From Nonomuraea typhae (GTDB taxonomy: Bacteria > Actinomycetota > Actinomycetes > Streptosporangiales > Streptosporangiaceae): 64,000 bases of DNA. Location: positions 62,001-126,000 of the forward strand of contig NZ_VRLV01000016.1 in NCBI RefSeq assembly GCF_009760925.1, written 5' to 3'. Within the stretch, counting starts at the first letter, position 1. Every line of letters starts with the position of its first letter. Under the pieces are notes generated by a model that saw only the letters and a program-made list of their open reading frames with translations, searched no databases and was not told where the DNA came from. The translations under genes were made by a program, and so were the position numbers. Shown one piece after another: positions 1 through 64,000 of this stretch.

Positions 1-90
1 CAGCTTGACTTCCTGCGCGCGGCGAACTGGGAGCGCGTGGAACAGCTCCACGACGCCCTTCCAGCAGAGAACCGGGACCCGGAGCTGTGA
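1..90 (+). CDS. 3' end of a gene cut by the window edge
   Basis: An open frame runs from the first base to a TGA at 88-90, giving the last 29 residues of a protein that starts outside the window (ends ...AENRDPEL). The tail is charged and helical. The stop overlaps the GTG start of the next gene (GTGA), the junction used throughout this gene block, which supports it as a real gene end. Function cannot be judged. Confidence 0.6.
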   Translation, partial: QLDFLRAANWERVEQLHDALPAENRDPEL

Positions 91-293
91 GCCGGTTACT
101 GGCCCGCCACACGGGCCGCCACGTCCGCCGTCTCGACCTGCTCGGCCGTGGTTCCGCGTTCGGCTGGTCCGGCCTGGCAGGGGTCCTGCCTGCGGTCGAG
201 CGGCTCACCCGCCGCCGTACCAAGCCTCTCGCACTGCTGCCTGTGAGCAGCGACCTGATCCCTTACCGACACCCCTACGAGGAGAGCCGATGA
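87..293 (+). CDS. small basic hypothetical protein (68 aa)
   Basis: The GTG start overlaps the upstream stop (GTGA), and its own TGA overlaps the ATG of the next gene. The product is arginine-rich at the N terminus, with a glycine/serine middle and no recognisable domain or membrane segment. It is accepted because it fills the gap exactly in a tightly coupled operon. Function unknown. Confidence 0.55.
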   Translation: MSRLLARHTGRHVRRLDLLGRGSAFGWSGLAGVLPAVERLTRRRTKPLALLPVSSDLIPYRHPYEESR

Positions 294-511
294 ACGACCT
301 CACTCCCGACGAGGTGGGCGAGCGCGCGACGATCGCCGCCTTCACGGCGGTCGTGCTCGCTGCTGTCACGCTCGCCACGCTGATCGTCTGGCTGATGAAT
401 CCCTCCTGGACCACCGTCTGGGTCCCCGTTCTCGCAGCGTCGGGGACCGCGGCTGCCTTCCTGGTTGCCGCTCGCCTTCGCCGTCACGCCAACATGGGAG
501 GCACCGAATGA
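290..511 (+). CDS. small two-TM membrane protein (73 aa)
   Basis: Start ATG at 290 (MNDLTPDEVGER) overlaps the preceding stop as ATGA. Two hydrophobic stretches (about residues 13-34 and 41-57) are separated by a short NPSWTTVW turn, giving a hairpin membrane protein with a basic C terminus. The next gene has the same layout, including an EPSW turn, so the two may be paralogues. Function unknown; small phage membrane proteins often act on the host envelope or on superinfection, but nothing here shows that. Confidence 0.65.
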   Translation: MNDLTPDEVGERATIAAFTAVVLAAVTLATLIVWLMNPSWTTVWVPVLAASGTAAAFLVAARLRRHANMGGTE

Positions 512-708
512 AGGCGTCCACCGTCGCTCACGTCATGACCGTTCTCGCGCTCGCCATTCTTGGCGTGACGTTCTGGCTGCTGCTCAACCTGGTGGTGGAG
601 CCGTCCTGGCCCAACGCCGCCTTCCTCGTCGTAGGCGGGGCCGCGACTGGGTTCTTCGTCCGCTCCGCGCTGGCCTGGCGCCGTGCTGCTGCGAGAGGTG
701 CCAAGTGA
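508..708 (+). CDS. small two-TM membrane protein (66 aa), likely paralogue of its neighbour
   Basis: ATG overlaps the previous stop (ATGA). Two membrane spans (about residues 8-30 and 37-55) flank an EPSWPN turn resembling the NPSWTT turn of the preceding protein. The tail is short and basic. Translationally coupled on both sides. Function unknown. Confidence 0.65.
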   Translation: MKASTVAHVMTVLALAILGVTFWLLLNLVVEPSWPNAAFLVVGGAATGFFVRSALAWRRAAARGAK

Positions 709-1244
709 GCGCCCCGGCCGAGGTCACCGCTGAGGACGTGGCCGGCTGGGTCACCGAGTTCACCGGCGACATGGATGAGCACCTGGGCGGGGTCGTCACC
801 GTCCGGCGACGCGGCAACACGCTGGCGATCGACGTCACGCCTGTCGATGACTCCCTCGGCTACGACAAGGCGAACGCCAAGCACTTCCGGGCGGTCGTCG
901 TCGAGGGCGAGCAGGCACCGATCGTGCTGGAGTCGCCTGCCGAGCTGGGCATGGAGTGGCACGACGGCGGCGACATGCTGGCCCTCACCCGCGAAGGCAT
1001 CACGATCTTCCCCGGCGGTGCCGACGAATGGGTGATCCCTTCGAAGCAGGCGCGGGAGATGGCTGCTCAGCTTGCCGCCATGGCCGACGCTCGCGAGGCC
1101 GCTCAGGCAGAGACGGACGACGACGGGACCTGCGGCGACTGCATGTCCGGCAAGTGCCACGGCACTGAGCCGGAGGAGTGCGGGTGCGCCCGCCACGACG
1201 TGAGCGTCGAGGCCGCTCAGGCAGAGAACGGCGGTGGAGCGTGA
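705..1244 (+). CDS. hypothetical protein with C-terminal Cys cluster (179 aa)
   Basis: GTG start in a GTGA overlap at 705-708 (VSAPAEVTAEDV). The first 130 residues look like a compact alpha/beta domain. Residues about 141-160 carry a Cys-rich patch (CGDC, CHG, CGCARH) that could bind zinc, embedded in two copies of an EAAQAE-type linker. The N-terminal half resembles general small phage accessory proteins, but I do not recognise the family. Confidence 0.65.
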   Translation: MSAPAEVTAEDVAGWVTEFTGDMDEHLGGVVTVRRRGNTLAIDVTPVDDSLGYDKANAKHFRAVVVEGEQAPIVLESPAELGMEWHDGGDMLALTREGITIFPGGADEWVIPSKQAREMAAQLAAMADAREAAQAETDDDGTCGDCMSGKCHGTEPEECGCARHDVSVEAAQAENGGGA

Positions 1245-1480
1245 ATCCGTCCGAGAACCTGCTGGGCACCGTCCGCCGCAAGCCCAACGGCCGCGTCCTC
1301 GCAGTCCTGTGGCCGTCCCCGCCACACCCTGCCCGGTGGATGACCACCGACACGTGGGGCTCGTGCGGCTACGAGAAGGACGAGGTCGTCGCCGACTGGC
1401 CTGTGGTTGGGGCGGTCCCTTTCAGCCCGGCTGCCGGGTTTCCCATGCCCGAACCCAAGCAGGGCGGTGAGGTTCAGTGA
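1241..1480 (+). CDS. hypothetical protein (79 aa)
   Basis: GTG start overlaps the upstream stop. A basic N terminus (TVRRKPNGR) is followed by a Trp/Pro-rich middle (WPSPPHP, WMTTDTW) and a short acidic tail. The end overlaps the GTG of the following gene. No known domain; the aromatic-rich composition suggests a small soluble fold. Function unknown. Confidence 0.55.
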   Translation: MNPSENLLGTVRRKPNGRVLAVLWPSPPHPARWMTTDTWGSCGYEKDEVVADWPVVGAVPFSPAAGFPMPEPKQGGEVQ

Positions 1481-1866
1481 GCGAGCCACTGTCCGCCGCT
1501 CAACTCGCCGACATCAAGGCGAGGGTGGAGCGAGCCCACGTCGAGCTCGGGGCGGTGTGCGAACTGGGGCCCAGCAACCGCTTCAAGATGAGCATCCCCG
1601 CCGACTCGAAGCGGGACACCGACCTCATCATCTCCGCCGCGCTGTCGGGTGCTGAGGAGCTTCTCGCAGAGGTGGAGCGCCTCAACACGCTCGCCCGCGC
1701 TCAGGCGTTGATGATCTCCGAGGTCACTGCAGCCTGCATGTCAGCCGAAGCCAAACTCACAGGGCTCGCGGAGGTCCCCGCACACCTGGGTGAGGACGGC
1801 CGCCGGTTCGTGTACGTGGCGGACCTGTGGACCGTCCTCGGCGCCCCTGAGGCGGTGACCTCGTGA
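1477..1866 (+). CDS. helical hypothetical protein (129 aa)
   Basis: GTG start in a GTGA overlap (VSEPLSAAQLADIKARVERAHVEL). Predicted mostly helical with a heptad-like segment around residues 55-75 (EELLAEVERLNTLAR), then a C-terminal part ending in YVADLWTVLG. This layout is common in the small DUF families of actinophages that cover Glu/Arg-rich coiled coils. Function unknown. Confidence 0.6.
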   Translation: MSEPLSAAQLADIKARVERAHVELGAVCELGPSNRFKMSIPADSKRDTDLIISAALSGAEELLAEVERLNTLARAQALMISEVTAACMSAEAKLTGLAEVPAHLGEDGRRFVYVADLWTVLGAPEAVTS

Positions 1867-2108
1867 ACGCCGTCGCTCCATACATCGCCGTCGGCCTGAT
1901 CGTGCTGATGTCTGTCGGCTGGGTCCTGGTGGTGCACCGGCTGGAGTCCGCATCCATCGATCGCCTGCGCAGCGCGGAGCACCAGCACGGCATCGACAAC
2001 GAGAACCGGCTGCGGGCCCACCTCGCCGAGGAAGCCGGCCGTTACGACCTGGACGAGATGGCCGCCCGCTGGCGCGCAGAGGACGAGCGGAGGGACGGCC
2101 ATGGTTGA
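1863..2108 (+). CDS. single-pass membrane protein with helical tail (81 aa)
   Basis: GTG start overlaps the previous stop. Residues 5-25 form one membrane span (YIAVGLIVLMSVGWVLVV). They are followed by a charged helix (RLESASIDRLRSAEHQ...) presumably cytoplasmic. It overlaps the next gene by eight bases. The next gene has the same layout. Function unknown. Confidence 0.6.
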   Translation: MNAVAPYIAVGLIVLMSVGWVLVVHRLESASIDRLRSAEHQHGIDNENRLRAHLAEEAGRYDLDEMAARWRAEDERRDGHG

Positions 2109-2280
2109 GCGCATCCTCGCTGTCATCGGCGTCCTGACGCTCTTCGCTGCAGCCGTCGCCGCCGCAACGGCCCTGCTCATGGCGATCAACGCACGCCTCG
2201 ACCGCAGGCAGGAGACCCGCGCCGCAGTGGACGAGCGTCGCGCCTCCTTGGCTGCCTGGGATGCGGGGGAGCGGCCATGA
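2101..2280 (+). CDS. single-pass membrane protein (59 aa)
   Basis: ATG at 2101 lies inside the tail of the upstream gene, and the stop overlaps the ATG of the cytosine methyltransferase (ATGA at 2277-2280). One hydrophobic N-terminal span (ILAVIGVLTLFAAAVAAATA) is followed by an Arg/Glu-rich helix. Same build as the preceding product, so they may act as a pair. Function unknown. Confidence 0.6.
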   Translation: MVERILAVIGVLTLFAAAVAAATALLMAINARLDRRQETRAAVDERRASLAAWDAGERP

Positions 2281-3365
2281 TCCTCAACCTCTTCGCCGGC
2301 CCAGGTGGCGTCGACCACGGCGCCCGGATCCTCGGCATGACCACGCCGATCCGCGGCTACGACATCGACGCCGACGCGTGCGCGACCGCCACGGCCGCAG
2401 GCTTCCAGCGGACGTTGGCCAGCGTCACCGATCTGGATCCCGAAGCGTTCCGCGGCGTCACTGTCGCAGTGCCTACGCCGCCGTGCCCTCCGTTCAGCCG
2501 GTCCGGCCTCGGCAAGGGCCTGGAGGACTTCCACGCCGTTCGCGCAGCGCTGACCCTGCTGGGCGACTTCTTCGCCGGCATGGTCTCCGCGGACGCCTAC
2601 AAGCAAGCCCTCGACAACCTTCAGGACGAGCGTTCGGCGCTGGTCGTGGAGACGCTGCGGTTCGCCTTCCTCCTCCCGGACGTCCGCGTCGTGGTCGCCG
2701 AACAGGTGCCCGGGGCGGCGCCGCTGTGGATGGAGGTCGGCGCCGAGCTGGCCGCGGCCGCGGACTGGACGCACCTGGCCGTGGTCGACGTCGCCTCCGA
2801 AGACCTGGGTGTGGCGAGCCGTCGCACCCGCAGTTTCCTGATCGCCACCCGCGACTATGTGCCCGACCTGGTGGGTCTGCCGGTGCGGTCGTTGTGGAGC
2901 ACCGGCCGGTTCGCTCCGCCCATGGCCGAGCTGCCTCCCACCGGCCACTACTTCCCGGCCACCACCATGGCGTTCGCCCTGCTCTGGCCGAAGGGAGAGA
3001 TGGTCAACACCCGCGGGGCGCGCAAGACCAGCGGCGGCAATCTCTTCTCCGCCGACCAGCCCGCCTGGTGCCTCACGGAGAAGGCCCGCACCTGGTACCG
3101 AGTGAGTGATGGCCTCCGCCTGACCGGCGCCGAGGCGGGACTGCTGATGGGCTTCCCTAGGGACTATCCGTGGCAGGGCTCCCGCTCTAAGCGGTTCCTT
3201 CAAGCGGCCGACGCGGTCTCCCCGATCGTGGCCGCCGCGGTCCTGGGCGCGACGCTCGGCATCGACTGGGAGCCCGCGGTCCGCGAGCACCTGGCCGGCC
3301 TCTACCCGGCGGCCGAGCAGCCTCTGGCCGATGTCCAGCTTGATCTGTTCGCGGGGGTGGCGTGA
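2277..3365 (+). CDS. DNA (cytosine-5) methyltransferase
   Basis: A 362-aa C5 methyltransferase that would transfer a methyl group from SAM to cytosine in DNA. Motif I is FAGPGG at residues 6-11. Motif IV with the catalytic Cys is PPCPPFS (Cys70). Motif VI is a variant EQV (Glu142) instead of ENV. Motif VIII is SRRTRS at about 181-186. Motifs IX-X are represented by GSRSKRFLQAADAVSPIVA near the C terminus. The target recognition domain is short, and I found no adjacent restriction endonuclease. It is therefore best read as a solitary phage methyltransferase protecting phage DNA from host restriction. Start chosen by ATGA overlap. Confidence 0.9.
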   Translation: MILNLFAGPGGVDHGARILGMTTPIRGYDIDADACATATAAGFQRTLASVTDLDPEAFRGVTVAVPTPPCPPFSRSGLGKGLEDFHAVRAALTLLGDFFAGMVSADAYKQALDNLQDERSALVVETLRFAFLLPDVRVVVAEQVPGAAPLWMEVGAELAAAADWTHLAVVDVASEDLGVASRRTRSFLIATRDYVPDLVGLPVRSLWSTGRFAPPMAELPPTGHYFPATTMAFALLWPKGEMVNTRGARKTSGGNLFSADQPAWCLTEKARTWYRVSDGLRLTGAEAGLLMGFPRDYPWQGSRSKRFLQAADAVSPIVAAAVLGATLGIDWEPAVREHLAGLYPAAEQPLADVQLDLFAGVA

Positions 3366-3418
3366 TGGCCTCCTGCTGTTGCCCAGCTCCCACCTTGGAG
3401 GCGGGTGAGAAGTCGTGA
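3365..3418 (+). CDS. possible 17-aa mini-peptide (MASCCCPAP...)
   Basis: Between the methyltransferase stop and the next gene lies an 18-codon frame. Its ATG shares a base with the upstream TGA, and its stop overlaps the next GTG (GTGA). The product begins MASCCC and contains three adjacent cysteines. It may be a real coupled mini-ORF or merely a translational bridge for the downstream gene. The exact fit on both sides is the only evidence. Confidence 0.3.
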   Translation: MASCCCPAPTLEAGEKS

Positions 3419-3783
3419 GCGGCCAGCGCATCATCACCTGTATCTGCTGCGGCACCTCTGGCCGGCACCGTGCCCGGAACCTGGTCGTCGCCTGCTACAA
3501 GCGGTACGAGCGCGCCCGGACTCTCGACCGGTTCTCTCGCATCCGCCAGCCCGCCGCAGCCTGGAAACCGACCGGCAAGCACGGCTCCACCATGCTGGAG
3601 CGCTACCAGCGCCTGGCCGCTGTCCGGCCGCCTCTCAAGGTCGCCACGATGGCGTTCGAGATGGGTGTGAGCGAGCGGCAGGTGTGGCGGTACGCGGCGG
3701 CTGCCCGTGCCGCTGCTGGCCTCGTACAGGACACCGCGGCTCCCGCCGCTCCCGCCTCGGATGTGGGTGAGTGCCATGACTAG
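3415..3783 (+). CDS. zinc-finger / HTH DNA-binding protein (122 aa)
   Basis: GTG start in a GTGA overlap. The N terminus carries a CxxC pair (TCICCGTSGRHRARN) followed by a third Cys (VACYKRYERAR). The C-terminal half has a helix-turn-helix-like segment (VATMAFEMGVSERQVWRYAAAAR, about residues 75-98). This combination resembles the small actinophage HTH proteins that read a cognate site near early promoters. Regulatory role inferred from the fold only. Confidence 0.65.
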   Translation: MSGQRIITCICCGTSGRHRARNLVVACYKRYERARTLDRFSRIRQPAAAWKPTGKHGSTMLERYQRLAAVRPPLKVATMAFEMGVSERQVWRYAAAARAAAGLVQDTAAPAAPASDVGECHD

Positions 3784-4102
3784 CCGCCGACGCGCCGAAT
3801 GCCGCTCCTGCGGCCGCGACTCTGCCCTTAACTCCGACGGCCTGGTCCAGCCTCACAAGGCCGACGGCGTCCGCTGCGACGGCTCCCACCGTCCGCCTGC
3901 GGGTGAGCCTCCGTGCGGGTTCTGGTGCGGCCGTACCGCAGGCCGTGTGTCCTGGCCTGAGCCCTACCAGCCCGGCCAGGCGCACGCCTCCACCTACGTC
4001 TGCTACGACCCGCAGCATCAGCGCGAGGCCGCCCAGTGGGTGAAGTCCATCACTGGCCACGAGGGCGTGTTCGTCAGCCGGGAGGCGGTGGCTCATGGTT
4101 GA
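3776..4102 (+). CDS. Cys-rich hypothetical protein (108 aa)
   Basis: ATG at 3776 (MTSRRRAECRSCGRD) chosen because the upstream extension is out of character and this start overlaps the previous gene by eight bases. CxxC near residue 10 and further Cys/His residues (CDGSH, CGFWCG, CYDPQH) indicate one or two zinc sites. The C terminus (VKSITGHEGVFVSREAV) looks like a small beta strand-helix element. Function unknown. Confidence 0.6.
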   Translation: MTSRRRAECRSCGRDSALNSDGLVQPHKADGVRCDGSHRPPAGEPPCGFWCGRTAGRVSWPEPYQPGQAHASTYVCYDPQHQREAAQWVKSITGHEGVFVSREAVAHG

Positions 4103-4808
4103 GACGTGGGAACCGCATCTGACGATCGTCGCTGACGGACTAACAGTCGCCGACCTTGACCGGTTGGCCAGCGTGGCAGCGAGGAACGCCCGTGGATGGG
4201 GAGACGACCTGGACGAAGCAGTGGCCGTGGCCCGCTTGGCGATGCTGCAGGTGCTAGTCGCTGGTACCGAGTCGGGTCCGAATCTGCGGGGCGAGTTGAT
4301 CGCCGCAGGGCTGAGGGCCATCAGCAGCGAATGGCAGAAGAGGCTGTCGCTGTATGGGTGTGCCGACTTCTACGCGTCCCGGCGCGGTGTGGCGTCGAGG
4401 CCGCGGTTCAACCAGTTCTGGTCGGACTACCTCGGCCGCGGCCCGGCAGGCCACGAAGACGCCGTCGTCGACAGGATCGCGCTGGCGCAGATTCTCCCCA
4501 GGCTGCGGGCCGAGCATCGGCAGGCTCTGACCACGCTGGCCGAGACGGGCTCCTATGCCGCCGCTGCAGATCTGCTCGGTGTCGCCTACCACACGCTGCT
4601 GACGCGGATCTCTCGCGGGCGCCGCCAGTTCCTCGCGTTGTGGCACGAGCACGAGCAGCCGTCCAGCCCCTGGGGAGTGGACAGGCGAGCAGGGAACGAC
4701 GGCCAGCGGCGCTCCTCCGCCACCTCGTCACTGGCCAGCATCCTACGCCGTCGCCAGCAAGGGCAGCAGGCCCGGACCGTACGCACGGAGGTGGCTGATG
4801 CGTCGTGA
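4095..4808 (+). CDS. sigma-factor-like HTH protein (237 aa)
   Basis: The first 90 residues are helical. At about residues 130-180, a segment (IALAQILPRLRAEHRQALTTL, then SYAAAADLLGVAYHTLLTRI) has the spacing of sigma-70 region 4: a LxxLPxxxRxAL-like helix followed by HTH. It ends in a basic, disordered tail. A phage sigma-like regulator is the natural reading, but no region 2 core-binding motif is obvious. It may instead be a simple HTH regulator of late or middle genes. Confidence 0.6.
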   Translation: MVETWEPHLTIVADGLTVADLDRLASVAARNARGWGDDLDEAVAVARLAMLQVLVAGTESGPNLRGELIAAGLRAISSEWQKRLSLYGCADFYASRRGVASRPRFNQFWSDYLGRGPAGHEDAVVDRIALAQILPRLRAEHRQALTTLAETGSYAAAADLLGVAYHTLLTRISRGRRQFLALWHEHEQPSSPWGVDRRAGNDGQRRSSATSSLASILRRRQQGQQARTVRTEVADAS

Positions 4809-5205
4809 CCTGCTGGCTTTGACGCTCTCTGCTGCGGTCCCTTTGGAGATGGCTCGGCTTCGCACCGTCGACGACGACCGTCGCCAGCTTCACGTCTCAT
4901 CGGTCTTGGAGCACTTCCGCTACCCGGTCAATCCGGTCGCCGCCCACGGCGACGACCTGCTGTACGGCGGACCGGGATGCGCGAGGAGATTCGCCGAACT
5001 GGCCACGGTATTGGCCTGCCTCGCGTGGACCCCAGGAGGAGTGACGTTCTGCGGCATGCACTTCTGTGCCGACCATCAGGCATGCGACGACTCTGCCGGG
5101 GATCCGCCTTTCTTCCACGAGTGCGGCCAGGAGTCTTCAGATGTGGTCGAACACGGCCGGGCGGCTCCCGCGGCTCCCGCCTCGGAGGTCTCCGATGACG
5201 CTTAA
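4798..5205 (+). CDS. hypothetical protein with C-terminal Cys/His cluster (135 aa)
   Basis: ATG at 4798 overlaps the end of the sigma-like gene. The last 60 residues hold CxxHFCxxHxxC-like elements (CGMHFCADHQAC) and FHECGQ, suggesting zinc binding. The PAAPASE tail recurs at the end of the product of 3415-3783 and looks like a shared linker. No family recognised. Confidence 0.55.
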   Translation: MRRDLLALTLSAAVPLEMARLRTVDDDRRQLHVSSVLEHFRYPVNPVAAHGDDLLYGGPGCARRFAELATVLACLAWTPGGVTFCGMHFCADHQACDDSAGDPPFFHECGQESSDVVEHGRAAPAAPASEVSDDA

Positions 5206-6037
5206 ACCGCCGATCTCCTACTACGGGAGCAAGCAGACTCTCGCGGACCGGATTGTCGCCTTGCTGCCAGCCCATGAGCACTACGTGGAGCCTTTCGCCG
5301 GCAGCCTCGCGGTCTTGCTGGCCAAGCCCGTCTCCCGCATGGAGACAGTCAACGACCTCGACCAGGACCTGATGGTCTGGTGGCGGATGCTGCGAGACCA
5401 GCCGCGGGAGCTGGAGCGGGTCTGCGCGCTCACTCCGCACTCCCGCGCCGACTATGAACACGCACAGAATGCCGACCTCGGCTCGCTCCGCGACCTGGAA
5501 CGCGCCCGGCTGGTGTGGGTCCGGCTTACCCAGGGCCGTGCCGGCACGATGAGGGATACGGGCTGGCGCCATTTCCAGACCTACGGCGGCTCCTCGTCCG
5601 GCATGCCGCGCTACTTGCAGGGCTACGTCTCCCGTTTCGCGCCGGTGGCCGCGCGCCTTCAGGGCGTCAGCCTGGAGTGCCGTCCCGCGCTGGACGTGAT
5701 CGCCGCCTATGGACGCCACGCGGACGTCCTCCTCTACGCGGACCCGCCCTACCTGGCCAGCACCAGGGAGCGGAACTACCGGCACGAGATGGGCGCCGAG
5801 AAGGACCACCGCGAACTCGCTGACGCCCTCGCAGCCTGCAAGGCCGCGGTCGTCCTGTCCGGCTACCACAGCGAGCTGTACGACGCCCTGTACGACGGCT
5901 GGCACCGGGTAGAGCTCGACACCCACACCGGGCAAGCCGCCACCGACCAGGCCCGTACAGAGGTGCTGTGGTCCAACCGGCCGTTCCCCAACATCGCGCC
6001 GTCCCTGTTCGACGAGGAGATGTCCGATGCCTCTTGA
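5195..6037 (+). CDS. D12-class DNA adenine-N6 methyltransferase (Dam-like)
   Basis: A 280-aa enzyme starting at ATG 5195 (MTLKPPISYYGSK), preceded by GGAGG. SAM-binding motif I is VEPFAGS (residues 31-37) and the catalytic motif IV is DPPY (residues 183-186). The opening KPPISYYGSKQ is the usual N-terminal start of the Dam/D12 family. It would methylate adenine in phage or host DNA. It sits directly between the C5 methyltransferase and a second DPPY methyltransferase. No endonuclease partner is visible. Confidence 0.92.
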   Translation: MTLKPPISYYGSKQTLADRIVALLPAHEHYVEPFAGSLAVLLAKPVSRMETVNDLDQDLMVWWRMLRDQPRELERVCALTPHSRADYEHAQNADLGSLRDLERARLVWVRLTQGRAGTMRDTGWRHFQTYGGSSSGMPRYLQGYVSRFAPVAARLQGVSLECRPALDVIAAYGRHADVLLYADPPYLASTRERNYRHEMGAEKDHRELADALAACKAAVVLSGYHSELYDALYDGWHRVELDTHTGQAATDQARTEVLWSNRPFPNIAPSLFDEEMSDAS

Positions 6038-7583
6038 GCCGTACTGGAGCGACGACACCGTGACGTTGTGGTTGGGCGACTGCCTCGACGTGCTGCGGGA
6101 GATGCCCGACGCCAGCGTTGACGCCATCTCCACGGACCCGCCCTACGAGATCCAGTTCATGTCGAGATCTTGGGATGCCTCCGGTATCGCGTTCGACCCG
6201 GTCGTGTGGCGGGAGTGCCTGCGTGTGCTCAAGCCCGGCGGCCACCTGGTGGCGTTCGGCGGCACCCGCACCTGGCACCGGGTAGCGGTCGCGATCGAAG
6301 ACGCCGGATGGGAGATCCGCGACACGATCATGTGGATCTACGGGACCGGCTTCCCCAAGTCGCTTGACGTCTCCAAGGCTATCGATCGAACTCGCAACGA
6401 CCAGGCCGACATCCTCATGGTTACCGCTTTCCTGAGGGCCGCGCGTGATGCTGCCAATTGGACCAATCGGCAGATCGACGAAGCCTTCGGATTCGCAGGG
6501 ATGGCCGGGCATTGGACCGCGAAACCGAACCTGAAGACCGCCTATGTGCCGACATGGGAACAGTGGCTGCACCTCAAAATGCTCCTGAATTTCGACGGCT
6601 CCATGGACGCCGAGGTGTGGCGTCTCAACGGCCGTAAAGGCCAGCCAGGCGAGGCATGGCACGTGCGCGAGGTCGTTGGCACCCGCACAACTGGCATCGG
6701 TACCGGCAGGGGCAGCGTTGCCTACATCGGTGACAGCGATAGCCGGGACATCACCGCGCCTGCCAGCATCGAAGCCAAGCGTTGGGAAGGTTGGGGAACG
6801 GCTCTCAAGCCCGGCTGGGAGCCGATCGTCCTCGCCCGCAAGCCACTCGCCGGCACGGTCGCCTCCAACGTTCTCACGCACGGCACGGGAGCCCTCAACA
6901 TCGCCGCTTGCCGCGTCGAGCCGACCGGAGAATCCCGCCCCCGCGTCGGTGAGGCGTCGCAGGAGACCCGCTACACCGACAGGGGCGGTACGGACTTCGC
7001 CCCGCTGCCGGGCGTTCGGGGCGGAGCCCCCGAGGGGCGCTGGCCGACAAATCTGATCTTCTCTCACAGTGCGAGTTGTGTTGAGGACGGCCCGTGTGAT
7101 CAGGAGTCGTGCCCAGTCGCCGAACTCGACAGGCAAAGCGGAGTCACCACGTCCTCGGGAGGAGCTAGGGGCGGCCAGATCGGAGTCCACGCCACATTCG
7201 GCCAGTTTGCGCACACTGGTCCCCGCGCGAACGCTGGCGGGCTGGGTGATCGTGGCGGGGCCTCCAGGTTCTTCCCGACCTTCCGTTACGAGGCCAAGGC
7301 CCCAACATCTGAACGGCCCAAGCTTCCTGACGGTTCGGCATGGCCCACGGTGAAGCCGCTGGCGCTGATGCGCTGGCTGGCCCGCCTGGTGACTCCGCCT
7401 GGCGGCACCATTCTGGACCCGTTCGCTGGCACGGGCACGACAGCAGAGGCCGCCGTGCTTGAAGGGTTCCGCTGCATCCTGATCGACCAGGATCCGGTCG
7501 CCGCCGAGCTGGCCAAGACCCGCCTGTCCAAGCCGTTGCAGCCCTCTCTCGACCTGTTCTCGGAGGCCCCCGATGCGCTCTGA
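6027..7583 (+). CDS. beta-class N4/N6 DNA methyltransferase (518 aa)
   Basis: Catalytic DPPY lies at residues 37-40 and the SAM motif DPFAGTGTT at about 464-472. This permuted order (catalytic motif first) defines the beta class. A long insert of about 300 residues between them would be the target recognition region and includes a Cys-containing segment (CVEDGPCDQESC). ATG overlaps the upstream Dam gene by 11 bases, so the two are translated together. Likely solitary and anti-restrictive. Confidence 0.9.
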   Translation: MPLEPYWSDDTVTLWLGDCLDVLREMPDASVDAISTDPPYEIQFMSRSWDASGIAFDPVVWRECLRVLKPGGHLVAFGGTRTWHRVAVAIEDAGWEIRDTIMWIYGTGFPKSLDVSKAIDRTRNDQADILMVTAFLRAARDAANWTNRQIDEAFGFAGMAGHWTAKPNLKTAYVPTWEQWLHLKMLLNFDGSMDAEVWRLNGRKGQPGEAWHVREVVGTRTTGIGTGRGSVAYIGDSDSRDITAPASIEAKRWEGWGTALKPGWEPIVLARKPLAGTVASNVLTHGTGALNIAACRVEPTGESRPRVGEASQETRYTDRGGTDFAPLPGVRGGAPEGRWPTNLIFSHSASCVEDGPCDQESCPVAELDRQSGVTTSSGGARGGQIGVHATFGQFAHTGPRANAGGLGDRGGASRFFPTFRYEAKAPTSERPKLPDGSAWPTVKPLALMRWLARLVTPPGGTILDPFAGTGTTAEAAVLEGFRCILIDQDPVAAELAKTRLSKPLQPSLDLFSEAPDAL

Positions 7584-7923
7584 CGGGAAGATGCCTGACC
7601 TGACACTCCCGGACGGCCTGCTGCTCGTCGCAGAGATCGTTGCGCAGGAGTTCGCCGGCCACGAGCAGCACGTCCTGGACGCCGCCGCGAAGGGTCTCCG
7701 ATCGCGGGCCTGGGCGATCCTCACGTCCCGCGGCACCAACGACGACCCGCTGCCCAAGGCGATCCACGACCGACTCTCCGGCCTGCCTTCCCTGCACGTG
7801 GACAACCTGCCCACGCTCGCGGCCATGGCCGCTGTAGCCGCGCTGGAAGCCATCGCAGCAGAGCTGTCCGGAGCAGGTCGGAACGATCCGGAACACGCTG
7901 AAACGGAGGCGGACCGTGCGTGA
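7573..7923 (+). CDS. hypothetical protein (116 aa)
   Basis: ATG overlaps the end of the methyltransferase gene by eleven bases. The product is mainly helical and acidic with no Cys and no membrane span. The stretch LPTLAAMAAVAALEAIAAEL forms a long Ala-rich helix. I do not recognise the family. Its position suggests co-expression with the methyltransferases. Confidence 0.6.
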   Translation: MRSDGKMPDLTLPDGLLLVAEIVAQEFAGHEQHVLDAAAKGLRSRAWAILTSRGTNDDPLPKAIHDRLSGLPSLHVDNLPTLAAMAAVAALEAIAAELSGAGRNDPEHAETEADRA

Positions 7924-8740
7924 CTATCCTCACGGCACCCTGGGCCGGTATCTGAGCCGACGCTGCCGTTGTCAGCTGTGCCGGGGCGCGAAGGCTGCCT
8001 ACTCTCGCCAGCGCAAGCGCCTGATCGCCTACGGGCGCTGGGAATCATACGTCGATGCCGCGGAGTGCCGGGCTCACGTCGAGTCGCTGCTCTCCTCCGG
8101 GATCACGCTGGGACGGGTGGCCGTCCTCGCCGGCATTTCGGTGAGCACTGTGAAGCGGCTCATGCACGGCATCCCGCGGAGCGGTGGCCAGCCTTCGGAG
8201 AAGGTCAAGGCCGAGACAGCTCGGGCCCTGCTGGCGGTGCAGGCGACGCTGGACGACCTGCCGGACACCGCGTGGATAGACGCCATCGGCACCCGCCGCC
8301 GGGCCCAGGCGCTGGCCGTCCTCGGCCACTCCTTCAAGGACCAGGCCGACGCGATCGGCAAGCACGCCACCAACTACCGGCGCCTGCTCTGCACGCCCAC
8401 CGTGCTGGTCGGTACCGCCCGGCTCGTGCGGAGCCTCTACGACGCCTGGTCAATGACTCCTGCGCCCTCCAACTGGAAGACCGAACGCACCCGCCGGTGG
8501 GCCTCACAGCGAGGCTGGCTACCGCCACTGGCCTGGGACGACGACCTCATCGACCTCGCCCAGCCGGCACTGGAAGCCGCGCTCCGGGAACGGGTCGAGT
8601 CGATGCCGATGGAGGACCTGCAGCACGCCCACAACTCCCGCTACCGGCACGGCGACAAGACTCCGCTCACGTTGGAGGCGTCCCGCGAGTACAAGCGCCG
8701 ACAGAAAGCCGCCGGCCGGGAGCTGGGGGAGGCGTCGTGA
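7916..8740 (+). CDS. actinophage HTH protein with N-terminal Cys motif (274 aa)
   Basis: GTG start (MRDYPHGTLGRYLSRRCRCQLCRGA). The opening HGT...Y....CRCxxC..A...Y.R..R...YGRW is characteristic of a family of helix-turn-helix proteins common in actinophages and actinomycetes. An HTH follows at about residues 60-90 (ITLGRVAVLAGISVSTVKRL), and the middle contains a second helical unit (FKDQADAIGKHATNYRRLL). It probably binds DNA as a regulator. Confidence 0.75.
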   Translation: MRDYPHGTLGRYLSRRCRCQLCRGAKAAYSRQRKRLIAYGRWESYVDAAECRAHVESLLSSGITLGRVAVLAGISVSTVKRLMHGIPRSGGQPSEKVKAETARALLAVQATLDDLPDTAWIDAIGTRRRAQALAVLGHSFKDQADAIGKHATNYRRLLCTPTVLVGTARLVRSLYDAWSMTPAPSNWKTERTRRWASQRGWLPPLAWDDDLIDLAQPALEAALRERVESMPMEDLQHAHNSRYRHGDKTPLTLEASREYKRRQKAAGRELGEAS

Positions 8741-8912
8741 ACGCGATGCAACTCCTCGTCAAGGAGAACGCCCGACTACGGGCCGCGCTGGAAGAGATCG
8801 CGTCCAGGACGGCCCAGCGTGACCTCAACCAGCTCACGCCGCTCTCGGGCATCGGCCGAACCCGTTCACTCAGAAGCTGCTCGCCGAGATCCACGCTGGG
8901 GAGGTGTCGTGA
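8737..8912 (+). pseudogene. small gene with apparent frameshift
   Basis: GTG start in a GTGA overlap gives VNAMQLLVKENARLRAALEEIA, a plausible coiled-coil start. Codon choice then deteriorates after about 8860 in that frame. The other frame gives PNPFTQKLLAEIHAGEVS followed by a TGA at 8910-8912. A one-base change near 8855-8865 would join them into one roughly 58-residue protein. Either a real frameshift mutation or a sequence error. Confidence 0.45.
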
Positions 8913-8966
8913 AGCTACGACGGGCATCACAGAGCGTTATTTTTCTCGATCCTCCTCCGAAGCCCC

Positions 8967-9072
8967 ATGGACTACGAGGAGTTCCCTGACCCCGCGCATC
9001 CGCGTGATGCAGCACGGCGTCCTGTCGCCGGCTCTCCGGGAGCGGGTCGAGAGGTGGCTGGAGACCGGGTGA
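8967..9072 (+). pseudogene. second frameshifted small gene fragment
   Basis: ATG at 8967 opens MDYEEFPDPAHPR with good codon use, then that frame becomes atypical. The neighbouring frame continues with MQHGVLSPALRERVERWLETG and stops at 9072. The two pieces together make a normal-looking ~35-residue protein interrupted by a frameshift near 9000-9010. A possible 26-codon frame at 8909-8989 lies between. The whole stretch 8850-9072 looks decayed or mis-sequenced. Confidence 0.35.
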
Positions 9073-9138
9073 AACGAAGACCGTCGCAGCGCGACCCACC
9101 TGTTGACCGTTGCATTCCCCTCTGGAAGGCGAGACGAC

Positions 9139-10497
9139 ATGGCAATCAGCAAACGCCTCCGCGCAGAGATCCTCCGCCGTGACAACAGCACCTGTCAGAA
9201 GTGCGGTGCAAAGGCGCCGAAGGTTCCGCTGGTGATCGACCACGTCACGCCCGTGGCGCTGGGCGGATCGGATGAGCCGACCAACCTGCAGACCCTCTGT
9301 GAGCCCTGCAACTCGGGGAAGTCCGCGACGCCGCCGGACGCAGCAGTTGTCGCCCAGGTGGCTAAGGACGCGAACAGATGGTCCAAGGCGATGCTCGCTG
9401 CAGCCGACCGCATGCTTGCGGCGCACGGGGCACAGTCCGAGGTCTATCAGCAAATCGAACGATGGTGGCAAGACGCGCGCGGTGGCCGCTATGCATCGCT
9501 CCCCCCTGGCTGGGAGCGATCTATCGACAACTTCCTTGCCGCTGGTCTTCCAGTGCAGATCATTCGGGAGAGCGTCGAGATAGCTCTCTCTCGGCAGCGG
9601 AACGACCCGTGGAAGTACTTCTGCGCCGTTGCCTGGAGCAAGGTACGCGACCTTCAAGAGGCCGCCCGGTCACTGGTCGCCAAGGTTGGCGACGAAGACG
9701 AAGAGGACGAAGACTACGATCCGGATCTCGATCCGCAACTTGCACCCGGACGGGAGAGCCTCGCTGCCACGATCCTTGGCACCCTCGCTGAGAGCAGCGC
9801 GGATCTTGAGGCCCGCATCGAATGGGAGCGAACGTGGCTTGAGGACGCGGAGTCGGTTCCTCGAAGCAAACTGATCATAGAGGCTGCTCAGACGGCGGTC
9901 GGTCATGCGTCCTGGGACAGCTTTCGTCTGATGACGGCGGCTAAGCATCTTCTCGGGTTCCTGCCCAAGGACGAAGTTCGAGAGGCCCGTTCGGAGGCGA
10001 TCGCCAAGATCGAGGAGCAGCGCGGACCCGGCGAGCCCGAGCGTGAGTCGCTCGTTGTCATCGAGACGGTTCGGCTCTTCCGTCTTCGGCGTGCGCTCAC
10101 CTACCTGGAGGCCCTACCCGAAGAAGAGTTCGGGGAGTGGATGGCCTACGCATCAGCGTGGTACGGGCCTGCCAGCCCATGGCATCCCGAGGCGGAACTA
10201 CCCGCCGAGGAGAACATCCTCTATGCGGCCAAGGTTGCTCGCCACATCAAGGAAGGCGGCTTCTACTGGCACATGTGCCTGGGCGCCGGCACCCGCATCC
10301 CTCGCTGCCCCCGGCGTGCGGCCTATCGCGTGTTCTTCAACGAACTCGGGTGCTGCAAGGCAGACAGCGAACAGCAAGACCACGTCCTCCACGGCTTCTG
10401 CCACCAACACCTGGAGGACTCCGTTGATCACGGTTGGGTCGCACCCAACGAGCGGCATCTCACTATCCGCGACTTTGAGGAACTGGACGACGCCTAA
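9139..10497 (+). CDS. HNH endonuclease-domain protein with long C-terminal region (452 aa)
   Basis: ATG 9139 (MAISKRLRAEILRRD). An HNH/McrA-like fold occupies residues 10-61. It has zinc Cys pairs C19/C22 and C54/C57, the DH of motif one at 34-35 and Asn49 in GGSDEPTNLQTLC. The remaining 390 residues are helical with an acidic EDEEDED stretch near 190, and end in a Cys/His-rich segment (CPRRAAYR...CCKADSE...CHQH) that may bind zinc. It sits immediately upstream of a replisome-organiser-like gene. It could be a recombination or replication-associated nuclease rather than a homing enzyme. Confidence 0.8.
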   Translation: MAISKRLRAEILRRDNSTCQKCGAKAPKVPLVIDHVTPVALGGSDEPTNLQTLCEPCNSGKSATPPDAAVVAQVAKDANRWSKAMLAAADRMLAAHGAQSEVYQQIERWWQDARGGRYASLPPGWERSIDNFLAAGLPVQIIRESVEIALSRQRNDPWKYFCAVAWSKVRDLQEAARSLVAKVGDEDEEDEDYDPDLDPQLAPGRESLAATILGTLAESSADLEARIEWERTWLEDAESVPRSKLIIEAAQTAVGHASWDSFRLMTAAKHLLGFLPKDEVREARSEAIAKIEEQRGPGEPERESLVVIETVRLFRLRRALTYLEALPEEEFGEWMAYASAWYGPASPWHPEAELPAEENILYAAKVARHIKEGGFYWHMCLGAGTRIPRCPRRAAYRVFFNELGCCKADSEQQDHVLHGFCHQHLEDSVDHGWVAPNERHLTIRDFEELDDA

Positions 10498-11364
10498 ATG
10501 ACCTGGTTCAAGGTGGACGACTCGCTCCACTCCCACCCGAAAGCGATGGCGGCCTCCCTGGCGGCACTCGGGCTGTGGGCTGTGGCTGGATCGTGGTCAA
10601 GCGACCATCTCACCGATGGTTTCGTGCCCGACCATATGATCCCGTCGCTGTCCCGAGGCTCGGACAAGCTGGTTGAGGACCTTGTCGCGGCCGGGCTGTG
10701 GAAGAGGGTGCGGGGCGGCTACCAGTTTCACCAGTGGAATGAAGACGGCGACGGAACGAAACGCAACCCCTCGAAAAAGGAGGTTGTGGATAACCGCTCC
10801 AAGCGCGCCGAGGCCGGTCGCAAAGGCGGTCTGGCCAGCGGAAAGAGCCGAAGCAAACGGCGAAGCAAGGACGAAGCAAACGCTTCGACATCCGTTCGCG
10901 AACCGTTGAACCCCCGTCCCGTCCCGTCCCGTCCCGAAGGGACGAGGACGGATACAGGTAGTCAGTCTTCTTCCCGCCGTAACGCGCCCGCGTGGGCGGA
11001 AGACGACGACTCCATTGATCTCGGCATCGTCGAGCTCCTAGCGGAGCTGACGGGCCAGCAGATCTCTGCCATCGATGCGACCGCGATCCGGCAGCGCATT
11101 CTCGGTTCTCGCGTAATCCGTACGAGCCGGGCTGCCTACGTAGAGACCGCGATCGTGAACGACCCGGGCAAGTTCCTGCCGGTCACCGATGACAATCCGG
11201 GTCACGAGACTGGCACGCCGAGATTGCGGTCGGTCTCTGAGTGGTGCGGCCATTGCGACAGCGACGACTACAGGTGGCTTCAGCTCCCTGATGGCCGCTG
11301 GGACAAATGCCCTGCGTGCAACCCCGATGCGGAAGACCCGTTCGGCTCCAAGGAGGTGTCATGA
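10498..11364 (+). CDS. replisome organiser / replication initiation-like protein (288 aa)
   Basis: The N terminus MTWFKVDDSLHSHPKAMAA and following winged-helix-like segment are typical of phage replication-organiser proteins. A basic low-complexity linker (SKRAEAGRKGGLASGKSRSKRR) follows, then a helical domain and a C-terminal zinc ribbon (CGHCDSDD...KCPAC). Family members bind origin DNA and load helicase. Base 10498 follows the HNH stop directly. An origin could lie in or near this gene, but I could not identify iterons. Confidence 0.7.
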   Translation: MTWFKVDDSLHSHPKAMAASLAALGLWAVAGSWSSDHLTDGFVPDHMIPSLSRGSDKLVEDLVAAGLWKRVRGGYQFHQWNEDGDGTKRNPSKKEVVDNRSKRAEAGRKGGLASGKSRSKRRSKDEANASTSVREPLNPRPVPSRPEGTRTDTGSQSSSRRNAPAWAEDDDSIDLGIVELLAELTGQQISAIDATAIRQRILGSRVIRTSRAAYVETAIVNDPGKFLPVTDDNPGHETGTPRLRSVSEWCGHCDSDDYRWLQLPDGRWDKCPACNPDAEDPFGSKEVS

Positions 11365-12122
11365 CAGACCTCGAAGGTTCCGCAGACCATGCGCTCTATC
11401 GGTTCTTCAATGCCGACGGCGGATTGTTGTACATCGGAATCTCCGTCAATCCGCCCCAGCGCTTTCGTCGCCACAAGGGCGATCAGCCTTGGTGGTGTGA
11501 GGTCACACAGATCACCATCGAGCGGTTCGGTAGCCGACCCGACGTGCTGGCCGCGGAGAAGCAGGCCATCGAGTCGGAGCATCCGCTCTACAACCTGATC
11601 CACAACTCGGGCGAACCGTTAACCAAGTCCGCCAAGCAGGGGCGTTGGGACTACCTCGGGCGCCTCGTCATCAGCCTCGACCCGGCTTGGCAGGCCGTGT
11701 CAGCGGCTCACCCCGAGCTGATCATGCTGGAGCAGTGGGTCAAGTACATCGGCGAGACCTACAGGCAGTGGACGTCCTACGCACCCGAGTACGGCGAAGC
11801 CGACCACGAGTACGTTTGCGCAAACGAGCTATGGCAGGGGACCGGGAACGCTCGCCGACTCCTCGGTGACCGCCTGTCCATCCCCGCCTTCATCGGTGCC
11901 GTTGCGGGAGCAGACGCCGGCAAACCCATCTGGGCTGGCGGCCTGAGCCAATGCCCTTCAGAGATCAGGGTCTTATCGCACGGCTTCATCCGCACATGGG
12001 TCGACCAAGGCTGGGACGCGCCTGACGAACTGAAGACGGACGTGGTTCACGAGACCGTCGCCAGGCGAATGCTCGCCCTGATGCCGCAGTGTCGCGACTG
12101 CTGCTGTCCGAAGGCCGAGTGA
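11361..12122 (+). CDS. GIY-YIG nuclease-domain protein (253 aa)
   Basis: ATG 11361 preceded by AAGGAGGT at ideal spacing. Residues 11-80 contain a GIY-YIG-like core: ALYRFFNADGGLLYIGIS, then an Arg (PPQRFRRHK), a Trp pair, and EKQAIESEHPLYN supplying the catalytic Glu and the Asn. The remaining 170 residues are an unknown helical domain ending in a CRDCCC cluster. It could be a structure-specific or homing-type nuclease. It overlaps the replication protein gene by four bases. Confidence 0.8.
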   Translation: MTDLEGSADHALYRFFNADGGLLYIGISVNPPQRFRRHKGDQPWWCEVTQITIERFGSRPDVLAAEKQAIESEHPLYNLIHNSGEPLTKSAKQGRWDYLGRLVISLDPAWQAVSAAHPELIMLEQWVKYIGETYRQWTSYAPEYGEADHEYVCANELWQGTGNARRLLGDRLSIPAFIGAVAGADAGKPIWAGGLSQCPSEIRVLSHGFIRTWVDQGWDAPDELKTDVVHETVARRMLALMPQCRDCCCPKAE

Positions 12123-12161
12123 CATGACCAAAACGCGCCTATCGATCGATCGGAGGACCGC

Positions 12162-12512
12162 ATGACCAGCACCAACACCGCGAAGCCACATCTCGTCGCC
12201 GCCGTGAACGAACTCGGCGCACTGGCCTGCGCGGTCCGGCCCGACTGGACCGTCACCGAAGTCACCGGCGCCCTCGTCGACGCCCGAACGGTCGGCATGA
12301 CCTGGGCACAGACGATCGTCGGCATGGCCCGGCTGATCGTGGACCTGCAGGCGCGGCCCGGTGAACTCGTCCCGACGCGTACAGAACCGCCGAGGTCCGC
12401 GCGCCGGACTGCCGTGCTGGAGAGCCACGCCAGCGAACTCCAGGCTGCGCGCGACGCCTGCGCGGCCGGCACAGCCAAGCTCAAGGCCGCCGAGCAGGTG
12501 AGCGAGTCGTGA
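12162..12512 (+). CDS. hypothetical protein (116 aa)
   Basis: ATG 12162 preceded by CGGAGG. An N-terminal helical domain (HLVAAVNELGALACAVRPDW) is followed by an Ala/Glu-rich coil (ELQAARDACAAGTAKLKAAE). The N terminus resembles small actinophage and conjugative-element proteins of unknown role. Coupled by GTGA to the next gene. Confidence 0.6.
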   Translation: MTSTNTAKPHLVAAVNELGALACAVRPDWTVTEVTGALVDARTVGMTWAQTIVGMARLIVDLQARPGELVPTRTEPPRSARRTAVLESHASELQAARDACAAGTAKLKAAEQVSES

Positions 12513-12676
12513 GCGACCCCACCGACGCTGTCGTCGATCGGCTGGAGATCGAGCGCCTTCGCGGCTCACGAGACGAGACGCCCGCGGACCCGTTGGGCGA
12601 CCTGATCGCGACCCTGGCTCGCCTGCTGGCCAACCCCGGGCCACCAGACCACAAGATCCCCGAGGAGCAGCGATGA
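12509..12676 (+). CDS. small hypothetical protein (55 aa)
   Basis: GTG overlaps the upstream stop, and its TGA overlaps the next ATG (ATGA). Short helical product (VDRLEIERLRGSRDE, then DLIATLARLLANPG). No domain recognised; supported by exact coupling on both sides. Confidence 0.5.
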   Translation: MSDPTDAVVDRLEIERLRGSRDETPADPLGDLIATLARLLANPGPPDHKIPEEQR

Positions 12677-13320
12677 GCCGCGGTTGGCCATCCCGCGTGG
12701 AGTGGGCTGCCGCTGCCGAGCACGCGGTTCGGACGGCCTGCTACCCGATGGAGCGTGTCCCTGAGGGCGCCGAGCACTACCTGACCTCGGACGAGGTCGG
12801 GGAGATGGACCGCCTGTACGTGGAGTTGTCCAAGGCGGTCCGGGCGCCGCTCACGGCGGAGATCAAGAGGCTTCAAGGTGTGCTTCCGTGGCCGCCGCCG
12901 GCCAAGCCGATCGATCGGTCCCGCTGGTATGACGCGCTCACTCCGGCCTGCCAGGCCGCCTGGCAGAAACTCCAGGAGCTGCGCAACGCCCGCCTGGAGA
13001 TCGGGCGCCGCGCCAACGGCCACACCCACAAGCTGATCACCTGGCTGCGTTCGCCACTCGACTACAGCGTCCTGTCGCCGGCCGCGGCGCCGTTCGTGCC
13101 CGACCAGGAAGCGCTCGGCCGTCTCGCCGATCTGGAAGCGAAGTATGCCCGCCTCCGGCAGCAGGCAGCTGACGACGCCTTGGCCGCAGCCATCCAGCGA
13201 GAGATCGCCAAGCGGAACTCGGACGAGGGCTGGGCCAAGGAGTTGGAGCACCGGGCCCGCATCGACGGCAATCACGTGACCGCTCCCTCCCTACCTCAAG
13301 GAGACACCCCGAATGTCTGA
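12673..13320 (+). CDS. hypothetical protein (215 aa)
   Basis: ATG in an ATGA overlap. A central motif WYDALTPACQAAWQKLQELRNA and a C-terminal charged helix (ADDALAAAIQREIAKRN) are visible. No Cys cluster and no membrane span. The end overlaps the DUF5131 gene by eight bases, so the two are likely co-translated. Function unknown. Confidence 0.6.
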   Translation: MSRGWPSRVEWAAAAEHAVRTACYPMERVPEGAEHYLTSDEVGEMDRLYVELSKAVRAPLTAEIKRLQGVLPWPPPAKPIDRSRWYDALTPACQAAWQKLQELRNARLEIGRRANGHTHKLITWLRSPLDYSVLSPAAAPFVPDQEALGRLADLEAKYARLRQQAADDALAAAIQREIAKRNSDEGWAKELEHRARIDGNHVTAPSLPQGDTPNV

Positions 13321-14407
13321 CAAGACCAAGATCGAGTGGTCGGATGCGACCTGGAATCCAGTCACTGGCTGCACGAAGATCAGCCCTGGATGCGATCACT
13401 GCTACGCCGAGGGCATCGCCCGTCGATTCGCTGGCGGCAAGGCATTCCCGAACGGCTTCGACGTGACCTTGCAGCCGAAGCGGCTCGACCAGCCTCTCCG
13501 CTGGCGCGAGCCTCGCCGGATCTTCGTCAACAGCATGTCCGACCTCTTCCACGAGGACGTGCCGGACGAGTACATCGCCCAGGTGTGGACGGTCATGGCG
13601 AAGACGCCTCAGCACACCTACCAGATCTTGACCAAGCGGCACGCGCGGATGCGATCTGTGGTCCGCCGCATCGCGTGGAGGCTGCCCACCACCGAAGGGC
13701 GTTCTCAGGGAGTGCGCGGTTCGGTCGCCTACGTCCAGAACAGCGAGCTGCTCAACGAGCACCTGGGCGCTCCCGAGGTGCTGCCGAACGTGTGGTTGGG
13801 CGTCTCGGTCGAGAACCAGCAGTGGGCGGAGACTCGGATCCCGGCTCTGCTGGAGACGCCGGCGGCGGTGAGGTTCATCTCGGCGGAGCCGCTGCTCGGC
13901 CCCGTGAACCTGCGCCGTCTTCAGGTACGGGGCCGGGTGATCGACTGTCTCGGCGGGGACGTCGTCGATCCGAGCGACGGCGCTGTCCTGTACGGCACGC
14001 CGAGCGTCCTCGACTGGGTGATCGTCGGCGGCGAGTCCGGACCGGGCGCCCGACCAATGCACCCGGATTGGGCCCGCGGTCTCCGCAACCAGTGCCAGGG
14101 CTATGCCGCCTTTCACTTTAAGCAGCACGGCGAATGGGAGCCGCTCGGTCCGCTGTACGGCGATGTCAGCGACGACGAAGAAGCGGACGACGCCCGCATG
14201 GAAGCGGTCGGCCTGGAGGTGGTCGAGGGCAAGCAGGTCATCCAGCTCGAACGGGATGGCTACATCGCCGAGGGCCACCAGCCTGCCGATTCCCGAACGT
14301 GGCTGATGGCCAAGGTCGGCAAGAAGCGCGCCGGCCGCGAGCTCGATGGGCGGACCTGGGACCAGTTCCCTGACACCAAGCCGCAGGAGGTGGCCCTCCA
14401 TGGTTGA
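13313..14407 (+). CDS. phage Gp37/Gp68 family protein (DUF5131), radical-SAM-like
   Basis: The product starts MSDKTKIEWSDATWNPVTGC, the family hallmark. A CTKISPGCDHCYAE segment (about residues 20-33) gives a CxxxxxxCxxC cluster that resembles an iron-sulfur radical SAM site. The segments MSDLFHEDVPDE and YQILTKR, and the tail FVVGGESGPG-like VIVGGESGPGARPMH, are conserved across the family. Function is not established; the fold suggests a SAM-dependent modifying enzyme. 364 aa, full length. Confidence 0.88.
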   Translation: MSDKTKIEWSDATWNPVTGCTKISPGCDHCYAEGIARRFAGGKAFPNGFDVTLQPKRLDQPLRWREPRRIFVNSMSDLFHEDVPDEYIAQVWTVMAKTPQHTYQILTKRHARMRSVVRRIAWRLPTTEGRSQGVRGSVAYVQNSELLNEHLGAPEVLPNVWLGVSVENQQWAETRIPALLETPAAVRFISAEPLLGPVNLRRLQVRGRVIDCLGGDVVDPSDGAVLYGTPSVLDWVIVGGESGPGARPMHPDWARGLRNQCQGYAAFHFKQHGEWEPLGPLYGDVSDDEEADDARMEAVGLEVVEGKQVIQLERDGYIAEGHQPADSRTWLMAKVGKKRAGRELDGRTWDQFPDTKPQEVALHG

Positions 14408-14807
14408 GATCACGCCCGGCGAGGCCAGGACCGTGGCTGTGGATTTCGACGGTGTGATCCACGCGTACAGTCGCGGCTGGCATGACGGCAGCATCTACGA
14501 CGATGCGATCCCCGGCGCCCTGGACGGAGTGCGCGCGCTGATGGCGCACTTCAGCGTGTTCATCCACACGAGCAGGACCGCCGGGCATGTCGCTGAGTGG
14601 CTCATCGAGCACGGCATCCAGGCGGTGACGCACAGCCAGGCCGAAGCCGCCGGCGAGCCTGTCCAGTTCTGGACGGAGCGCGGTCTGGTGCTCGTCAGCA
14701 ACCGCAAGCTGCCAGCGATTGTGTATCTGGATGACAGGGCGGTCCGGTTCACGTCGTGGGCCGCCGCGCTGGCCGTGTTGCTGCCGGAGGTGGCTGATCA
14801 TGGGTGA
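14400..14807 (+). CDS. HAD-like phosphatase (135 aa)
   Basis: ATG at 14400 (MVEITPGEARTVAVDFDGVIH). The nucleophile motif I DFDGV lies at about residues 14-18. A motif II-like HTSR is at about 57-60, and the YLDDRAV element near residue 108 matches the acidic motif IV. The protein is short, cap-less and similar to phage-encoded polynucleotide or nucleotide phosphatases of the HAD superfamily. Substrate unknown. Confidence 0.75.
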   Translation: MVEITPGEARTVAVDFDGVIHAYSRGWHDGSIYDDAIPGALDGVRALMAHFSVFIHTSRTAGHVAEWLIEHGIQAVTHSQAEAAGEPVQFWTERGLVLVSNRKLPAIVYLDDRAVRFTSWAAALAVLLPEVADHG

Positions 14808-14991
14808 CAAGCCGCTCATGATCGTCCCTCTGCCGGTGGACGCCACCTTGTTCTGCGCCCTGGTCAACGCCGCGTGCGCCCACGCCGAGCAGCTCGGCCA
14901 CGTCCTCACCACCGCAGACATGCGTAACGAGGAGACCGTCTGGGGAACCGCCGTCACCTTCCGTATGCCCGAGGAGGCACCGAATGCCTGA
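14800..14991 (+). CDS. hypothetical protein (63 aa)
   Basis: ATG 14800 overlaps the HAD gene end by eight bases. Product begins MGDKPLMIVPLPVDATLF and contains a helical ALVNAACAHAEQLGH segment. No motif recognised. It overlaps the next gene by eight bases, consistent with a coupled operon. Confidence 0.55.
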   Translation: MGDKPLMIVPLPVDATLFCALVNAACAHAEQLGHVLTTADMRNEETVWGTAVTFRMPEEAPNA

Positions 14992-15478
14992 GTCCACGTA
15001 CGACAGCACCGCCGACACCCTGAAGCACTCGCTCCGGGTGGGCGCCCTGATGGGCGAGGCGATCAAGGAACTGGTGGATCGGTCGGTCCGCCACGACCTG
15101 TCGAAGACCGAACCGCCCGAGCTGGAGATCTTCAACGAGTTCACGCCCAGACTCAAGAGCTCCACGTACGGCAGCGACGAGTACAAGGGCTTCCTGGAGG
15201 CGATGGGCCCGGCGCTCCAGCACCACTATCAGGCAAATCGGCATCACCCTGAACGGTTCGGCGAGCGAGGCATCAACGGGATGACCCTCGTGGACCTGAT
15301 CGAGATGCTCGCCGACTGGAAGGCCGCGACCGAACGCCATGACGACGGAGATCTGGCCAAGAGCCTGCAGCTCCAGAAGGAGCGGTTCGGCATCTCCGAC
15401 CAGCTCGCCGAGATCCTGCGAAACACGGCCGAGCACTTCGGGTGGGTCCAGTCCGAGGGGGCGGACCGCCGTGGCTGA
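14984..15478 (+). CDS. DUF5662 family protein (HD-like, 164 aa)
   Basis: Contains the DUF5662 signature: an N-terminal helix, then VDRSVRHDLSKTEPPE (residues about 31-46) with an HD pair, and HHYQANRHHPERFG (about 80-93) with clustered histidines. The helical, His/Asp metal-site layout resembles HD-type hydrolases. The activity of the family is not known to me. Common in phages and plasmids. Confidence 0.8.
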   Translation: MPESTYDSTADTLKHSLRVGALMGEAIKELVDRSVRHDLSKTEPPELEIFNEFTPRLKSSTYGSDEYKGFLEAMGPALQHHYQANRHHPERFGERGINGMTLVDLIEMLADWKAATERHDDGDLAKSLQLQKERFGISDQLAEILRNTAEHFGWVQSEGADRRG

Positions 15479-15741
15479 CGCCTCGAAGTGCCCCCACTGC
15501 GACCCCATCCACGCCTCTCGCCTCCTGGCTGGAGAAGGCGGCGAAGTTCTTCGACGAGCAGGTCATCTCTGATCAGCCGGAGTGCCCTCGCTGCGACGAG
15601 GGCCACGACCACGGCACGTGGCTGATCCACGACGGCGGCTGCGGAGACGTGATCGACGGCCCGGACGACTGCCAGTGCTTCGCAGGCGCGCTGGCTGTGG
15701 CTCGGGTCATCAACGGAACCGAGGCGGCTGATCATGGGTGA
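15471..15741 (+). pseudogene. Cys-rich small protein, apparently frameshifted
   Basis: GTG 15471 (VADASKCPHCDPIHA) overlaps the previous stop and opens a zinc-ribbon-like start. That frame soon loses sense and stops at 15572. From about 15520 another frame gives SWLEKAAKFFDEQV, then CPRCDEGHDHGTW and CGDVIDGPDDCQCF, and ends at 15741, overlapping the next ATG. One frameshift near 15515-15530 would unite both halves into a ~90-residue double-zinc protein. The alternative is a GTG start at 15442 in the second frame. Confidence 0.5.
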
Positions 15742-15955
15742 TCTTGCCGACGCGCTGTCGGACCTGGATCCCGTACGCCCGCTGGAGCGACACCCCGCGC
15801 TCCCTCCGGACCGGACCCCGTACAGGGCGTATCGGAGCAACAGCACTAGGGAGCGGGGAGTGCTCGACGACCTGGCCGCCCTGACCGCCAGCCGCACTGC
15901 TTGGGGCGCGGCCAGCAACCTGTTCAACCCGATCAACGAAGGAGATCACTCATGA
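15734..15955 (+). CDS. hypothetical protein (73 aa)
   Basis: ATG 15734 overlaps the upstream gene end. Basic, proline-rich middle (PLERHPALPPDRTPYRAYRS), then a short helix (VLDDLAALTASRTAWGAASN). It ends at the ATG of the DUF397 gene (ATGA). Function unknown. Confidence 0.5.
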   Translation: MGDLADALSDLDPVRPLERHPALPPDRTPYRAYRSNSTRERGVLDDLAALTASRTAWGAASNLFNPINEGDHS

Positions 15956-16197
15956 ACGCCCAAAACTGGATCAAGAGCAGCAGGTGCAATGGCCAGACCG
16001 CCTGCGTCGAGTTCGCCTTCCTGGCGGACGGCAACGTCGCTCTCCGGGACAGCAAGGAGCAGGACGGACCGGTGCTGGCGTACTCGCCCGCCGAATGGGA
16101 GGCGTTCGTCCTCGGCGTGAAGGCCGGCGAGTTCGACACCGACAAGCTGACCGTGGATGCCGCCACCGAGCCCGGAGAGCCCGTCTCGCGCCTTTAG
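15952..16197 (+). CDS. DUF397 domain protein (81 aa)
   Basis: ATG 15952 with AAGGAGAT upstream. The sequence follows the DUF397 pattern: W-KSSRC at residues 5-11, CVEFAF, VALRDSKEQDGPVLAYSPAEWEAF. DUF397 proteins are small actinomycete-specific partners of XRE-type regulators (WhiJ/BldB-like signalling) encoded in many copies by Streptomyces and relatives. A phage copy could interfere with host developmental or toxin-antitoxin-like circuits. The paired XRE gene is not seen nearby. Confidence 0.88.
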   Translation: MNAQNWIKSSRCNGQTACVEFAFLADGNVALRDSKEQDGPVLAYSPAEWEAFVLGVKAGEFDTDKLTVDAATEPGEPVSRL

Positions 16198-16265
16198 GGG
16201 CGTCCCGGGTCCACGGATAGCAACCCGTCCGAGTTCGTGTCACAGGGGCAACTACGGCCCCTCGG

Positions 16266-16290
16266 CTCGAAGACCAGTTTGATCTTCGAG
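16266..16290 (+). promoter_or_regulatory. perfect 8-bp inverted repeat ahead of a gene
   Basis: CTCGAAGA (16266-16273) and TCTTCGAG (16283-16290) form a perfect hairpin or operator with a 9-nt spacer, in the longest gap of this part of the operon (16198-16339). No T-run follows, so it is not a classical terminator. It could be an operator for a promoter serving the following genes or an mRNA hairpin. Confidence 0.45.
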
Positions 16291-16339
16291 CATGAGTCAG
16301 CAGATCCACATCGAGATTCGAGTGAGGAATCGAACAGCA

Positions 16340-16783
16340 ATGACCTACTTCACCAACAACCTCACCGCCGAAGAGGAGCGCCTACGCGCCCTCGGCCCGG
16401 ACCGCGTCCTCATCGCCGAGTTCGCCGGCGACCGGCCCGAGATCGTCTGCCTGTGCGGATCCACCCGCTTCCCCGATGCATTTCGGGAAGCGACCCTCCG
16501 AGAGACGCTGGCCGGGCGGATCGTGGTGTCGATCGGCTGCAACATGCGCACAGACACCGAGGTCTTCGGTGCCATGTCCGAGACGGACCTGCGAGAGGTC
16601 AAGATCCGGCTCGATGAGCTGCACAAGCGCAAGATCGACCTGGCGGATCGGGTCCAGGTGCTCAATGTGGGCGGCTACGTAGGAGACAGCACCCGCTCGG
16701 AGATCGAGTACGCCTGCTCGCTTGGCAAGCCGGTCAGCTACCTCGAACCAGCCGCTGAGCAGGGTGACGAGGTAGCCCGATGA
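16340..16783 (+). CDS. nucleoside 2-deoxyribosyltransferase-like protein (147 aa)
   Basis: Start placed at ATG 16340 (MTYFTNNLTAEEERL) with GAGTGAGGA upstream; ATG 16292 is possible. The core runs EIVCLCGSTRFPDAFREA, then LDELHKRKIDLADRVQVLN, GGYVGDSTRSEIEYA and GKPVSYLEP. It matches the nucleoside 2-deoxyribosyltransferase / DUF4406-like Rossmann fold, with the Glu of SEIEYA in the place of the catalytic Glu. Possible role in nucleotide salvage or NAD-like metabolite handling. Confidence 0.7.
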   Translation: MTYFTNNLTAEEERLRALGPDRVLIAEFAGDRPEIVCLCGSTRFPDAFREATLRETLAGRIVVSIGCNMRTDTEVFGAMSETDLREVKIRLDELHKRKIDLADRVQVLNVGGYVGDSTRSEIEYACSLGKPVSYLEPAAEQGDEVAR

Positions 16784-17457
16784 GCGACCTCACCAAGTGG
16801 CCCCGCCTGCTCGTGGTGGGCGAGACGGTCACGCGAGAGCAGGCCAACGAGATCCTGATCCGGACCGACGGCCTGAGCCCTTGCATCAACGACCGGGCGT
16901 GGGCGCGGACCGTCAAGGACCTGGCCACCGAGTTCGGTCGTCCGCCCGCCTACGACTACAGCCGGATGGGCGAGGAGCCCGGCTCGCGGCGGGAACACTA
17001 CGAGGCCGACCAGGCATGGCGCGCTCGGATGGGCTTGCTGGACCTGCACTACCTGGGCAACTCTCGCATCGCGTCGTCGTGGCTGGGCGGCCCGCATGGC
17101 TGGTGCGACTGGACCGGCACGATCAGCTGCTCCAACTACAACATCGGCAAATGGCCATCCGCGGAGGAAGTCAACGAGGACTGGACGACCATCGCGAAGG
17201 CTTTCCCGTACCTGAGCCTGCACGCCCAACTCATCACTGACGAAGGCGAGGGCGAAGTCGCGGCCACATGGGCGATCAAAGACGGCCAGGCTGCGCTGGT
17301 CGAGCCTGTCGAACGGATAGCCGAGGTCCGCGACGACGTGGAGCCCATGGTGTTCGGGCTGCTCTACAGCGCCGGCCGAGAGCGCGGCGTGTCGATCAAC
17401 CGGCTCCGCGAAGCGCTCACCCAGGTCGCCGCCCAGCAGTCTAGGGAGGCGTCGTGA
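16780..17457 (+). CDS. hypothetical protein (225 aa)
   Basis: ATG in an ATGA overlap. Contains VVGETVTREQANEILIRTDG near the N terminus and a long central segment with WLGGPHGWCDWTGTISCSNYNIGKW (shown in part). These are typical of a conserved phage family of unknown role often seen in actinophages. No catalytic motif recognised. Followed by GTGA coupling. Confidence 0.65.
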   Translation: MSDLTKWPRLLVVGETVTREQANEILIRTDGLSPCINDRAWARTVKDLATEFGRPPAYDYSRMGEEPGSRREHYEADQAWRARMGLLDLHYLGNSRIASSWLGGPHGWCDWTGTISCSNYNIGKWPSAEEVNEDWTTIAKAFPYLSLHAQLITDEGEGEVAATWAIKDGQAALVEPVERIAEVRDDVEPMVFGLLYSAGRERGVSINRLREALTQVAAQQSREAS

Positions 17458-17630
17458 AGGTCGTCTGGTCCTACGTCAAGGTCAACAAGCGCGGTGGTCC
17501 CCTCGATGACGTCGAGACCAAGGACCTGGTCGATGTCGAAGCGCCACGCAACCGGCGGGAGCGTCGTGCCGTTGAGGCGTGGAAACGCAAGCAGGCTCGC
17601 GCCCAGCGGTCTGGGAAGGCGTCCCGATGA
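17454..17630 (+). CDS. small basic protein (58 aa)
   Basis: GTG start overlaps upstream stop; the stop overlaps the next ATG. Begins MKVVWSYVKVNKRGGP and ends in a strongly basic helix (RNRRERRAVEAWKRKQARAQR), which could bind nucleic acid. No family recognised. Confidence 0.55.
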   Translation: MKVVWSYVKVNKRGGPLDDVETKDLVDVEAPRNRRERRAVEAWKRKQARAQRSGKASR

Positions 17631-18079
17631 CCGAGATCCCCCAGTTCCAGATCATGCGCCGCTTCCGGCTGGTCCGAGACCATGACCCGACCGGCATCAG
17701 CGACACCGGCGTGGTCGCGGAAGGCGTCGTGGTCAGCGACGGCTGGGCCGTCACGCACTGGCTGGACCGGCCGCCGATGCACGAGCCGACCATGACCACG
17801 TGGCTCTATCGGGGCCATCACGGGATCGAGAAGGTCCACGGTCACGGCGGAGCGACACGCATCGCGTGGCTCGACATTCCGATGCCACCAGCCCCGGACT
17901 ACGCCTCTGTCTGGCAGGAGCTTCGCGGCTACGTCATGCAGGCGATCGACGGCGGCGGAGCCATCGACCCGGCCAGCCTGTTGCGGTATCTCGACGAGCT
18001 CAAGAGCCATGCGCACGCGTCCGGCCGCCAATGGTTCAAGGACATCCTCGCAGGCCGCGAAGCAGGGGAGGCGTCGTGA
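17627..18079 (+). CDS. hypothetical protein (150 aa)
   Basis: ATG 17627 (MTEIPQFQIMRRFRLVRDHDPTG), ATGA overlap. An N-terminal all-beta half (VVAEGVVVSDGWAVTHWLDRPP) and a Trp-rich motif (TTWLYRGHHGIEKVHGHGG) are visible. This pattern (RDxDxTGISGTGxVAxGVxFxDGxxxxRW) recurs in actinophage proteins of unknown function. C-terminal helical. Confidence 0.65.
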   Translation: MTEIPQFQIMRRFRLVRDHDPTGISDTGVVAEGVVVSDGWAVTHWLDRPPMHEPTMTTWLYRGHHGIEKVHGHGGATRIAWLDIPMPPAPDYASVWQELRGYVMQAIDGGGAIDPASLLRYLDELKSHAHASGRQWFKDILAGREAGEAS

Positions 18080-18285
18080 CCTCTGTCTCTCACCGTGAGG
18101 TGACCCAGGTCTGGGAGGAGTACTCCATCCCACTCCCCGCCGTGTGGGGCGACCTGAAGGACCTGGTGATCCTAGCCGGTAGAGCGCTCGGCGACGAGGA
18201 ATCCACGTGGGACGACGCCGCCCAGGTGGTCGCCACCGACGAAGAGCTGATTGTCCGCTGGGAGAAGCCGGAGGTGTCCCGGTGA
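18076..18285 (+). CDS. hypothetical protein (69 aa)
   Basis: GTG start in GTGA overlap. The product is acidic with the motif VWEEYSIPLPAVWGDLKDL. No known domain; coupling on both sides (next GTG at 18282) supports it. Confidence 0.5.
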   Translation: MTSVSHREVTQVWEEYSIPLPAVWGDLKDLVILAGRALGDEESTWDDAAQVVATDEELIVRWEKPEVSR

Positions 18286-18476
18286 GCGATCCGACCGACT
18301 ACCGTCCCCGCCCCTACCTGCGGCACGGCAACAAGAACCCGCAGAACCTGTACCTGGTCCAGGTGGCGCTTGTGGATGGCACCGTGACCACGACGGAGAC
18401 GTTCTACGCGGTGGCCATGAGCCCGGAGTTCGCGGCCGATCTTGTCGCCGCGTACAACGCCAGGGAGTCCGGGTGA
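18282..18476 (+). CDS. hypothetical protein (64 aa)
   Basis: GTG start overlapping the preceding stop. Short basic N terminus followed by a beta strand pair (LYLVQVALVDGTVTTTETFYAV) and a helix. It is the last gene of the 16.3-18.5 kb plus-strand run and is convergent with the minus-strand RHH gene four bases downstream. Function unknown. Confidence 0.55.
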   Translation: MSDPTDYRPRPYLRHGNKNPQNLYLVQVALVDGTVTTTETFYAVAMSPEFAADLVAAYNARESG

Positions 18477-18480
18477 CGGG

Positions 18481-18675
18481 CTACTCGGAAGCGGACTCCG
18501 GACGTTCAGGGAGCTTGGCCCCAGGATCTCCGACGTACCAGCGGACGAAGGCGCGCAGCACCTTGGACATGTCGGCCTCGGGGTCGTCGCTCCTCTCGAC
18601 GGCTTCGCCGAAGCGTTTCCACAGGTCGTCGGTTGTGCGGAAGCGCCTGAGGCCGCCGGGGCCCTTCTCTGCCAT
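18481..18675 (-). CDS. ribbon-helix-helix-like regulator (64 aa)
   Basis: The only minus-strand gene in the first 34 kb. MAEKGPGGLRRFRTTDDLWKRF opens with a potential beta strand (FRTTDDL), followed by helix, turn and second helix (ADMSKVLRAFVRWYVG), the plan of RHH repressors or antitoxins. The DNA upstream of its start is full of TGTAG/CTACA repeats, consistent with autoregulation and control of the divergent gene at 18781. A toxin partner is not evident. Confidence 0.65.
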   Translation of the reverse strand: MAEKGPGGLRRFRTTDDLWKRFGEAVERSDDPEADMSKVLRAFVRWYVGDPGAKLPERPESASE

Positions 18676-18690
18676 TGGTGTGTCCTCTCT

Positions 18691-18746
18691 GTGGCTACAA
18701 AAAGTCTCTCACAGGGCTTGTAGTGTGGCTACAATGTAGCTACATT
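18691..18746. promoter_or_regulatory. operator array and divergent promoter
   Basis: The direct repeat GTGGCTACAA occurs at 18691-18700 and 18725-18734. TTGTAG at 18718-18723 is the inverse of its CTACAA end. The palindrome TGTAGCTACA lies at 18735-18744. For plus-strand transcription, TTGTAG and TACATT (18741-18746) are 17 bases apart, a weak -35/-10 pair. The cluster sits between the divergent RHH gene and the gene at 18781, so these are its likely binding sites. Confidence 0.6.
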
Positions 18747-18780
18747 AGAGGCATCAGCAAGAGCGAGCCGGGGAGCGGTG

Positions 18781-18978
18781 ATGGCGATGGGCAACTGGTG
18801 GATCGTGATGCTCCCGGGCGAGGACGCCAGTCTCAGCGAGATGTACGGGCCGTTCCGCTCCGAGGACACCGCCCAGGCCGTCGCCGACAAGTGGAACCGC
18901 GACGCCAGCCCCGGCGACCAGGCCCAGATCATGCCGATCCTGCCCGCCCGCGAGATCGCCAATGCGACCCGACTCTGA
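18781..18978 (+). CDS. hypothetical protein (65 aa)
   Basis: ATG 18781 with GGGGAG just upstream. Sequence GNWWIVMLPGEDASLSEMYGPF and SEDTAQAVADKWNRDA is a small alpha/beta fold seen in many phage proteins of unknown role. First gene downstream of the operator-rich promoter, so probably under the RHH regulator. Confidence 0.6.
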   Translation: MAMGNWWIVMLPGEDASLSEMYGPFRSEDTAQAVADKWNRDASPGDQAQIMPILPAREIANATRL

Positions 18979-19000
18979 TCAAGGAGATGTGATCACGCTC

Positions 19001-19222
19001 ATGGCCACCGAGACCCGCACCGAGTACGCCATCCAGATCAGCCATCTCCGCCACGGCAAGCGCGAGACGGTCATCGAGACCTTCCCGGGCCGCGAGACCG
19101 ACAAGGCGTTCGTCGAGGGACAGGTTCTGGCTGAACGCGCATGGCAGGAGAGCGTGGACGTGTCCCCGGACGCTCGACTCGTCTCCCGCACCGTGACCGT
19201 CAGCGAGTGGTACGCGATCTGA
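19001..19222 (+). CDS. hypothetical protein (73 aa)
   Basis: Start taken at ATG 19001 (MATETRTEYAIQI); a GTG at 18989 is also in frame and closer to the AAGGAG at 18981-18986. Beta-strand-rich N terminus and helix (DKAFVEGQVLAERAWQESV). No family recognised. Followed by a stem-loop. Confidence 0.55.
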   Translation: MATETRTEYAIQISHLRHGKRETVIETFPGRETDKAFVEGQVLAERAWQESVDVSPDARLVSRTVTVSEWYAI

Positions 19223-19229
19223 CCCCTCT

Positions 19230-19252
19230 GGCCCGGCTCTCCCTGCCGGGCC
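19230..19252 (+). repeat. intergenic stem-loop, copy 1
   Basis: GGCCCGGC and GCCGGGCC form a perfect 8-bp stem with a 7-nt loop directly after the stop at 19222. A related stem-loop sits after the gene ending at 20085, with similar flanks (CTGACC before, TCCCAA after). No T-run follows, so it may be a weak terminator or an mRNA-stabilising hairpin. Confidence 0.45.
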
Positions 19253-19291
19253 CACATCCCAACCCGCTCCCCCTGATCTTGAGGAGACGTG

Positions 19292-19555
19292 ATGACAGAG
19301 ACCGCGTACGCGGAGCAGGTGATGACCGTCATCAAGCGCTTCCCCAGCGGCGCCCGCACCGTACGAATCGCCGACGGCGTCGAGATCGGGATCGACCACA
19401 AGGTCCGCATCTACTGGGCCACCCCGCAGGGTTGGGACTGGGTCATCGCCCCCGGCAACCCCTTCATCCAGCAGAACCACATCCGCGTCCTGGGCGACTC
19501 CACCGGCTGGCCGTCCACCTGGGACACCGAATTCGTCTGGACCGGACCCATCTAG
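19292..19555 (+). CDS. hypothetical protein (87 aa)
   Basis: ATG 19292 with GAGGAGA five bases upstream (GTG 19289 in frame). Beta-rich product: SGARTVRIADGVEIGIDHKV, IYWATPQGWDWVIAPGNPF. The middle looks like a small barrel. No known family; conserved aromatic positions suggest a folded domain. Confidence 0.6.
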   Translation: MTETAYAEQVMTVIKRFPSGARTVRIADGVEIGIDHKVRIYWATPQGWDWVIAPGNPFIQQNHIRVLGDSTGWPSTWDTEFVWTGPI

Positions 19556-19563
19556 GAGAACCC

Positions 19564-19704
19564 GTGAGCAACCTGCACCCCGAAGACCTCGCCGAACTCG
19601 CCTGGCGCGACGACAGCGACGACCGGCCGGCCGAAGAGGACCCCAACCTCGACATCGAACCCGAACTCACTGATCACCCGGCGACCGGAGAGGCCCCCTT
19701 CTGA
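19564..19704 (+). CDS. small acidic protein (46 aa)
   Basis: GTG 19564 preceded by AGGAGA. Highly acidic (DLAELAWRDDSDDRPAEEDP) and probably disordered. The composition resembles DNA-mimic or adaptor peptides, but size and sequence alone do not decide. Accepted for its good ribosome-binding site and spacing. Confidence 0.5.
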   Translation: MSNLHPEDLAELAWRDDSDDRPAEEDPNLDIEPELTDHPATGEAPF

Positions 19705-19705
19705 A

Positions 19706-19825
19706 ATGTGCGTTTCCTGCGGCCTGCTCGCCGCCGGCGAGATTGACCTGGTCACCGCTGACGTGTGTGACGACGACGAGTGCGGCATCCCGTACGTGCC
19801 CGCCGAGCCCACCTACGAGGACTGA
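19706..19825 (+). CDS. small Cys-containing protein (39 aa)
   Basis: ATG 19706 right after the previous stop. MCVSCGLLAAGEIDLV carries a CxxC, with two further Cys (VCDDDECGIP), so a mini zinc ribbon is likely. Ends three bases before the GTG of the HTH gene. Function unknown. Confidence 0.5.
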   Translation: MCVSCGLLAAGEIDLVTADVCDDDECGIPYVPAEPTYED

Positions 19826-19827
19826 CC

Positions 19828-20085
19828 GTGTGGTCACCGCCGCCCGACGCAGACGCCGCCATCCGGGAGCACCTGGTCTACCCGGCGGAGATCGCCCGCA
19901 GGACCGGTGTGACCCGCGGAGCGGTCGGCAACTGGATGGCTCGTTACCCAACCCTCGCCGGGCTGGCGATCGTGGAGCTCTGGCACGGGGGAGCGGTGTT
20001 CTGGTGGCCGCAGGTAGCTGCGGAACTGGAGCGACTCGGGCTTCCTGACCACCGGTACGGCAAGCGTAAGCCGCGTGACGCCTGA
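19828..20085 (+). CDS. MerR/excisionase-type HTH protein (85 aa)
   Basis: GTG 19828. The stretch LVYPAEIARRTGVTRGAVGNW (residues about 18-38; first 20 shown in spirit) is a helix-turn-helix, followed by a wing-like FWWPQVAAELERLG. This is the usual shape of small AlpA/MerR-like DNA-binding proteins of phages, where a site-recognition helix is followed by a residue reading a codon-like operator. Role as regulator or excisionase is inferred. Confidence 0.65.
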   Translation: MWSPPPDADAAIREHLVYPAEIARRTGVTRGAVGNWMARYPTLAGLAIVELWHGGAVFWWPQVAAELERLGLPDHRYGKRKPRDA

Positions 20086-20092
20086 CCTTCCT

Positions 20093-20111
20093 GGCCGGCT
20101 CCCCGCCGGTC
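20093..20111 (+). repeat. intergenic stem-loop, copy 2
   Basis: GGCCGGC and GCCGGTC pair as a 7-bp stem (one G-T) around a 5-nt loop just after the stop at 20085, with a CTTT following. It parallels the stem-loop at 19230-19252 in position, flanks and sequence, so both belong to one small intergenic element family. Confidence 0.4.
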
Positions 20112-20149
20112 CTTTACGTCCCAAATCCCCGACTGAGGAGGTGATACCG

Positions 20150-20356
20150 ATGGTCAAGACCTACTGGGGTGACCGATTCGGCCAGCCGCTGCCGTTCAAG
20201 GAGCGCGCCGGCGACGCTAAGCCGGACTGGAGGCCGAAGCCTCTGCCAGCCAAGGTTGAGCTACCCCCATTGCCGGAGAAGGCCGACCCGGATAGTGGCC
20301 GAAAGCGGTGCCGATGTGGGCGCCCCGGCTGCACGTCCTGCCCCGAGGAGCGCTGA
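20150..20356 (+). CDS. small protein with C-terminal zinc motif (68 aa)
   Basis: ATG 20150 has one of the best ribosome-binding sites in the window (GAGGAGGTGAT eight bases upstream). Pro/Lys-rich body (RPKPLPAKVELPPLPEK) and a terminal CRCGRPGCTSC cluster able to bind zinc. Function unknown. Confidence 0.6.
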   Translation: MVKTYWGDRFGQPLPFKERAGDAKPDWRPKPLPAKVELPPLPEKADPDSGRKRCRCGRPGCTSCPEER

Positions 20357-20357
20357 C

Positions 20358-20588
20358 ATGGACAAGCCGCCCACGAACAGGTGGAAGGTCACCGTCGGCT
20401 CCGAGGTGCCGAAGTCCTTCCGCAGCGAGAACAAGGCGTACGCGTTCGTCCGCGAGCAGCTCCCGCACGGCCACCGGATCGTGGTCAACCAGTGGGAGAA
20501 CGGCCGGTGGCTGCTGTACGAGGTGTTCGAGGCCACCGCGCCCGACGACAGCGAAGGCGCAGCAGAGCGCCGCATCGCGGACAACTGA
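20358..20588 (+). CDS. hypothetical protein (76 aa)
   Basis: ATG 20358 immediately after the upstream stop. Alternating strand-helix pattern: RWKVTVGSEVPKSFRSENKA, then VREQLPHGHRIVVNQWENG and WLLYEVFEA. Looks like a compact alpha/beta fold. No family recognised. Confidence 0.55.
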   Translation: MDKPPTNRWKVTVGSEVPKSFRSENKAYAFVREQLPHGHRIVVNQWENGRWLLYEVFEATAPDDSEGAAERRIADN

Positions 20589-20600
20589 GGAGGGCTAGCG

Positions 20601-20723
20601 GTGGACCTGAGCACCATGACCAGCGGCGCGCTCATCCTCGCGATCGACGGCCACGACGAGAGCTCCTGCGGCTGCGAGTGCTGCGCCGAGTGGAACCGTC
20701 GCACCGCCGAGGAGGGCTGCTGA
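20601..20723 (+). CDS. mini Cys-rich protein (40 aa)
   Basis: GTG 20601 with GAGGAGG upstream. Contains CGCECC, a tight four-cysteine knuckle, plus a final Cys. A frame this short is only tentative, but the ribosome-binding site and tight spacing support it. Confidence 0.45.
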   Translation: MDLSTMTSGALILAIDGHDESSCGCECCAEWNRRTAEEGC

Positions 20724-20726
20724 CCG

Positions 20727-21005
20727 ATGGCACCCGATGACTTCACCCAGGACCTTCTGCGCCGCTGCTTATGGGCACTGGAGCACAACCACGGGCGCCC
20801 CAAGGGCGTCTGGTCGACCGGTGAGCAGGTCGCCGTTGCGCTCGTCCTCGGCGACATGGCCACCCTGGCCGAGCACGGCTACACCGTGAGGCAGGCGTGG
20901 CAGCGGACACGCTACGAGCTGCCCAAGCCCGCGCCGGCGATGACCGCCTGGCTGCAAGACGTACGCGACAAGCTCGCCGATCTTCAAGGGGACTCCGGCC
21001 GGTGA
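20727..21005 (+). CDS. hypothetical protein (92 aa)
   Basis: ATG 20727. Helical: DLLRRCLWALEHNHGRP, QVAVALVLGDMATLAEHGYT and MTAWLQDVRDKLADL. The motif WSTGEQVAVALVL is typical of small actinophage proteins of unknown function. Followed by a 100-base gap containing an imperfect hairpin. Confidence 0.6.
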   Translation: MAPDDFTQDLLRRCLWALEHNHGRPKGVWSTGEQVAVALVLGDMATLAEHGYTVRQAWQRTRYELPKPAPAMTAWLQDVRDKLADLQGDSGR

Positions 21006-21105
21006 GCGTGGTCCGGATCCGGCCGGCTGTCGATTTCTTGGCAGCCCTCCTGCCGGGTCGTAAGCGACCGTGGCACTCACCCACCCACCGTGAAAGGACG
21101 GCCCG

Positions 21106-21687
21106 GTGAAGGCCCACAGAATCATCCCGGGAGTGGTCTACGGCTACCAGCACGAGCCTGGAGACGTCGCGCCGGTCGTGTTCCTCGCCCCGCTCGACGC
21201 CGGCCACCTCTACCAGGAGGCGTCGTACTCGCAGCGCCATCATATTGGGCGAGCGTTCGTCCAATGTGAGCCCGGCCGGCGCGTTGGTCGCGGGCGCGGC
21301 TATCCGGCAGTGAGGTCGGATGGAGGCGTGCCGGCGGACGCGCTGACGCGGGTCACGCTCGCCGAGTTCGAGAGCGCGGACTCCACGGAGCTCGGTGTCG
21401 GAGGCCAAACGGTCACCTTGACAGTGATCACCTCGGTCGCGGCGGTCGTCACCTGGACCGAAAAGGTGAACGCCGCCTACGAGCAGCGCTGGCACGACGA
21501 ACAGACACGCCTTGCCGTACTCCACGAGGAGAGTTCGGACGCCCGCGCCCAAGCCCTGGCCCTGGTCGAGGCGCTCGCCGCGCGAGGCATCACCGCGAGC
21601 GTGGATAACGCCCACCGCCCGACCGGGCTGCTGATAGCGCTGAACGACGTAGGAACGTTGCTCGCTGAATCGCCTGAGGAGGGGTGA
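21106..21687 (+). CDS. hypothetical protein (193 aa)
   Basis: GTG 21106 preceded by AAAGGA. N-terminal beta-rich half (HRIIPGVVYGYQHEPGDVAP, VVFLAPLDAGHLY), then a helical middle and a C-terminal helix-strand unit (LALVEALAARGITASVDNAH). I do not recognise the family. First gene after a small gap, so it may have its own promoter. Confidence 0.6.
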   Translation: MKAHRIIPGVVYGYQHEPGDVAPVVFLAPLDAGHLYQEASYSQRHHIGRAFVQCEPGRRVGRGRGYPAVRSDGGVPADALTRVTLAEFESADSTELGVGGQTVTLTVITSVAAVVTWTEKVNAAYEQRWHDEQTRLAVLHEESSDARAQALALVEALAARGITASVDNAHRPTGLLIALNDVGTLLAESPEEG

Positions 21688-21692
21688 CCCCC

Positions 21693-21935
21693 ATGGCTGA
21701 GATCAACATCCCTCGCGGCCCCATCGACTCCGAGCCTGTCGGAGCGATCCGGTACGACGTGCTCACCGAGAACGGCATCGAAGTCCGTCGGCAAGCCCTC
21801 CTCGAAGCGCTTACGGGAGTGCCGCTTGGCGCCCACGACCATGCGATGGTGGACGCTCTGGCCGGGTGGGACACGGGCCCGCTGGTCGCGGTTTGCTCGT
21901 GGCTGGACCGAGTCCGGGAGGCTCCCGATGCCTGA
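21693..21935 (+). CDS. hypothetical protein (80 aa)
   Basis: ATG 21693 chosen because GAGGAGG lies ten bases upstream; a GTG at 21684 overlaps the preceding stop. Contains ENGIEVRRQALLEALTGVPL and ALAGWDTGPLVAVCSWLDR, the latter a motif repeated in small actinophage proteins that end in a WDxxxVxxxxSWxxR helix. Function unknown. Confidence 0.55.
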   Translation: MAEINIPRGPIDSEPVGAIRYDVLTENGIEVRRQALLEALTGVPLGAHDHAMVDALAGWDTGPLVAVCSWLDRVREAPDA

Positions 21936-22446
21936 CCTCGACACCGGCTGGCCATACGACGCCGACCAGCATGACCCGCTCACCAAGCTCCGCATCGCGG
22001 TGGTGGGCCACGCCTGGCCGCGCTGGAACTACATTGTCGCCTTCGACACCGGACGCCTGGACGAAGAGCTGACCCGCCCTACCGACCAGGAGGCGGCGAT
22101 GATCGTCTCCTTCCTGGAGGAGTACATCGGCCACTGGTACAACGAGACCTGGAAGGACAAGCTCCGCCAGCGCCCGTTTGACATCGACGGCGGAGCCAAC
22201 GGCGTGACCTTCCGCAAGTGGGGCGACAACGACTGGGGATACCGCCGCCGCACCTGGACCATGGGCCCCACCTATGTGCCGACCCACCCGCGCACGCGCA
22301 GCATCGAGAAGAGTCCCGGCCCGCTGACGCTTCTCCAGGTGATGGACCGTATCCACACGATGGTCGATGAGGTCAGCCCGCACTGGCTGGAGTGGAAGGC
22401 CACCCACCCTGAGATCTTCGGGGAGGCTCCCGATGACCACACCTGA
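21928..22446 (+). CDS. hypothetical protein (172 aa)
   Basis: ATG 21928 (MPDLDTGWPYDADQHDP), overlapping the previous gene by eight bases. Contains FLEEYIGHWYNETWKDKLRQ and a WGDNDWGYRRRTW motif. The composition suggests a folded soluble protein. No family recognised; coupled to the DUF4326 gene. Confidence 0.6.
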   Translation: MPDLDTGWPYDADQHDPLTKLRIAVVGHAWPRWNYIVAFDTGRLDEELTRPTDQEAAMIVSFLEEYIGHWYNETWKDKLRQRPFDIDGGANGVTFRKWGDNDWGYRRRTWTMGPTYVPTHPRTRSIEKSPGPLTLLQVMDRIHTMVDEVSPHWLEWKATHPEIFGEAPDDHT

Positions 22447-22834
22447 GACCAGAACCCCGAAGCGCATCCAGCGCAAGAGAACCGCAGGCTCCCGACTCCC
22501 CAAGGGCGTGATCTGTGTGGACCGATCGACGATCTGGGGGAACCCGTTCAAGGTCGGAGAGAAGATCCGCAACGACTCGCCGCTGTGGCCGTACATCACT
22601 GCCTCCGTCCCGGGTGGTGCTCGTGGGCTCGTGGCGCTGGCGCCGACGACCCGAGAGCAGGCAGTTGATCTGTACTCATCATGGGTGATCGAGCAGCCGC
22701 ATCTGATGCTTCGCCTGGGTGAACTCGCTGGCAGGGACCTGGCCTGCTGGTGTCCACTGCCAGAGCTCGGCCAGCCGGACCACTGCCACGCCGCCTACCT
22801 GATCGAGCTGGTCCAGGAGGTGTGCCGTGCCTGA
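22433..22834 (+). CDS. DUF4326 family protein (133 aa)
   Basis: ATG 22433. The family pattern is complete: RSTIWGNPFKVG near residue 30, then LYSSWVIEQPHL, LRLGELAGRDLACWCPLP and DHCHAAYLIEL. The conserved WGNPF, CWC and CHA groups could form a metal or active site. The molecular function of DUF4326 has not been established. Widespread in phages and plasmids. Confidence 0.82.
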   Translation: MTTPETRTPKRIQRKRTAGSRLPKGVICVDRSTIWGNPFKVGEKIRNDSPLWPYITASVPGGARGLVALAPTTREQAVDLYSSWVIEQPHLMLRLGELAGRDLACWCPLPELGQPDHCHAAYLIELVQEVCRA

Positions 22835-23291
22835 GATCCCCGAGAAGGCCATCCGGGAGGGTGTCGCCGCCTACGAGTACTCCCGCCTGTCCGGCGTCCC
22901 CGTCCACGAAGCCCACGCCTACGTGTACGAGATCCTCCGGGGCGCCCTGCCATACCTCGACGGGAGGACACCCAGCGAGGGCGAGATCCGCGAGGACGAG
23001 CGCCGCAAGACAGCCGAGTCGATCGCCCGAGCGATCGAGGTCCGCGGCTGCGAACATAATCCGCCTTTCCATCGGCCATGCGCCTGCCGGCAGGGAGACG
23101 CTGCCCTCGCCCGCAAGATCGGAGATGCCGCACTTCCCGACGCCGGCTTGGTCGTCGTCTCCGCCGAAGACCTTCGCCTGATCTTGTCCCGCGTCTTCGT
23201 CCCGCAGAGCGAGCCGCGCCGGGCTGCCACAGTCCGTGAGGCCAAAGCCCGCCTCCGAGCCGTCCTGCCCGAAAGGAGCACCGATGGTTGA
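22827..23291 (+). CDS. hypothetical protein with central Cys/His motif (154 aa)
   Basis: GTG 22827 overlaps the DUF4326 gene. Two helical blocks flank CEHNPPFHRPCACRQG (about residues 75-90), a probable zinc site. N-terminal EKAIREGVAAYEYSRLSG resembles a family of small phage proteins. Function unknown. Confidence 0.55.
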   Translation: MPEIPEKAIREGVAAYEYSRLSGVPVHEAHAYVYEILRGALPYLDGRTPSEGEIREDERRKTAESIARAIEVRGCEHNPPFHRPCACRQGDAALARKIGDAALPDAGLVVVSAEDLRLILSRVFVPQSEPRRAATVREAKARLRAVLPERSTDG

Positions 23292-23523
23292 CGCCGGAGC
23301 AGCCGCAGTCGTCCCGTACCGCAAGCGGATCCACAAGCTGGAAGCCCGCATCAAGGAACTGGAGGCGCTCCTCGCCGAGCTGCACGACCCCAGCCCATGC
23401 GAGCACTTCGACCACAACGGTGACTGCCAGACACACGGGCCGACATCGACATGGGACGGATGCCCGCACGCGCAAGCCCAGGCGCTCCTCGCTGCCCTAC
23501 CCGAGAGGCCAGCCGATGAGTGA
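23284..23523 (+). CDS. coiled-coil plus Cys/His protein (79 aa)
   Basis: ATG 23284, overlapping the gene before by eight bases. A short leucine-rich coiled coil (RIHKLEARIKELEALLAEL) precedes a Cys/His segment (CEHFDHNGDCQTHG...CPHA) that likely holds one zinc ion. Function unknown. Confidence 0.55.
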   Translation: MVDAGAAAVVPYRKRIHKLEARIKELEALLAELHDPSPCEHFDHNGDCQTHGPTSTWDGCPHAQAQALLAALPERPADE

Positions 23524-23743
23524 TCACGCCGAGTTGGCCATCTGCCTGACAGTGATCGGCGTCGTCATGGACCTGGCCATGTTCGCCGCCTTCATCGCGA
23601 TATCCCTCCTCCACTACGGGAGCGCGGGTTCGGCCTGCTTGTACATGCTGTACAGCGCCATGTTCATCACCTTCGCCGTCGTGGTCTGGGAGTGGCGCGT
23701 GAAGAACCTGCTACCCGAGAGGATCACCGATGCCGGACACTGA
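23516..23743 (+). CDS. small two-TM membrane protein (75 aa)
   Basis: ATG 23516. Hydrophobic stretches at about residues 6-28 (LAICLTVIGVVMDLAMFAAF) and 38-58 (ACLYMLYSAMFITFAVVVW). Short basic tail. Resembles other small membrane proteins in this phage. Function unknown. Confidence 0.6.
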   Translation: MSDHAELAICLTVIGVVMDLAMFAAFIAISLLHYGSAGSACLYMLYSAMFITFAVVVWEWRVKNLLPERITDAGH

Positions 23744-24074
23744 CACCCTCACCAACGCCATGGTGGACTGGTTCAAAGCGGCGCTCGATGCCGCAGACAA
23801 GGACGCGGACAGCATGGCGCTGCTGGCTGCCTCTCTCATGGGAGACCAACGCCTGTTCCTCCAGCGCGAGGGTGACCGCGCGAACCGGACTAGGTGGATG
23901 CACCGCCGCCTGATACGCGAGTACGAGAACGCCGCGTACCTCGCCAACCTAGGGTTCGACCATGCTGCGGACCCACGACACAAGATCCGCGCCGAGGCGC
24001 TGCTGGGTGCCCTCTCCACGATCGCGGCGACTTACGACGACTACCCCGGGTACCGCGAGGAGTGGCGGCCATGA
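23730..24074 (+). CDS. DUF6221-related helical protein (114 aa)
   Basis: ATG 23730. The C terminus (AATYDDYPGYREEWRP) closely parallels the end of the DUF6221 protein at 24300-24725 (ALPYADHPEFREQWKR), and RLIREYENAAYLANLGFDHA is a matching helix. It looks like a divergent or shortened paralogue of that family lacking the GPWR segment. Confidence 0.6.
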   Translation: MPDTDTLTNAMVDWFKAALDAADKDADSMALLAASLMGDQRLFLQREGDRANRTRWMHRRLIREYENAAYLANLGFDHAADPRHKIRAEALLGALSTIAATYDDYPGYREEWRP

Positions 24075-24307
24075 TGGCTGAAGGCCGCCTTGGTGAAGCT
24101 GCCGTCGTCGACGAGACGGAAGGCAGCCCGTTCGAGCGGATCCGCCGCATCGCTAACAGTGCCGCCAACGGCTGGGCGCTCGGACCGAACGGCCCCTACG
24201 AGCAGCCCGGCATGACCATGGCCGACATCGCGTTCATCCGCATCGACGAGCAGCGCCTCAACACCATGCGCATGCACCGGCCGTGGAGGGACGAGGACCG
24301 TGGATGA
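24071..24307 (+). CDS. hypothetical protein (78 aa)
   Basis: ATG 24071 or 24074. Product carries ERIRRIANSAANGWALGPNG and MADIAFIRIDEQRLNTMRMH. No Cys cluster, no membrane segment. It lies between two DUF6221-type genes and is coupled to both. Function unknown. Confidence 0.5.
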   Translation: MMAEGRLGEAAVVDETEGSPFERIRRIANSAANGWALGPNGPYEQPGMTMADIAFIRIDEQRLNTMRMHRPWRDEDRG

Positions 24308-24725
24308 CCTGATCGCCTTCCTCAGGGCACGCCTGGACGATGAGGAGCGGACAGCGCGAGCAGCGACGCCAGGACCTTGGCGCGTTGATCCCGACCGACT
24401 CCTCAGCGGGCTACATCGTGTGGTGACGGCGGACTGCATCGAAGGTCCAACGGCGGGTCATGAACACGGCAGCGTCGTTGTGGCCGGAGACGACGTGGGT
24501 GGAACAGCTTCCTGCGACGCGCAGCACATCGTCCTCCATGACCCTGCCCGTGTCCTCCGAGAGGTCGAAGCCAAGCGGCAGTTGCTGGACCAGTTCAGGT
24601 TGCGAGGCGACTCTGTCCGCAGGACGGTGCAACCTGCCACGGGCGGAGTCTGGGATGACCTGCTCCGCCTACTCGCTCTCCCGTACGCCGACCACCCAGA
24701 GTTTCGGGAGCAGTGGAAGCGGTGA
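24300..24725 (+). CDS. DUF6221 family protein (141 aa)
   Basis: GTG 24300. The full family layout is present: DDLIAFLRARLDDEERTARA, then TPGPWRV, HIVLHDPARVLREVEAKRQL and LLALPYADHPEFREQW. DUF6221 is found almost only in actinomycetes and their phages. Its role is unknown. It supports an actinomycete host. Confidence 0.85.
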   Translation: MDDLIAFLRARLDDEERTARAATPGPWRVDPDRLLSGLHRVVTADCIEGPTAGHEHGSVVVAGDDVGGTASCDAQHIVLHDPARVLREVEAKRQLLDQFRLRGDSVRRTVQPATGGVWDDLLRLLALPYADHPEFREQWKR

Positions 24726-24919
24726 CGGCTGACCTTGAGATGGCGATCCGCAAGCTCGCCACACTCAGCGAGACCAACCTGTACGAGCGGGTATTCGTGA
24801 TCCGGCAGATCCTCGACAACGTCCACAGGGCAGGCTACGAGGACGGCTATGCGACTGCCTGCCGAGACCACAGCGTGGCCGACATGCTCGCCGAGAAGGC
24901 GGAGGCGACGGATGGCTGA
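24722..24919 (+). CDS. hypothetical protein (65 aa)
   Basis: GTG in a GTGA overlap. Helical: LEMAIRKLATLSETNLYERV and VIRQILDNVHRAGYEDGYA. Ends overlapping the next ATG by eight bases. No family recognised. Confidence 0.5.
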   Translation: MTADLEMAIRKLATLSETNLYERVFVIRQILDNVHRAGYEDGYATACRDHSVADMLAEKAEATDG

Positions 24920-25139
24920 CCTTCCCTTCACCCGCGCCAGAGTGCGCATCACCCAGCCCTGCCGGGCGTCCAACCCTTACGGAGACCGCGACTTCACCCC
25001 TGGCGAAGAACTCGAAATGATCCAGTGGGCGCCTGGCGGAGACTCGTGGTGGACCGAGCCGACCGTGGACACCTCGTACGTGGTCCCCGCCGAGTGTGTG
25101 GAGGTTCTGGAGGTGCTCGGGGATGAGTGGGATGAGTGA
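24912..25139 (+). CDS. hypothetical beta-rich protein (75 aa)
   Basis: ATG 24912 (MADLPFTRARVRITQPCRA). The pattern RVRITQPC...YGDRDFTPGEELEM and SYVVPAECVEVLE suggests a small SH3-like barrel (VVP-x-ECV strand). Coupled upstream and downstream. Function unknown. Confidence 0.55.
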   Translation: MADLPFTRARVRITQPCRASNPYGDRDFTPGEELEMIQWAPGGDSWWTEPTVDTSYVVPAECVEVLEVLGDEWDE

Positions 25140-25416
25140 CGACCTCCGCCAGCGCCTCATCACCCGCCTAGACGACGAGTCCGGCGGCCTCCACCTCACC
25201 CCGGAGATGGCGGTGGACGCCATCCTCCACGAACTGAAGACCATCCCAGGCGATGACCTGCTGGCTGGTCTTGAGGCGCAGAGCGGCGACCTGGAGCAGG
25301 CACGCTTCGACCTCGCCCAGACCAAGCAGCGGCTCCAGGCGTACGCGGATCTGGCCGATGCCCTTGAAACGCTGGGCTGGACTCCGCCCGGCACGTGTGC
25401 GCGAGGATGCCGATGA
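25123..25416 (+). CDS. hypothetical protein (97 aa)
   Basis: ATG 25123 preferred because GGAGGT lies eight bases upstream; ATG 25132 is an alternative. Contains RQRLITRLDDESGGLHLTPE and a coiled segment (LEAQSGDLEQARFDLAQTKQ). Ends with an ATGA overlap. Function unknown. Confidence 0.5.
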   Translation: MSGMSDDLRQRLITRLDDESGGLHLTPEMAVDAILHELKTIPGDDLLAGLEAQSGDLEQARFDLAQTKQRLQAYADLADALETLGWTPPGTCARGCR

Positions 25417-26126
25417 GCACCAACCTGCCGCACCGCTGCGACAACTGCGACGGCGTTGATCCAGAAGACTGCATCCTCAACGGTCCCGGGGGCGCGATCC
25501 TCCAGGAGTACTGGTCCGTGCTCGACTACGCGTTGACGCCCTATCTGCGAAGCATGCGTCACCGGCACAGTCTGGTCAGGCAGATGGTCGGCGGGCTCGC
25601 CACCGCGCGAGACGAGGAACTGGAGCGGCTCAACTCTCTCATCACCCGGGAACGCAAGGTCAGCCACGAGTTGCGGCAGGAGATAACGCGCCTCCTCACC
25701 AACGCCGAGAAGGACATCTGCTCCGGCTGCATGCAGCGTGAGACGGCGCGAGACCGCGCAATGGAGTCCGCCCGCCAGAACGGCGTCCACTACGAGCAGG
25801 CCAAGCAGCGCTGGTACGAGGAGCAAGACCGCGCCGTCGCTGCCGAGCGGGCACGCGACGAATGGCGGGAACGCGCCGAGAAGGCCGAGGCTGAGGTTGC
25901 CCGGCTGCGCGCTGGCGAAGCTGCGGACTATCCAGTTGAGGGCGGCACGCCCACACCTGCCGAGTGGATTAGGGCGTGGAACGACGCCACCCCAGACCGG
26001 CGTCTCCGCCGAGCAGCAGCCATCATGAACGCCTTCGCGAAGGCCGAACGGTGCTTCATCCTCGACCACGAAGGCCGCCTTGAACTCGCCGAACGCGCCG
26101 CCGGGCCCGGCTCCCGGGAGGCTTGA
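25413..26126 (+). CDS. coiled-coil protein with zinc motifs (237 aa)
   Basis: ATG 25413 in an ATGA overlap. N-terminal CDNCDGVDPEDC and central CSGCMQRE can bind zinc. A long heptad region covers about residues 60-170 (ARDEELERLNSLITRERKVS, AAERARDEWRERAEKAEAEV). The C terminus has a short helical domain. Possibly an oligomeric scaffold or DNA-binding accessory. Function unknown. Confidence 0.6.
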   Translation: MSTNLPHRCDNCDGVDPEDCILNGPGGAILQEYWSVLDYALTPYLRSMRHRHSLVRQMVGGLATARDEELERLNSLITRERKVSHELRQEITRLLTNAEKDICSGCMQRETARDRAMESARQNGVHYEQAKQRWYEEQDRAVAAERARDEWRERAEKAEAEVARLRAGEAADYPVEGGTPTPAEWIRAWNDATPDRRLRRAAAIMNAFAKAERCFILDHEGRLELAERAAGPGSREA

Positions 26127-26518
26127 TGTCGATCTATTGTTCGAGGCTGTCCATGGACGACGACGACGACCCGACCGGCCTGCCGTCGCCGATCGCCTAC
26201 CTCGGCTCCCATGTCCGCATCCAGGACGACGCATGGAGGTACGGCGTCCTCGACACCGCCCACATCCCGCCGTGGTGCGCCGCCGGCGTGAACGCGGAAA
26301 CGTTCGCCGGCGACGAAGACGGCCCGCCGGTCCCGTACTTCCGCCTATCGGTCGACGGCTACGACTGGCGAAACCCGTCACGGGACGCCTCCGCCACAGT
26401 GATCCTGGACGAGCAGCAGGTAGCAGCGTTGAGGGACGACCTGACGCAGTGGCTCGAAGCCGTCAACGGGCTGCCGGCGTTACTCCGCACCCAGGAGGCC
26501 GACAATGAGCAACCCTGA
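26126..26518 (+). CDS. conserved actinophage-type hypothetical protein (130 aa)
   Basis: ATG 26126. Motifs YLGSHVRIQDDAWRYGVLDT, PPVPYFRLSVDGYDW and ASATVILDEQQVAALRDDL look like a beta-sandwich followed by a helix. This is characteristic of a recurrent actinomycete phage and chromosomal protein of unknown role. No catalytic residues evident. Confidence 0.6.
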   Translation: MSIYCSRLSMDDDDDPTGLPSPIAYLGSHVRIQDDAWRYGVLDTAHIPPWCAAGVNAETFAGDEDGPPVPYFRLSVDGYDWRNPSRDASATVILDEQQVAALRDDLTQWLEAVNGLPALLRTQEADNEQP

Positions 26519-26984
26519 CGGCGTACTCGACTCGATCGACGCCTGCCTGCGTGACTACACGCTGTCGGCCGACGCGATGCGGTGGGCGCCGGACGAGCCA
26601 GATCCGATGGAAGGGGTGCCGCCCTCTTCCGGCGACCTGATAGATGGTGGCACCTTCTTCGAGTGCGTGGTCCAGCCCGTCCACCCTCACGACGGCGTGC
26701 GCGTCTTCTTCGCCCCGTCGCTGGAGGAGGCGTGGCGGCCACTGGACGGTGCCGTTATCACCGACATCACGTTCGCCCGCGACGAGACGTACGAGCGGGC
26801 GGACAACCTGCGGTGGATGCCCAGCCCCGTGACGGTCACGTTGACGACGGACACGAGCGAGTTCCGCCGAGGATTCCTCAACGCCCTGTCTGCAGCGTTC
26901 ACGTTGCGCTGGGGCAGACAGGACCGCATGCACGCCTTGAAGTCCGAATACCATCGCCGCCACCGCAGGAGGCACCGTCGATGA
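26505..26984 (+). CDS. hypothetical protein with basic tail (159 aa)
   Basis: ATG 26505. Contains YTLSADAMRWAPDEPDPME near residue 20, then FFAPSLEEAWRPLDGAVITD and a strand repeat. It ends with RRHRRRHRR, an arginine-rich tail able to bind nucleic acid. Function unknown. Confidence 0.55.
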   Translation: MSNPDGVLDSIDACLRDYTLSADAMRWAPDEPDPMEGVPPSSGDLIDGGTFFECVVQPVHPHDGVRVFFAPSLEEAWRPLDGAVITDITFARDETYERADNLRWMPSPVTVTLTTDTSEFRRGFLNALSAAFTLRWGRQDRMHALKSEYHRRHRRRHRR

Positions 26985-27292
26985 CCTCCGCGCTCGAACC
27001 CATCGCCGTCTTCGACGTCAACGACGTCCGCGCTCAGGCTGCGATGTCCGGTGACCGGCCGTATTGGGAGAGCGTCCTGGACTGGATCCGCGGGCACGGC
27101 CTGGACCCGAACGAGATCTACCGACTGGAGGTGTACCGCACCGACCGCCTGTGGGCACGCGTCCACGAGTACGACCGCGACGCGGCCGGCGAACGATACT
27201 CGATCGGTACCGAGGTTGCCCGGCGGGCGCCGTACGACGTCATCCTGACTAGCCTGCCACCTGAGCCGTCAGCCCTACCTGGTAGGAGATGA
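26981..27292 (+). CDS. hypothetical protein (103 aa)
   Basis: ATG 26981. DWIRGHGLDPNEIYRLEVYR and DRLWARVHEYDRDAAGERYS, with a C-terminal strand (PYDVILTSLPPEP). The pattern resembles small actinophage proteins in which a DPNxxYRIEVY strand pairs with a YxxD...G strand. Function unknown. Confidence 0.55.
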   Translation: MTSALEPIAVFDVNDVRAQAAMSGDRPYWESVLDWIRGHGLDPNEIYRLEVYRTDRLWARVHEYDRDAAGERYSIGTEVARRAPYDVILTSLPPEPSALPGRR

Positions 27293-27295
27293 GTG

Positions 27296-27598
27296 ATGGG
27301 TGAGTTGATCCTGGGCGTGGCCGGTCTCCTGGTCGTCGCTGCCGTCTCGTTGCTGGTCGGTTACAGGATCGGCCGCCTGCGCCAGACGCGGACCGCCGTA
27401 GACGAGCAACCAGCCGAGTGGCAGATCTTGGAGATCGCCTACCGAGACAAAGCGCGCACCCAGGAGCTGGACCGCTTCCTGTGGTCCAGGAGGTACAAGA
27501 GCTACGACGAGGCGATGCGCGCAGTCAAGCGTTTCGAGGGCGAGGACACGCTGAAGAACAGGTTCGACCGGGAGTACCTGGCAGTGGAAGCGCCGTGA
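27296..27598 (+). CDS. membrane-anchored helical protein (100 aa)
   Basis: ATG 27296 with TAGGAGATG upstream. One N-terminal membrane span (LILGVAGLLVVAAVSLLVGY) followed by a charged cytoplasmic helix (ELDRFLWSRRYKSYDEAMRA). Function unknown. Confidence 0.6.
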   Translation: MGELILGVAGLLVVAAVSLLVGYRIGRLRQTRTAVDEQPAEWQILEIAYRDKARTQELDRFLWSRRYKSYDEAMRAVKRFEGEDTLKNRFDREYLAVEAP

Positions 27599-27819
27599 CC
27601 CTCCTCGACCTCGACCCATCAACCGTGGAGGAGACGCCCACAGTTGGCCGCTGCCGCTCCTGCCACCACAAGATCGCCGACCCGGTGTCCCTCGCCTACG
27701 GGATCGGCCCGGACTGCCGGGAGCGGCTCGGGATCAGCCCGCGACGCCGTTTGCGGCTCGCACGGGTACGGCCAGGTGGAGACTGTGAAGGCCAAACCGA
27801 CATCCTGGAGGAGACGTGA
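27595..27819 (+). CDS. DUF6011 zinc-ribbon protein (74 aa)
   Basis: GTG 27595. The segment CRSCHHKIADPVSLAYGIGP followed by DCRER is the DUF6011 signature (CxxC...DPxSxxxGxGPxC). A small zinc-binding protein frequent in phages and actinomycetes, probably a zinc knuckle; partners unknown. Confidence 0.75.
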   Translation: MTLLDLDPSTVEETPTVGRCRSCHHKIADPVSLAYGIGPDCRERLGISPRRRLRLARVRPGGDCEGQTDILEET

Positions 27820-28151
27820 CCCTGGAACGCCACCCGGGAGAGTGGACGTACGACCCGGAAGCCGGCGCCACCTACGTGTACCTCTACAGACCGATCCCTG
27901 AGGGCCGGGTGGCGGTGACCACCGAGATCGAAGCGATGGTCAACCTCGACTTCGACGCCGACGGCTACGTGATCGGGATTGAGATCATCGCGAGGTGGCC
28001 AGACGCGTCCAGGCTGTGCGACTCGTGCGAGCGCTGCACCCGGAATCCCGGCGCCGACTGCGGCAAGTCTGATCACCCGCACTGCCCCCGCTGTGGACAC
28101 TGCACCTACAGGCACACTGAGCAGACAGCAGAGACAGGAGCGACAACATGA
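27816..28151 (+). CDS. DUF2283 domain protein with C-terminal zinc site (111 aa)
   Basis: GTG 27816. Residues 8-65 match DUF2283: TYDPEAGATYVYLYRPIPEG, then VNLDFDADGYVIGIEIIA. The C-terminal 45 residues add CDSCERC and CPRCGHC pairs, an unusual zinc extension. DUF2283 proteins are small beta folds of unknown function. Confidence 0.78.
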   Translation: MTLERHPGEWTYDPEAGATYVYLYRPIPEGRVAVTTEIEAMVNLDFDADGYVIGIEIIARWPDASRLCDSCERCTRNPGADCGKSDHPHCPRCGHCTYRHTEQTAETGATT

Positions 28152-28477
28152 GTGTGCTCGCATACGAGGGCCCCGCCGCCGTTACGTCCGGACGCACGCA
28201 GTTGTCCCTCGACGTTCGGCTCTACGTGGACAGCGAGCCGATCGCGAACAGTGGAGGCCTCCTGCGCTCGTGGCGGGGCGCAGCCGACACCACGGAGATG
28301 TCCTGCACTCGCGGCCTCCCATCGCCTCTCCTAGGTGACGTGACGATCCGCCTCCCTGATGGTCGGGAAGCGCTGGCCGCCATCACCTCAGTCGCGTACA
28401 GAGACGGTCTGGCGCACGTGACCATCGTGGGGAACGGTGCACCGCCGTTTGAGTGGCCGGAAGGAACGACACCTTGA
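28148..28477 (+). CDS. hypothetical beta-rich protein (109 aa)
   Basis: ATG in an ATGA overlap. LSLDVRLYVDSEPIANSGGL and DVTIRLPDGREALAAITSVA, ending FEWPEGTTP. Predicted beta barrel; no family recognised. Its TGA overlaps a TTG start for the next gene. Confidence 0.55.
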   Translation: MSVLAYEGPAAVTSGRTQLSLDVRLYVDSEPIANSGGLLRSWRGAADTTEMSCTRGLPSPLLGDVTIRLPDGREALAAITSVAYRDGLAHVTIVGNGAPPFEWPEGTTP

Positions 28478-28815
28478 CCGACCGCGCGCGCGAGCTTCAG
28501 GAGGCGATCGACTCCGCCGACCTCGAGCCATTCACCACACTGGAGGAGGCCGCCGCTGACGAGTTGATGCGTCTGTGGGACGACCTCGCCGACCAGATAC
28601 GCCAGGCCCGGGACGGCTGCTGGTCAATTGGCTGCGAGGCCAAGTCACACCGGATCGCCGTCCTCACCCGGGCGCTCGGCCGGGCGACACCGTGGCAGCA
28701 GATCCCGATCGAACTCCTGGATACCGGCATCTACCAGCGATTCCACGACCTGATGGGCATCGCGTACGAGCATCCGGACATGACGGTGGTCGCCGAGATG
28801 CGAGCAGCGCGATGA
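28474..28815 (+). CDS. hypothetical protein, TTG start (113 aa)
   Basis: Start inferred as TTG 28474 (TTGA overlap; GGAAGGAA upstream), giving LTDRARELQEAIDSADLEPF. Mostly helical with two Cys (DGCWSIGCEAKSH). The alternative upstream GTG would cause a long overlap. Function unknown. Confidence 0.5.
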   Translation: MTDRARELQEAIDSADLEPFTTLEEAAADELMRLWDDLADQIRQARDGCWSIGCEAKSHRIAVLTRALGRATPWQQIPIELLDTGIYQRFHDLMGIAYEHPDMTVVAEMRAAR

Positions 28816-29282
28816 GCACCTGGGAAGAGCGGATGGCACGGCGTCATCAGGCTCGCCAGGACGCCGGGCGCGCTCAGATGCGCGCTTTGCTCGTGGCGGA
28901 GGGACTGGCGAACCCGTACCCGGACATCCCAGAGACGCTGGCTGGCGAACTTCCGGAGGGCGCCGAAGACTCGGCCCGATTCTGGTGCACAACCTGCGGG
29001 CTGGGTGACGCTCCAACCGTGCGGGACGGGAACCGGCCGTGCCCGCGCTGCGGCTCCTGGTGGCGCTGGTACGGGCGGATCGGCGACCGGGAAGGCACCG
29101 CCAGCGCACCACCAGAGGGTGAGTGCACGGACTGCTTCGAGTGGCGGCGCTACCCAGGTGGTCAGCGCCACTTCGGCTGGGGCTGGTGGATGGTGTGCCG
29201 CAGCATCGGAGCGATGAACTCGGACGATCGCCTTTGCAGATACGGCCACGCTCATCACGAAGCTGACATCTGGATCGCCTGA
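28812..29282 (+). CDS. zinc-ribbon protein (156 aa)
   Basis: ATG 28812 (MSTWEERMARRHQARQDAGR). A treble-clef-like zinc ribbon CTTCGLGD...CPRCGSWW near residues 57-80 and a second Cys set (CTDCFEW...CRSIG) are visible. N terminal helical. Probably a nucleic-acid or protein-binding adaptor. Confidence 0.6.
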   Translation: MSTWEERMARRHQARQDAGRAQMRALLVAEGLANPYPDIPETLAGELPEGAEDSARFWCTTCGLGDAPTVRDGNRPCPRCGSWWRWYGRIGDREGTASAPPEGECTDCFEWRRYPGGQRHFGWGWWMVCRSIGAMNSDDRLCRYGHAHHEADIWIA

Positions 29283-29297
29283 GCGTTTTGCCTGGTC

Positions 29298-29570
29298 ATG
29301 ACCCATGTCTTGTCAGCCTGGAGTATGGAGGTCCCAGGCGAAGAGCGCTGGATGGCCGCACTCCGCGACCACGCCGCAAGGCTGGCCTTCCCTGACTGGC
29401 TGCGCCGCCCGACTGACTGGACCAGCCTGGCAACTCTGTACGACGACCGAGCCCAGCCCTACACCGAGGTCGCCGTGTATCGAGGCCACACCCGCATCCA
29501 TTTCCGCGTGTACGAGGGCGAGGAGCTGATGGCGTTCTGGAGCCGGCTGATCGAGGAGATCACCGAGTGA
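29298..29570 (+). CDS. hypothetical protein (90 aa)
   Basis: ATG 29298; ATG 29325 (MEVPGEERW) is a plausible later start with CTGGAG upstream. Contains LAFPDWLRRPTDWTSLATLY and VAVYRGHTRIHFRVYEGEEL. No domain recognised. Last gene before a gap. Confidence 0.5.
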   Translation: MTHVLSAWSMEVPGEERWMAALRDHAARLAFPDWLRRPTDWTSLATLYDDRAQPYTEVAVYRGHTRIHFRVYEGEELMAFWSRLIEEITE

Positions 29571-29677
29571 CCTGGCCCACCAGATCGCGAGTCTCGTCGC
29601 AAAGGTAGAATGGACACATCCCCGCGACTTAGCATCCTCTTCCTGACCTGCACACACTTCGCCTGAGATGAGGCCGC

Positions 29678-29839
29678 GTGGTGGTCATCACCCCTCCGGA
29701 ATCCATCACGATCGTCCCCTGCCTGGACAGCCCCGACGTGCTCCTGCTGCCCGCCGTGTGGCCTGTTCGGCTCGACCCGATCGGGCGACGGCGGTTCGCC
29801 CATCGCCTGCTCGCTCTTGATGACGACACAGGCGACTAG
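29678..29839 (+). CDS. small hypothetical protein (53 aa)
   Basis: GTG 29678 preceded by GATGAGG. Product VVVITPPESITIVPCLDSPD, then LLLPAVWPVRLDPIGRRRFA; codon use is typical of the phage. It lies alone between 29570 and 29950. A TAGAAT at 29606-29611 might be the -10 of a promoter, without a clear -35. Confidence 0.45.
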   Translation: MVVITPPESITIVPCLDSPDVLLLPAVWPVRLDPIGRRRFAHRLLALDDDTGD

Positions 29840-29853
29840 CCTGAGTACGAAAA

Positions 29854-29883
29854 GAGCGGTCCTCCCTGCCTGGAGAACCGCTC
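29854..29883. terminator. hairpin with T-run on the minus strand
   Basis: GAGCGGT (29854-29860) pairs with ACCGCTC (29877-29883), with an inner CTCC/GGAG stem. On the minus strand the hairpin is followed by TTTTC (the plus strand reads GAAAA before it), so it would stop minus-strand transcripts. No minus-strand gene is visible nearby. Confidence 0.4.
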
Positions 29884-29949
29884 CCGCCCCTCACCTACCA
29901 CCAGCGCCACCAGTGGTCTTCCCGTACAGCGTATTCGGGGAGGTCCACA

Positions 29950-30756
29950 ATGTCGTCCACCGTCGATCTCGACGCTCTGTGCGCCGGAGCCTGCATGAGC
30001 GGCTTCCGCCGCAAGGTCCGCGCTCACGAGCATGCCGTCAGCGTCTACCTCGCCGCGTACGCCGACTGGCAGCGGGCCGTCGAAGCCTGGCATCCGCCGC
30101 TCGTCAGGCCCGAGGAGCCTGTCCGGCCGGAGGATCCTCGCCTGCCATACCCGGTGCACGGCGACCCCGTCTACTGCCCGTCCTGCGTCTACGAGCTGAA
30201 GGCCATGCTGTCCAAGCTGGACGGCGCCGCCTGCGTCTACCTGCGTGAGTCCGACGGGCTGCGCGGCCAGACCGACCAGGTACGCGTCTCCGGCAGCGCC
30301 GAGGAGCACTCGCTGTCGCCGACGATCGAAGACCTCGACGAATTCGACTCGTGGCTCCGCTCATGGAAGTCCGCCTACCTCGGCATCGATACCTTCGCCC
30401 GGGCCGGCCACCTTGCCGACTCCATCACCCTCGGGACTGCCTGGCTCGTCGCCCGCGCTGAACGGCTCCTCACTCGCCCGGAGATCGCCCTGGACTTCGG
30501 GCAGGAGATCCGCCACTGGTACGGCAAACTCGCCGTGCACGACCCGTCCGAGATGGCAGCCAAGCCGCGCCGGACGAGCAAGCCGCTGCGCTGCCCCCAA
30601 TGCCACTTGGCGACGCTGTCACAGCTCGACGGGGAGGACCGGATCGAGTGTCGCAACCGCGACTGCGGAGAAGGCCGCGGCGGACCGGCGGTGCTCACCA
30701 CCGAGGAGTACGAGGCGCTCCTCGACTCCGCGCTCACCGCAGCGAGGAGCCGATGA
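29950..30756 (+). CDS. conserved actinophage protein with zinc ribbon (268 aa)
   Basis: ATG 29950 with GGAGG upstream. Cys pairs occur near the N terminus (CPSCVYELK, about residue 76) and near the C terminus (CPQCHLATL...CRNRDCGEG). A Trp/Phe-rich helical middle lies between (EFDSWLRSWKSAYLG). The pattern recurs in actinophages as a conserved protein of unknown role. Immediately upstream of the Ro/Y RNA locus. Confidence 0.65.
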   Translation: MSSTVDLDALCAGACMSGFRRKVRAHEHAVSVYLAAYADWQRAVEAWHPPLVRPEEPVRPEDPRLPYPVHGDPVYCPSCVYELKAMLSKLDGAACVYLRESDGLRGQTDQVRVSGSAEEHSLSPTIEDLDEFDSWLRSWKSAYLGIDTFARAGHLADSITLGTAWLVARAERLLTRPEIALDFGQEIRHWYGKLAVHDPSEMAAKPRRTSKPLRCPQCHLATLSQLDGEDRIECRNRDCGEGRGGPAVLTTEEYEALLDSALTAARSR

Positions 30757-30974
30757 GCGAACAGTGCCCCACCTGCCACGGCCGCGGCGAACTCCCCGAC
30801 GAGAAGACCTGCGCCTTGCCGAGCTGTGGCCGGCAGTTCCGCTGGCAGGACGACGGTCGCAGCCGGGTCCACCCGAGGACGGACGCCGCCTACTGCTCGA
30901 AGTCCTGCCGGGATGTCGCCGCTCAGCGCGCTCGCCGAAGTCGCGTCAGCGCTTCGTCGCTGGCGATGCACTGA
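30753..30974 (+). CDS. double zinc-finger protein (73 aa)
   Basis: ATG in an ATGA overlap (MSEQCPTCHGRGELPDEKTC). Two metal sites are likely: CPTCHGRG (DnaJ-like) and CALPSCGRQF...YCSKSCRD, the latter resembling an actinomycete and phage zinc finger with an RVH segment. Ends 28 bases before the promoter of the RNA array. A nucleic-acid-binding role is possible. Confidence 0.65.
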   Translation: MSEQCPTCHGRGELPDEKTCALPSCGRQFRWQDDGRSRVHPRTDAAYCSKSCRDVAAQRARRSRVSASSLAMH

Positions 30975-31001
30975 CATTTCCCGATCCGCCGGAAATTCAG
31001 G

Positions 31002-31029
31002 TGTGACGCGTCACGCTGATCGCTACCGT
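31002..31029 (+). promoter_or_regulatory. putative promoter of the Y RNA array
   Basis: TGTGAC (31002-31007) and TACCGT (31024-31029) are spaced by 16 bases, a weak -35/-10 pair. The first base of the first RNA stem (31037) lies seven bases past the -10, exactly where transcription would start. The 12-bp palindrome GTGACGCGTCAC (31003-31014) overlaps the -35 and may be an operator. Confidence 0.5.
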
Positions 31030-31036
31030 AAGAACT

Positions 31037-31109
31037 GCTTCAGGTGCGAAGGCGACCGGCTACTTCTTCAGGTGAAACTACGCCGGACGCCGCTTCCGAT
31101 CTCTGAAGC
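31037..31109 (+). ncRNA. Y RNA-like RNA 1 (no tRNA module)
   Basis: Helix P1: GCTTCAG (31037-31043) with CTGAAGC (31103-31109), 7 bp perfect. Internal loop GTGCGAA on the 5' side and GCTTCCGATCT on the 3' side. Helix P2: GGCGACCGGC (31051-31060) with GCCGGACGCC (31082-31091), one A-A mismatch. The tip is a 21-nt loop beginning TACTTC and ending CTAC. The CGAAGG-type 5' strand and GATCT 3' strand resemble the Ro-binding stem of bacterial Y RNAs. A Ro60 gene follows 360 bases downstream. Confidence 0.75.
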
Positions 31110-31126
31110 TCACAACTTGATATGCA

Positions 31127-31265
31127 CCTTCCCGGTGCGCAGGCAGCGGCTACTTCCTCTCTCAAAGGAGAGACGCGGGTTCGAATCCCGCCGCCCACCT
31201 CGGTGGACGTCGTCTAGCGGCCAAGGACACCTACGTCGCCGTCGCCGACCTTGATCTCGGGAGGG
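31127..31265 (+). ncRNA. Y RNA-like RNA 2 carrying a permuted tRNA-Glu
   Basis: Helix P1: CCTTCCCG (31127-31134) with CGGGAGGG (31258-31265), 8 bp with one U-G. Internal loop GTGCGCA / GACCTTGATCT. Helix P2: GGCAGCGGC (31142-31150) with GCCGTCGCC (31238-31246), one A-C mismatch. Between the P2 strands, instead of a simple loop, sits a whole tRNA body in permuted order: anticodon arm, T arm, 3' acceptor strand, 4-nt linker, 5' acceptor strand, D arm. The 3' loop contains CTTGA, as in Ro-binding Y RNAs. Confidence 0.8.
31155..31230 (+). tRNA. circularly permuted tRNA-Glu(CUC)-like module
   Basis: Order 28-72 then 1-27. Anticodon arm 31155-31170 with loop CTCTCAA (anticodon CTC at 31161-31163), variable AGAC, T arm GCGGG-TTCGAAT-CCCGC (31175-31191), acceptor 3' strand CGCCCAC (31192-31198), linker CTCG. 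Then acceptor 5' strand GTGGACG (31203-31209), D arm with GTC/GAC and a GG in the loop, A26 and C27. C27 (31230) pairs with G43, completing the anticodon stem. One A-C mismatch in the acceptor; no encoded CCA. Could be a pre-tRNA released by circularisation and RNase P/Z, or a tRNA mimic. Confidence 0.6.
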
Positions 31266-31280
31266 AACAACTTCAAAAGG

Positions 31281-31414
31281 CGTGCCCGGTGCGCAGGCAA
31301 CGGTTCCTTCCGACTCCTAATCGGCTGGTTGCGGGTTCGAGTCCCGCCGGTCTCCGGACCGTAGCTCAAGCGGTAGAGCAGCTGGCACCGTCGCCGACTT
31401 CGATCTCGGGCGCG
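31281..31414 (+). ncRNA. Y RNA-like RNA 3 carrying a permuted tRNA-Arg
   Basis: Helix P1: CGTGCCCG (31281-31288) with CGGGCGCG (31407-31414), 8 bp. Internal loop GTGCGCA / GACTTCGATCT. Helix P2: GGCAACGGT (31296-31304) with ACCGTCGCC (31387-31395), the same single A-C mismatch. Compared with RNA 2, P1 differs at many pairs and P2 at two, all compensated. The P2 tip again encloses a permuted tRNA body. Confidence 0.8.
31310..31381 (+). tRNA. circularly permuted tRNA-Arg(CCU)-like module
   Basis: Anticodon strand CCGA (31310-31313), loop CTCCTAA (anticodon CCT 31316-31318), TCGGC, variable TGGTT, T arm GCGGG-TTCGAGT-CCCGC (31331-31347). The acceptor is CGGTC (31348-31352) pairing with GACCG (31357-31361) across a TCCG loop. 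D arm GCTC/GAGC has a GG-containing loop, then A26 and G27 (31381), which pairs with C43. The closed acceptor has only 5 bp, shorter than a normal 7-bp acceptor. Release as a functional tRNA is therefore less sure than for the Glu copy. Confidence 0.55.
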
Positions 31415-31426
31415 ACCTATTGAACG

Positions 31427-31458
31427 AGGCCCCTTTCGCACTGCTATGAGAGGGGCCT
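31427..31458 (+). promoter_or_regulatory. 11-bp hairpin covering the Ro60 ribosome-binding region
   Basis: AGGCCCCTTTC (31427-31437) pairs with GAGAGGGGCCT (31448-31458), 10-nt loop, nine bases before the ATG of the Ro60 gene. The 3' arm contains GAGAGGGG, the only purine-rich candidate Shine-Dalgarno. No T-run follows. It could terminate the RNA array partly or hide the ribosome-binding site; either would let RNA and protein levels differ. Confidence 0.55.
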
Positions 31459-31467
31459 TGTCGCGTC

Positions 31468-33051
31468 ATGGCGAAGTTCAACAGCACGACCACGAAGACC
31501 GCGGTGTCGAGCCCGGTGAAGACCGAGGCGACGCCCTCCGGCCGCACGCATGAGGGTGCGCCCGGCTACGCCCGGGACGCCAAGGGAGAGCTTTTCCTGC
31601 TCGCGGTGACGAACATGGTCGGCGAGGACACCTTCTATGAGAAGAAGGGCGACCGAGACAACCGCTTCCGGGCGCTCGTCCACCAGGTGGCCGTCGAGGA
31701 CGGCGACTGGCTGGCCCGCTTCCTGCCGTGGCTCCGCCTGGACGCGAACATGCGCTCGGCCCCGATCGTCGCCGCCCTGGAGGCGGTCAAGGCGCGACTG
31801 GCAGCGGGCGAGAACGGCCTGAACCGGCAGCTCGTCAACACTGTCCTACAGCGCGCCGACGAGCCCGGCGAGGCGCTCGCCTACTGGACCTCCACCTACG
31901 GCCGCGCGATCCCCAAGCCCGTCAAGCGCGGTGTCGCCGACGCGGTGCAGCGCCTGTACAACGAGCGTTCGCTGGTGAAGTACGACACCAGCTCGCACGG
32001 GTGGCGGTTCGGCGACGTTATCGACGTCATCCACCCAAGCCCGGACCCGGGCAAGCCGTGGCAAGGAGCGCTGTTCGAGCACGCCCTCGACCGGCGCCAC
32101 AACCGTGACAAGCCGATCCCCGAGGTGTTGCGCACGCTGATCGAGCGGGCACAGCTCATGGCATTGCCGGTCGAGTCCCGCGCCGCGGTCCTGGCTGCGG
32201 AGCCCGAGCGGCTCGCCGCCGCCGGGATGACGTGGGAGGCGCTGGCAGGGTGGCTGCAGGGCCCGATGGGCAAGGGCGCGTGGGAGTCGATTATCCCGTC
32301 GATGGGGTACATGGCGCTGATCCGCAACCTCAGGAACTTCGACGAGGCCGGTGTCTCCGACGAGGTCGCCGCGCAGATCGTCGCCAAGCTCACCGACCCA
32401 GCTGAGGTGGCGAAGTCGAGGCAGCTGCCGTTCCGCTTCTACTCGGCCTACCGCAACGCGCCGTCCCTGCGGTGGGGTTACGCCTTGGACAAGGCGCTTA
32501 CGTCGGCCACAGCGAACGTGCCGTCGTTCAAGGGCCGCACGCTGATCCTGGTGGACACCTCCGCGTCGATGTCGAGCGGCGGCATCTCCGCCCGTTCCAC
32601 CGTCACGCCTGTCCAGGCGGCGGCGCTGTTCGGCGTGGCCCTGGCAACGCGGGGCGACCAGGTGGATCTGTACGGCTTCGCCGACGACGTGTTCAAGCAT
32701 CCCATCCCGGCCGGCGGGTCCGTCCTTAAGGAGATGGAGCGCTTCTGCAGGCGGATCGGCGAGGTCGGCCACGGCACGCAGATCGCTGACTCGGTGCGCC
32801 GCACCTACTCGGGCCACGACAGGGTGATCATTCTGTCCGACATGCAGACCATGTCCGGCTACTACGCGGGCGACGTCACCAGCGCTGCTCCCAAGCACAT
32901 CCCCATGTACGGCTTCAATCTGCAGGGCTACCAGCACGCGGCGATGCCAGCGGGCGGCGGAAACCGGCACGAGCTTGGAGGGTTCTCCGACTCCACGTTC
33001 AAGCTGATCCCGCTCCTGGAGGCAGGACGAAACGCCGACTGGCCGTTCTGA
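31468..33051 (+). CDS. rsr: Ro60/Rsr-like TROVE and vWA domain protein (527 aa)
   Basis: A full-length bacterial Ro60 orthologue. Residues about 20-340 form the TROVE HEAT-repeat ring (GYARDAKGELFLLAVTNMVG, LVHQVAVEDGDWLARFLPWL, then MRSAPIVAALEAV). This binds misfolded RNA in its hole and Y RNA on its outside. Residues about 355-520 form a vWA domain with a complete MIDAS start DTSASMS (Asp363) and a later SDMQTM (Asp458). In bacteria Ro works with Y RNA in RNA quality control and 3' processing. Here three Y-like RNAs lie directly upstream on the same strand. Confidence 0.92.
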   Translation: MAKFNSTTTKTAVSSPVKTEATPSGRTHEGAPGYARDAKGELFLLAVTNMVGEDTFYEKKGDRDNRFRALVHQVAVEDGDWLARFLPWLRLDANMRSAPIVAALEAVKARLAAGENGLNRQLVNTVLQRADEPGEALAYWTSTYGRAIPKPVKRGVADAVQRLYNERSLVKYDTSSHGWRFGDVIDVIHPSPDPGKPWQGALFEHALDRRHNRDKPIPEVLRTLIERAQLMALPVESRAAVLAAEPERLAAAGMTWEALAGWLQGPMGKGAWESIIPSMGYMALIRNLRNFDEAGVSDEVAAQIVAKLTDPAEVAKSRQLPFRFYSAYRNAPSLRWGYALDKALTSATANVPSFKGRTLILVDTSASMSSGGISARSTVTPVQAAALFGVALATRGDQVDLYGFADDVFKHPIPAGGSVLKEMERFCRRIGEVGHGTQIADSVRRTYSGHDRVIILSDMQTMSGYYAGDVTSAAPKHIPMYGFNLQGYQHAAMPAGGGNRHELGGFSDSTFKLIPLLEAGRNADWPF

Positions 33052-33106
33052 GGGTCGCGCCGATTCTGTCGGTGTGACCTGCCAGCATTTGCCTCACAAC
33101 CAAAGT

Positions 33107-33139
33107 GCCCCGGCGGGTGGTCGCACACCCGGCCGGGGC
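33107..33139 (+). promoter_or_regulatory. strong intergenic hairpin
   Basis: GCCCCGGC (33107-33114) pairs with GCCGGGGC (33132-33139), extended inside by GGGT/ACCC. It sits in the 110-base gap between the Ro60 gene and the next gene, with no T-run. It may protect mRNA ends or cause partial termination. Confidence 0.45.
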
Positions 33140-33161
33140 CGCCGACTGTCAGGAGTCAGCG

Positions 33162-33848
33162 ATGAGGAACGTTACCGTGGCCTGCTCGTGCGGTCGGACC
33201 ATGGGTCTGGACGCGATCAGCGGTGCCGGCGCGTATCGATGCGGCTGTGGCGTCCGGGTCACGATCAGCGAGAAGGCCCGTAAGCCAGCCTGCTTAGGCG
33301 GTACCGCCGATCGTGCGTGCGAATTCGCGGCTAGTAAAGACTCGGACGGCGTCGGGATCCCGCTGTGCGCGGATCATCTGGCGAGTTTCAACGCGTTCCG
33401 CGAGACCGTGGAGGACGGGGAGCGCTGGGGCGAGCTCATGAAAGACGCCTGGGAGGATAGCCGCCGAGCCCTTAAGGAAGGGCTGGCATCGAGACAGGCA
33501 TGGGAGGGCGACTACCTGGCCGCCCGCCGTAAGTTGTACGAGACGCAGTCGGTCGTCTACTACGTCCGCATTGGCGACGCGATCAAGATTGGCGTCACGA
33601 CCAACATGAAGGCGCGAATGCCGCAGGTGATGCCGGACGAGGTTCTCGCCACTGAGCCTGGCGATATCAACCTGGAACGACAGCGGCAGGCGCAGTTCGC
33701 TCATCTGAAGCTCCGCGGGGAGAGGTTCCTGCCAGGCGATGACCTAATCAGGCACATCGCCGAGATCAAGCGGCAGCACGGTGAGCCCAAGATGACGGGG
33801 TATCTGCTCACGGACTCGCACAAACACAGGCTTGGTGGCGCGCTCTAA
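33162..33848 (+). CDS. GIY-YIG-like MUG113/T5orf172 protein with N-terminal zinc ribbon (228 aa)
   Basis: ATG 33162 with CAGGAG upstream. Residues 7-30 carry CSCGRTMG...CGCGVRV, a zinc ribbon; a further CEFAAS...CADH pair follows. The C-terminal 100 residues match the MUG113/T5orf172 branch of the GIY-YIG superfamily: VVYYVRIGDAIKIGVTTNMK, EVLATEPGDINLERQRQAQF, LKLRGERFLPGDDLI. A nuclease activity is possible but unproven. It shares the Ro60 transcription unit and the terminator after it. Confidence 0.8.
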   Translation: MRNVTVACSCGRTMGLDAISGAGAYRCGCGVRVTISEKARKPACLGGTADRACEFAASKDSDGVGIPLCADHLASFNAFRETVEDGERWGELMKDAWEDSRRALKEGLASRQAWEGDYLAARRKLYETQSVVYYVRIGDAIKIGVTTNMKARMPQVMPDEVLATEPGDINLERQRQAQFAHLKLRGERFLPGDDLIRHIAEIKRQHGEPKMTGYLLTDSHKHRLGGAL

Positions 33849-33915
33849 GCTGACGCAATGCGACTGACTTGAAAAATTCGGACCCAGGTGTCACGCTGAT
33901 CTCCAGCACACGCAT

Positions 33916-33951
33916 GCCCTTGACCAGGTGAGATCCAGGTCAGGGGCTTTT
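33916..33951 (+). terminator. rho-independent terminator closing the Ro60 unit
   Basis: GCCCTTGACC (33916-33925) pairs with GGTCAGGGGC (33938-33947), ten pairs with one T-G, and is followed by TTTT. It lies 70 bases after the last gene of the unit and before the HTH gene. Confidence 0.75.
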
Positions 33952-33971
33952 GTCGTTTTGGGGGTGAAGTC

Positions 33972-34199
33972 ATGCCCCGCTCCGAGTTCGACCCTGACGA
34001 GGTTTACCTGACCACGGCCAGCGCGGCTGAACTCGCTGGTGTGAAGCCAGCGACGATCCGTAAGTGGGTCGAGCGCGAACATCTCGTTCCAGTCGGAAGA
34101 GACGGGCGTGGTCACATGCTGTTCACGCAGGTCGCGGTGGCCAACGCGGAGGCCAAGACGCGTGAGCTCGCGCGCCGGCCAGAGAACATTGCGGCCTAG
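33972..34199 (+). CDS. excisionase/MerR-like HTH protein (75 aa)
   Basis: ATG 33972. A single HTH (YLTTASAAELAGVKPATIRK) followed by WVEREHLVPVGRDGRGHMLF is the DNA-binding half of excisionase or MerR-type proteins, with the usual V-G-R-D-x-x-G-x wing. Without an integrase in the window, an excision role cannot be assumed; a promoter-specific activator of the late genes is equally likely. Confidence 0.72.
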   Translation: MPRSEFDPDEVYLTTASAAELAGVKPATIRKWVEREHLVPVGRDGRGHMLFTQVAVANAEAKTRELARRPENIAA

Positions 34200-34291
34200 A
34201 CACCCCTAGAAACCTGTACGCGCGCCCTCCTTCCCCGAAGGGCGTGTCCGCTCCGGGCCCGGCCCCCGTGGCCTGTCGAGCACCGGTCCCG

Positions 34292-34455
34292 GCCCTGGCG
34301 TGCCTTGAGGAGGGCATGCCGGGGCTGGCACCACCCCAGAACGGGAGCGTGCTTCGGGCGGCTCCCAGGCGCTCACGAGCGGTGTCCCCATGCCGCCACC
34401 CACCCCGAGCGCCCTTCGTGTGCGGCCCGCTGCGGTTGGGGGACTGCGGCGGGCC
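34292..34455 (+). other. non-coding stretch with two strong stem-loops
   Basis: In the gap 34200-34490 no frame has convincing codon use. A 13-bp stem joins GCCCTGGCGTGCC (34292-34304) and GGCATGCCGGGGC (34313-34325) around an 8-nt loop. A second joins GGCCCGCTGC (34424-34433) and GCGGCGGGCC (34446-34455). No T-runs. A structured leader, regulatory RNA or protein-binding region at the start of the virion gene block is possible. Confidence 0.45.
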
Positions 34456-34490
34456 GCCCATGATCCCCTGACCTTCCCCCAGGAACTCGC

Positions 34491-34616
34491 GTGACCAAGC
34501 ACAAGATCGGCATCGTCCCGAACGGCGGTGAGCGGGCCGGCGTCAAGCGCCTTCGCCTGCCCGGTCCACCCGATGCGGCTCGATCCTTTTCAGGTAGTCG
34601 TCGTCCACCGCCTTGA
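34491..34616 (+). pseudogene. short frame, possible gene remnant
   Basis: GTG 34491 preceded by CCAGGA opens VTKHKIGIVPNGGERAGVKR with typical codon use but runs into a stop at 34616 after 41 codons. Its later part overlaps the tail of a minus-strand gene. This looks like the 5' end of a gene truncated by recombination. Tentative. Confidence 0.3.
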
Positions 34617-34902
34617 TGTGCCAATGCCCGATCGGCGGTGCTTGGTGGAGCAGCACCCGCTTGTGGCTGTCCAGCGTGAGTGTCTGTGACCCGTCCAGGT
34701 CCACCAGGTACGCCCTGTAGGTGCCCTGCGGGATGGGCTTACCCCACGGGTCCTCGCCTCGTGCCCGCCCGTCCGGAGCCTCGTAGACGGCGTGAATCAC
34801 TGCGACGACCCAGTGATCTAGCGGGTCACCTACTGGGGCCACCCATCCGCCCGGCCCGCCGTCGACGGGCCATTCGCGCAGGACGACGTGCTGTTCTTCC
34901 AC
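34543..34902 (-). CDS. minus-strand hypothetical protein (119 aa)
   Basis: GTG start on the minus strand at 34902 (MEEQHVVLREWPVDGGPGGW). Contains HWVVAVIHAVYEAPDGRARG, PQGTYRAYLVDLDGSQTLTL and HWHIKAVDDDYLKRIEPH, a coherent beta-rich protein. No family recognised. An isolated minus-strand cargo gene just upstream of the virion genes, hence possibly a moron expressed on its own. Confidence 0.55.
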   Translation of the reverse strand: MEEQHVVLREWPVDGGPGGWVAPVGDPLDHWVVAVIHAVYEAPDGRARGEDPWGKPIPQGTYRAYLVDLDGSQTLTLDSHKRVLLHQAPPIGHWHIKAVDDDYLKRIEPHRVDRAGEGA

Positions 34903-34984
34903 TCACCCATCTTCGAACAGGCGTGCTATAGATCGCCACTTCTGACGCACGCGTACCTCACCTCACCAGCGCTGGAGGTCCACC

Positions 34985-35638
34985 GTGCCGTTCAACGATC
35001 TTGGCAAGAACAAGGCCCTGGACGGCCTGGACGAATCCGTATCGGGAGCCATCACCCACATCGGCGTCGGCGACCTCACACACCCCGGTACGGGCACCAA
35101 CTATGCGGGCACCGAAGCAAGCGGCGGGACGCCCTCCTACGCCCGCCAGGCGGTCACCTGGGCGGCCGCGGCCAGCGGCCAGAAATCCAACTCCGGCGCG
35201 CTCGCGATCGACGTCCCCGCAGGCAGCTACGCCTACCTTCTGTACTTCAACGCCTCCAGCGGCAACACGAACAACTACCTCGGGTACGCACCCATCAACG
35301 GCAGCGCGAAGGGCTTCTTCTCCGTCGACACCACGCTGACGAACGACGCCCTCTTCTCCGTCGCCCACGGTCTAGCCGACGGCGACCGCGTCCAGCTGTT
35401 CAACGTGTTCTCCGAGACCCTGCCGACCGGCCTCACGGAGGGCACGCTCTACTACGTCGTCAATTCGGCCACGAACTCGTTCAAGGTCTCCACCACGCAA
35501 GGTGGGTCCGCGGTGGATATCACCGCTATGGGTGGCGGAGAGGGCGCGTGGCAGAAGGTCGTCCCGGAAACCTTCGCATCCCAAGGCCAGGTCACGGTGG
35601 CGATCGGCCAGCTCGTGCTCGACGCCACCGGCATCTAG
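34985..35638 (+). CDS. putative virion appendage protein (217 aa)
   Basis: GTG 34985 with CTGGAGGT upstream. The sequence is Gly/Ser/Thr-rich with beta strands (ITHIGVGDLTHPGTGTNYAG, SYARQAVTWAAAASGQKSNS) and a second domain (FSVAHGLADGDRVQLFNVFS, YYVVNSATNSFKVS). These are typical of tail-fibre or capsid decoration proteins of actinophages. First gene of a plus-strand block of likely surface proteins. Confidence 0.65.
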   Translation: MPFNDLGKNKALDGLDESVSGAITHIGVGDLTHPGTGTNYAGTEASGGTPSYARQAVTWAAAASGQKSNSGALAIDVPAGSYAYLLYFNASSGNTNNYLGYAPINGSAKGFFSVDTTLTNDALFSVAHGLADGDRVQLFNVFSETLPTGLTEGTLYYVVNSATNSFKVSTTQGGSAVDITAMGGGEGAWQKVVPETFASQGQVTVAIGQLVLDATGI

Positions 35639-35647
35639 GGATCGCCG

Positions 35648-36355
35648 ATGCCCGCCCCGGCCGTGGCCGAGGTGCTCCAGACCACCAACGGCCGCACCAC
35701 CACTGAAGTGCTCAACACCGCCGCAGGTACCGCAGTCGGCGACACCCTCGTCATCGTCTACGCCTCGGATTTCTTCGCGCTGGCCACGATGCCTGAGGCG
35801 ACCAGCTCGGCAGGAACCCTGAGCGCGGTACGGACGATCGACATCGGCACCAACCTGGGCCACATCAAGACGTACACGTGCGCGGTCACATCCGGCGGCT
35901 CGCACACGGTCACGATCCCGGCGCATTCCGGCTGCGACATCTTCGGCGTCGTATTGCGCCTGTCCACCGCGGCCACCGTTGACGCCCATGACGGTCAGAT
36001 CGATCCGACCGAGTCCACCACCTCGCACGTCGCTCCCAGCGTCACCACGACCGGCGCAGACCGGCTGCTCGTGGCGTGCTGGCTCGGAACGAACGTCAAC
36101 ACCGGCTGGAGCAGCCCGCCCTACACGGCGCCCGGGTCGATGACCGATAGGGCGCAGCCCAACTCCAGCCCCTTCTCAGGACTCCTGGTCGCCACCCAGG
36201 AGATCGCCGCCGCCGGCGCCACAGGCACCCGGACCGCGACCTTCTTCAGGGACGAGGCGTGGGGATCGATCTCCATCGCCCTCGCCGGACCCGCGACGGC
36301 CACCGCGCTTCCGCCCAGCCGCCGGCAGCCTCTCGGCGCCCTCATCCAGCTCTAG
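35648..36355 (+). CDS. putative beta-sandwich virion protein (235 aa)
   Basis: Features a recurring phage surface domain: GDTLVIVYASDFFALATMPE, HTVTIPAHSGCDIFGVVLRL, GADRLLVACWLGTN, WGSISIALAGP. The same plan (SSVLVACMAF..., then a final VEIKP-like strand) is found in the products of 56502-57218 and the start of 58328-60142. Probably exposed on the virion and possibly host- or glycan-binding. Confidence 0.6.
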   Translation: MPAPAVAEVLQTTNGRTTTEVLNTAAGTAVGDTLVIVYASDFFALATMPEATSSAGTLSAVRTIDIGTNLGHIKTYTCAVTSGGSHTVTIPAHSGCDIFGVVLRLSTAATVDAHDGQIDPTESTTSHVAPSVTTTGADRLLVACWLGTNVNTGWSSPPYTAPGSMTDRAQPNSSPFSGLLVATQEIAAAGATGTRTATFFRDEAWGSISIALAGPATATALPPSRRQPLGALIQL

Positions 36356-36364
36356 GAGGCTCAC

Positions 36365-36844
36365 ATGGCCCAAAGAGGCGTCTACACCGTGGTCTTCGAC
36401 CAGCAAACCGTGGCAGCCTCCAGCGGCGACTACGACCTGTTCGAACTCACCCCGGCAGACGACAAGGCGATCGAGATCGTCGCCCTCAAGCTCTCCAACA
36501 AGAGCGAGGTCGGCGACACGCAGGAGGAGATGGTCGCCTACTCGATCGTGCGAGGCAACACCACCTCAGGCAATGGCACCTCCACCACCCCGCGCCCCCT
36601 CGACCCGAACGACGGCGCAGCCTCCTTCACCGCCGAGACTGTGGGCTCAACCCCTGCATCCTCGGGCACAGCCATCACGCTGGTCGCCGACACCTTCAAT
36701 GTCCGGGCGGGCTTGAACGAGATCTACCCCGAGCTGATGCGGCCGAAGGCGAGCCAGGCGGACACCACGCTGTGCGTGCGCCTGCTGACCGCGCTGGCAG
36801 ACGACGCCACCTTCTCCGGCACTGTCTGGGTTCGCGAGCTGTAG
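36365..36844 (+). CDS. putative virion surface protein (159 aa)
   Basis: ATG 36365 with AGGAGG upstream. GVYTVVFDQQTVAASSGDYD, IEIVALKLSNKSEVGDTQEE, FNVRAGLNEIYPELMRPKAS. A family found next to minor tail genes in actinophages; compare the protein at 56004-56501 with the same general plan (response to TPADDKAIEI/IRIVEWGISF strands). Structural role inferred from context. Confidence 0.55.
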   Translation: MAQRGVYTVVFDQQTVAASSGDYDLFELTPADDKAIEIVALKLSNKSEVGDTQEEMVAYSIVRGNTTSGNGTSTTPRPLDPNDGAASFTAETVGSTPASSGTAITLVADTFNVRAGLNEIYPELMRPKASQADTTLCVRLLTALADDATFSGTVWVREL

Positions 36845-37492
36845 ATGACGCTCTTCGAGGCGGCACCCGTCCCGATCCGGCCACGACGATTCCTGCCTTC
36901 GGCCCCAGCGGTCGTTCAGGTCCCGGCCGCGGGCACCAGCACGGTGGCTCTCGCGTCCACCTCGACCGCGGTCAAAGTCGCCGTCGTGTCGGCAACCTCA
37001 GCGATCGGCCTGTCCACATCTGCCGGCGCCGTCAAGTCCACGCCGGTCAGCGGAACGACACCGGCCGCACTGGCCTCCGGCGCCGTATCGGTCCGCAAGT
37101 CGCCGGTGACAGGGCACAGCTTCCTGGCAGCGTCCACGCACACCCAGGCGGTCAAGGCCGCCGCCGCGGCAGGCCACAGCGCAATCCTGACCGCTTCCCA
37201 GGCGACCGCCCTCAAGCGGACTCTCGCCGCCGCCACAGCCGCGATGGCCATCGCATCGACCGGCACCGCACGCAAGACCACTCCCGCCTCCGCGGCCGGC
37301 GTGCTCCTGCTCACCGGATCCCGCTTCGTGACCGAGGTACGGGCGGTGTCCGGCCACTCGTACCTGGCGCTCGCGACCCACGCCACTCTCGCCAGCGCCG
37401 GACGCCCTTCGCGCCTCGGCGGCAGCCTCGTCTCCGCCGGCCATCTCGGCGGCTCCATCGCAGCCATGGATCTCGGCGGAGAGCCCGCATAG
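36845..37492 (+). CDS. virion-region protein built of eight 20-residue repeats (215 aa)
   Basis: After a 22-residue basic leader, about residues 23-182 divide into eight units of exactly 20 residues. Examples are VKVAVVSATSAIGLSTSAGA, VRKSPVTGHSFLAASTHTQA and VKAAAAAGHSAILTASQATA. The pattern is V-K-x4-(V/A)-S-(G/A)-x-S followed by an Ala/Thr/Ser-rich half. A Gly/Ser-rich tail follows. Regular strands suggest a beta-solenoid or fibre shaft. Starts one base after the previous stop. Confidence 0.6.
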   Translation: MTLFEAAPVPIRPRRFLPSAPAVVQVPAAGTSTVALASTSTAVKVAVVSATSAIGLSTSAGAVKSTPVSGTTPAALASGAVSVRKSPVTGHSFLAASTHTQAVKAAAAAGHSAILTASQATALKRTLAAATAAMAIASTGTARKTTPASAAGVLLLTGSRFVTEVRAVSGHSYLALATHATLASAGRPSRLGGSLVSAGHLGGSIAAMDLGGEPA

Positions 37493-37504
37493 GGAGGGCC
37501 GCTG

Positions 37505-37849
37505 GTGACCGACTACGTCAACGTCGACCTGACCGAGGACGACGACGAAGGGCCCATCTTCCGCATCACCGGCGACGGCGCCGCGCTGAATCTGACCGGC
37601 GCCACCGTAGTCGCCATCATCAAGGCCAGCCAGCACGTGGAGGACGACGCATCCTCAGGCGTGTACACGCTGACCTCGGGCAGCGGCCTCACGGTCACCA
37701 GCCCGACACAGGGCCTGGTCCAGCTCACCATCCCAGACGCGGTAACCGAGTCACCGAGCATCTGGTTCTACAAGATCCGCGTAACCTCCGGATCCCCAGC
37801 GACCACGAAGACAGCCATCGCCGGCTGGCTCTCCGTCGCCAATGTCTAG
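37505..37849 (+). CDS. Ig-like baseplate/tail accessory protein (114 aa)
   Basis: GTG 37505. DDDEGPIFRITGDGAALNLT, GATVVAIIKASQHVEDDASS and GLVQLTIPDAVTESPSIWFY have the spacing of BppU-like N-terminal domains (D...ggxxvdLtGatvxfxxk, then GxVxyxltxxd). These attach receptor-binding or fibre proteins to the tail. Structural role inferred. Confidence 0.6.
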   Translation: MTDYVNVDLTEDDDEGPIFRITGDGAALNLTGATVVAIIKASQHVEDDASSGVYTLTSGSGLTVTSPTQGLVQLTIPDAVTESPSIWFYKIRVTSGSPATTKTAIAGWLSVANV

Positions 37850-38195
37850 GACCACCGTCTGCAGCACCCCAGCCTGCCCCAACCTCGCTGAAGGCGGCCG
37901 GTGCGCGGACTGCCGCAGCCAGGCAGAGAAACGACGCGGAAGCAGGCACGAGCGCGGCTACGGGCACGAGCACGAGACCCGGTTCCGCCCAGGAGTTCTC
38001 GCACGAGACCCGACATGCAGGATGCCGGACTGTATCGAGCCCAGCACGGACGCCGACCACTACCCGCTGGACCGCAAGGAACTCGTACAGCGTGGCCTCG
38101 ACCCGGACGATCCCCGCTACGGCCGAGGCTTGTGCTCCCAGCACCATAAGCAGGAGACGGGCAGGAGACAGCCGGGTGGCTGGGCTGCTCGATGA
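37842..38195 (+). CDS. HNH endonuclease (117 aa)
   Basis: Contains CxxxxC near the N terminus (CSTPACPNLAEGGRCADC), FRPGVLARDPTCRMPDC, STDADHYPLDRKEL (DH pair), DPDDPRYGRGLCSQHHKQ. This matches the phage HNH nucleases located near terminase genes, some of which are needed with the large terminase for packaging. Here it sits about 2 kb upstream of the terminase pair, with accessory genes in between. Confidence 0.85.
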   Translation: MSRTTVCSTPACPNLAEGGRCADCRSQAEKRRGSRHERGYGHEHETRFRPGVLARDPTCRMPDCIEPSTDADHYPLDRKELVQRGLDPDDPRYGRGLCSQHHKQETGRRQPGGWAAR

Positions 38196-38206
38196 TCAAC
38201 GGCCAC

Positions 38207-38530
38207 CTAGTCGGCCGAGTCGGGCGCTCCTTCAAAGGTGCACGGGCACGGCGCAGATGCCATCAACCTCGCCTCCCTGTTGTAGTGGGCGACCTGCCGC
38301 GACCCGAGGCACATCCGGCACGGGAACGCTGCCGCGATGTACGGGTCCAGCCACACCTTGTGGTCCGACGCGGTCGGCGGCGGAGGCGGAGGCTTCTGGC
38401 ACGCCTCGGCGGGCTCGTTGTCGCCACCGACCCAGCCGAGCCCGCCACAGAAGAGACAGCGGAGGAACAGCGGGCCCAACCGTTCGCCCTTACGGCCCTC
38501 GCATTCCGGGCATGTGATCGGGTCGGTCAT
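38207..38530 (-). CDS. DnaJ-type zinc-ribbon protein (107 aa)
   Basis: Minus strand, start taken at 38530 (MTDPITCPECEGRKGERLGP). CPECEGRKG, CLFCGGLGW and CRMCLGSRQ are CxxCxG-type repeats as in the DnaJ central domain, with a proline stretch (PPPPPP) in the middle. Coupled by ATGA to the next minus-strand gene upstream. Likely protein- or nucleic-acid-binding; function unknown. Confidence 0.65.
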   Translation of the reverse strand: MTDPITCPECEGRKGERLGPLFLRCLFCGGLGWVGGDNEPAEACQKPPPPPPTASDHKVWLDPYIAAAFPCRMCLGSRQVAHYNREARLMASAPCPCTFEGAPDSAD

Positions 38531-38670
38531 GCTCGCCCTGTCCCGCCGCAGTTGGAGCACGGCACCCAGACGCGTTGCTTGTTCTCCTCGCCGTTCAGCT
38601 CCATCCACTCGCCCTGGGCTCCGAGGCAAACTCTGCAGACGGGCGGTGCCTCGTCGTCGTCCCTCGCCAT
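38527..38670 (-). CDS. mini zinc-ribbon protein (47 aa)
   Basis: Minus strand, start at 38670 (MARDDDEAPPVCRVCLGAQG). CRVCLGAQG and CSNCGGTGRA form one DnaJ-like CxxCxG zinc site. It precedes and overlaps the longer zinc protein, so both form a two-gene minus-strand operon. Confidence 0.6.
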   Translation of the reverse strand: MARDDDEAPPVCRVCLGAQGEWMELNGEENKQRVWVPCSNCGGTGRA

Positions 38671-38705
38671 GGCCTGCACCGTAGCCGGAGGCGCACGCAC
38701 TGTAT

Positions 38706-38858
38706 GTGGCCGAGACAGATCTAGAGCCGTACCGCGGCCCGTTCGGTCACTCTCGGTACAACTCGCCACGCACGGGAGACCCGATCTCGGTCACGCTGAA
38801 CAACAACCAGGACGTGGGTGATCGCCGATGGACATCCTTCTCATCCTCGCTCTCGTAG
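38706..38858 (+). CDS. possible small protein (50 aa)
   Basis: GTG 38706 opens VAETDLEPYRGPFGHSRYNS, then RTGDPISVTLNNNQDVGDRR, with phage-like codon use until it enters the next gene in another frame. It is divergent from the minus-strand zinc operon, leaving only 35 bases for promoters. Tentative. Confidence 0.4.
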   Translation: MAETDLEPYRGPFGHSRYNSPRTGDPISVTLNNNQDVGDRRWTSFSSSLS

Positions 38859-38971
38859 CCTTCCTCGCCGCCGCAGTCGTAGCTGGCACCCAGAAGTCCT
38901 GGGTCCTCGTGCTCGTCTGCGTCGGCCTGTTCCTGCTGACGCTCGCCCAGACCGGGCTGATCGACAGCTAA
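38828..38971 (+). CDS. small two-TM membrane protein (47 aa)
   Basis: ATG 38828. Two spans, ILLILALVAFLAAAVVAG and WVLVLVCVGLFLLTLAQT, joined by TQKS. Very hydrophobic mini-protein of the type abundant in actinophages. Convergent with the minus-strand gene ending at 38993. Confidence 0.6.
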   Translation: MDILLILALVAFLAAAVVAGTQKSWVLVLVCVGLFLLTLAQTGLIDS

Positions 38972-38992
38972 CCCACGGCACAACACCAGCGC

Positions 38993-39721
38993 TCACGCTT
39001 GTTGGGCGGGAGCCTGACGAGTCGGCCTCTTCAGCCGCCGCTCCTCGGCCATCGCCTTGGCAAATCTGGCTTGGTCTTCTTCCCACGCGCCGATGGCCGA
39101 CAGGGCAGAGGCGAATGCTTTGTTGCGTGGAGGAACCGGCATGCCGATGCTGAGGCTCCGCAGGCACTCGCGGGCGTACAGGCACGCAGCCTGCCTTGTG
39201 CGCGACTCCGAATCCAAGATCACATCCCAGTGGAAGTCCGCCAGACTCAGCAGCCGGCGCGCCTGATCCAACTCACCCCACACGGCGGCATCGCCGATGT
39301 CGTCGATGGCGAGTTGAAGGTCGAGCAGCACGCCGTCCCTCTCCTCGCTCCACGCGAAATCAAGATCCTCAAATCCGGTCAGTTCGTCGTGGTAATCCTC
39401 GAAGGAGATCTGATTCCCCAGGAGCTGTACCGTCAGCCGGTCACTCGGCTTATCGGGAAGCCGGATCAGACGAGCCAGCGCCTCACGAGCCTGAACCACA
39501 GCCTGACGTTCACGATCATCGGCGCGCCTTCCCCGCTCGATAGCAGCCTGACGGCGCAACGTCAGCCACGTGGTGAAGATCGACACAGCGCCGCCGATGA
39601 CAGTCCCGATGCTCGCCGACACAATCGTCGCCCAGTCCATGAACCGAATGTCCACGATCGGCAGGGCCACGTCTCCCGAACGGAAATCTCGCTCTATCCC
39701 GTCACACAGCTCAGACCACAT
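38993..39721 (-). CDS. minus-strand membrane-anchored protein (242 aa)
   Basis: Minus strand. A membrane span near residues 30-52 (TIVSASIGTVIGGAVSIFTT) is followed by a long charged helix (LTLRRQAAIERGRRADDRER) and a helical soluble domain. An alternative start is the Met before DWATIVSAS (39640). The layout of a short N-terminal anchor plus cytoplasmic helical domain recurs in actinomycete proteins of unknown function. Likely a moron. Confidence 0.6.
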   Translation of the reverse strand: MWSELCDGIERDFRSGDVALPIVDIRFMDWATIVSASIGTVIGGAVSIFTTWLTLRRQAAIERGRRADDRERQAVVQAREALARLIRLPDKPSDRLTVQLLGNQISFEDYHDELTGFEDLDFAWSEERDGVLLDLQLAIDDIGDAAVWGELDQARRLLSLADFHWDVILDSESRTRQAACLYARECLRSLSIGMPVPPRNKAFASALSAIGAWEEDQARFAKAMAEERRLKRPTRQAPAQQA

Positions 39722-39744
39722 CGCGACATGCTGTGAACCGTCAA

Positions 39745-40092
39745 CTACCGATGCCTGAGCTTGGTGAGCTTCAAGTCCTCTCCCTCACCCGCAGCGAGCA
39801 CCACCACGTACGGTGTCGCATCGACGCCGCCACCCACGAACACGCCACGGAACGCACGGCCGGCGTCCATGTCCCGCGCCACCTTCGACGCCGCACCCTT
39901 CGCCAGATAGCCGACAGCCACCGGGATCTCGCCCTCGCTCGGCACCACAGCGAACACCAGCACAGCGTTGGAGTCGTAAGGGTTGTCCGGCTCACGCACG
40001 AGATCAACCTCAGTACCGGCCCTCACATACCTCGTGAGATCACCCATGTACCGAGACCCGCGGACCTTCACCGCAGAGTATTCGACATGCAT
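39745..40092 (-). CDS. HIRAN domain protein (115 aa)
   Basis: Minus strand, start taken at 40092 (MHVEYSAVKVRGSRYMGDL); 40122 is possible. The HIRAN core is clear: VKVRGSRY, GTEVDLVREPDNPYDSNAVL, VAVGYLAKGAASKVA. HIRAN domains bind DNA 3' ends at stalled forks (as in HLTF) and occur alone in phages. A stand-alone copy may sense DNA ends or guide a partner. Neighbour gene 39721 is on the same strand. Confidence 0.85.
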   Translation of the reverse strand: MHVEYSAVKVRGSRYMGDLTRYVRAGTEVDLVREPDNPYDSNAVLVFAVVPSEGEIPVAVGYLAKGAASKVARDMDAGRAFRGVFVGGGVDATPYVVVLAAGEGEDLKLTKLRHR

Positions 40093-40122
40093 GTGGACAG
40101 CACACCGCGAAGTGATCCACAT

Positions 40123-40325
40123 CTCCCCGTAAACGAGGTAACTGTCCGCAGCTGGCCACCCTCCACAAGGGGTGGGGGATGATCACTGCAAACATGCTGA
40201 AACAGAGGACCGCGGGGGAGGTGCCTCCTGGGTCCGCCAGGACAGAAGGTCCTTGATCGACTTCCCGATGGTGACGCAATGTGACCATCACCGATGCCGC
40301 GCAATGCGGCGGAGGAGTGATTGCC
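40123..40325. promoter_or_regulatory. divergent control region before the late operon
   Basis: About 200 bases without a convincing gene lie between the minus-strand HIRAN gene and the terminase operon. Visible structure: GATGGT/ACCATC inverted repeat around 40269-40291 and a CCACCC/GGGTGG pair around 40158-40177. I could not identify reliable -35/-10 boxes. The late promoter most likely lies here. Confidence 0.4.
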
Positions 40326-40799
40326 ATGCCGAGAGGCGGACATGCCAATTCCGGCCCGCCGCCGGACCCGAACGCTCTACGTCGTGATCGTCCGGGCGAT
40401 GCAGCCACCTGGACGACCCTTCCCGCCGAGGGGCGCCAAGCCGACCCTCCGGAGTGGCCTCTGCTTGAGCCCGATGGCCGGGAGTGGGAGCTGTGGGCGG
40501 ACCTGTGGACGAAGCCGCAGGCGTTGATGTGGGAGCGGCTCGGGCAGTGGTACGAGGTCGCGATGTGCGTGCGGATGCTGGCACGCGCGGAGCAGCCGAA
40601 ATCGTCGATCGAGCTGCAGAAGGTTGTCCGCCAGTACTTCGACTCGCTGGGCTTGTCCACGCAGGGGATGCTGCGGAATCGGTGGCGGATCGCTCCGAAC
40701 GAGGTCGCGGAGAAGCGGGCGACGAAGACTGCGGCGAAGGCTCCGGCCGGGCGGTCGATGCGTGACCGACTGAAGGCTCTTGATGGCGGGGGAGCGTAG
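40326..40799 (+). CDS. terS: terminase small subunit (157 aa)
   Basis: ATG 40326 (MPRGGHANSGPPPDPNALRR) with GGAGGAG nine bases upstream. The N-terminal PRGGxAxSGPxPDPxALRRDR stretch is characteristic of actinophage small terminases. It is followed by a helical core (LWADLWTKPQALMWERLGQW) and a basic tail. Small subunits recognise the packaging site and regulate the large subunit. Overlaps the large-subunit gene. Confidence 0.8.
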   Translation: MPRGGHANSGPPPDPNALRRDRPGDAATWTTLPAEGRQADPPEWPLLEPDGREWELWADLWTKPQALMWERLGQWYEVAMCVRMLARAEQPKSSIELQKVVRQYFDSLGLSTQGMLRNRWRIAPNEVAEKRATKTAAKAPAGRSMRDRLKALDGGGA

Positions 40800-42441
40800 C
40801 TCTCGTCCTCTGCTCGTCGCGCCGGCGTGGGTCGAGGCGCACTGCGTGATCCCGGACGGGTTCCGGCGTGGGGCGCCGTTCAACCTGTACGACTACCAGC
40901 TGCGCTATCTCGCCGCCTTCTACCTGGTGCGCGGCGATGCTGTGTGGCAGCCGGAGGATCCGGTCCTGGGTCCGGCCTTCGTGTATCGGCGCGGTTTGCT
41001 GGTCGGGCCGCAGAAGATCGGCAAGGGGCCGCATACTGCCGCGCACATCTGCGTGGAGGGTGTCGGGCCTGCGCTGTTCGCGGGCTGGGCTGGGCGGGAC
41101 GACGGTTACGCGTGTTCGGATTTCGAGTGTGGTTGCGGCTGGGAGTACGCCTACGAGCGCGGCGAGCCGATGGGCATGCCGTGGCCGACGCCGCTGATCC
41201 AGATCACTGCGGTGTCAGAGGAGCAGACGGACAACATCTACGGCGCGCTCCGGCCGATGATCGAGCTGGGGCCGCTGTCGGACCTGATCCCGAAGACGGG
41301 CGAGGAGTTTATCCGCTTGCCGGGCGGCGGCCGGGTGGACACGGTGACGTCGTCGGCTCAGTCGCGGCTGGGCCAGCGGATCACCTTCGCGCCGCAGGAC
41401 GAGGTCGGGCTGTGGACGCCGACGAACCGGATGACGAAGGTCGCCGACACCCAGTACCGCGGTCTTGCGGGTATGGGTGGGCGGGCGTCGGCGACGACGA
41501 ACGCGTGGGATCCGTCGGAGAACTCGGTTGCCCAGCAGCAGTTCGAGTCGTCGGCGAAAGACATCTACCGGCAGTTCGTCCAGCCTCCTGGCCACCTCTC
41601 CTATCGGAACAAGGTCGAGCGCCGGCGGATCCATCGGATCGTGTACGCGGAGGCGCTGAAGGACAACGGCGGCCATGTGGACCTCGACTCGATTGAGGCG
41701 GAGGCCGCGGACCTGGCTGAGCGGGACCCGGCTCAGGCTGAGCGGTTCTTCGGCAACCGGATCGTGTACGGCGCCGGCCACTTCATCGACGGCGACGTGT
41801 GGGATGGCAGGGCGGCGCCGCGCGACGTCCCTGATGGCGTGCCGGTGGTGCTCGGCATGGACGGCTCAGACTCTGATGACTGGACCGGTATCCGGGCGGA
41901 GACCGCTGACGGATACCAGTTCACCCCGACGTTCGGCCCTGGCCGGCAGCCGACGGTGTGGGATCCGGCCGCATACGGCGGGCAGGTGCCGCGGCTGGAG
42001 GTGGCGGCGGCCTTCGACGAGCTGATGACCCGTTACCGGGTGGTGCGCGCCTACATCGACCCGCCCGGATGGTCATCGGAGATCGACGCTTGGGCCGAGC
42101 GGTACGGCGACAAGGTCGTCATCAGATGGGCGACGTACCGGCCGGTACAGATGCATGCGGCGAACGAGCGGCTGCTGGTGGACGTCGGTAAGGCAGATTC
42201 GCCGTTCACGCATGACGGTTGCCCGATCACGGCGATCCACGTCCGCAACACCAGAAAGGCGCCGCGCCCTGGTCAGCGGTATGTGCTGGCGAAGGCCAGC
42301 CACACCCAGAAGATCGACCTGACCGTGTGCTCGGTGCTCGCGCACGAGGCGTACGGTGACGCGCTCGCTGCTGGCTTGTTCACGGTTGAGAAGCCCACAG
42401 AGAACCTGATCTACACGGCGTCATCGACACGGCGGAGGTGA
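40783..42441 (+). CDS. terL: terminase large subunit (552 aa)
   Basis: ATG 40783 overlaps the small-subunit gene. ATPase: Walker A-like GPQKIGKG (residues 75-82) and Walker B-like ITFAPQDE (200-207). Nuclease: an acidic GMDGSDSDDWTGI (Asp360) and later acidic residues. Packages DNA into proheads and cuts it. Length and motif order are normal for the family. Confidence 0.93.
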   Translation: MAGERSSRPLLVAPAWVEAHCVIPDGFRRGAPFNLYDYQLRYLAAFYLVRGDAVWQPEDPVLGPAFVYRRGLLVGPQKIGKGPHTAAHICVEGVGPALFAGWAGRDDGYACSDFECGCGWEYAYERGEPMGMPWPTPLIQITAVSEEQTDNIYGALRPMIELGPLSDLIPKTGEEFIRLPGGGRVDTVTSSAQSRLGQRITFAPQDEVGLWTPTNRMTKVADTQYRGLAGMGGRASATTNAWDPSENSVAQQQFESSAKDIYRQFVQPPGHLSYRNKVERRRIHRIVYAEALKDNGGHVDLDSIEAEAADLAERDPAQAERFFGNRIVYGAGHFIDGDVWDGRAAPRDVPDGVPVVLGMDGSDSDDWTGIRAETADGYQFTPTFGPGRQPTVWDPAAYGGQVPRLEVAAAFDELMTRYRVVRAYIDPPGWSSEIDAWAERYGDKVVIRWATYRPVQMHAANERLLVDVGKADSPFTHDGCPITAIHVRNTRKAPRPGQRYVLAKASHTQKIDLTVCSVLAHEAYGDALAAGLFTVEKPTENLIYTASSTRRR

Positions 42442-42447
42442 CGCCCG

Positions 42448-43968
42448 GTGGCTATGCCTCTGCCTGTCTCCGAGGTGACGGTCTCGGATGAGGCCCGCCG
42501 GGCGGTCGCGCTGTTGAACCGGCTCGCGGACGAACTGCGGCGCCGGGAGCCGGAGACGACGAAGCGGCTGGACTACTACAAGGGCGAGCACAAGCTCTGC
42601 TACGCATCGCCCGAGTTCCGTGACTATTTCGCGGATCGGTTCAAGGGTTTCTCCGACAACTGGACCGCGCCCGTGGCTGCAGCGCCGGCGGAGCGGATGA
42701 ATGTCCTCGGGATCCGGTTGCCGGGGCAGCAAGAGACTGACGCTGAGCTGTCGGAGGCGTGGCGGCTGGCCGACTGTGAACGCGGCTCCAGTGAGGCGTT
42801 CGTCGTCATGATGGCCGCGGCTCGCGCATACTGCCTGGTGTGGGGCACCGAGGATGACGAACCTCGGGTGACGTGGGAGCGGCCCGATCAGGCGATCGTC
42901 GCCTACGACTCCGACACGGGCGAGCCGATCGCCGGGCTGAAGCTGTGGGCGGACGACACTCGCGAGTACGCGACCCTGTACGAGAAGCTCTTCGTGTGGA
43001 AATTCGACCGGCCACGGTATGCCCGGACGGGTTACAGCGTGGCAGGGCTGATCGTCCCTCAAGGTAGCGATGTGGTGCGGTCGGCTGGGCCTGAGGGCTG
43101 GCTACCGCGGCGGGGTCCGAACGATGACACGTGGCCGGTCGCGAATCCGATGAGGCGCGTCCCCATGGTGGAGCTGCGCAACCAGACGCTGCTCGATGAT
43201 GACCCCATCAGCGACATTGCGGGCGTGATGGCCATGCAGGACGCCATCAATTTGACGTGGGCGTACTTGATGAACGCCTTGGACTTCGCGTCGCTGCCGC
43301 AGCGGGTCGTGATGGGCGCCGACATCCCGAAGTTGCCGATCTTGGATGAGAACGGGCAGAAGGTCGGGGAGCGGCCGATCCAACTGGACACGCTCATCAA
43401 CGAGCGGATTCTGTGGTTGACCGGCGGCGCCACCATCGGCTCGTGGCCGGCGGCGGATCTGGCCGCCTACAGCAACGTGATCGAGCGGGCGATCGAGCAC
43501 CTGGCCGCGCAGACCCGGACCCCGCCGCATTATCTGATCGGCAAGGTCGCCAACCTGTCTGCGGAGGCGCTCACCGCCGCGGAGACCGGCCTGGTGGCCA
43601 AGACCGGTGAGCGGATCGTCTACTGCAACAGCGGGATCAGGGAGATTAACTCGCTGATGGCTGCCGCGATGGGCGACGAGGCGAAGGCCAAGGCGTGCCG
43701 CCGTGGTGTCGTGGTGTGGGCGGACACGCAGTTCAGGGCGATCGGCCAGAAGGTCGATGCGCTCATGAAGTTGAAGGCGATGGGCTTCCCGACCAGGTGG
43801 ATCGCTGAGCAGTACGGGCTCGAACCGCCGGAGGTGGAGCGGGTCATGGCGATGATCGACGAGCAGGCGCAGTTGGACCCGCTCAACCAGATGGTCAACG
43901 GCGGAGTCGAACTACCTCCGCCGCCCAGCGCGGCGGCGGGCGAGATCCCGTTCCCGGCCGAGGAGTAG
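42448..43968 (+). CDS. portal protein (506 aa)
   Basis: GTG 42448 (ATG 42454 also possible). SPP1 gp6-type portal: RLDYYKGEHKLCYASPEFRD near the N terminus, NWTAPVAAAPAERMNVLGIR, QDAINLTWAYLMNALDFASL, PPHYLIGKVANLSAEALTAA. Twelve copies form the DNA entry ring. Correctly placed between terminase and MuF gene. Confidence 0.92.
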   Translation: MAMPLPVSEVTVSDEARRAVALLNRLADELRRREPETTKRLDYYKGEHKLCYASPEFRDYFADRFKGFSDNWTAPVAAAPAERMNVLGIRLPGQQETDAELSEAWRLADCERGSSEAFVVMMAAARAYCLVWGTEDDEPRVTWERPDQAIVAYDSDTGEPIAGLKLWADDTREYATLYEKLFVWKFDRPRYARTGYSVAGLIVPQGSDVVRSAGPEGWLPRRGPNDDTWPVANPMRRVPMVELRNQTLLDDDPISDIAGVMAMQDAINLTWAYLMNALDFASLPQRVVMGADIPKLPILDENGQKVGERPIQLDTLINERILWLTGGATIGSWPAADLAAYSNVIERAIEHLAAQTRTPPHYLIGKVANLSAEALTAAETGLVAKTGERIVYCNSGIREINSLMAAAMGDEAKAKACRRGVVVWADTQFRAIGQKVDALMKLKAMGFPTRWIAEQYGLEPPEVERVMAMIDEQAQLDPLNQMVNGGVELPPPPSAAAGEIPFPAEE

Positions 43969-43971
43969 CCG

Positions 43972-44898
43972 GTGGCGACGCCGCGAGAGATAGCCGTCGC
44001 CCACCAGCGGCGCCAGCGGTCCGTCCTTTTGGCGGTGGTAGCGGCGATTCTCGGGCTGTGGCGGCGCATCAACCGCGACAGGCTGACCGAGTCGTGGCAA
44101 GCCGGTGTCGGGCCGTCGATCGTGGAGACGATGGCGCGGGCTCAGGTGAGTGCGGCGGCGCTGGTGCCTGTCTATTTACGGGAGCTGGCTGAGGCTCAAC
44201 GGATTGGCGCGCCTGAACTTGAGGTGGTGCCGGAGGCGTTCGGGCGGAGCGCGTCGGATGGGCGTCCGCTGGAGACGCTCATGTACCAGCCGGTCATCGC
44301 TCTCAAACGGCTCCTCGCAGATGGTGTGCCGATCGAAGATGCGATGCGGAGAGCGACCGCTCACATGGCGATGATCGCCTCCACACAGGCGGCCGACGCC
44401 GGACGTGGAGCCGTCGAGGCGGGCATGACCGTCCAGCGCGAATGGACGATGTACGTGCGGGTGGTCAACCTGCCCGCCTGCTCGCGATGCATCATCCTGG
44501 CAGGCCGGGTGTATCCGCACTCCACGGGCTTCCAACGCCACCCCAACTGCGACTGCGAAATGATGCCCGTGACCAGCGATGATGTGTCGCTCCCATCGCC
44601 GCAGACCTTGTTCAAGCAGATGTCGCCCGAGGAGCAGAACCAGCGGTTCGGCAAGGCGGGCGCCGAAGCCCTCCGGCTCGGCGCCGACATGGGCCAGGTG
44701 GTGAATGCCCGCCGCGGCATGCGGACTGCAGGCCAGCGGCTGGTCACCACAACCGGAACCTCCCGCCGTGGCGTCGCGGGCAGGCGCCTTCGCGGCCGAG
44801 TTCGGCTGATGCCGGAGTCGATCCTGGCCGAAGCCGGAGATGACCGGGACCTCGCCGTCGACCTGCTGCGGCAGTACGGCTACCTGATCGAACGCTGA
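43972..44898 (+). CDS. MuF-like capsid assembly protein (308 aa)
   Basis: GTG 43972. N-terminal helical portion and a central MuF-like Cys/His segment, CSRCIILAGRVYPHSTGFQR followed by HPNCDC (about residues 169-194). MuF proteins enter the prohead with the portal; some carry protease or toxin domains, none obvious here. Confidence 0.82.
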   Translation: MATPREIAVAHQRRQRSVLLAVVAAILGLWRRINRDRLTESWQAGVGPSIVETMARAQVSAAALVPVYLRELAEAQRIGAPELEVVPEAFGRSASDGRPLETLMYQPVIALKRLLADGVPIEDAMRRATAHMAMIASTQAADAGRGAVEAGMTVQREWTMYVRVVNLPACSRCIILAGRVYPHSTGFQRHPNCDCEMMPVTSDDVSLPSPQTLFKQMSPEEQNQRFGKAGAEALRLGADMGQVVNARRGMRTAGQRLVTTTGTSRRGVAGRRLRGRVRLMPESILAEAGDDRDLAVDLLRQYGYLIER

Positions 44899-44992
44899 CC
44901 TTCTTAACCCGTCCTGCCTCCGCTGGCCGGGCTGTTTCGCATGCCCTCGCGCAACGCCAGGGCTCCACCTTCCGCAATGGGAGACACCTCGC

Positions 44993-45832
44993 ATGACCAC
45001 CGAATCCACCCTGCCCTTCCACCCTCGTACTGGCCTTCAGGCGCTCGGACTGTTCCGCAATGGAAAGCCGATCTGGCCCGCGCTCGGCGCCTCGGAGGAC
45101 GGCGATGACGATGTCGTCGTCTCTGACGCGGACGACTCTTCGGGCGACGCGGACACAGACGCCAAGGCCGACTCCAGCACCGATGACGGTGCGGATGACT
45201 CCGGCCGGGATGCTGGCGCTGACGACGACAAGCCGCTCGGCCCCAAGGGCGAGCGGGCCCTGCAGGCGGAGAAGGACCGGCGCCGCGAGGCAGATCGTCT
45301 GCGCAGGCAGGCGGCGAGGGAGCGGGATGAGGCTCTCGCCGAACTGGCCCGGCTGCGGCAAGCGGCAGAGCAGAAGCCGGCAGGCGACGACGCCGACGAC
45401 AAGGGCCCCGATCTGGATGCCATCCGCAGGGAGGCGACGGAAGCGGCCAAGGCCGCGGTCAAGGCGGAGGTTTTGAAGGACCGCGTCAGCGACAAGATCG
45501 AAGTACTTGCTGCGAAGCGATTCCAGGACGCGGGCGATGCAGTCACGCACCTGATGCGCTCCAGCGAGATCGCGGACTTCCTCGACGGCGACAAGATCGA
45601 CGCCGAGGCCATTAAAGAAGCTCTCGACGAGCTTCTCGAAAAGAAGCCCTACCTGGCTGTGGCAGCGCAAAGCACCCGGCGATTCCAGGGCTCAGGGGAC
45701 GGCGGTGCCCGCAAGGGGCCCCAGAAGCCAGCCCAGTTCACCAAGGACGACCTCAAGCGGATGTCGCCCGAGGAAATCGTCAAGGCGCAGGACGAGGGAC
45801 GTTTCGACGACCTTCTCGGCATCGCGCGCTAG
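44993..45832 (+). CDS. capsid scaffolding protein (279 aa)
   Basis: ATG 44993. Acidic disordered section (EDGDDDVVVSDADDSSGDAD), a long coiled coil (EADRLRRQAARERDEALAEL) and a basic helical C terminus (KDDLKRMSPEEIVKAQDEGR). This is the standard make-up of phage scaffolds, directly before the capsid gene. Confidence 0.85.
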   Translation: MTTESTLPFHPRTGLQALGLFRNGKPIWPALGASEDGDDDVVVSDADDSSGDADTDAKADSSTDDGADDSGRDAGADDDKPLGPKGERALQAEKDRRREADRLRRQAARERDEALAELARLRQAAEQKPAGDDADDKGPDLDAIRREATEAAKAAVKAEVLKDRVSDKIEVLAAKRFQDAGDAVTHLMRSSEIADFLDGDKIDAEAIKEALDELLEKKPYLAVAAQSTRRFQGSGDGGARKGPQKPAQFTKDDLKRMSPEEIVKAQDEGRFDDLLGIAR

Positions 45833-45854
45833 CTGATCAACAAGGAAGGCTGAA

Positions 45855-46727
45855 ATGTCTATCAGGCGTTTCGTGCCGGAGATCTGGTCCGCCCGCCTGT
45901 TGGTGGCGCTCCGGAAGAAGCTCGTGTACGCGGGCCCCGGCGTTGTGAACCGCGACTACGAGGGCGAGATCCAGGAGGCGGGCGACACCGTCCGCATCAC
46001 GTCGATCTCCGACCCGACTGTGGCCACGTACGTGCCGAACAGCACCACCATCACGCCCGAGGAACTCACCGACGCCCAGCGGACGCTGCTCATCGACCAG
46101 GTGAAATATTTCGCGTTCAAGGTCGACGACGTGGACGCCCGCCAGGCGAAGGGAGACGTCATTCCCGAGGCCATGTCTCGCGCTGCGTACAAGCTGGCCG
46201 ACGTCGTCGATCAGTATGTGGCCGGGCTGTACACCGGCATTCCGGCGGCGAACGTGGTCACTGCTGTCACCATCGACACCTCGAACCCGACCTCGTGGGC
46301 GACGGAGGCGGCCAAGGCGTACAACGACGTCCTCATTCCGCTGAAGGTCGTGCTCGACCAGGCGGACGTTCCAACCGAGGGACGCTTCGTCGTCATCCCG
46401 CCGGTCTTCCACGGCGTGCTGCTGCGCGATGACCGATTCGTCCGGCTGGACGCCTCCGGCACCACCGAGGGCCTGCGCAACGGCATGGTCGGCCGGGCCG
46501 CCGGGTTCGACATCCTCATGTCGAACAACACCCCGGTCCCCGGCGCGAACCAGAACGTCATCACCGCGGGCACGGACATGGCGATCTCCTATGCCGAGCA
46601 GATCAACAAGACCGAGGCGTACCGGCCCGAGGGCGGGTTCTCCGACGCGGTCAAGGGGCTCGCGCTGTACGGGGCCAAGCTTCTCCGCCCCGAGGCACTC
46701 GCCTCCTGCACCATCACCACCGGCTGA
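45855..46727 (+). CDS. major capsid protein, P22 gp5-like (290 aa)
   Basis: ATG 45855 with AAGGAAGG upstream. RRFVPEIWSARLLVALRKKL, GDTVRITSISDPTVATYVPN, LLIDQVKYFAFKVDDVDARQ, VVIPPVFHGVLLRDDRFVRL: the P22 coat family pattern (HK97 fold). Builds the icosahedral shell. Follows the scaffold gene. Confidence 0.9.
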   Translation: MSIRRFVPEIWSARLLVALRKKLVYAGPGVVNRDYEGEIQEAGDTVRITSISDPTVATYVPNSTTITPEELTDAQRTLLIDQVKYFAFKVDDVDARQAKGDVIPEAMSRAAYKLADVVDQYVAGLYTGIPAANVVTAVTIDTSNPTSWATEAAKAYNDVLIPLKVVLDQADVPTEGRFVVIPPVFHGVLLRDDRFVRLDASGTTEGLRNGMVGRAAGFDILMSNNTPVPGANQNVITAGTDMAISYAEQINKTEAYRPEGGFSDAVKGLALYGAKLLRPEALASCTITTG

Positions 46728-46742
46728 ACGGAGGACTGACTC

Positions 46743-47123
46743 ATGGCTCGTACCGCCGTGGCCTACCGGAACCTGGTGGCCAACAGCTCGCTCAACGGCG
46801 CCACCGGCCCGACGACCGTGGATTCCACACTCGTCACCAACGGCGTTGTCGTCAACGCGGCCGTCCCGGAGCTCACCGTCATCCGGGTCACCCACACCGA
46901 CGCCACCGCGCACGACTTCATCCTGCGCGCCGGCGACTACCCGCCCGCGTGGGCGGCCGGTCAGGGCGACCTGACCGTTGAGGTGGCGGCAACCTCCGGG
47001 GTCCGCTACTTCGGCCCGTTCGAGTCCGGCCGGTTCCTCCAGTCGGACGGGACCATGCACATCGACTTCGAGACCGGTTTCGCGGGCAGCATCGACATCC
47101 TCAAGGTGCCGAGGGGCACCTGA
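46743..47123 (+). CDS. putative capsid decoration protein (126 aa)
   Basis: ATG 46743 just after the capsid gene. Beta-rich: ELTVIRVTHTDATAHDFILR, GDLTVEVAATSGVRYFGPFE, SGRFLQSDGTMHIDFETGFA. The GxRxFGPFExxRFxQxDGxxxIDF segment is a shared capsid cement/decoration motif in actinophages. It resembles the protein at 49263-49586. Confidence 0.65.
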   Translation: MARTAVAYRNLVANSSLNGATGPTTVDSTLVTNGVVVNAAVPELTVIRVTHTDATAHDFILRAGDYPPAWAAGQGDLTVEVAATSGVRYFGPFESGRFLQSDGTMHIDFETGFAGSIDILKVPRGT

Positions 47124-47443
47124 TGACGGAAACCGGACACTTTCGTGGCTCCGGCAACGTCGTCTGGGAGCTCAGCCTGCCGCTCAACGAAGTCATGCAG
47201 GAGCAGCTCACCAAGGGCTACCTGCTCCGGGTCAACGCGGACGGAAGTGCGTATGTGGAGGCTGCAGCCGGAGAATCCGAGATGAGCGTTGACGACGCCC
47301 CGGCCGTCGAAGCGCCGCCGCCCACCAGCGCCTCGAAGGCTCATTGGGTCGGCTATGCGCACAGGGTGCATGGCATCCCCATTGATGACGCCGAAGCGAT
47401 GACGAAGAACGACCTGATGGAGCGATTCGGCGCCCAGGCATAG
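47123..47443 (+). CDS. small head protein (106 aa)
   Basis: ATG shares one base with the previous stop. WELSLPLNEVMQEQLTKGYL followed by a disordered linker and HWVGYAHRVHGIPIDDAEAM. The last part is a small helix-loop-helix (Rho-N/SAP-like) end found in some head-tail region proteins. Role unknown, head-associated by context. Confidence 0.6.
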   Translation: MTETGHFRGSGNVVWELSLPLNEVMQEQLTKGYLLRVNADGSAYVEAAAGESEMSVDDAPAVEAPPPTSASKAHWVGYAHRVHGIPIDDAEAMTKNDLMERFGAQA

Positions 47444-47452
47444 GAGGACCCG

Positions 47453-48025
47453 ATGCCTCCTCTGCCCTTGGCCTCTCCCGCTGACGCGGTCAGGCTCGGC
47501 TACACCCTGCCCTCAGGCCGGGAGATGGAGTTCCTGGCCCGAGCCTCCGCCCGGCTGCGCAGAGATGCCGGCAGGCCGATCTCTTCGACCACCTCGACCG
47601 TCCGCCTCAGGGTGGAGGGCGGGAAGGTCATGCTGCCGGGCGGACCGGTCACCGCGGTCTCCACCGTGGTCCGGCTGCCGGAGGACGGCGGCGCCACCCT
47701 GACCGGGTGGCGGTGGGACGGCATGGAGCACATCCACTGCATCCCGCTGTGGTGCGCAGACGTACTCGTCACCTACACCCACGGCCTCGCCACCATCCCC
47801 GACGAGCTGCTGGACCTCGTCTGCTCAGTCGCCGTACGGCTGGGCCAGACCGAGGAAGCGCCAGGCATGGAAGTGGGCAAGCGCTCCGAGTCCATCGATG
47901 ACTACGCGGTCACCTACGCGGTCGAGGCGATCGAAACCGCGTCCGGGCTGCTGCCGGGGGAGAGCCAGCAACTGGCCGCGTTCCTCGGCTCCTCGCCGGG
48001 CGCGTACGTGGTGAGGCCGCGATGA
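47453..48025 (+). CDS. head-tail adaptor (connector) protein (190 aa)
   Basis: ATG 47453. HK97 gp6/SPP1 gp15-like: N-terminal helices (LARASARLRRDAGRPISSTT), beta insertion (GGKVMLPGGPVTAVSTVVRL), helical C terminus (ELLDLVCSVAVRLGQTEEAP). Binds below the portal ring. ATGA overlap with the next gene. Confidence 0.8.
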   Translation: MPPLPLASPADAVRLGYTLPSGREMEFLARASARLRRDAGRPISSTTSTVRLRVEGGKVMLPGGPVTAVSTVVRLPEDGGATLTGWRWDGMEHIHCIPLWCADVLVTYTHGLATIPDELLDLVCSVAVRLGQTEEAPGMEVGKRSESIDDYAVTYAVEAIETASGLLPGESQQLAAFLGSSPGAYVVRPR

Positions 48026-48414
48026 GTGTCTCCGGCGTCCTCGCCCAAGGCCGGGCGGCGGCGCTGCAGCTCATGCGCGACACCTGTGTGGTGGAGCGCA
48101 AGGACGGCGATCCAGTCCTCAACGAGACCACCGGCGTCCTCGAGCAGCAGTGGGCGCCCATATACACCGGCGCATGCCGGGTGAAGCCCCGTTCCTCATC
48201 GGAGACGGAATGGGGCGAGCGAGAGGTCACCCTGCACTCGTATGTGGCCGTGCTCCCGTGGGACGCCGCACCCGAAATCCAGCGTGAAGACCAGCTCACC
48301 ATCACCGCGTCCGACGACACCTGGCTGATCGGACGCCACCTTGAGGTGATCGCCATCTCCCTCGCCGGGGCCGCAACGGCCCGGCGCCTGCTCGTAGAGG
48401 ACAAGGAGGGCTGA
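48022..48414 (+). CDS. head closure protein, DUF6093 (130 aa)
   Basis: ATG in ATGA overlap. LMRDTCVVERKDGDPVLNET, TGACRVKPRSSSE and LPWDAAPEIQREDQLTITAS match the DUF6093/head-closure plan used by actinophages to plug the portal. Beta-barrel. Correct operon position. Confidence 0.78.
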   Translation: MSVSGVLAQGRAAALQLMRDTCVVERKDGDPVLNETTGVLEQQWAPIYTGACRVKPRSSSETEWGEREVTLHSYVAVLPWDAAPEIQREDQLTITASDDTWLIGRHLEVIAISLAGAATARRLLVEDKEG

Positions 48415-48797
48415 TGGCCGAGATTGACGTCTCCGAGTTGCTCGGCCTTGTCCGTTACCTCGACAACGCCGAGCACGAGGCTGCTCGTAGGACCCATCCC
48501 GTGGTTGAGCGTCACGCCAAGGCACTCGGCGAGCAGTGGCGGAAGAACGCGCGGGCGACTGCACGCCGACACGGCAAGCGCTACCCCAGCAGTATCACCG
48601 CCGGACAGGTGCCTACCGCTTCGGCAATCGAGTGGGAGATCGGGCCCGAGTCGATGCTGCCCCAGGGCGGCATGGGGCGCGGTTTCGAGTACGGGTCACG
48701 CAACCAGCCGCCCCACTGGGACGGTGCCCGGGCGGCGATCCAGGAGGAACCCAAGTTCGTGGCGTCCATCGATGAGGTCGTCCGGAGCCTGTTGTGA
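48414..48797 (+). CDS. head-tail joining protein (HK97 gp10-like, 127 aa)
   Basis: ATG overlaps previous stop. Helical N terminus (HPVVERHAKALGEQWRKNAR) then YPSSITAGQVPTASAIEWEI and GFEYGSRNQPPHWDGARAAI, the usual pattern of the minor tail/neck gp10-like protein. GTGA coupling to the next gene. Confidence 0.75.
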   Translation: MAEIDVSELLGLVRYLDNAEHEAARRTHPVVERHAKALGEQWRKNARATARRHGKRYPSSITAGQVPTASAIEWEIGPESMLPQGGMGRGFEYGSRNQPPHWDGARAAIQEEPKFVASIDEVVRSLL

Positions 48798-49204
48798 CTC
48801 CGTTACCGTCGAGGCCGCTCGCCCAGGCGTTGCTAGATCGCTGGCGTCTCGCTGTGCCGGTAACGCTGACCATCCATGATGCGAAGGCACCCCAGGATGC
48901 GGCTCCGCCGTATGCGGTGATCTTCTTCGACACCGGAATGAAGTCGGGGTTCCACCGCAACCTCGTCAACGACGGGCCGAACGAGCTCCGCTACCAGGTC
49001 ACCTCGGTGGGGGAGACCCGAGATCAGGCTGCGTGGGTAGCCGACAAGATGGCTGCCGCGGTACTCGGCAGCGCTCCCGAGCTGCCTGGTCGGAGGATCT
49101 GGCCGGCCGTTGAAGAGGGAAGCCAGCCAGTTCGGCGTGAGGACGAATCGACCGCGTTGTTTTACGGCACCTCGCAGTACCTGACCAGGTCAGATCCAGC
49201 CTGA
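48794..49204 (+). CDS. tail terminator (136 aa)
   Basis: GTG 48794. PPYAVIFFDTGMKSGFHRNL, ELRYQVTSVGETRDQAAWVA, RREDESTALFYGTSQYLTRS resemble gpU-like tail terminators that cap the tail tube at the head side. Ends just before a rho-independent terminator. Confidence 0.72.
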   Translation: MTPLPSRPLAQALLDRWRLAVPVTLTIHDAKAPQDAAPPYAVIFFDTGMKSGFHRNLVNDGPNELRYQVTSVGETRDQAAWVADKMAAAVLGSAPELPGRRIWPAVEEGSQPVRREDESTALFYGTSQYLTRSDPA

Positions 49205-49217
49205 CATCCAGTTTCCG

Positions 49218-49241
49218 GCCCGCCTCCGAGCGGGCTTTTTT
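49218..49241 (+). terminator. rho-independent terminator between connector and tail genes
   Basis: GCCCGC (49218-49223) pairs with GCGGGC (49230-49235), 6-nt loop, followed by TTTTTT (49236-49241). A partial terminator here would set the ratio of head to tail transcripts. Confidence 0.8.
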
Positions 49242-49262
49242 CATGCCCTGAGGAGAGCCCGC

Positions 49263-49586
49263 ATGGCTACCTACACCGCCGAGGCGATGACGGTCGCTGG
49301 GACCGCCCTGACCTCCAGGTCTGCCGCCTCCGGAGACAAGATCACCCCGGACGACAACCTGTTCCTGATCATCACCAACGGTGGCGGCTCGCCCATGACC
49401 GTCACGGTCGCCGTGCCTGGGACCAACTCCTACGGCGAGGCGAATCCAGACCCGGTCCGCACGATCACCAACGCCACCACGAAGGCGGTCAAGCTCCTGC
49501 GCGAGTGGGCCGACCCCAGTGACGGGCTCATCGCGCTGACGTGGTCGGCGACCACCAGCGTCACCTACTTCGTCGTCCGGGGCTGA
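49263..49586 (+). CDS. small beta-sandwich virion protein (107 aa)
   Basis: ATG 49263 with GAGGAGAG upstream. Thr-rich beta strands (NLFLIITNGGGSPMTVTVAV, TVAVPGTNSYGEANPD) end in WSATTSVTYFVVRG. It has the composition of capsid or tail decoration proteins. It may be related to the product of 46743-47123 (DFILRAGDYPPAW strand). Precedes the major tail gene. Confidence 0.6.
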   Translation: MATYTAEAMTVAGTALTSRSAASGDKITPDDNLFLIITNGGGSPMTVTVAVPGTNSYGEANPDPVRTITNATTKAVKLLREWADPSDGLIALTWSATTSVTYFVVRG

Positions 49587-49587
49587 C

Positions 49588-49785
49588 GTGAGCCAGCACC
49601 TCATCCGCGACGAGTACGGCAACGAGTTCCCCGTCGACTCCACCGCGCTCCCGTTCTGGGAGAACCGCGAGGGCCACACCATCGTCGGCCCCATCCCCGA
49701 GCCCGGCGACGAGCCTGAGCCCGCCGAGGCCACCAAGACCACGAAGAAGGCGGCGCCCCGGCCTGCCTCAGAAGACAAGGAGTAG
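49588..49785 (+). CDS. small acidic/Pro-rich protein (65 aa)
   Basis: GTG 49588. YGNEFPVDSTALPFWENREG, then a low-complexity Pro/Glu/Lys tail (PEPGDEPEPAEATKTTKKAA). Unknown; the motif is also seen in small head proteins. Directly before the major tail protein gene. Confidence 0.55.
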   Translation: MSQHLIRDEYGNEFPVDSTALPFWENREGHTIVGPIPEPGDEPEPAEATKTTKKAAPRPASEDKE

Positions 49786-49791
49786 CAGGCC

Positions 49792-50280
49792 ATGGCCAAG
49801 CGGCTCACCGACGGGAACACGAAGGCGACCTTCGTCCCGACCATCAACTCCCTCTCGGCGCCGACCGTCGCCGAGCTCACGGACGCAGGCATCGTAGTTC
49901 TGGAGAACACCGTCACCGATGACGGCCTCGACATCTCCTTCGATGAGGGCGCGGTCGAGGGCAATGTGCTGGCGAGCACTCAAGACTTCGAAAGCCCTGG
50001 GCGCAGCAAGGCTCAGATCGAGCTCACCTACTACCGGGATTCCACGGCTGGCTCCGACCGTATGTGGTCGGTCATGACGCGCGGCACCGCTGGCTATCTG
50101 GTGGTCCGTCGCGGTGTCACGGCCGCGACCGCCTACGCCGCGTCGCAGAAGGTCGAGGTGTACACGGTGACCTGTGGTGAGCGCCGGCCGATGGCTCCTG
50201 AGCGTGAGAGTTACGAGAAGGTGCAGCTCAAGCTGTACCCGTCTGGCACGTACACGACTGAGGCGACCGTGGCGGCCTGA
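49792..50280 (+). CDS. major tail protein (162 aa)
   Basis: ATG 49792. Beta-rich tube protein: TVAELTDAGIVVLENTVTDD, IELTYYRDSTAGSDRMWSVM, VEVYTVTCGERRPMAPERES, YEKVQLKLYPSGTY. Position immediately before the tail assembly chaperones is standard. Forms the tail tube. Confidence 0.82.
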   Translation: MAKRLTDGNTKATFVPTINSLSAPTVAELTDAGIVVLENTVTDDGLDISFDEGAVEGNVLASTQDFESPGRSKAQIELTYYRDSTAGSDRMWSVMTRGTAGYLVVRRGVTAATAYAASQKVEVYTVTCGERRPMAPERESYEKVQLKLYPSGTYTTEATVAA

Positions 50281-50831
50281 TGGACACAAAGCCCCCTGTT
50301 GTCGCGGACCTGCTGACCAAAGTCCGGCGCCCGGAGAAGACCGTCCCGATCTGCCTCGCAGGCGACCTGCAGGCCGAGTTTGAGGATCTCGATCGCGACC
50401 TGGCGATTGCCCGCGAGCAGCCCGCCGACGGGACGCTCGCAGGCGGCGGGAATCCGCTCGCCACGCAGCTCGCCCATCAGATCATGGAGCTGCGCGAGCG
50501 GATGCGCGAGCACACCACCGTGTTCCGTTTCCGCGGCCTTCCACGCAAGGCGTTCAGTGACCTGGTCGCTGCTCATCCGCCGTCCGATGAGGACAAAGAG
50601 ACCGGCAACGACGTCAACTGGGAGACCTTCGGCGTCGCCCTCGTCTCAGCGTGCGCCGTCGAGCCGGAGATGACGGAAGCGGAGACCGGGCAACTCGCCG
50701 ACGCCCTCACGCAGGCGCAGTGGGATTCCCTGTTCGCAGCCGCCTGGAGCGTGAACAAGAGGGACGTGGACGTCCCTTTCTCCTACGCCGCATCCGCGGT
50801 TCTGCAGAGCTCCAAGAAGAACTCGAAGTAG
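50280..50831 (+). CDS. tail assembly chaperone G (183 aa)
   Basis: ATG shares a base with the major tail stop (TGATG). LAGDLQAEFEDLDRDLAIAR, FRFRGLPRKAFSDLVAAHPP, WETFGVALVSACAVEPEMTE, AQWDSLFAAAWSVNKRDVDV: the usual actinophage gpG-like profile. A CCCTTTC slippery site near its end allows a longer fusion. Confidence 0.85.
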   Translation: MDTKPPVVADLLTKVRRPEKTVPICLAGDLQAEFEDLDRDLAIAREQPADGTLAGGGNPLATQLAHQIMELRERMREHTTVFRFRGLPRKAFSDLVAAHPPSDEDKETGNDVNWETFGVALVSACAVEPEMTEAETGQLADALTQAQWDSLFAAAWSVNKRDVDVPFSYAASAVLQSSKKNSK

Positions 50832-51199
50832 CCGCTGCGTGGGGTGTGCCACGCAGCGAGCTGCTCGGCCGGCAAGCAGCCGCAGTGACCGAGTACCACT
50901 ACGACGGTGGCCGGCTGACCCACACGACGACCACGTGGGAGCCGCGCTGGCTTGATGAGGATCTCGCGTGGGCGAAGGCATGGATGCACTACCAGGCCAA
51001 CAAATGCCCAGGATGCGGCTGGCAACTCGTAGAGAGCACCGCCATGCACAACGGTGAGCCTGCGCACTCCTTCCACGTCCCGGACCCGCTGCGCTGCCAC
51101 GTGTGTGACGCGCGAAAGAAGGCCCAGGAAGCCCACGAGAAGAAGGGCGCCGTCGTCCGCCCCGAGGCTCAGGTATGGGTGGTCGAGCAGGTCGACTAG
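50280..51199 (+). CDS. tail assembly chaperone GT fusion (-1 frameshift product)
   Basis: Produced by a -1 shift at 50774-50780. The T part contains EELEVAAAWGVPRSELLGRQ, TEYHYDGGRLTHTTTTWEPR, then two Cys pairs (CPGCGWQ, CHVCDARKK) as in other actinophage T domains. G and GT in a set ratio wrap the tape measure during tail assembly. Confidence 0.78.
50774..50780 (+). promoter_or_regulatory. -1 ribosomal frameshift site CCCTTTC
   Basis: In the G frame the bases read C CCT TTC, an ideal X XXY YYZ heptamer. A -1 slip gives CCC TTT and continues in the frame that encodes LLRRIRGSAELQEELEVAAA and ends at 51199. G stops 51 bases further on, so only the slipped ribosome makes the fusion. Confidence 0.75.
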
Positions 51200-51531
51200 C
51201 TACCCGCGGCTTCGGCCCGGCGCTGGCGGTCGTTGTTCATGATGACCCCGGCAAAGAACGCCACCACACCAGCTCCCACGAGGATGAACCCTGGGATGCG
51301 CAGGAGGTTGCGCAGGTCGGAGCACCCTGCCGCGGCGTTAACCCGTCCCGAGAGAGATTGGCCGTTCTCGCTGAGAAGAGCGTTGGTCAGGTCGTTGACC
51401 CGGGCGTCGCGGCTTTCGACGAACGCACTGCCGCAGTTGACGCCCTGGCTGCTGACGGGGACGAATCCGACGATCGCGCCGACGCCGAGTAGCACCACGG
51501 CGACGATCATCAGCTTCTTGAAGGTGGTCAT
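51196..51531 (-). CDS. minus-strand two-TM protein (111 aa), moron
   Basis: Minus strand, start at 51531 (MTTFKKLMIVAVVLLGVGAI). Two membrane spans (residues about 6-26 and 83-103) enclose a ~55-residue loop containing two Cys (VNCGSAF, GCSDLRN), probably outside and disulfide-linked. Placed against the late operon between chaperone and tape-measure genes. Its membrane topology suits a lysogenic or superinfection-exclusion role, which is inference. Confidence 0.7.
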   Translation of the reverse strand: MTTFKKLMIVAVVLLGVGAIVGFVPVSSQGVNCGSAFVESRDARVNDLTNALLSENGQSLSGRVNAAAGCSDLRNLLRIPGFILVGAGVVAFFAGVIMNNDRQRRAEAAGS

Positions 51532-51635
51532 TGAGGATCCCCTCTTCGATGCGGGCCCCCGACTCGTCGTGATGATGACACGGTCCAACGCCTCACCCGA
51601 CGCGAACGGCCCAACTCGTTACCTGCCGGGCGGGG

Positions 51636-54600
51636 GTGAACCTCGTGGCCGACAGGTCAGTAAGCATTTCGCTTCGCGCCCGGGTGGCCGACTTCGTCAC
51701 CGGCATGGGTGCGGCGAAGAAGAGCACCCAGGACCTGTCGCGCAACATGACCGAGACCGGCGCTTCCGCGGACAGGATGCGCCAGCGCCTCGAAGCAGCC
51801 ACGCGGGCACTACCGAAGATCCAGATCGACGCCGATTCGACCGCAGCCGAGATCAAGTTCGCGCAATTGCGTGCCGAACTGGAAAAGCTCGCCAGCAAGC
51901 GCATCGGGATCGACATCGATGCCGACGCCGCCCGCACCGAAATCGCGGAGATCGAACGGCAACTGGAGCAGCTCCAGCGCTCCGAAGTGGACATCAACGT
52001 CCGCGCCGACATCGGCACCGCGCTGGCCGAACTGCGGGCGATGGACGGCGAGGTGTCCCGCCTGGACGGACGCCAGGCCCACGTGCGCGTGGACGCCAAC
52101 GTCTCCGGCGCACTCGCGAACATCGCCCTCGTAGCCGCTGCACTCGCATCGCTACCGGCGGTTACCACGATCGCTGTCGGGGTCGCCGGCCTCGGAGCGG
52201 CCTTCACCGCCGCCGGGCTCGGCGCCGCGGCGTTCACCGCCGCAGCCGCACCAGGGTTCGGCCGCGTCACGGAGGCGCTGAAGGCGCAGGAGGCGGCAGC
52301 CAAGAGCGCCGGAGGAGCTACGGGCGGAGCCGGACAGTCAGCGGCCCAGGCGGCTCAGCAGGCGCTCCAGCTTGAGGCGGCGGAGAAGCGGCTGGCCGAT
52401 GCTCAGCGCGAGGAGAAGCAGGCACAGGAAGACCTCACACGAGCGCGGGAGGCTGGCCGCCGGGCGCTTGAGGACATGAACTTCAGCCTCGAACGCAGCA
52501 TCCTCAGCCAGAAGGACGCGGCTCTCGCCGTCCGCGAAGCCGAGGCGCGCCTGTCGGAGCTGCTGGCCCGCGGCGATGCATCCGACCTGGAGATCGAGCG
52601 GGCGATGCTCGGCGTCGAGATGGCGCAGCAGAGGGCCCGTGAGCAGGAGGTCAAGACCCAGCGCGCCCGCGAGGACACCGCCGCGGCGAACAAAAAGGGC
52701 GTCGAGGGCACCAAGGAATACCAGCGCGGCCTGGAGAACCTGCGCCAGGCACAGGACAAGGTCGCCCAAGCGGAGATGCAGCTCAAGATGCTGCACCTCC
52801 AGCAGCAGGCCGCCATGTCCGGCGGCGGAGGTGGCGCATCGAAACTCGCCGATGCGTTCGCCAACCTGAGTAAGGCCGAGAAGGCGCTGGCCGTCGACCT
52901 CAAGGCGTTCATCGACGAGTACACGCGCTGGCAGCAATCCCTTCAAGCGGACACGTTCAAGGTCATCTCAGGCGGCCTGGACCTCATTTCCTCACAGCTG
53001 CCGCGCCTGTCTCCGATGGTTACAGCCACCGCCGCTTCGTTCCTGATCCTGGAGCGGGACGCGCAGCGGGCTCTTGCCGGCCCGTTCTGGTCTCAGTTCC
53101 TATCCAACGTCACTCAGCAGATCCCGACCGCGATCGTTGGACTCGGCCGGAGCTTCGGGAACGTGACGACCGGCATCGCCGGGATGATCAACGCGTTCCT
53201 GCCCTTCACTCCCACGATCGTCGGCGGGATCGAGAGAGCGACGGCAGCGTTCTCCCAGTGGGGTCAGCAACTGGCCGGATCGAACGAGTTCCGCCAGTTC
53301 ATTCTGTTCGTCCAAGAGAACGCCCCACGCGTCTGGGAGATGATCAAGAATGTTGCCGGCGCCATCGGCAACATCGTCACAGCGCTCGCCCCCCTCGGCG
53401 TCGGGCCGCTGGCAGGACTCAATCTCCTCGCATCGATCGTCCGAGGCATGGACCCCGGCCACATCCAGATGATCGCCATCGCTATCGGCGCCGTCTACAC
53501 CGCGGTCAAAGCGGGCCAGGCGATCAACGCGGCCGTGACCGCCCTGACCAACCTGCAAACCCGGATGGACGCAGTCGGCAACTCCGCTGGCGGCGCCAAA
53601 GGGAAGATCGCATCCTTTGCCGGGGCTCTCGGGGCCGGCGGGCCTTGGGGCGTCGCCATCGCCGCAGGCATCACCGCACTTGGGATCTTCGCTCAACGGC
53701 AGGTTGAAGCCGAAGGACGGATCAGGGAGCTGACCGCGACCCTGGACCGGCAGAGCGGCGCCGTTACCGCGGACACGCGGGAGTGGACGAAGAACCGCCT
53801 CGAAACCGAAGGCGCCCTGAAGGCGGCGCAGCAACTCGGCATCCCTCTGCAGATGGTGACCGACGCCGCTCTCGGCAACAAGGCCGCACTTGAGGGTGTC
53901 AACGCAGCGATGGCCCGCTTCACCGACGTGTCTCAGGGTGCCAAGGTCATCGGAGGCTCGTGGGCTGGGACAGTGGACGAAAACGTGCGCGCCGCCAACC
54001 TGCTCAAGGCGGCGCTCAGCGACACCAACACGGAGCTGGGCGATTCGGTTGCGGCACACCAGCGGCTCGCCGAGGCCGGTGGGCAGACCGCTACATCCAG
54101 TCAGACTGCCGGATCTGGCATCACCGCAATGGGTGGTCAGGCAGCGACAGCCTCCGGCCAGGTGATGTCGCTGCGAGACGAGTTGGACAAGCTGACCGGC
54201 TCGAACTTCGCGGCCGAGCAGGCCAACATCGCGTTCGCTTCCGCGCTCACTCGGGCGAAGGACGCAGCGACGCAGAACGGCGCCGCGACCAACACCAACA
54301 CACAGGCGTACTGGAACAATCGATCCGCCTTGCTGGATGTCGCCAGAGCCTCCAATGACGTGCGGACCGCCCTGGAACAGCAGGGCGTTCCTATGGAACT
54401 GGTCAACGAGAAGGCCAGGCAGCAACGGGATGCGTTCATCCAAGTCGCCGAGAAGATGGGCTACACGAAGACTCAGGCCAAGGCGATGGCCGATCAGATG
54501 GGGCTCATCCCCAGCAAGATCGAAACCAAGGTCGACGCGCCCGGAATGCCGAAGACCAAGCAGGAATTCATCGACCTGGCCAAGGAACTCGGCGTTGGTA

Positions 54601-55169
54601 GAGATCGAGCCGAGGAACTCTGGCAGAAGCTCAAGCGCCTCGACGGCATGCAGGTATCGGCGACCTTCACCCTCCGCGAAGCAATGATCCGCAAGCAGGA
54701 GAACATCAAGGCACGCGCCGGCGGGATCCTCTCCTACGGCGGCGGGCACGCCATGAGGGCATTTGCCACCGGCGGCATAGAGGCTTACGCCGCAGGCGGG
54801 AGACGCCCCGGCCCACATGTAGCTACGAGCCCGACAGTCCTGTTCGGCGAGGGCTCAGGGCCTGAGGCGTTCATCCCCTACGAGCCGCGATTCAGGAGCA
54901 GAGCCGAAGCACTCGTGCAGCAGGTTGCTTCAGATTTCGGCATGCGATCCGAACGGTCGGCACCATCCAAGGTGTCTACGCCACAGCAAATGACAGCGAT
55001 GAGAAGCCCTGGAGGATCTGCGCATAGCAGCACCGGCGTATCTCGTGATTCGGCGGCGACCGCCAGTGGCGGCGCATCGGTGAACTTTTTCGGCACAACG
55101 ATTCGCGAGTCCGTGGATGTTGCTGTGGTGTCGGCACAGATTGGTCAGGTCCTCGATAGCCGCGGCTGA
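51636..55169 (+). CDS. tape measure protein (1177 aa)
   Basis: GTG 51636 (GTG 51645 possible). Long coiled-coil N-terminal half, a hydrophobic section (LGAAFTAAGLGAAAFTAAAA, about residues 185-215), further hydrophobic segments in the middle (GGPWGVAIAAGITALGIFAQ), and a C terminus with SYGGGHAMRAFATGGIEAYA typical of tail tape measures. Sets tail length, about 1.5 A per residue, and takes part in DNA ejection. Confidence 0.93.
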   Translation: MNLVADRSVSISLRARVADFVTGMGAAKKSTQDLSRNMTETGASADRMRQRLEAATRALPKIQIDADSTAAEIKFAQLRAELEKLASKRIGIDIDADAARTEIAEIERQLEQLQRSEVDINVRADIGTALAELRAMDGEVSRLDGRQAHVRVDANVSGALANIALVAAALASLPAVTTIAVGVAGLGAAFTAAGLGAAAFTAAAAPGFGRVTEALKAQEAAAKSAGGATGGAGQSAAQAAQQALQLEAAEKRLADAQREEKQAQEDLTRAREAGRRALEDMNFSLERSILSQKDAALAVREAEARLSELLARGDASDLEIERAMLGVEMAQQRAREQEVKTQRAREDTAAANKKGVEGTKEYQRGLENLRQAQDKVAQAEMQLKMLHLQQQAAMSGGGGGASKLADAFANLSKAEKALAVDLKAFIDEYTRWQQSLQADTFKVISGGLDLISSQLPRLSPMVTATAASFLILERDAQRALAGPFWSQFLSNVTQQIPTAIVGLGRSFGNVTTGIAGMINAFLPFTPTIVGGIERATAAFSQWGQQLAGSNEFRQFILFVQENAPRVWEMIKNVAGAIGNIVTALAPLGVGPLAGLNLLASIVRGMDPGHIQMIAIAIGAVYTAVKAGQAINAAVTALTNLQTRMDAVGNSAGGAKGKIASFAGALGAGGPWGVAIAAGITALGIFAQRQVEAEGRIRELTATLDRQSGAVTADTREWTKNRLETEGALKAAQQLGIPLQMVTDAALGNKAALEGVNAAMARFTDVSQGAKVIGGSWAGTVDENVRAANLLKAALSDTNTELGDSVAAHQRLAEAGGQTATSSQTAGSGITAMGGQAATASGQVMSLRDELDKLTGSNFAAEQANIAFASALTRAKDAATQNGAATNTNTQAYWNNRSALLDVARASNDVRTALEQQGVPMELVNEKARQQRDAFIQVAEKMGYTKTQAKAMADQMGLIPSKIETKVDAPGMPKTKQEFIDLAKELGVGRDRAEELWQKLKRLDGMQVSATFTLREAMIRKQENIKARAGGILSYGGGHAMRAFATGGIEAYAAGGRRPGPHVATSPTVLFGEGSGPEAFIPYEPRFRSRAEALVQQVASDFGMRSERSAPSKVSTPQQMTAMRSPGGSAHSSTGVSRDSAATASGGASVNFFGTTIRESVDVAVVSAQIGQVLDSRG

Positions 55170-55211
55170 GCCCGCTCTTCACAACCACCTGATGGGAGGG
55201 CGGGCTCAGCC
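55164..55211 (+). promoter_or_regulatory. 12-bp perfect inverted repeat between tape measure and next start codon
   Basis: GGCTGAGCCCGC (55164-55175) pairs with GCGGGCTCAGCC (55200-55211) around a 24-nt loop. The tape-measure stop is inside the 5' arm, the candidate ribosome-binding site GATGGGAGG is in the loop, and the ATG of the next gene follows the 3' arm directly. No T-run. It may tune translation of the next gene. Confidence 0.6.
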
Positions 55212-55463
55212 ATGCCTTGGGATCCAGATAGCGGCCTGACATTCGGCGAATGGATGCGCGGCGGAGAACGCGTAGGTGAGGGCCGCACGGCTGATGTGGT
55301 CGTCGGGGAAACGTCCTGGGTGACCCGGGACCAGGTGGCCGAGGGGCGCACGCCCGACGGCGGCCGATTCAAAGCGGTCCGGGATCAGGCCGGTCACATC
55401 GTCACCGAAGAGACCACTTCGTCAGGCCGTCAGCGCAAACACGTCACGATCAACCTCGGTTAG
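55212..55463 (+). CDS. small tail-region protein (83 aa)
   Basis: ATG 55212. Polar, beta-rich: RTADVVVGETSWVTRDQVAE, GGRFKAVRDQAGHIVTEETT. No known family. Function unknown, tail-associated by position. Confidence 0.6.
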   Translation: MPWDPDSGLTFGEWMRGGERVGEGRTADVVVGETSWVTRDQVAEGRTPDGGRFKAVRDQAGHIVTEETTSSGRQRKHVTINLG

Positions 55464-55472
55464 GAGGCATCC

Positions 55473-55940
55473 GTGGCGATCACGCAAGACGGATGGTTCA
55501 ACGACACCTACGTCAAGGTGTTCAGGCAGACCGTCACGATCGACGTCGGTAACACGACGCCGGGGACGTTCAAGGGCGCTCTGTGGACGGGTTCGGTGAC
55601 GCCGGACTTCAGTCAGACCAACCCGGCCTACAGTTCGAGCCCCTGGAACAGCGGGGAGACGTCCGGGCCCGGCTATTCCGCCGGCGGCAACAACCTGACC
55701 GTGGTCTCGTTCGCCGAGTTGTCCGGGGTGGCGAACAAGGTCGGCTGGCGGTTCTCGGCCACGAGCTGGACGAGCGCCACGATCGCGGCTGAGGGGTTGC
55801 TTGTATACGCGCCCGGCATCTCCAACCGCGCGTTCCTTCTGCGGTACTTCGGTCAGAGCTACGACAGCTCCGACGGTGATTACACCGTTACGCCCGACGC
55901 CACCGGACTTTGGCGCACAGTGCTACGCAACGCCGCCTGA
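55473..55940 (+). CDS. virion appendage protein (155 aa)
   Basis: GTG 55473 after AGGAGG. NDTYVKVFRQTVTIDVGNTT, FKGALWTGSVTPDFSQTNPA, YSSSPWNSGETSGPGYSAGG, NLTVVSFAELSGVANKVGWR. This matches a recurring actinophage surface protein of the tail tip region. Followed by a terminator. Confidence 0.6.
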   Translation: MAITQDGWFNDTYVKVFRQTVTIDVGNTTPGTFKGALWTGSVTPDFSQTNPAYSSSPWNSGETSGPGYSAGGNNLTVVSFAELSGVANKVGWRFSATSWTSATIAAEGLLVYAPGISNRAFLLRYFGQSYDSSDGDYTVTPDATGLWRTVLRNAA

Positions 55941-55958
55941 CCCGATTCTTTCCGCTCT

Positions 55959-55982
55959 GCCCCGCCCAGGTGCGGGGCTTTT
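55959..55982 (+). terminator. rho-independent terminator in the tail operon
   Basis: GCCCCGC (55959-55965) with GCGGGGC (55972-55978), 6-nt loop, followed by TTTT. Second partial terminator in the late operon. Confidence 0.75.
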
Positions 55983-56003
55983 GCATGTGAGGAGGGCCAG
56001 GTC

Positions 56004-56501
56004 ATGGCCTTGTACTGGGCTGCCAACGGGGCGATGCCGACGACGGCGGCGCTCTCGCCGGTCACGACCGGTACGTCGATCAAGACGCTGCTGCAGATCG
56101 CCACACCGTCCACGCGGGTCATCCGGATCGTGGAGTGGGGGATCAGCTTCGACGGCTCCGCCGCAGCGACTCCGATCCGGTGTGAGCTGATCCAGACGGA
56201 TGTAGCGGCGACGGTGACCGCGCATGTCGCCGCCGGCGTGCAGCCGTACGACGACCCGAACGCGCCCGCGAGCCTGGTGACATTGGGTACGTCGGCGACG
56301 GGCTACACCTCCACCTCCGAGGGGTCCACGACGGCCACCCGTTACATGGACCTGCAGCTGGTGTCGCCCACCACCCAGTACGTGAAGTTGTGGCCATTGG
56401 GCCGCGAGCCGATGGTGCCGGTCAGCAAGTTCCTGCGGGTGCGGGTGACGGCAGGTGCCGCAGTGAATGCGTACACCTATGTGGTGTGGCAGGAGGCGTG
56501 A
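56004..56501 (+). CDS. putative tail/appendage protein (165 aa)
   Basis: ATG 56004 with GAGGAGG upstream. IKTLLQIATPSTRVIRIVEW, GISFDGSAAATPIRCELIQT, VKLWPLGREPMVPVSKFLRV. Known as a conserved small virion protein in several actinophages. Beta-rich; structural by context. Confidence 0.6.
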   Translation: MALYWAANGAMPTTAALSPVTTGTSIKTLLQIATPSTRVIRIVEWGISFDGSAAATPIRCELIQTDVAATVTAHVAAGVQPYDDPNAPASLVTLGTSATGYTSTSEGSTTATRYMDLQLVSPTTQYVKLWPLGREPMVPVSKFLRVRVTAGAAVNAYTYVVWQEA

Positions 56502-57218
56502 ATGGCGATCGCGATCCACGGCTCTACGCCGGCGATCGTGGCGGGCGCCTCGTCCACTCAGACCACTGCGGCGTTCAATCCGCCGGCAAGTTCGGTGCTG
56601 GTGGCGTGCATGGCGTTCGAGGCCAGCGGTGCGAACGGAGCGACGCTCACGCTCGGAAACACGGGTACCTCGCTCACCTGGACTCTCCGGTCCCGGCGAG
56701 ACGGTAGCGAGGGCGGTGCCGAGGACGGCATCGTGGCGATCTACACGGCGGTCAATGTGGCCGCGCAGACTGGGATTGACGTGTCCGTCACGAGCAGCCG
56801 TGAGGATGACGCCGGCGCGTTGAAGGTGTTCGTGGTGACCGGAGCCGACGTGACCGGCCCGGTGGGTGCGGTGGGTGAGGGCTCATCCACGACGGACAAC
56901 ATCACGCCGAACGTGTATACCTCGACGGCAGCGAACTCGAGGGCGTTCGGGATCGGCCAGGACTGGAACATTCAAGGTGCCCCGACCAGCTCTGACACTG
57001 GTTTTCCCTGGGATGTTGATGAGCGGACGAGCGGGATCGCGGTCCACAAGGCGGCCGACACCGCGACAGCTGGATCGACCGTCACGCTGAACTTCAACTC
57101 GGCCGGCGCAGCGCCTGCGTGGAACTGGGTGGCGGTCGAGATCAAGCCCGCCGTGGAGTTCATGCCGCGCCTGCCTGTCGTGATCGGCCAGGCGATACAG
57201 CGCGCCTCCGTCTACTAG
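56502..57218 (+). CDS. beta-sandwich virion protein (238 aa)
   Basis: ATG directly after the previous stop. PASSVLVACMAFEASGANGA, LTWTLRSRRDGSEGGAEDGI, AGALKVFVVTGADVTGPVGA, PAWNWVAVEIKP. The same domain plan occurs in 35648-36355 and at the start of 58328-60142. Probably exposed, possibly carbohydrate-binding. Confidence 0.65.
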   Translation: MAIAIHGSTPAIVAGASSTQTTAAFNPPASSVLVACMAFEASGANGATLTLGNTGTSLTWTLRSRRDGSEGGAEDGIVAIYTAVNVAAQTGIDVSVTSSREDDAGALKVFVVTGADVTGPVGAVGEGSSTTDNITPNVYTSTAANSRAFGIGQDWNIQGAPTSSDTGFPWDVDERTSGIAVHKAADTATAGSTVTLNFNSAGAAPAWNWVAVEIKPAVEFMPRLPVVIGQAIQRASVY

Positions 57219-57227
57219 CTGGGAGGC

Positions 57228-58310
57228 GTGGTGGCTCGTCTCGGCCGGTCGCATCCGATCCCGCCCACGATCAAGAGCCCGCTGCGGTTCTCGCTGCGAG
57301 AGATCACCCTGGGCGTCTTCGAGTCGGTCTCGGAGTGGCCCGCAGTAGAGGTGACGACGCCGAACGTCAGCCTCTTCCTGCCGCCGTTCGAGTCGGCGTC
57401 GGAGTGGCCGACACTGTCGTTCGTCCGCGACCAGGTCTTCACCCTGTCGGCCTTCGAGAGTGTCTCGGAATGGCCGACGCTCACGGTCTCGATTCCGATC
57501 AAGCCCGGCGACAGCCTGACCGGGGCCGATGGAGAGATCGAGTGGAACGGCACCTTGTGGGGGCCGACCACGGACGTGCGGGTCTTGGTCCCAGTGGAGG
57601 GCTGGCTGTCGATGCCCGGCATCGACAACCTCAATGTGGAGAAGCCGACGCAGCACGGCGCGTGGGATGCCCGGAAGCTAGCCCAGCAGCGGATCGTCAG
57701 CTTCCAGCTGCAGCCGAACTCACGCGATGACCCGACGCAGGTACAGACACTCATCGACGCGATCACCTCAGCGACCGGCATCCCGGAGTCGGAGGATCCA
57801 CTGCCGCTGGTCATCAAGGCGTATGGGGAGCCGAAGCTGGCGTTCGGGCAGGTGATCGCCCGGCCGCTGGTGCTGGACGGCGACTACAACGTGGGTCTGC
57901 CGACGGTCGGCGTGGTGATCGCGTGCGGGGATCCGCGCCTGTACGGGCTGGAGCCGCACGGCGTCACCGTCGCGGTGTCCACGCCGACCGCCATCGCCAA
58001 TGCAGGCAACGCCGCAACGCATCCGATCATCCGGCTTGAGGGCCCCGTCACCAACCCGGTCCTGGTCAACTCCACGCTCGGCCGGACGCTGCAGTTTTCG
58101 ATCGTCGTGCCCGAGGGCGAAATCCTGGAGATCGTCACCGGCGATGGCACGGTGACGATGGATGGCGACAACCAGATGTCCACCCTCGCCGGCTCATCCG
58201 TCCCGGTCCAGGACTTCGTTCTCGCCGCCGGCTCCAACCTGATCACCTACACGGTCACGTCCGGCGGCGGTGGCGGAGCCGACTTCTTGTGGCGGGACGC
58301 CACCCTCTAA
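57228..58310 (+). CDS. distal-tail-like minor tail protein with FESxSEWP repeats (360 aa)
   Basis: GTG 57228. Residues 31-97 hold three 22-23-residue repeats starting FESVSEWPAV, FESASEWPTL, FESVSEWPTL. Then comes a distal tail-type domain (NLNVEKPTQHGAWDARKLAQ, VLDGDYNVGLPTVGVVIACG, DPRLYGLEPHGVTVAVSTPT). Likely the Dit hub between tube and tip. The repeats are an N-terminal add-on. Confidence 0.7.
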   Translation: MVARLGRSHPIPPTIKSPLRFSLREITLGVFESVSEWPAVEVTTPNVSLFLPPFESASEWPTLSFVRDQVFTLSAFESVSEWPTLTVSIPIKPGDSLTGADGEIEWNGTLWGPTTDVRVLVPVEGWLSMPGIDNLNVEKPTQHGAWDARKLAQQRIVSFQLQPNSRDDPTQVQTLIDAITSATGIPESEDPLPLVIKAYGEPKLAFGQVIARPLVLDGDYNVGLPTVGVVIACGDPRLYGLEPHGVTVAVSTPTAIANAGNAATHPIIRLEGPVTNPVLVNSTLGRTLQFSIVVPEGEILEIVTGDGTVTMDGDNQMSTLAGSSVPVQDFVLAAGSNLITYTVTSGGGGGADFLWRDATL

Positions 58311-58327
58311 AGAGCCGGGGGTGACGG

Positions 58328-60142
58328 GTGACCGCGTTCGTCCGCAGCTCCATCACCGGCACAGGCGTCGGCTCCTCCTGGACCTGCCAGCCGCCGCCCG
58401 GATACAAGCCCGGCGACCAGCTCATCGCCGGACTGGTCGTGGACTCGGGCGGGGTAGCGGACCTGTCTCCGGGCTGGGAGTGGCTCGGCCGCATCTCCGG
58501 TGACATCAACTGGCTGTCGGCGATCGACGTCTACTGGCGGACCGCGACCGCCGCAGAACCCACCTACACGATCTCGCAGGCCGAAACCGCGGACGGCGCG
58601 ATCGTCATCGCCGCCCTGGGTAACGCGCTCGGCATCCCGCAGGTGTATGGCACTGAGGTGCAGCCGGCCACCACGGCTGTGGAGTCGCCGTCTGCTCTGC
58701 CGGAGTGGCCGCTGGGGCTGGATCTGCGGATCGCCGCAGGGGTGCCCAACAACCAGCCGGTCTCGTGGAGCACTCCGCTCGGGTACACGCTGATCGGGTC
58801 GGCGCAGTCTGAGGACGACGTCGCCATCACGATGTGCGTCAGTCCGCTGGCCTCGACGGCGCCGGTCGACGAGGAGACGCACTTCGCGTCCAACGTGCTG
58901 GTGTATGCGGGCGCGTACACGGTCCTTGTCCGGGCGAGGCAGGCGCCGGTTCCGCAGCCGCCGGTGGTGCAGCCCTTTGCTCCCGGCCGCGGCTCCTCCA
59001 GCTACCGGTACGTTTTCACGCGGCTGCTGGACCGCACGTATCTGGGTGACCTTGACCTCGTCAACGTCGCCTTCGACAAGCGGATCCTCCAGCCGGGGAC
59101 CCTCAATGCGGCGATCCCGATCCCGTCCCGCAAGGTCGGCGACCAGGTCGCGGAGATCATCCCGCGAGACGCCACCGAACTTGGTAGCGGCCCAGGTGTG
59201 ATCACCTGCCAGATCTACCGCGAGGGCGAGCCCTGGGGCGAGTACTGGATCACCAAGGCCACCCCGTCCCGAGGCCGGCGCGGCACGCCCGCGATCGCGC
59301 TGCAGGGCTCCACACTGGACGCCTACCTGGCCCGGGTGGAGATCCAGGATGATCTCGTCTTCGGCGGCGACGATCAGATCGCGATAGCCCGGGGCCTGCT
59401 GAACTCACTGCTGGGGCAGGCCAACGCCAACATCTCCCTCAGCCTCCAAGCCGGAACCTCCGGCGTCGTCCGCGATCGCACCTATCTGGAGTCCGAGGGC
59501 GGCACCTACGGGCAGCGGCTGATCGAGCTGGCGCAGGTGGACGACGGCTTCGAATGGATGATCAACCTTGAGCTGGTGGGCGGCTCCCTCGTACGCCGCT
59601 GGGTGTGGGGCTACCCGACGCTCGGCACCCTGGACCCGCCGCCGCACCTTTTCGCGGACGGGCGCAGCGCCGGAGACATCCTGGACTGGTCAGAGGAGAT
59701 CGACGCCCTGCGCGGCGCCACCCGCTGGCGGGCCCGCGGCTCCACCGTCTCCACCGACGCCTCCACCACCTCCACACCCGTCGTCTCCGGCGTGCACTCC
59801 GCGACCGCCCACCTGGCGGCCGGGTGGCCGCGCCTGGACCGGACCCTGTCCTACAGCACGGTCACACAAGCCGCCACCCTGGACGACTACGCCGCCTTCT
59901 GGGCGGCCAAAGCAGCAGGCGCGCTGCGTGTCGATCAGGCAACCGTCGCGCTCGGAAAGATCCCCTCGCTCACACCCAACAACCTCGGCGACGCCGCCCG
60001 CTTCTATCTCAACAACGAGTGGCACCGCGGCGAGTGGCGCACCCGGCGCATCATCGGCATAGGCATCACACCGTCCTCCCGCGACCACGGCAAAGAGGAA
60101 GCACGGCTGGTGCTCGAGGGGCAGGAGGCGCCAGGTGCCTAA
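58328..60142 (+). CDS. minor tail protein, phage tail hub (604 aa)
   Basis: GTG 58328. Residues 1-200 are a copy of the beta-sandwich appendage domain (SSITGTGVGSSWTCQPPPGY...). The rest resembles ReqiPepy6 gp37-like tail proteins: RTYLGDLDLVNVAFDKRILQ, VGDQVAEIIPRDATELGSGP, TPAIALQGSTLDAYLARVEI, LIELAQVDDGFEWMINLELV. Component of the tail tip. Confidence 0.75.
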   Translation: MTAFVRSSITGTGVGSSWTCQPPPGYKPGDQLIAGLVVDSGGVADLSPGWEWLGRISGDINWLSAIDVYWRTATAAEPTYTISQAETADGAIVIAALGNALGIPQVYGTEVQPATTAVESPSALPEWPLGLDLRIAAGVPNNQPVSWSTPLGYTLIGSAQSEDDVAITMCVSPLASTAPVDEETHFASNVLVYAGAYTVLVRARQAPVPQPPVVQPFAPGRGSSSYRYVFTRLLDRTYLGDLDLVNVAFDKRILQPGTLNAAIPIPSRKVGDQVAEIIPRDATELGSGPGVITCQIYREGEPWGEYWITKATPSRGRRGTPAIALQGSTLDAYLARVEIQDDLVFGGDDQIAIARGLLNSLLGQANANISLSLQAGTSGVVRDRTYLESEGGTYGQRLIELAQVDDGFEWMINLELVGGSLVRRWVWGYPTLGTLDPPPHLFADGRSAGDILDWSEEIDALRGATRWRARGSTVSTDASTTSTPVVSGVHSATAHLAAGWPRLDRTLSYSTVTQAATLDDYAAFWAAKAAGALRVDQATVALGKIPSLTPNNLGDAARFYLNNEWHRGEWRTRRIIGIGITPSSRDHGKEEARLVLEGQEAPGA

Positions 60143-60554
60143 CGTCTACCCCGGCGACCCTTGGGAACGCATCCGGCAACTGGAACGCGATGTGGAAGAG
60201 CTGAAGGCGCTGCTGGGAGTCCGGCAGCCGCTCACCAAGGCATCCGCCGGCTGGGAGATCCCCTCGCAGTCGACTCCCGCCGTGCCGGATACGGGCGGCC
60301 ACCTGTACGCCTCCGGCGCGGACCCGTACTGGAGGGACTCCTCTGGCCTCTCCTACACCCTGAAGCCGCAGGTAGTTCCAGGCGTCTCGGTTGCTGACCC
60401 GCCGGACTTCACATCCTCCTCCTCCGCAGGCCCCACGTATGACAGCTCTGTGCAGAACATGCTGACCAATCTGCGCGCGGACGCGGCAGGCACCAAAATC
60501 GCCCTCGACAACCTGCTGTCATCCCTTCGCGGCGGTGGAGCCATCGCCAGCTGA
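60135..60554 (+). CDS. tail-tip associated protein (139 aa)
   Basis: GTG 60135 overlaps the hub gene. DPWERIRQLERDVEELKALL is a short coiled coil, followed by a linker and a polar domain (GHLYASGADPYWRDSSGLSY). Such an N-terminal coil plus tip domain is common in actinophage minor tail proteins. Confidence 0.6.
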   Translation: MPNVYPGDPWERIRQLERDVEELKALLGVRQPLTKASAGWEIPSQSTPAVPDTGGHLYASGADPYWRDSSGLSYTLKPQVVPGVSVADPPDFTSSSSAGPTYDSSVQNMLTNLRADAAGTKIALDNLLSSLRGGGAIAS

Positions 60555-60638
60555 TCGTGGACGTCCGGTCATCGGCTCACTCCTGAGGGTGCTGCGTGCA
60601 TGCCGGTGATGGGAGCACGGACGGCCACCTCATTGATC

Positions 60639-60690
60639 GTGCCGCCCGTCTTCTGGGCCGGAAGCCCACGAGGGTGCGGACGGGCGGCAC
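60639..60690 (+). repeat. 12-bp perfect inverted repeat upstream of the holin candidate
   Basis: GTGCCGCCCGTC (60639-60650) pairs with GACGGGCGGCAC (60679-60690) around a 28-nt loop that itself can fold. It fills the 173-base gap before the membrane protein at 60728 and ends about 25 bases before its ribosome-binding site. Possible terminator-like or regulatory stem at the start of the lysis genes. Confidence 0.5.
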
Positions 60691-60727
60691 TCCTTCACCC
60701 TCCAAGACCGATGCCGGGAGGCGTCTC

Positions 60728-61147
60728 GTGCTGCGACGACATCTGCACGCCCTCTGGCGGCGCCTCGGCCGGCGCGGCGTCTTTCTCCTGTTCGTCGCCT
60801 ACCTCTACACCGTCTACGGAGGTTTGGGATTTCTCCTCGCTCCACCGGAGACGCGCGCCAACCCCACTTACGTGTGGCTGGCGACGCTGTTCCCGCTCAA
60901 TGTCTGGGCGGCCCTGTGGCTGCTGGCTGGCGCGTGCTGCCTGGTGCAGGCGTGGCAGCGGTGGGACCGCATCGCCTACTCGGCCGCGGCTGGGCTCATG
61001 GCGGCGTTCGGGGCCATCCACCTGGTGGGCGGCATCGCAGGCGTGCTGCCGCGCGGCTGGGTGTCGGCGTCCATCTGGTTGTTCTTCGCCGGTGTCATCG
61101 CCCTGATCTCCAACTGGCCGGAAGCCTGGGACCGCGGCCGGAGGTGA
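60728..61147 (+). CDS. multi-pass membrane protein, lysis-cassette (139 aa)
   Basis: GTG 60728 with GGGAGG seven bases upstream. Four spans: FLLFVAYLYTVYGGLGFLLA, WLATLFPLNVWAALWLLAGA, YSAAAGLMAAFGAIHLVGG, SASIWLFFAGVIALI. Located between tail and endolysin genes, so a holin or accessory lysis membrane protein is likely but not provable. Confidence 0.65.
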   Translation: MLRRHLHALWRRLGRRGVFLLFVAYLYTVYGGLGFLLAPPETRANPTYVWLATLFPLNVWAALWLLAGACCLVQAWQRWDRIAYSAAAGLMAAFGAIHLVGGIAGVLPRGWVSASIWLFFAGVIALISNWPEAWDRGRR

Positions 61148-61150
61148 ACG

Positions 61151-61507
61151 ATGACGCCTGAAATCTGGGTCTCCATCGTCGCCGGCGTCTCGGCGGTGGT
61201 CGGCGCAGGCTTCTCCTTTCGTGCCAGCACGAGGGCGAACCAGCTGGCCGAGCGCAAGGTCGAGCAGGAGGCGTACGACAAGAACATCGCCTACTACGAG
61301 AAGCTCGTCGCCCGGCTGGAGAAGGACCTCGACCAGCTTCGGGCCACCGTCGATCGGGCTAACGACCAACTGGCGCACGAGCAGGACGTCTCGAAGGCGC
61401 TTCGCGACCAGATCCGCACCATGCAGCGGCAGCTCGACATTCTGGAGCGGACCCTCAATGAGCTGCGCGGCTCCACTGACCGGCCTCAGGCGATGGAGGG
61501 GCAATGA
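61151..61507 (+). CDS. membrane-anchored coiled-coil protein (118 aa), possible holin/spanin-like
   Basis: ATG 61151. One N-terminal span (WVSIVAGVSAVVGAGFSF) and a long coiled coil (EKLVARLEKDLDQLRATVDR, QLAHEQDVSKALRDQIRTMQ). Such membrane plus coil proteins precede endolysins in many actinophages. ATGA overlap with next gene. Confidence 0.65.
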   Translation: MTPEIWVSIVAGVSAVVGAGFSFRASTRANQLAERKVEQEAYDKNIAYYEKLVARLEKDLDQLRATVDRANDQLAHEQDVSKALRDQIRTMQRQLDILERTLNELRGSTDRPQAMEGQ

Positions 61508-61653
61508 GTGAGAAGACCGAAGCCGAGCTCACCACCGAGGGCGTGGATGTCCGTCAGTGGGGGCCATCTGAGGGCGACGAGGAGCTCGTCCTGCGCGCCT
61601 TGTATGGCGAGCCGGACCAGGATGGCGTCTACCGCGGTGTGGGGTCGGCGTGA
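61504..61653 (+). CDS. small acidic protein (49 aa)
   Basis: ATG 61504 in ATGA overlap; its stop overlaps the endolysin GTG (GTGA). VDVRQWGPSEGDEELVLRAL then YGEPDQDGVYRGVGSA. A small actinophage family that commonly sits between holin and endolysin. Function unknown. Confidence 0.55.
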   Translation: MSEKTEAELTTEGVDVRQWGPSEGDEELVLRALYGEPDQDGVYRGVGSA

Positions 61654-62378
61654 GCGCGGCGAGCATGCTGGCGGCGATGCGCTCCTACCTGGGCACTGAG
61701 GGCAGGCCGAATGTACTGACCCGCCGGTACGCGGCCCGGCACGGAGCCGAGTTCTTGCAGGCGCCGTGGTGCAACATCACCATCACCGAAGCGGCGCGGG
61801 AATCCGGCAACGGGCTTGCGGTCCTACCAGACGGCGACAGGGCGTACACAATCTGGCATGCAGAGGACGGCCGCGACCTGGGCCGCTGGCATGAGGGCAC
61901 GGTGCAGAGCATCCGCCGATTCGCGGAGCCTGGCGCGATCGTGTTTTTCGATTGGGCTGGCACAAACACCATCGCCAAGATCGACCATGTCGGGATCATC
62001 GAGAAGGTCCTGGACGACGGGCGTATCCAGACCATCGAAGGCAACAGCGGAGACGCCTGCAAGCGGCGCGTTCGTAGCGCGGGCGTCATCGCAGGCTTCT
62101 GGAACCCGCCCTACACCGCCGACGCACCGAAGGACGAAGTGGAGGTTCTCGTGGCCAAGATGCCGCTGCTCAAGGTCGGCGCCAAGGGAACCGCGGTGAA
62201 GCGCGCCTTCTACCTGCTGATGTCTCATGGCTACGGCATCGACCCGGGCGTCTACGACGACATGACGTACACGCGGGCTATGGGGGAGAAGGTTGCAGCC
62301 TTCCAGAAGGCGAAGAAGCTCACCGCGGACAAAGAAATTGGCCCACTGACTTGGGCCGCTCTGATCAGCGCGTCCTGA
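61650..62378 (+). CDS. endolysin: CHAP amidase plus peptidoglycan-binding domain (242 aa)
   Basis: GTG 61650. CHAP domain at residues about 30-150 with Cys41 (PWCNITITEAA), His113 (IDHVGIIEK) and Glu130/Asn132 (TIEGN). C-terminal PG_binding_1 domain at about 165-240 (LLKVGAKGTAVKRAFYLLMS ... KEIGPLTWAALI). Cleaves host peptidoglycan for release. Directly follows two membrane-protein genes. Confidence 0.92.
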   Translation: MSAASMLAAMRSYLGTEGRPNVLTRRYAARHGAEFLQAPWCNITITEAARESGNGLAVLPDGDRAYTIWHAEDGRDLGRWHEGTVQSIRRFAEPGAIVFFDWAGTNTIAKIDHVGIIEKVLDDGRIQTIEGNSGDACKRRVRSAGVIAGFWNPPYTADAPKDEVEVLVAKMPLLKVGAKGTAVKRAFYLLMSHGYGIDPGVYDDMTYTRAMGEKVAAFQKAKKLTADKEIGPLTWAALISAS

Positions 62379-62440
62379 TCGATGAGGCCAACTGATCACG
62401 ACTGAGATCCGGTGCTCGTGTGCCACTTCTCAGTCACCTG

Positions 62441-62467
62441 AGGCGCACCCGCAGAGGTGCGCCTTCG
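62441..62467 (+). terminator. terminator after the endolysin gene
   Basis: AGGCGCACC (62441-62449) pairs with GGTGCGCCT (62456-62464), 9 bp, 6-nt loop, followed by TCGTAT, a weak T-tract. Lies 60 bases after the endolysin stop. Confidence 0.6.
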
Positions 62468-62496
62468 TATGTCACCTCCTTGAGGAGCACTTTCAA

Positions 62497-62529
62497 ATGC
62501 GCATCACCAAGAGCTTCTACGCGCGGTGA
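62497..62529 (+). CDS. possible 10-residue leader peptide (MRITKSFYAR)
   Basis: ATG 62497 has an excellent TTGAGGAG ribosome-binding site ten bases upstream, but the frame stops after MRITKSFYAR, with the TGA overlapping the next start (TGATG at 62527-62531). Either a translated leader peptide coupling the next gene or a relict start. Confidence 0.4.
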   Translation: MRITKSFYAR

Positions 62530-63056
62530 TGGACAGTCAGCGTGCCGCGGCGTTGAACGCCGCTGTCGCCGTGCATGCCGCGTTCGGTCTCAGGCTGCAT
62601 CGCGGCGTCGACCGTGACATCACCGCCCGGCAGGCCGAGCTGGCGATCCGCCGCACTGCGGACGTGTTCGCTGCTTGGCTGGCCGGCACTTCCCGGATCC
62701 GGCTGGTGCCGGGCCCGGTCGTCAACGAGTGGACAGGTGAGCCTGTCGATCACATTCAGGGAGCAATCATGCAGATGAACACCGGCCAGAAGTGCAGCAT
62801 CGTCTGCGACACCGAGGACGCCGCCGGCTACGACACCGTCGAGACGATCGAGTGGTCGCTGGACAACCCGGACGTCGCCACGCTGCAGGTGTCTGAGGAC
62901 ACCCGCACCTGCACGGTCGTGTCCGGCGCTCCGGGGTCGGCGGTCCTGACCGCGTCCATCCCGGCTCTCGGCCTGTCGGCGACGCTGGCCGTCGATGTGG
63001 TGCCCGCGGGTACGGCCACGATCGAGCTGGTGCCTGGCGAGGTCGTGAGCGAGTAG
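62529..63056 (+). CDS. Ig-like domain virion-type protein (175 aa)
   Basis: ATG 62529 (GTG 62526 also in frame). Residues 1-60 are helical (AALNAAVAVHAAFGLRLHRG). From about 80 an Ig-like domain follows: QKCSIVCDTEDAAGYDTVET, IEWSLDNPDVATLQVSEDTR, TVVSGAPGSAVLTASIPALG. Ig-like domains often decorate phage particles or bind cell surfaces. Confidence 0.65.
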   Translation: MDSQRAAALNAAVAVHAAFGLRLHRGVDRDITARQAELAIRRTADVFAAWLAGTSRIRLVPGPVVNEWTGEPVDHIQGAIMQMNTGQKCSIVCDTEDAAGYDTVETIEWSLDNPDVATLQVSEDTRTCTVVSGAPGSAVLTASIPALGLSATLAVDVVPAGTATIELVPGEVVSE

Positions 63057-63412
63057 TGGACGGCTTCAAGATCCTGGGCCGTGACCCGGCCGCGATCCTG
63101 TACGGCCTGCAGTCGCTGCTCGCGGTCGTGGTCGCCTTCGGTGTGATCACGGGCAGCGCGGCCGACTACACGATGACGGTCGCGAACGGCGTGATGGCGC
63201 TGACCGTGGCATTGACCACGAGGCCGTTCGTCGTCGCCGCGATCACCGGCGCCGCGCAGACGATTCTCACGGGCATCGTGGCGTTCGGGATCGACGGCCT
63301 GACGTTCACCACTGAGCAGCAGGGCGTCATCATCGCCGCCCTGTCGGCGCTGCTGGGCCTCATGCTTCGGCCGAACCAGGAGCCGAAGGAGACGGCGGTC
63401 ACCCGGGCATGA
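63056..63412 (+). CDS. multi-pass membrane protein, second holin candidate (118 aa)
   Basis: GTG 63056 overlapping previous stop. Three to four spans: ILYGLQSLLAVVVAFGVITG, TVANGVMALTVALTTRPFVV, ITGAAQTILTGIVAFGIDGL, GVIIAALSALLGLMLRP. Resembles actinophage holins of this type. The presence of another multi-TM gene before the endolysin leaves the assignment open. Confidence 0.62.
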   Translation: MDGFKILGRDPAAILYGLQSLLAVVVAFGVITGSAADYTMTVANGVMALTVALTTRPFVVAAITGAAQTILTGIVAFGIDGLTFTTEQQGVIIAALSALLGLMLRPNQEPKETAVTRA

Positions 63413-63573
63413 GCGTGGTGTCTGTCCGCCTCTCAGACGAGCTGGCGGACCATCTGCGCCTCGCGGCGATGCCGGCCTCGGGCGGCTTCTGGTCGCCGTC
63501 CAGCGGAGCGCTGCACCTGACGTGCGCGGGCTGCGGGTCGCCTTTGCCCGTGAAACTCACGGTCACGAACTGA
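63409..63573 (+). CDS. small hypothetical protein (54 aa)
   Basis: ATG in ATGA overlap (MSVVSVRLSDELADHLRLAA). One CxxC (LTCAGCGSP). Function unknown. Confidence 0.5.
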   Translation: MSVVSVRLSDELADHLRLAAMPASGGFWSPSSGALHLTCAGCGSPLPVKLTVTN

Positions 63574-63629
63574 CCTGCCGCCCGTCTTGCGGAGTGGCTT
63601 GACGATCAAGTGCTGGTGATGGAGGTCTA

Positions 63630-63797
63630 ATGCGTCCCGCACCCGACTTCTTCGAGGATGACGAGGACCCGCGCCGCGTCCTGGCGGTGTTCGAGTCTGG
63701 CCAGCAGCGGGTCACCACACAGCCGCCGATCTCCAGGCACGTCGCTGAGCTGCTGGGCATCCCGCTTGATGATCCGGATGTGGCGCGGGAGGTGTGA
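63630..63797 (+). CDS. small hypothetical protein (55 aa)
   Basis: ATG 63630 with GGAGGT upstream. MRPAPDFFEDDEDPRRVLAV, then HVAELLGIPLDDPDVAREV; acidic and helical. TGA overlaps the next ATG (TGATG). Confidence 0.5.
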   Translation: MRPAPDFFEDDEDPRRVLAVFESGQQRVTTQPPISRHVAELLGIPLDDPDVAREV

Positions 63798-64000
63798 TGG
63801 CTCCGATGCTCGGCCGCCAGGCGTGGGGGCGTGTGGTCTGCTCGCGCGGTGACGGGCCGCGAAGCGTGAAGGTGGAGCGGGCCAGGGAGAAGCGGGATTT
63901 CGCCCGCGAGCTGCTGCCTGGGCGCTTCCGGGACTCTATGCGGTTCGAGGACGGCGACTGCCTCCACGGCTGCAACGGCGGATGCGTGTACGGCGGCAGC
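63797..64000 (+). CDS. partial gene at window end
   Basis: ATG 63797; open to the end of the window (68 residues seen: MAPMLGRQAWGRVVCSRGDG..., DFARELLPGRFRDSMRFEDG). A Cys-rich end (CLHGCNGGCVYGGS) suggests a zinc motif. Cannot be identified from this fragment. Confidence 0.5.
   Translation, partial: MAPMLGRQAWGRVVCSRGDGPRSVKVERAREKRDFARELLPGRFRDSMRFEDGDCLHGCNGGCVYGGS

Follow-up and report, generated by a model that had tools for sequence, protein, structure and literature searches.

Circularly permuted tRNA modules with an anticodon arm on candidate Y RNAs at a prophage Ro60 locus

Introduction

The closest described relatives of the RNAs in this study are bacterial Y RNAs of the YrlA type. 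In the portions of the literature that we draw on here, a bacterial Y RNA is reported to superpose on tRNA with a circular permutation (PMC11472068), and PMC8394870 gives YrlA D, T and acceptor arms and names it as a substrate of DusA and TruB. A role for YrlA as a competitive inhibitor of an anticodon nuclease has been suggested (PMC7790460, in extract). Extracts of phage work report that the Ro-like protein of mycobacteriophage LeBron is toxic on overproduction (PMC13148394) and that phage tRNAs evade anticodon nucleases (PMC10264068; PMC11555353). Algae and archaea have permuted pre-tRNAs, and the excerpt of PMC3978253 gives 1 to 74 bp as the length of the intervening sequence that is removed from the acceptor loop.

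We describe Y RNAs beside a prophage Ro60 gene in which the tRNA-like module includes an anticodon arm.

Results

The Ro60 locus

By the window we mean the whole stretch of 64,000 nt that was analysed (Nonomuraea typhae, contig NZ_VRLV01000016.1, positions 62,001 to 126,000); all coordinates below count from its first letter. The window has phage genes for terminase, portal, head maturation protease, tape measure, minor tail and distal-tail-like proteins, and the Ro60 and Y RNA locus lies within this prophage. The host genome is 11.4 Mb. The same element is present in IMG/VR as the 91 kb contig IMGVR_UViG_2895374923_000002 (our locus L007), with a Ro60 that is 100% identical. The closest Ro60 relatives among the matches listed by a protein scan of genome contigs are from Planomonospora, at 76-77%. 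On the + strand, three consecutive Y RNAs are followed by a 15-pair hairpin and then by the Ro60 gene:

31041..31110 (approximate boundaries), + strand: Y RNA 1, a Y stem with a CTACTTC motif and without a tRNA-like domain (shared motifs; fold z-score -0.87)
31125..31266, + strand: Y RNA 2, a Y stem with a circularly permuted tRNA-Glu(CUC)-like module (scanner and structure model R1)
31155..31169, + strand: Y RNA 2 anticodon arm (nt 28-42), TCCT CTCTCAA AGGA, anticodon CTC at 31161-31163
31175..31191, + strand: Y RNA 2 T arm, GCGGG TTCGAAT CCCGC
31192..31209, + strand: Y RNA 2 acceptor hairpin, 7 positions with one C-A mismatch, cap CTCG (YNMG type)
31212..31230, + strand: Y RNA 2 D arm (31212-31228) and nt 26-27
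31282..31417, + strand: Y RNA 3, a Y stem with a circularly permuted tRNA module that has an Arg(CCU) anticodon loop (scanner and R1)
31310..31324, + strand: Y RNA 3 anticodon arm (nt 28-42), CCGA CTCCTAA TCGG, anticodon CCT at 31316-31318
31331..31347, + strand: Y RNA 3 T arm, GCGGG TTCGAGT CCCGC
31348..31361, + strand: Y RNA 3 acceptor hairpin, 5 bp, cap TCCG (UNCG type)
31364..31381, + strand: Y RNA 3 D arm (31364-31379) and nt 26-27
31424..31461, + strand: hairpin between the Y RNAs and the Ro60 gene (fold z-score -5.78)
31468..33051, + strand: Ro60/Rsr-like protein of 527 aa, TROVE and vWA (Pfam TROVE and PHROG 850)

The product of 31468-33051 has the TROVE-then-vWA layout of Ro60/Rsr. 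Pfam TROVE matched with 54.8 bits (cut-off 23) and VWA_2 with 22.8 bits, which is under its cut-off of 27, and the gene also matches the PHROG 850 RNA-binding protein with 184 bits. The hairpin at 31424-31461 has 15 pairs with zero mismatches, three of them G-U, and we infer that it may be a terminator or a processing hairpin. A terminator scan of the + strand made no call, at this hairpin included, and a promoter scan gave no match. An Rfam ASdes match at 31661-31719 was dropped, as it has 21.5 bits against a cut-off of 40 and lies inside the Ro60 gene. Downstream of Ro60, the open reading frame at 33105-33848 matches phrog_8604 (unknown function) and has no Pfam match.

Anatomy of the Y RNAs

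All three Y RNAs have a GGTGCG[A/C]AGGC element and a 3' GATCTC element, and CTACTTC is common to Y RNA 1 and Y RNA 2. In Y RNA 2 and Y RNA 3 the 5' strand of the Y stem leads through TACT or CCTT into the anticodon arm, which is followed by nt 43 and 4-5 variable nt. The T arm, the capped acceptor hairpin, nt 8-9, the D arm and nt 26-27 come next, and the 3' strand of the Y stem closes the element. The D arm of Y RNA 2 is near-identical to that of the host tRNA-Glu(ttc). The caps CTCG and TCCG are both YNMG-type tetraloops closed by C-G pairs.

We confirmed that the tip of both Y RNA 2 and Y RNA 3 is a complete tRNA whose opening lies between nt 27 and nt 28. The order of arms given in the initial annotation is present in both elements, as are the 27/28 opening, U33, the two anticodons, the T loops and the GG in the D loop. 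It had also pointed to a compensatory change at the 27-43 pair, and we find C-G in the Glu-like element (C31230 with G31170) and G-C in the Arg-like element (G31381 with C31325). When the sequences are put back into tRNA order, ARAGORN calls the Glu-like element tRNA-Glu(ctc) and the Arg-like element tRNA-Arg(cct). In natural order, its sole tRNA call in the window is a linear tRNA-Arg(cct) at 31282-31355, which is a misreading that takes Y-stem sequence for the missing arms.

Structure model R1 scores Y RNA 2 at 71.6 bits (E 1.6e-17) and Y RNA 3 at 70.2 bits, but the identical locus L007 is one of the 52 training rows for the first and the second is also a training row.

When each RNA is folded as a single sequence, the cloverleaf is not the minimum-energy structure, and other folds are favoured. 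Forcing the cloverleaf costs 14 kcal/mol in the Glu element and 5 kcal/mol in the Arg element, the whole-element fold z-scores are only -1.79 and -0.93, and an alternative hairpin is possible for the Glu anticodon stretch. The support for the predicted cloverleaf is comparative.

Relatives at other Ro60 loci

In phage records searched with blastn, the Glu element recurs in Xanthomonas phages; its permuted order is the same there, and a diverged TROVE gene lies downstream of it. For a wider sample, two protein scans gave 132 loci on viral contigs (57 + 75) and 5 phage records brought these to 137, with the window's own locus L007 counted among them. The bacterial loci are the best 80 of 127 relatives listed by a third protein scan. 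To call an element, our scanner needs a T arm, an acceptor hairpin with complementary strands and a D arm; it ignores the anticodon region. We ran it on both strands with a threshold of 18.5 that was chosen after the first runs. Ten of the 231 elements were removed as ordinary tRNA arrays before the final counts, which left 221: 116 in 83 of the 137 viral loci and 105 in 70 of the 80 bacterial loci (best 80 of 127). Every one of the 221 is on the strand of the Ro60 gene, although the scan covered both.

The Y stem also recurs. An element's own flanks pair over at least 5 bp in 51 of 52 cases, against a mean of 34 and a maximum of 45 when flanks are swapped between elements (200 swaps). Of the 104 elements with an anticodon arm, 98 have a TACTTC-like motif on the 5' side of the T arm, as do 100 of the 117 others. 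In most alignment rows its final TC makes up nt 28-29 of the anticodon stem and faces GA or GG at nt 41-42. Both types of element, with and without a strict anticodon arm, occur together in 44 of 153 loci.

We also scanned viral contigs with a DNA pattern that uses no protein and that forces R37 and A38, and this found at least 120 loci. A Ro60-like open reading frame is present in 98 of the 120 listed (68 of 80 in a subset of these), and 97 pass the scanner. Outside the earlier sets of contigs the figure is 80 of 102 listed loci, the 18 others being, by contig name, on contigs already in those sets. No Ro60-like open reading frame was seen in 22 of the 120, of which 12 are shorter than 5 kb and 10 longer than 7 kb (L292, L306, L307, L349, L354, L356, L358, L360, L367 and L382). 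For these last ten, the Ro60 gene may be outside the contig, too diverged, or absent.

We rejected R1 as a genome-wide detector: ordinary neighbouring tRNA genes in the window's own genome score up to 52.3 bits. Since R1 scores ordinary tRNA genes, the 120 of 149 genomes that it reported are probably mostly tRNA arrays and give no prevalence.

Some public annotations sit on these elements. In Gordonia phage VanLee a tRNA-Arg(tct) annotation lies on a permuted Y RNA (L005 2650-2721), and in Xanthomonas phage 10KY502B a tRNA-Thr annotation does so (L002 4205-4272). With permuted Y RNAs annotated as linear phage tRNAs in these two cases, counts of phage tRNAs may be affected. Streptomyces phage Kradal has a permuted Gln-CTG element (L006 2605) with a scanner score of 13.4, so it was missed; we take its D arm to be Gln-like. 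Further Ro60-like genes are present in Halogranum tailed virus 1, Thermus phage phiLo, crAss-like Bacteroides phages, and Brevundimonas and Caulobacter jumbo phages.

The anticodon arm in the family

We asked how often an element has a fully paired stem of 4 bp, a 27-43 pair and a 7-nt loop, with the letters of the loop left unconstrained. This strict arm is present in 104 of the 221 elements and in 4.8 after shuffling of the flanks, so chance is excluded for the family. Loops of 4-6 and 8-12 nt give 3-9 elements against about 5, and a length of 3 gives 19 against 5.1. The other 117 elements fail the strict test and keep the T, acceptor and D arms; 25 of these have an imperfect arm (3 of 4 stem pairs), which we did not count as positive.

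Among the 104 arms, U33 is found in 100, A38 in 99 and a purine at 37 in 97, none of which the test forces. The 27-43 pair is C-G in 79, G-C in 20, T-A in 4 and A-T in 1. For further counts, elements were grouped into 52 clusters, defined by 85% identity outside the loop and with U33 present. G36 and G37 are present together or both absent in 51 of the 52 clusters, a result reached in 0 of 20,000 permutations. All 8 clusters with G36 have G37, and 40 of the 44 with another nucleotide at 36 have A37 (the remainder have C, C, T and G). The 36/37 rule is also obeyed in 118 of the 120 listed pattern loci, where R37 is forced by the pattern. The loops thus keep the rules of tRNA anticodon loops: 7 nt, U33, G37 with G36, mostly A37 otherwise, and A38.

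In an alignment of the 52 representatives, 97.9% of cells are paired and covariation is 0.788 against 0.224 when shuffled, but the rows were preselected for the anticodon stem and the 27-43 pair. Because of this preselection, the loop-length test is the unbiased one for the anticodon arm. An exact match to one of 25 host tRNA loops is seen for 27 of the 52 loops, against 13.2 after column shuffling.

What varies in the loop

The 104 arms have 31 anticodons for 18 amino acids, and more than one anticodon is found in 15 of the 19 multi-member clusters. A set of 23 orthologous Y RNAs from Streptomyces, all of which pass the arm test, has no variation at nt 28, 29, 31-33, 38, 39 and 41-43, and entropy is 1.16 at nt 34 and 1.26 at nt 35. 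Mapped on the tree of Ro60 genes, the anticodon has changed at least 9 times, with 4 changes at site 34, 5 at site 35, 1 at site 36 and 3 at site 37; the free sites 44, 47 and 59 have 4, 7 and 4. Positive selection on the anticodon was therefore rejected, as change at 34-35 is not in excess over the free sites. Since 34-35 change about as fast as the free sites, the anticodon itself may be unconstrained.

U36 is found in 31 of the 52 clusters and in 98 of the 120 listed pattern loci, against 9 of 25 host loops (a partial host set), and it is over-represented in the Y RNA anticodon loops. A34 is found in 7 of the 104 arms and in 11 of the 120 listed pattern loci, where 10 of the 11 are not ACG. 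To our knowledge, normal bacterial tRNAs hardly use A34, so these anticodons argue against mimicry of particular host tRNAs. The combination U36-A37-A38 marks a loop as a t6A substrate, and G36-G37 marks it as an m1G37 substrate. With 34-35 free and 33 and 36-38 locked, enzymes that read the region around position 37, or the fold of the loop, would fit better than imitation of a single isoacceptor.

Three loci with related scaffolds and the same anticodon stem, L084, L085 and L093, have the loops CTGTTAA, CTATTAA and CTGTGGA (anticodons GTT, ATT and GTG) in a tally made before removal of the 10 tRNA arrays; between L093 and L084, nt 36 and 37 differ jointly.

Body, anticodon and acceptor end

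The initial annotation had offered a permuted pre-tRNA as one of its two readings: after a cut at the base of the Y stem, nt 27 would be joined to nt 28 and RNase P/Z would open the acceptor loop, to yield a working tRNA-Glu and tRNA-Arg. It is true that ARAGORN reads the re-ordered sequences as tRNAs, that the Glu body is closest to the host tRNA-Glu(ttc) (72%), and that the host genome has an RtcB gene. There is also the precedent of algae and archaea, with intervening sequences of 1-74 bp (PMC3978253, in part). Of the 221 elements, 20 have CCA after the 3' strand of the acceptor; neither of the two in the window does.

The bodies tell against such a pre-tRNA. While body and anticodon agree on the amino acid in the Glu element, they do not in the Arg-CCU element, whose body is nearest to Met, Lys, Asn and Arg(tct) tRNAs with the host Arg(cct) outside the best eight. 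With the loop masked, body and anticodon point to the same amino acid in 5 of 52 actinobacterial elements (permuted mean 3.3, p 0.22), all of them Glu or Pro, in a comparison that used 30 reference tRNAs without Ser, Leu, Tyr, Gln and His and that included L171, which was later removed as an ordinary tRNA and disagrees. In 6 clusters, a Ser or Leu anticodon is combined with a body whose variable region is short (tallied before the 10 arrays were removed). The caps are tetraloops in 104 of the 221 elements, and 79 of these are GNRA, UNCG or YNMG against 14.6 by letter shuffles; by the same rule, 63 of the 221 are triloops. We know of no bulge-helix-bulge splicing endonuclease in bacteria, which also counts against a pre-tRNA. 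Two Planomonospora loci, L169 and L170, have Glu-CTC and Pro-AGG modules whose body matches the anticodon, unlike most others (noted before removal of the 10 arrays).

The pre-tRNA reading is thus poorly supported, given the mismatch of body and anticodon, the Ser and Leu anticodons on short-variable bodies, the stable caps, and the 117 of 221 elements without a strict arm, and we think it very improbable. On account of the first three of these points, we conclude that the modules are probably sealed mimics and not a source of translating tRNA.

Discussion

The other reading in the initial annotation, a tRNA mimic at Ro60, fared better: the Ro60 gene is adjacent, the Y stem is present, and there are homologues both in actinobacterial genomes and in phages that infect several different hosts. 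We lean, if only a little, towards the idea that the effector end of the Ro60 RNP mimics a complete tRNA, is sealed, and would dock enzymes which read the anticodon arm. In this model the backbone of a tRNA would have been opened at 27/28 and the stem that binds Ro60 plugged in there, with the acceptor end sealed by a short and often stable loop. As there would be no free 3' end, there would be nothing to charge. Such an RNA could fold like a tRNA, bind tRNA enzymes and display a real anticodon arm, and this handle could engage proteins that read anticodon arms at the Ro60 particle. The simplest candidate partners would be position-37 modification enzymes that fold and mark the arm, plus a partner nuclease or a baited anticodon nuclease. 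We infer that the RNAs are expressed, bind Ro60, fold like tRNA and dock partners.

Two other explanations bear on what the arm is for, and we are doubtful of both. The arm could be a decoy or sensor for anticodon nucleases, with defence or toxin enzymes that cut tRNA attacking the Y RNA loop and sparing the real tRNAs; the decoy would stay harmless because it is unchargeable, and its cleavage may alter the Ro60 particle. The spread of loops over 31 anticodons and 18 amino acids would suit this, and so would the different anticodons on related scaffolds in 15 of 19 multi-member clusters, such as GTT, ATT and GTG in L084, L085 and L093. There are reports of phage tRNAs that escape anticodon nucleases (PMC10264068; PMC11555353), and the decoy idea has been raised for YrlA (PMC7790460), as far as the extracts of these papers go. 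However, 34-35 do not change in excess of the free sites, there are A34 anticodons that lack a usual host counterpart, and many Streptomyces genomes have the modules, which is not obviously a need of phages only.

Alternatively, the arm could be a leftover of a captured tRNA that helps the domain to fold, while the domain tethers PNPase or gates Ro60 as in YrlA. As the known YrlA functions with no anticodon arm, the arm here could be passive, and this is consistent with the 117 of 221 elements that fail the strict arm test yet keep the T, acceptor and D arms (25 with an imperfect arm), with the 44 of 153 loci that have both types, and with the decoupling of anticodon and body. Against this, the 36/37 rule, U33 and A38 are kept across clusters, and nt 36 and 37 change jointly between related scaffolds (L084 and L093), none of which a passive loop would require.

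We also put forward, tentatively and expecting that it may well prove wrong, that sealed permuted tRNAs at phage and actinobacterial Ro60 loci are a large undescribed class of anticodon displays, made to stay uncharged and with an anticodon that differs among close relatives. They would be baits or sensors for anticodon nucleases or position-37 modification enzymes and would couple tRNA damage to RNA degradation by Ro60. These RNAs extend the tRNA mimicry of bacterial Y RNAs from a three-arm to a four-arm tRNA, and they keep an anticodon arm by tRNA rules in an RNA that should be unable to decode. The question of what binds the effector end of a Y RNA becomes directly testable.

Comparison with known systems

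Among permuted molecules, the permuted tRNA genes of algae and archaea share the 3' part before the 5' part and a short intervening sequence that bridges the acceptor ends. Both window elements have this order, with complementary acceptor strands. Their junction is at 27/28, whereas the excerpt of PMC3978253 gives 37/38 for some algae, 59/60 for archaea and various positions for C. merolae. The window's family also differs in being embedded in Y RNAs beside Ro60, in its often stable caps, and in the mismatch of body and anticodon. Linear phage tRNAs likewise bear anticodon loops, but the Y RNA modules would be unchargeable and bound by Ro60. With tmRNA and the tRNA-like structures of plant viruses they share mimicry of tRNA by something that is not a tRNA. 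Plant-viral tRNA-like structures keep the acceptor end. tmRNA is described as having a working acceptor end and no anticodon; the Y RNA modules are the reverse, with the anticodon arm kept and the acceptor end sealed.

YrlA (RF02553; PDB 6CU1) is closer. It shares the Y stem for Ro60, the permuted T, acceptor and D arms, and the position of the gene beside Ro60. Both window elements have the order T arm, acceptor hairpin, D arm, and both neighbour the Ro60 gene on the same strand. In Rfam the Arg element matches YrlA at 31324-31382 with 45.5 bits, which is under the gathering score of 69. The Glu element had no RF02553 match at E<=1, and 14 related loci, of 217 scanned, had none at the gathering score. 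The Rfam YrlA consensus had no blastn match in E. coli genomes, and the canonical enterobacterial YrlA is compared here by its description only.

Among the papers searched, titles and abstract openings gave no description of an anticodon arm on a Y RNA; as the primary YrlA papers were outside this scope, that is not proof of novelty. In the partial descriptions at hand YrlA has D, T and acceptor arms, and the inspected portion of the Rfam YrlA consensus has no anticodon hairpin ahead of the T arm, while the window elements add an anticodon arm between the Y stem and the T arm. Permuted tRNA mimicry by YrlA was already known, and the anticodon arm is the new part.
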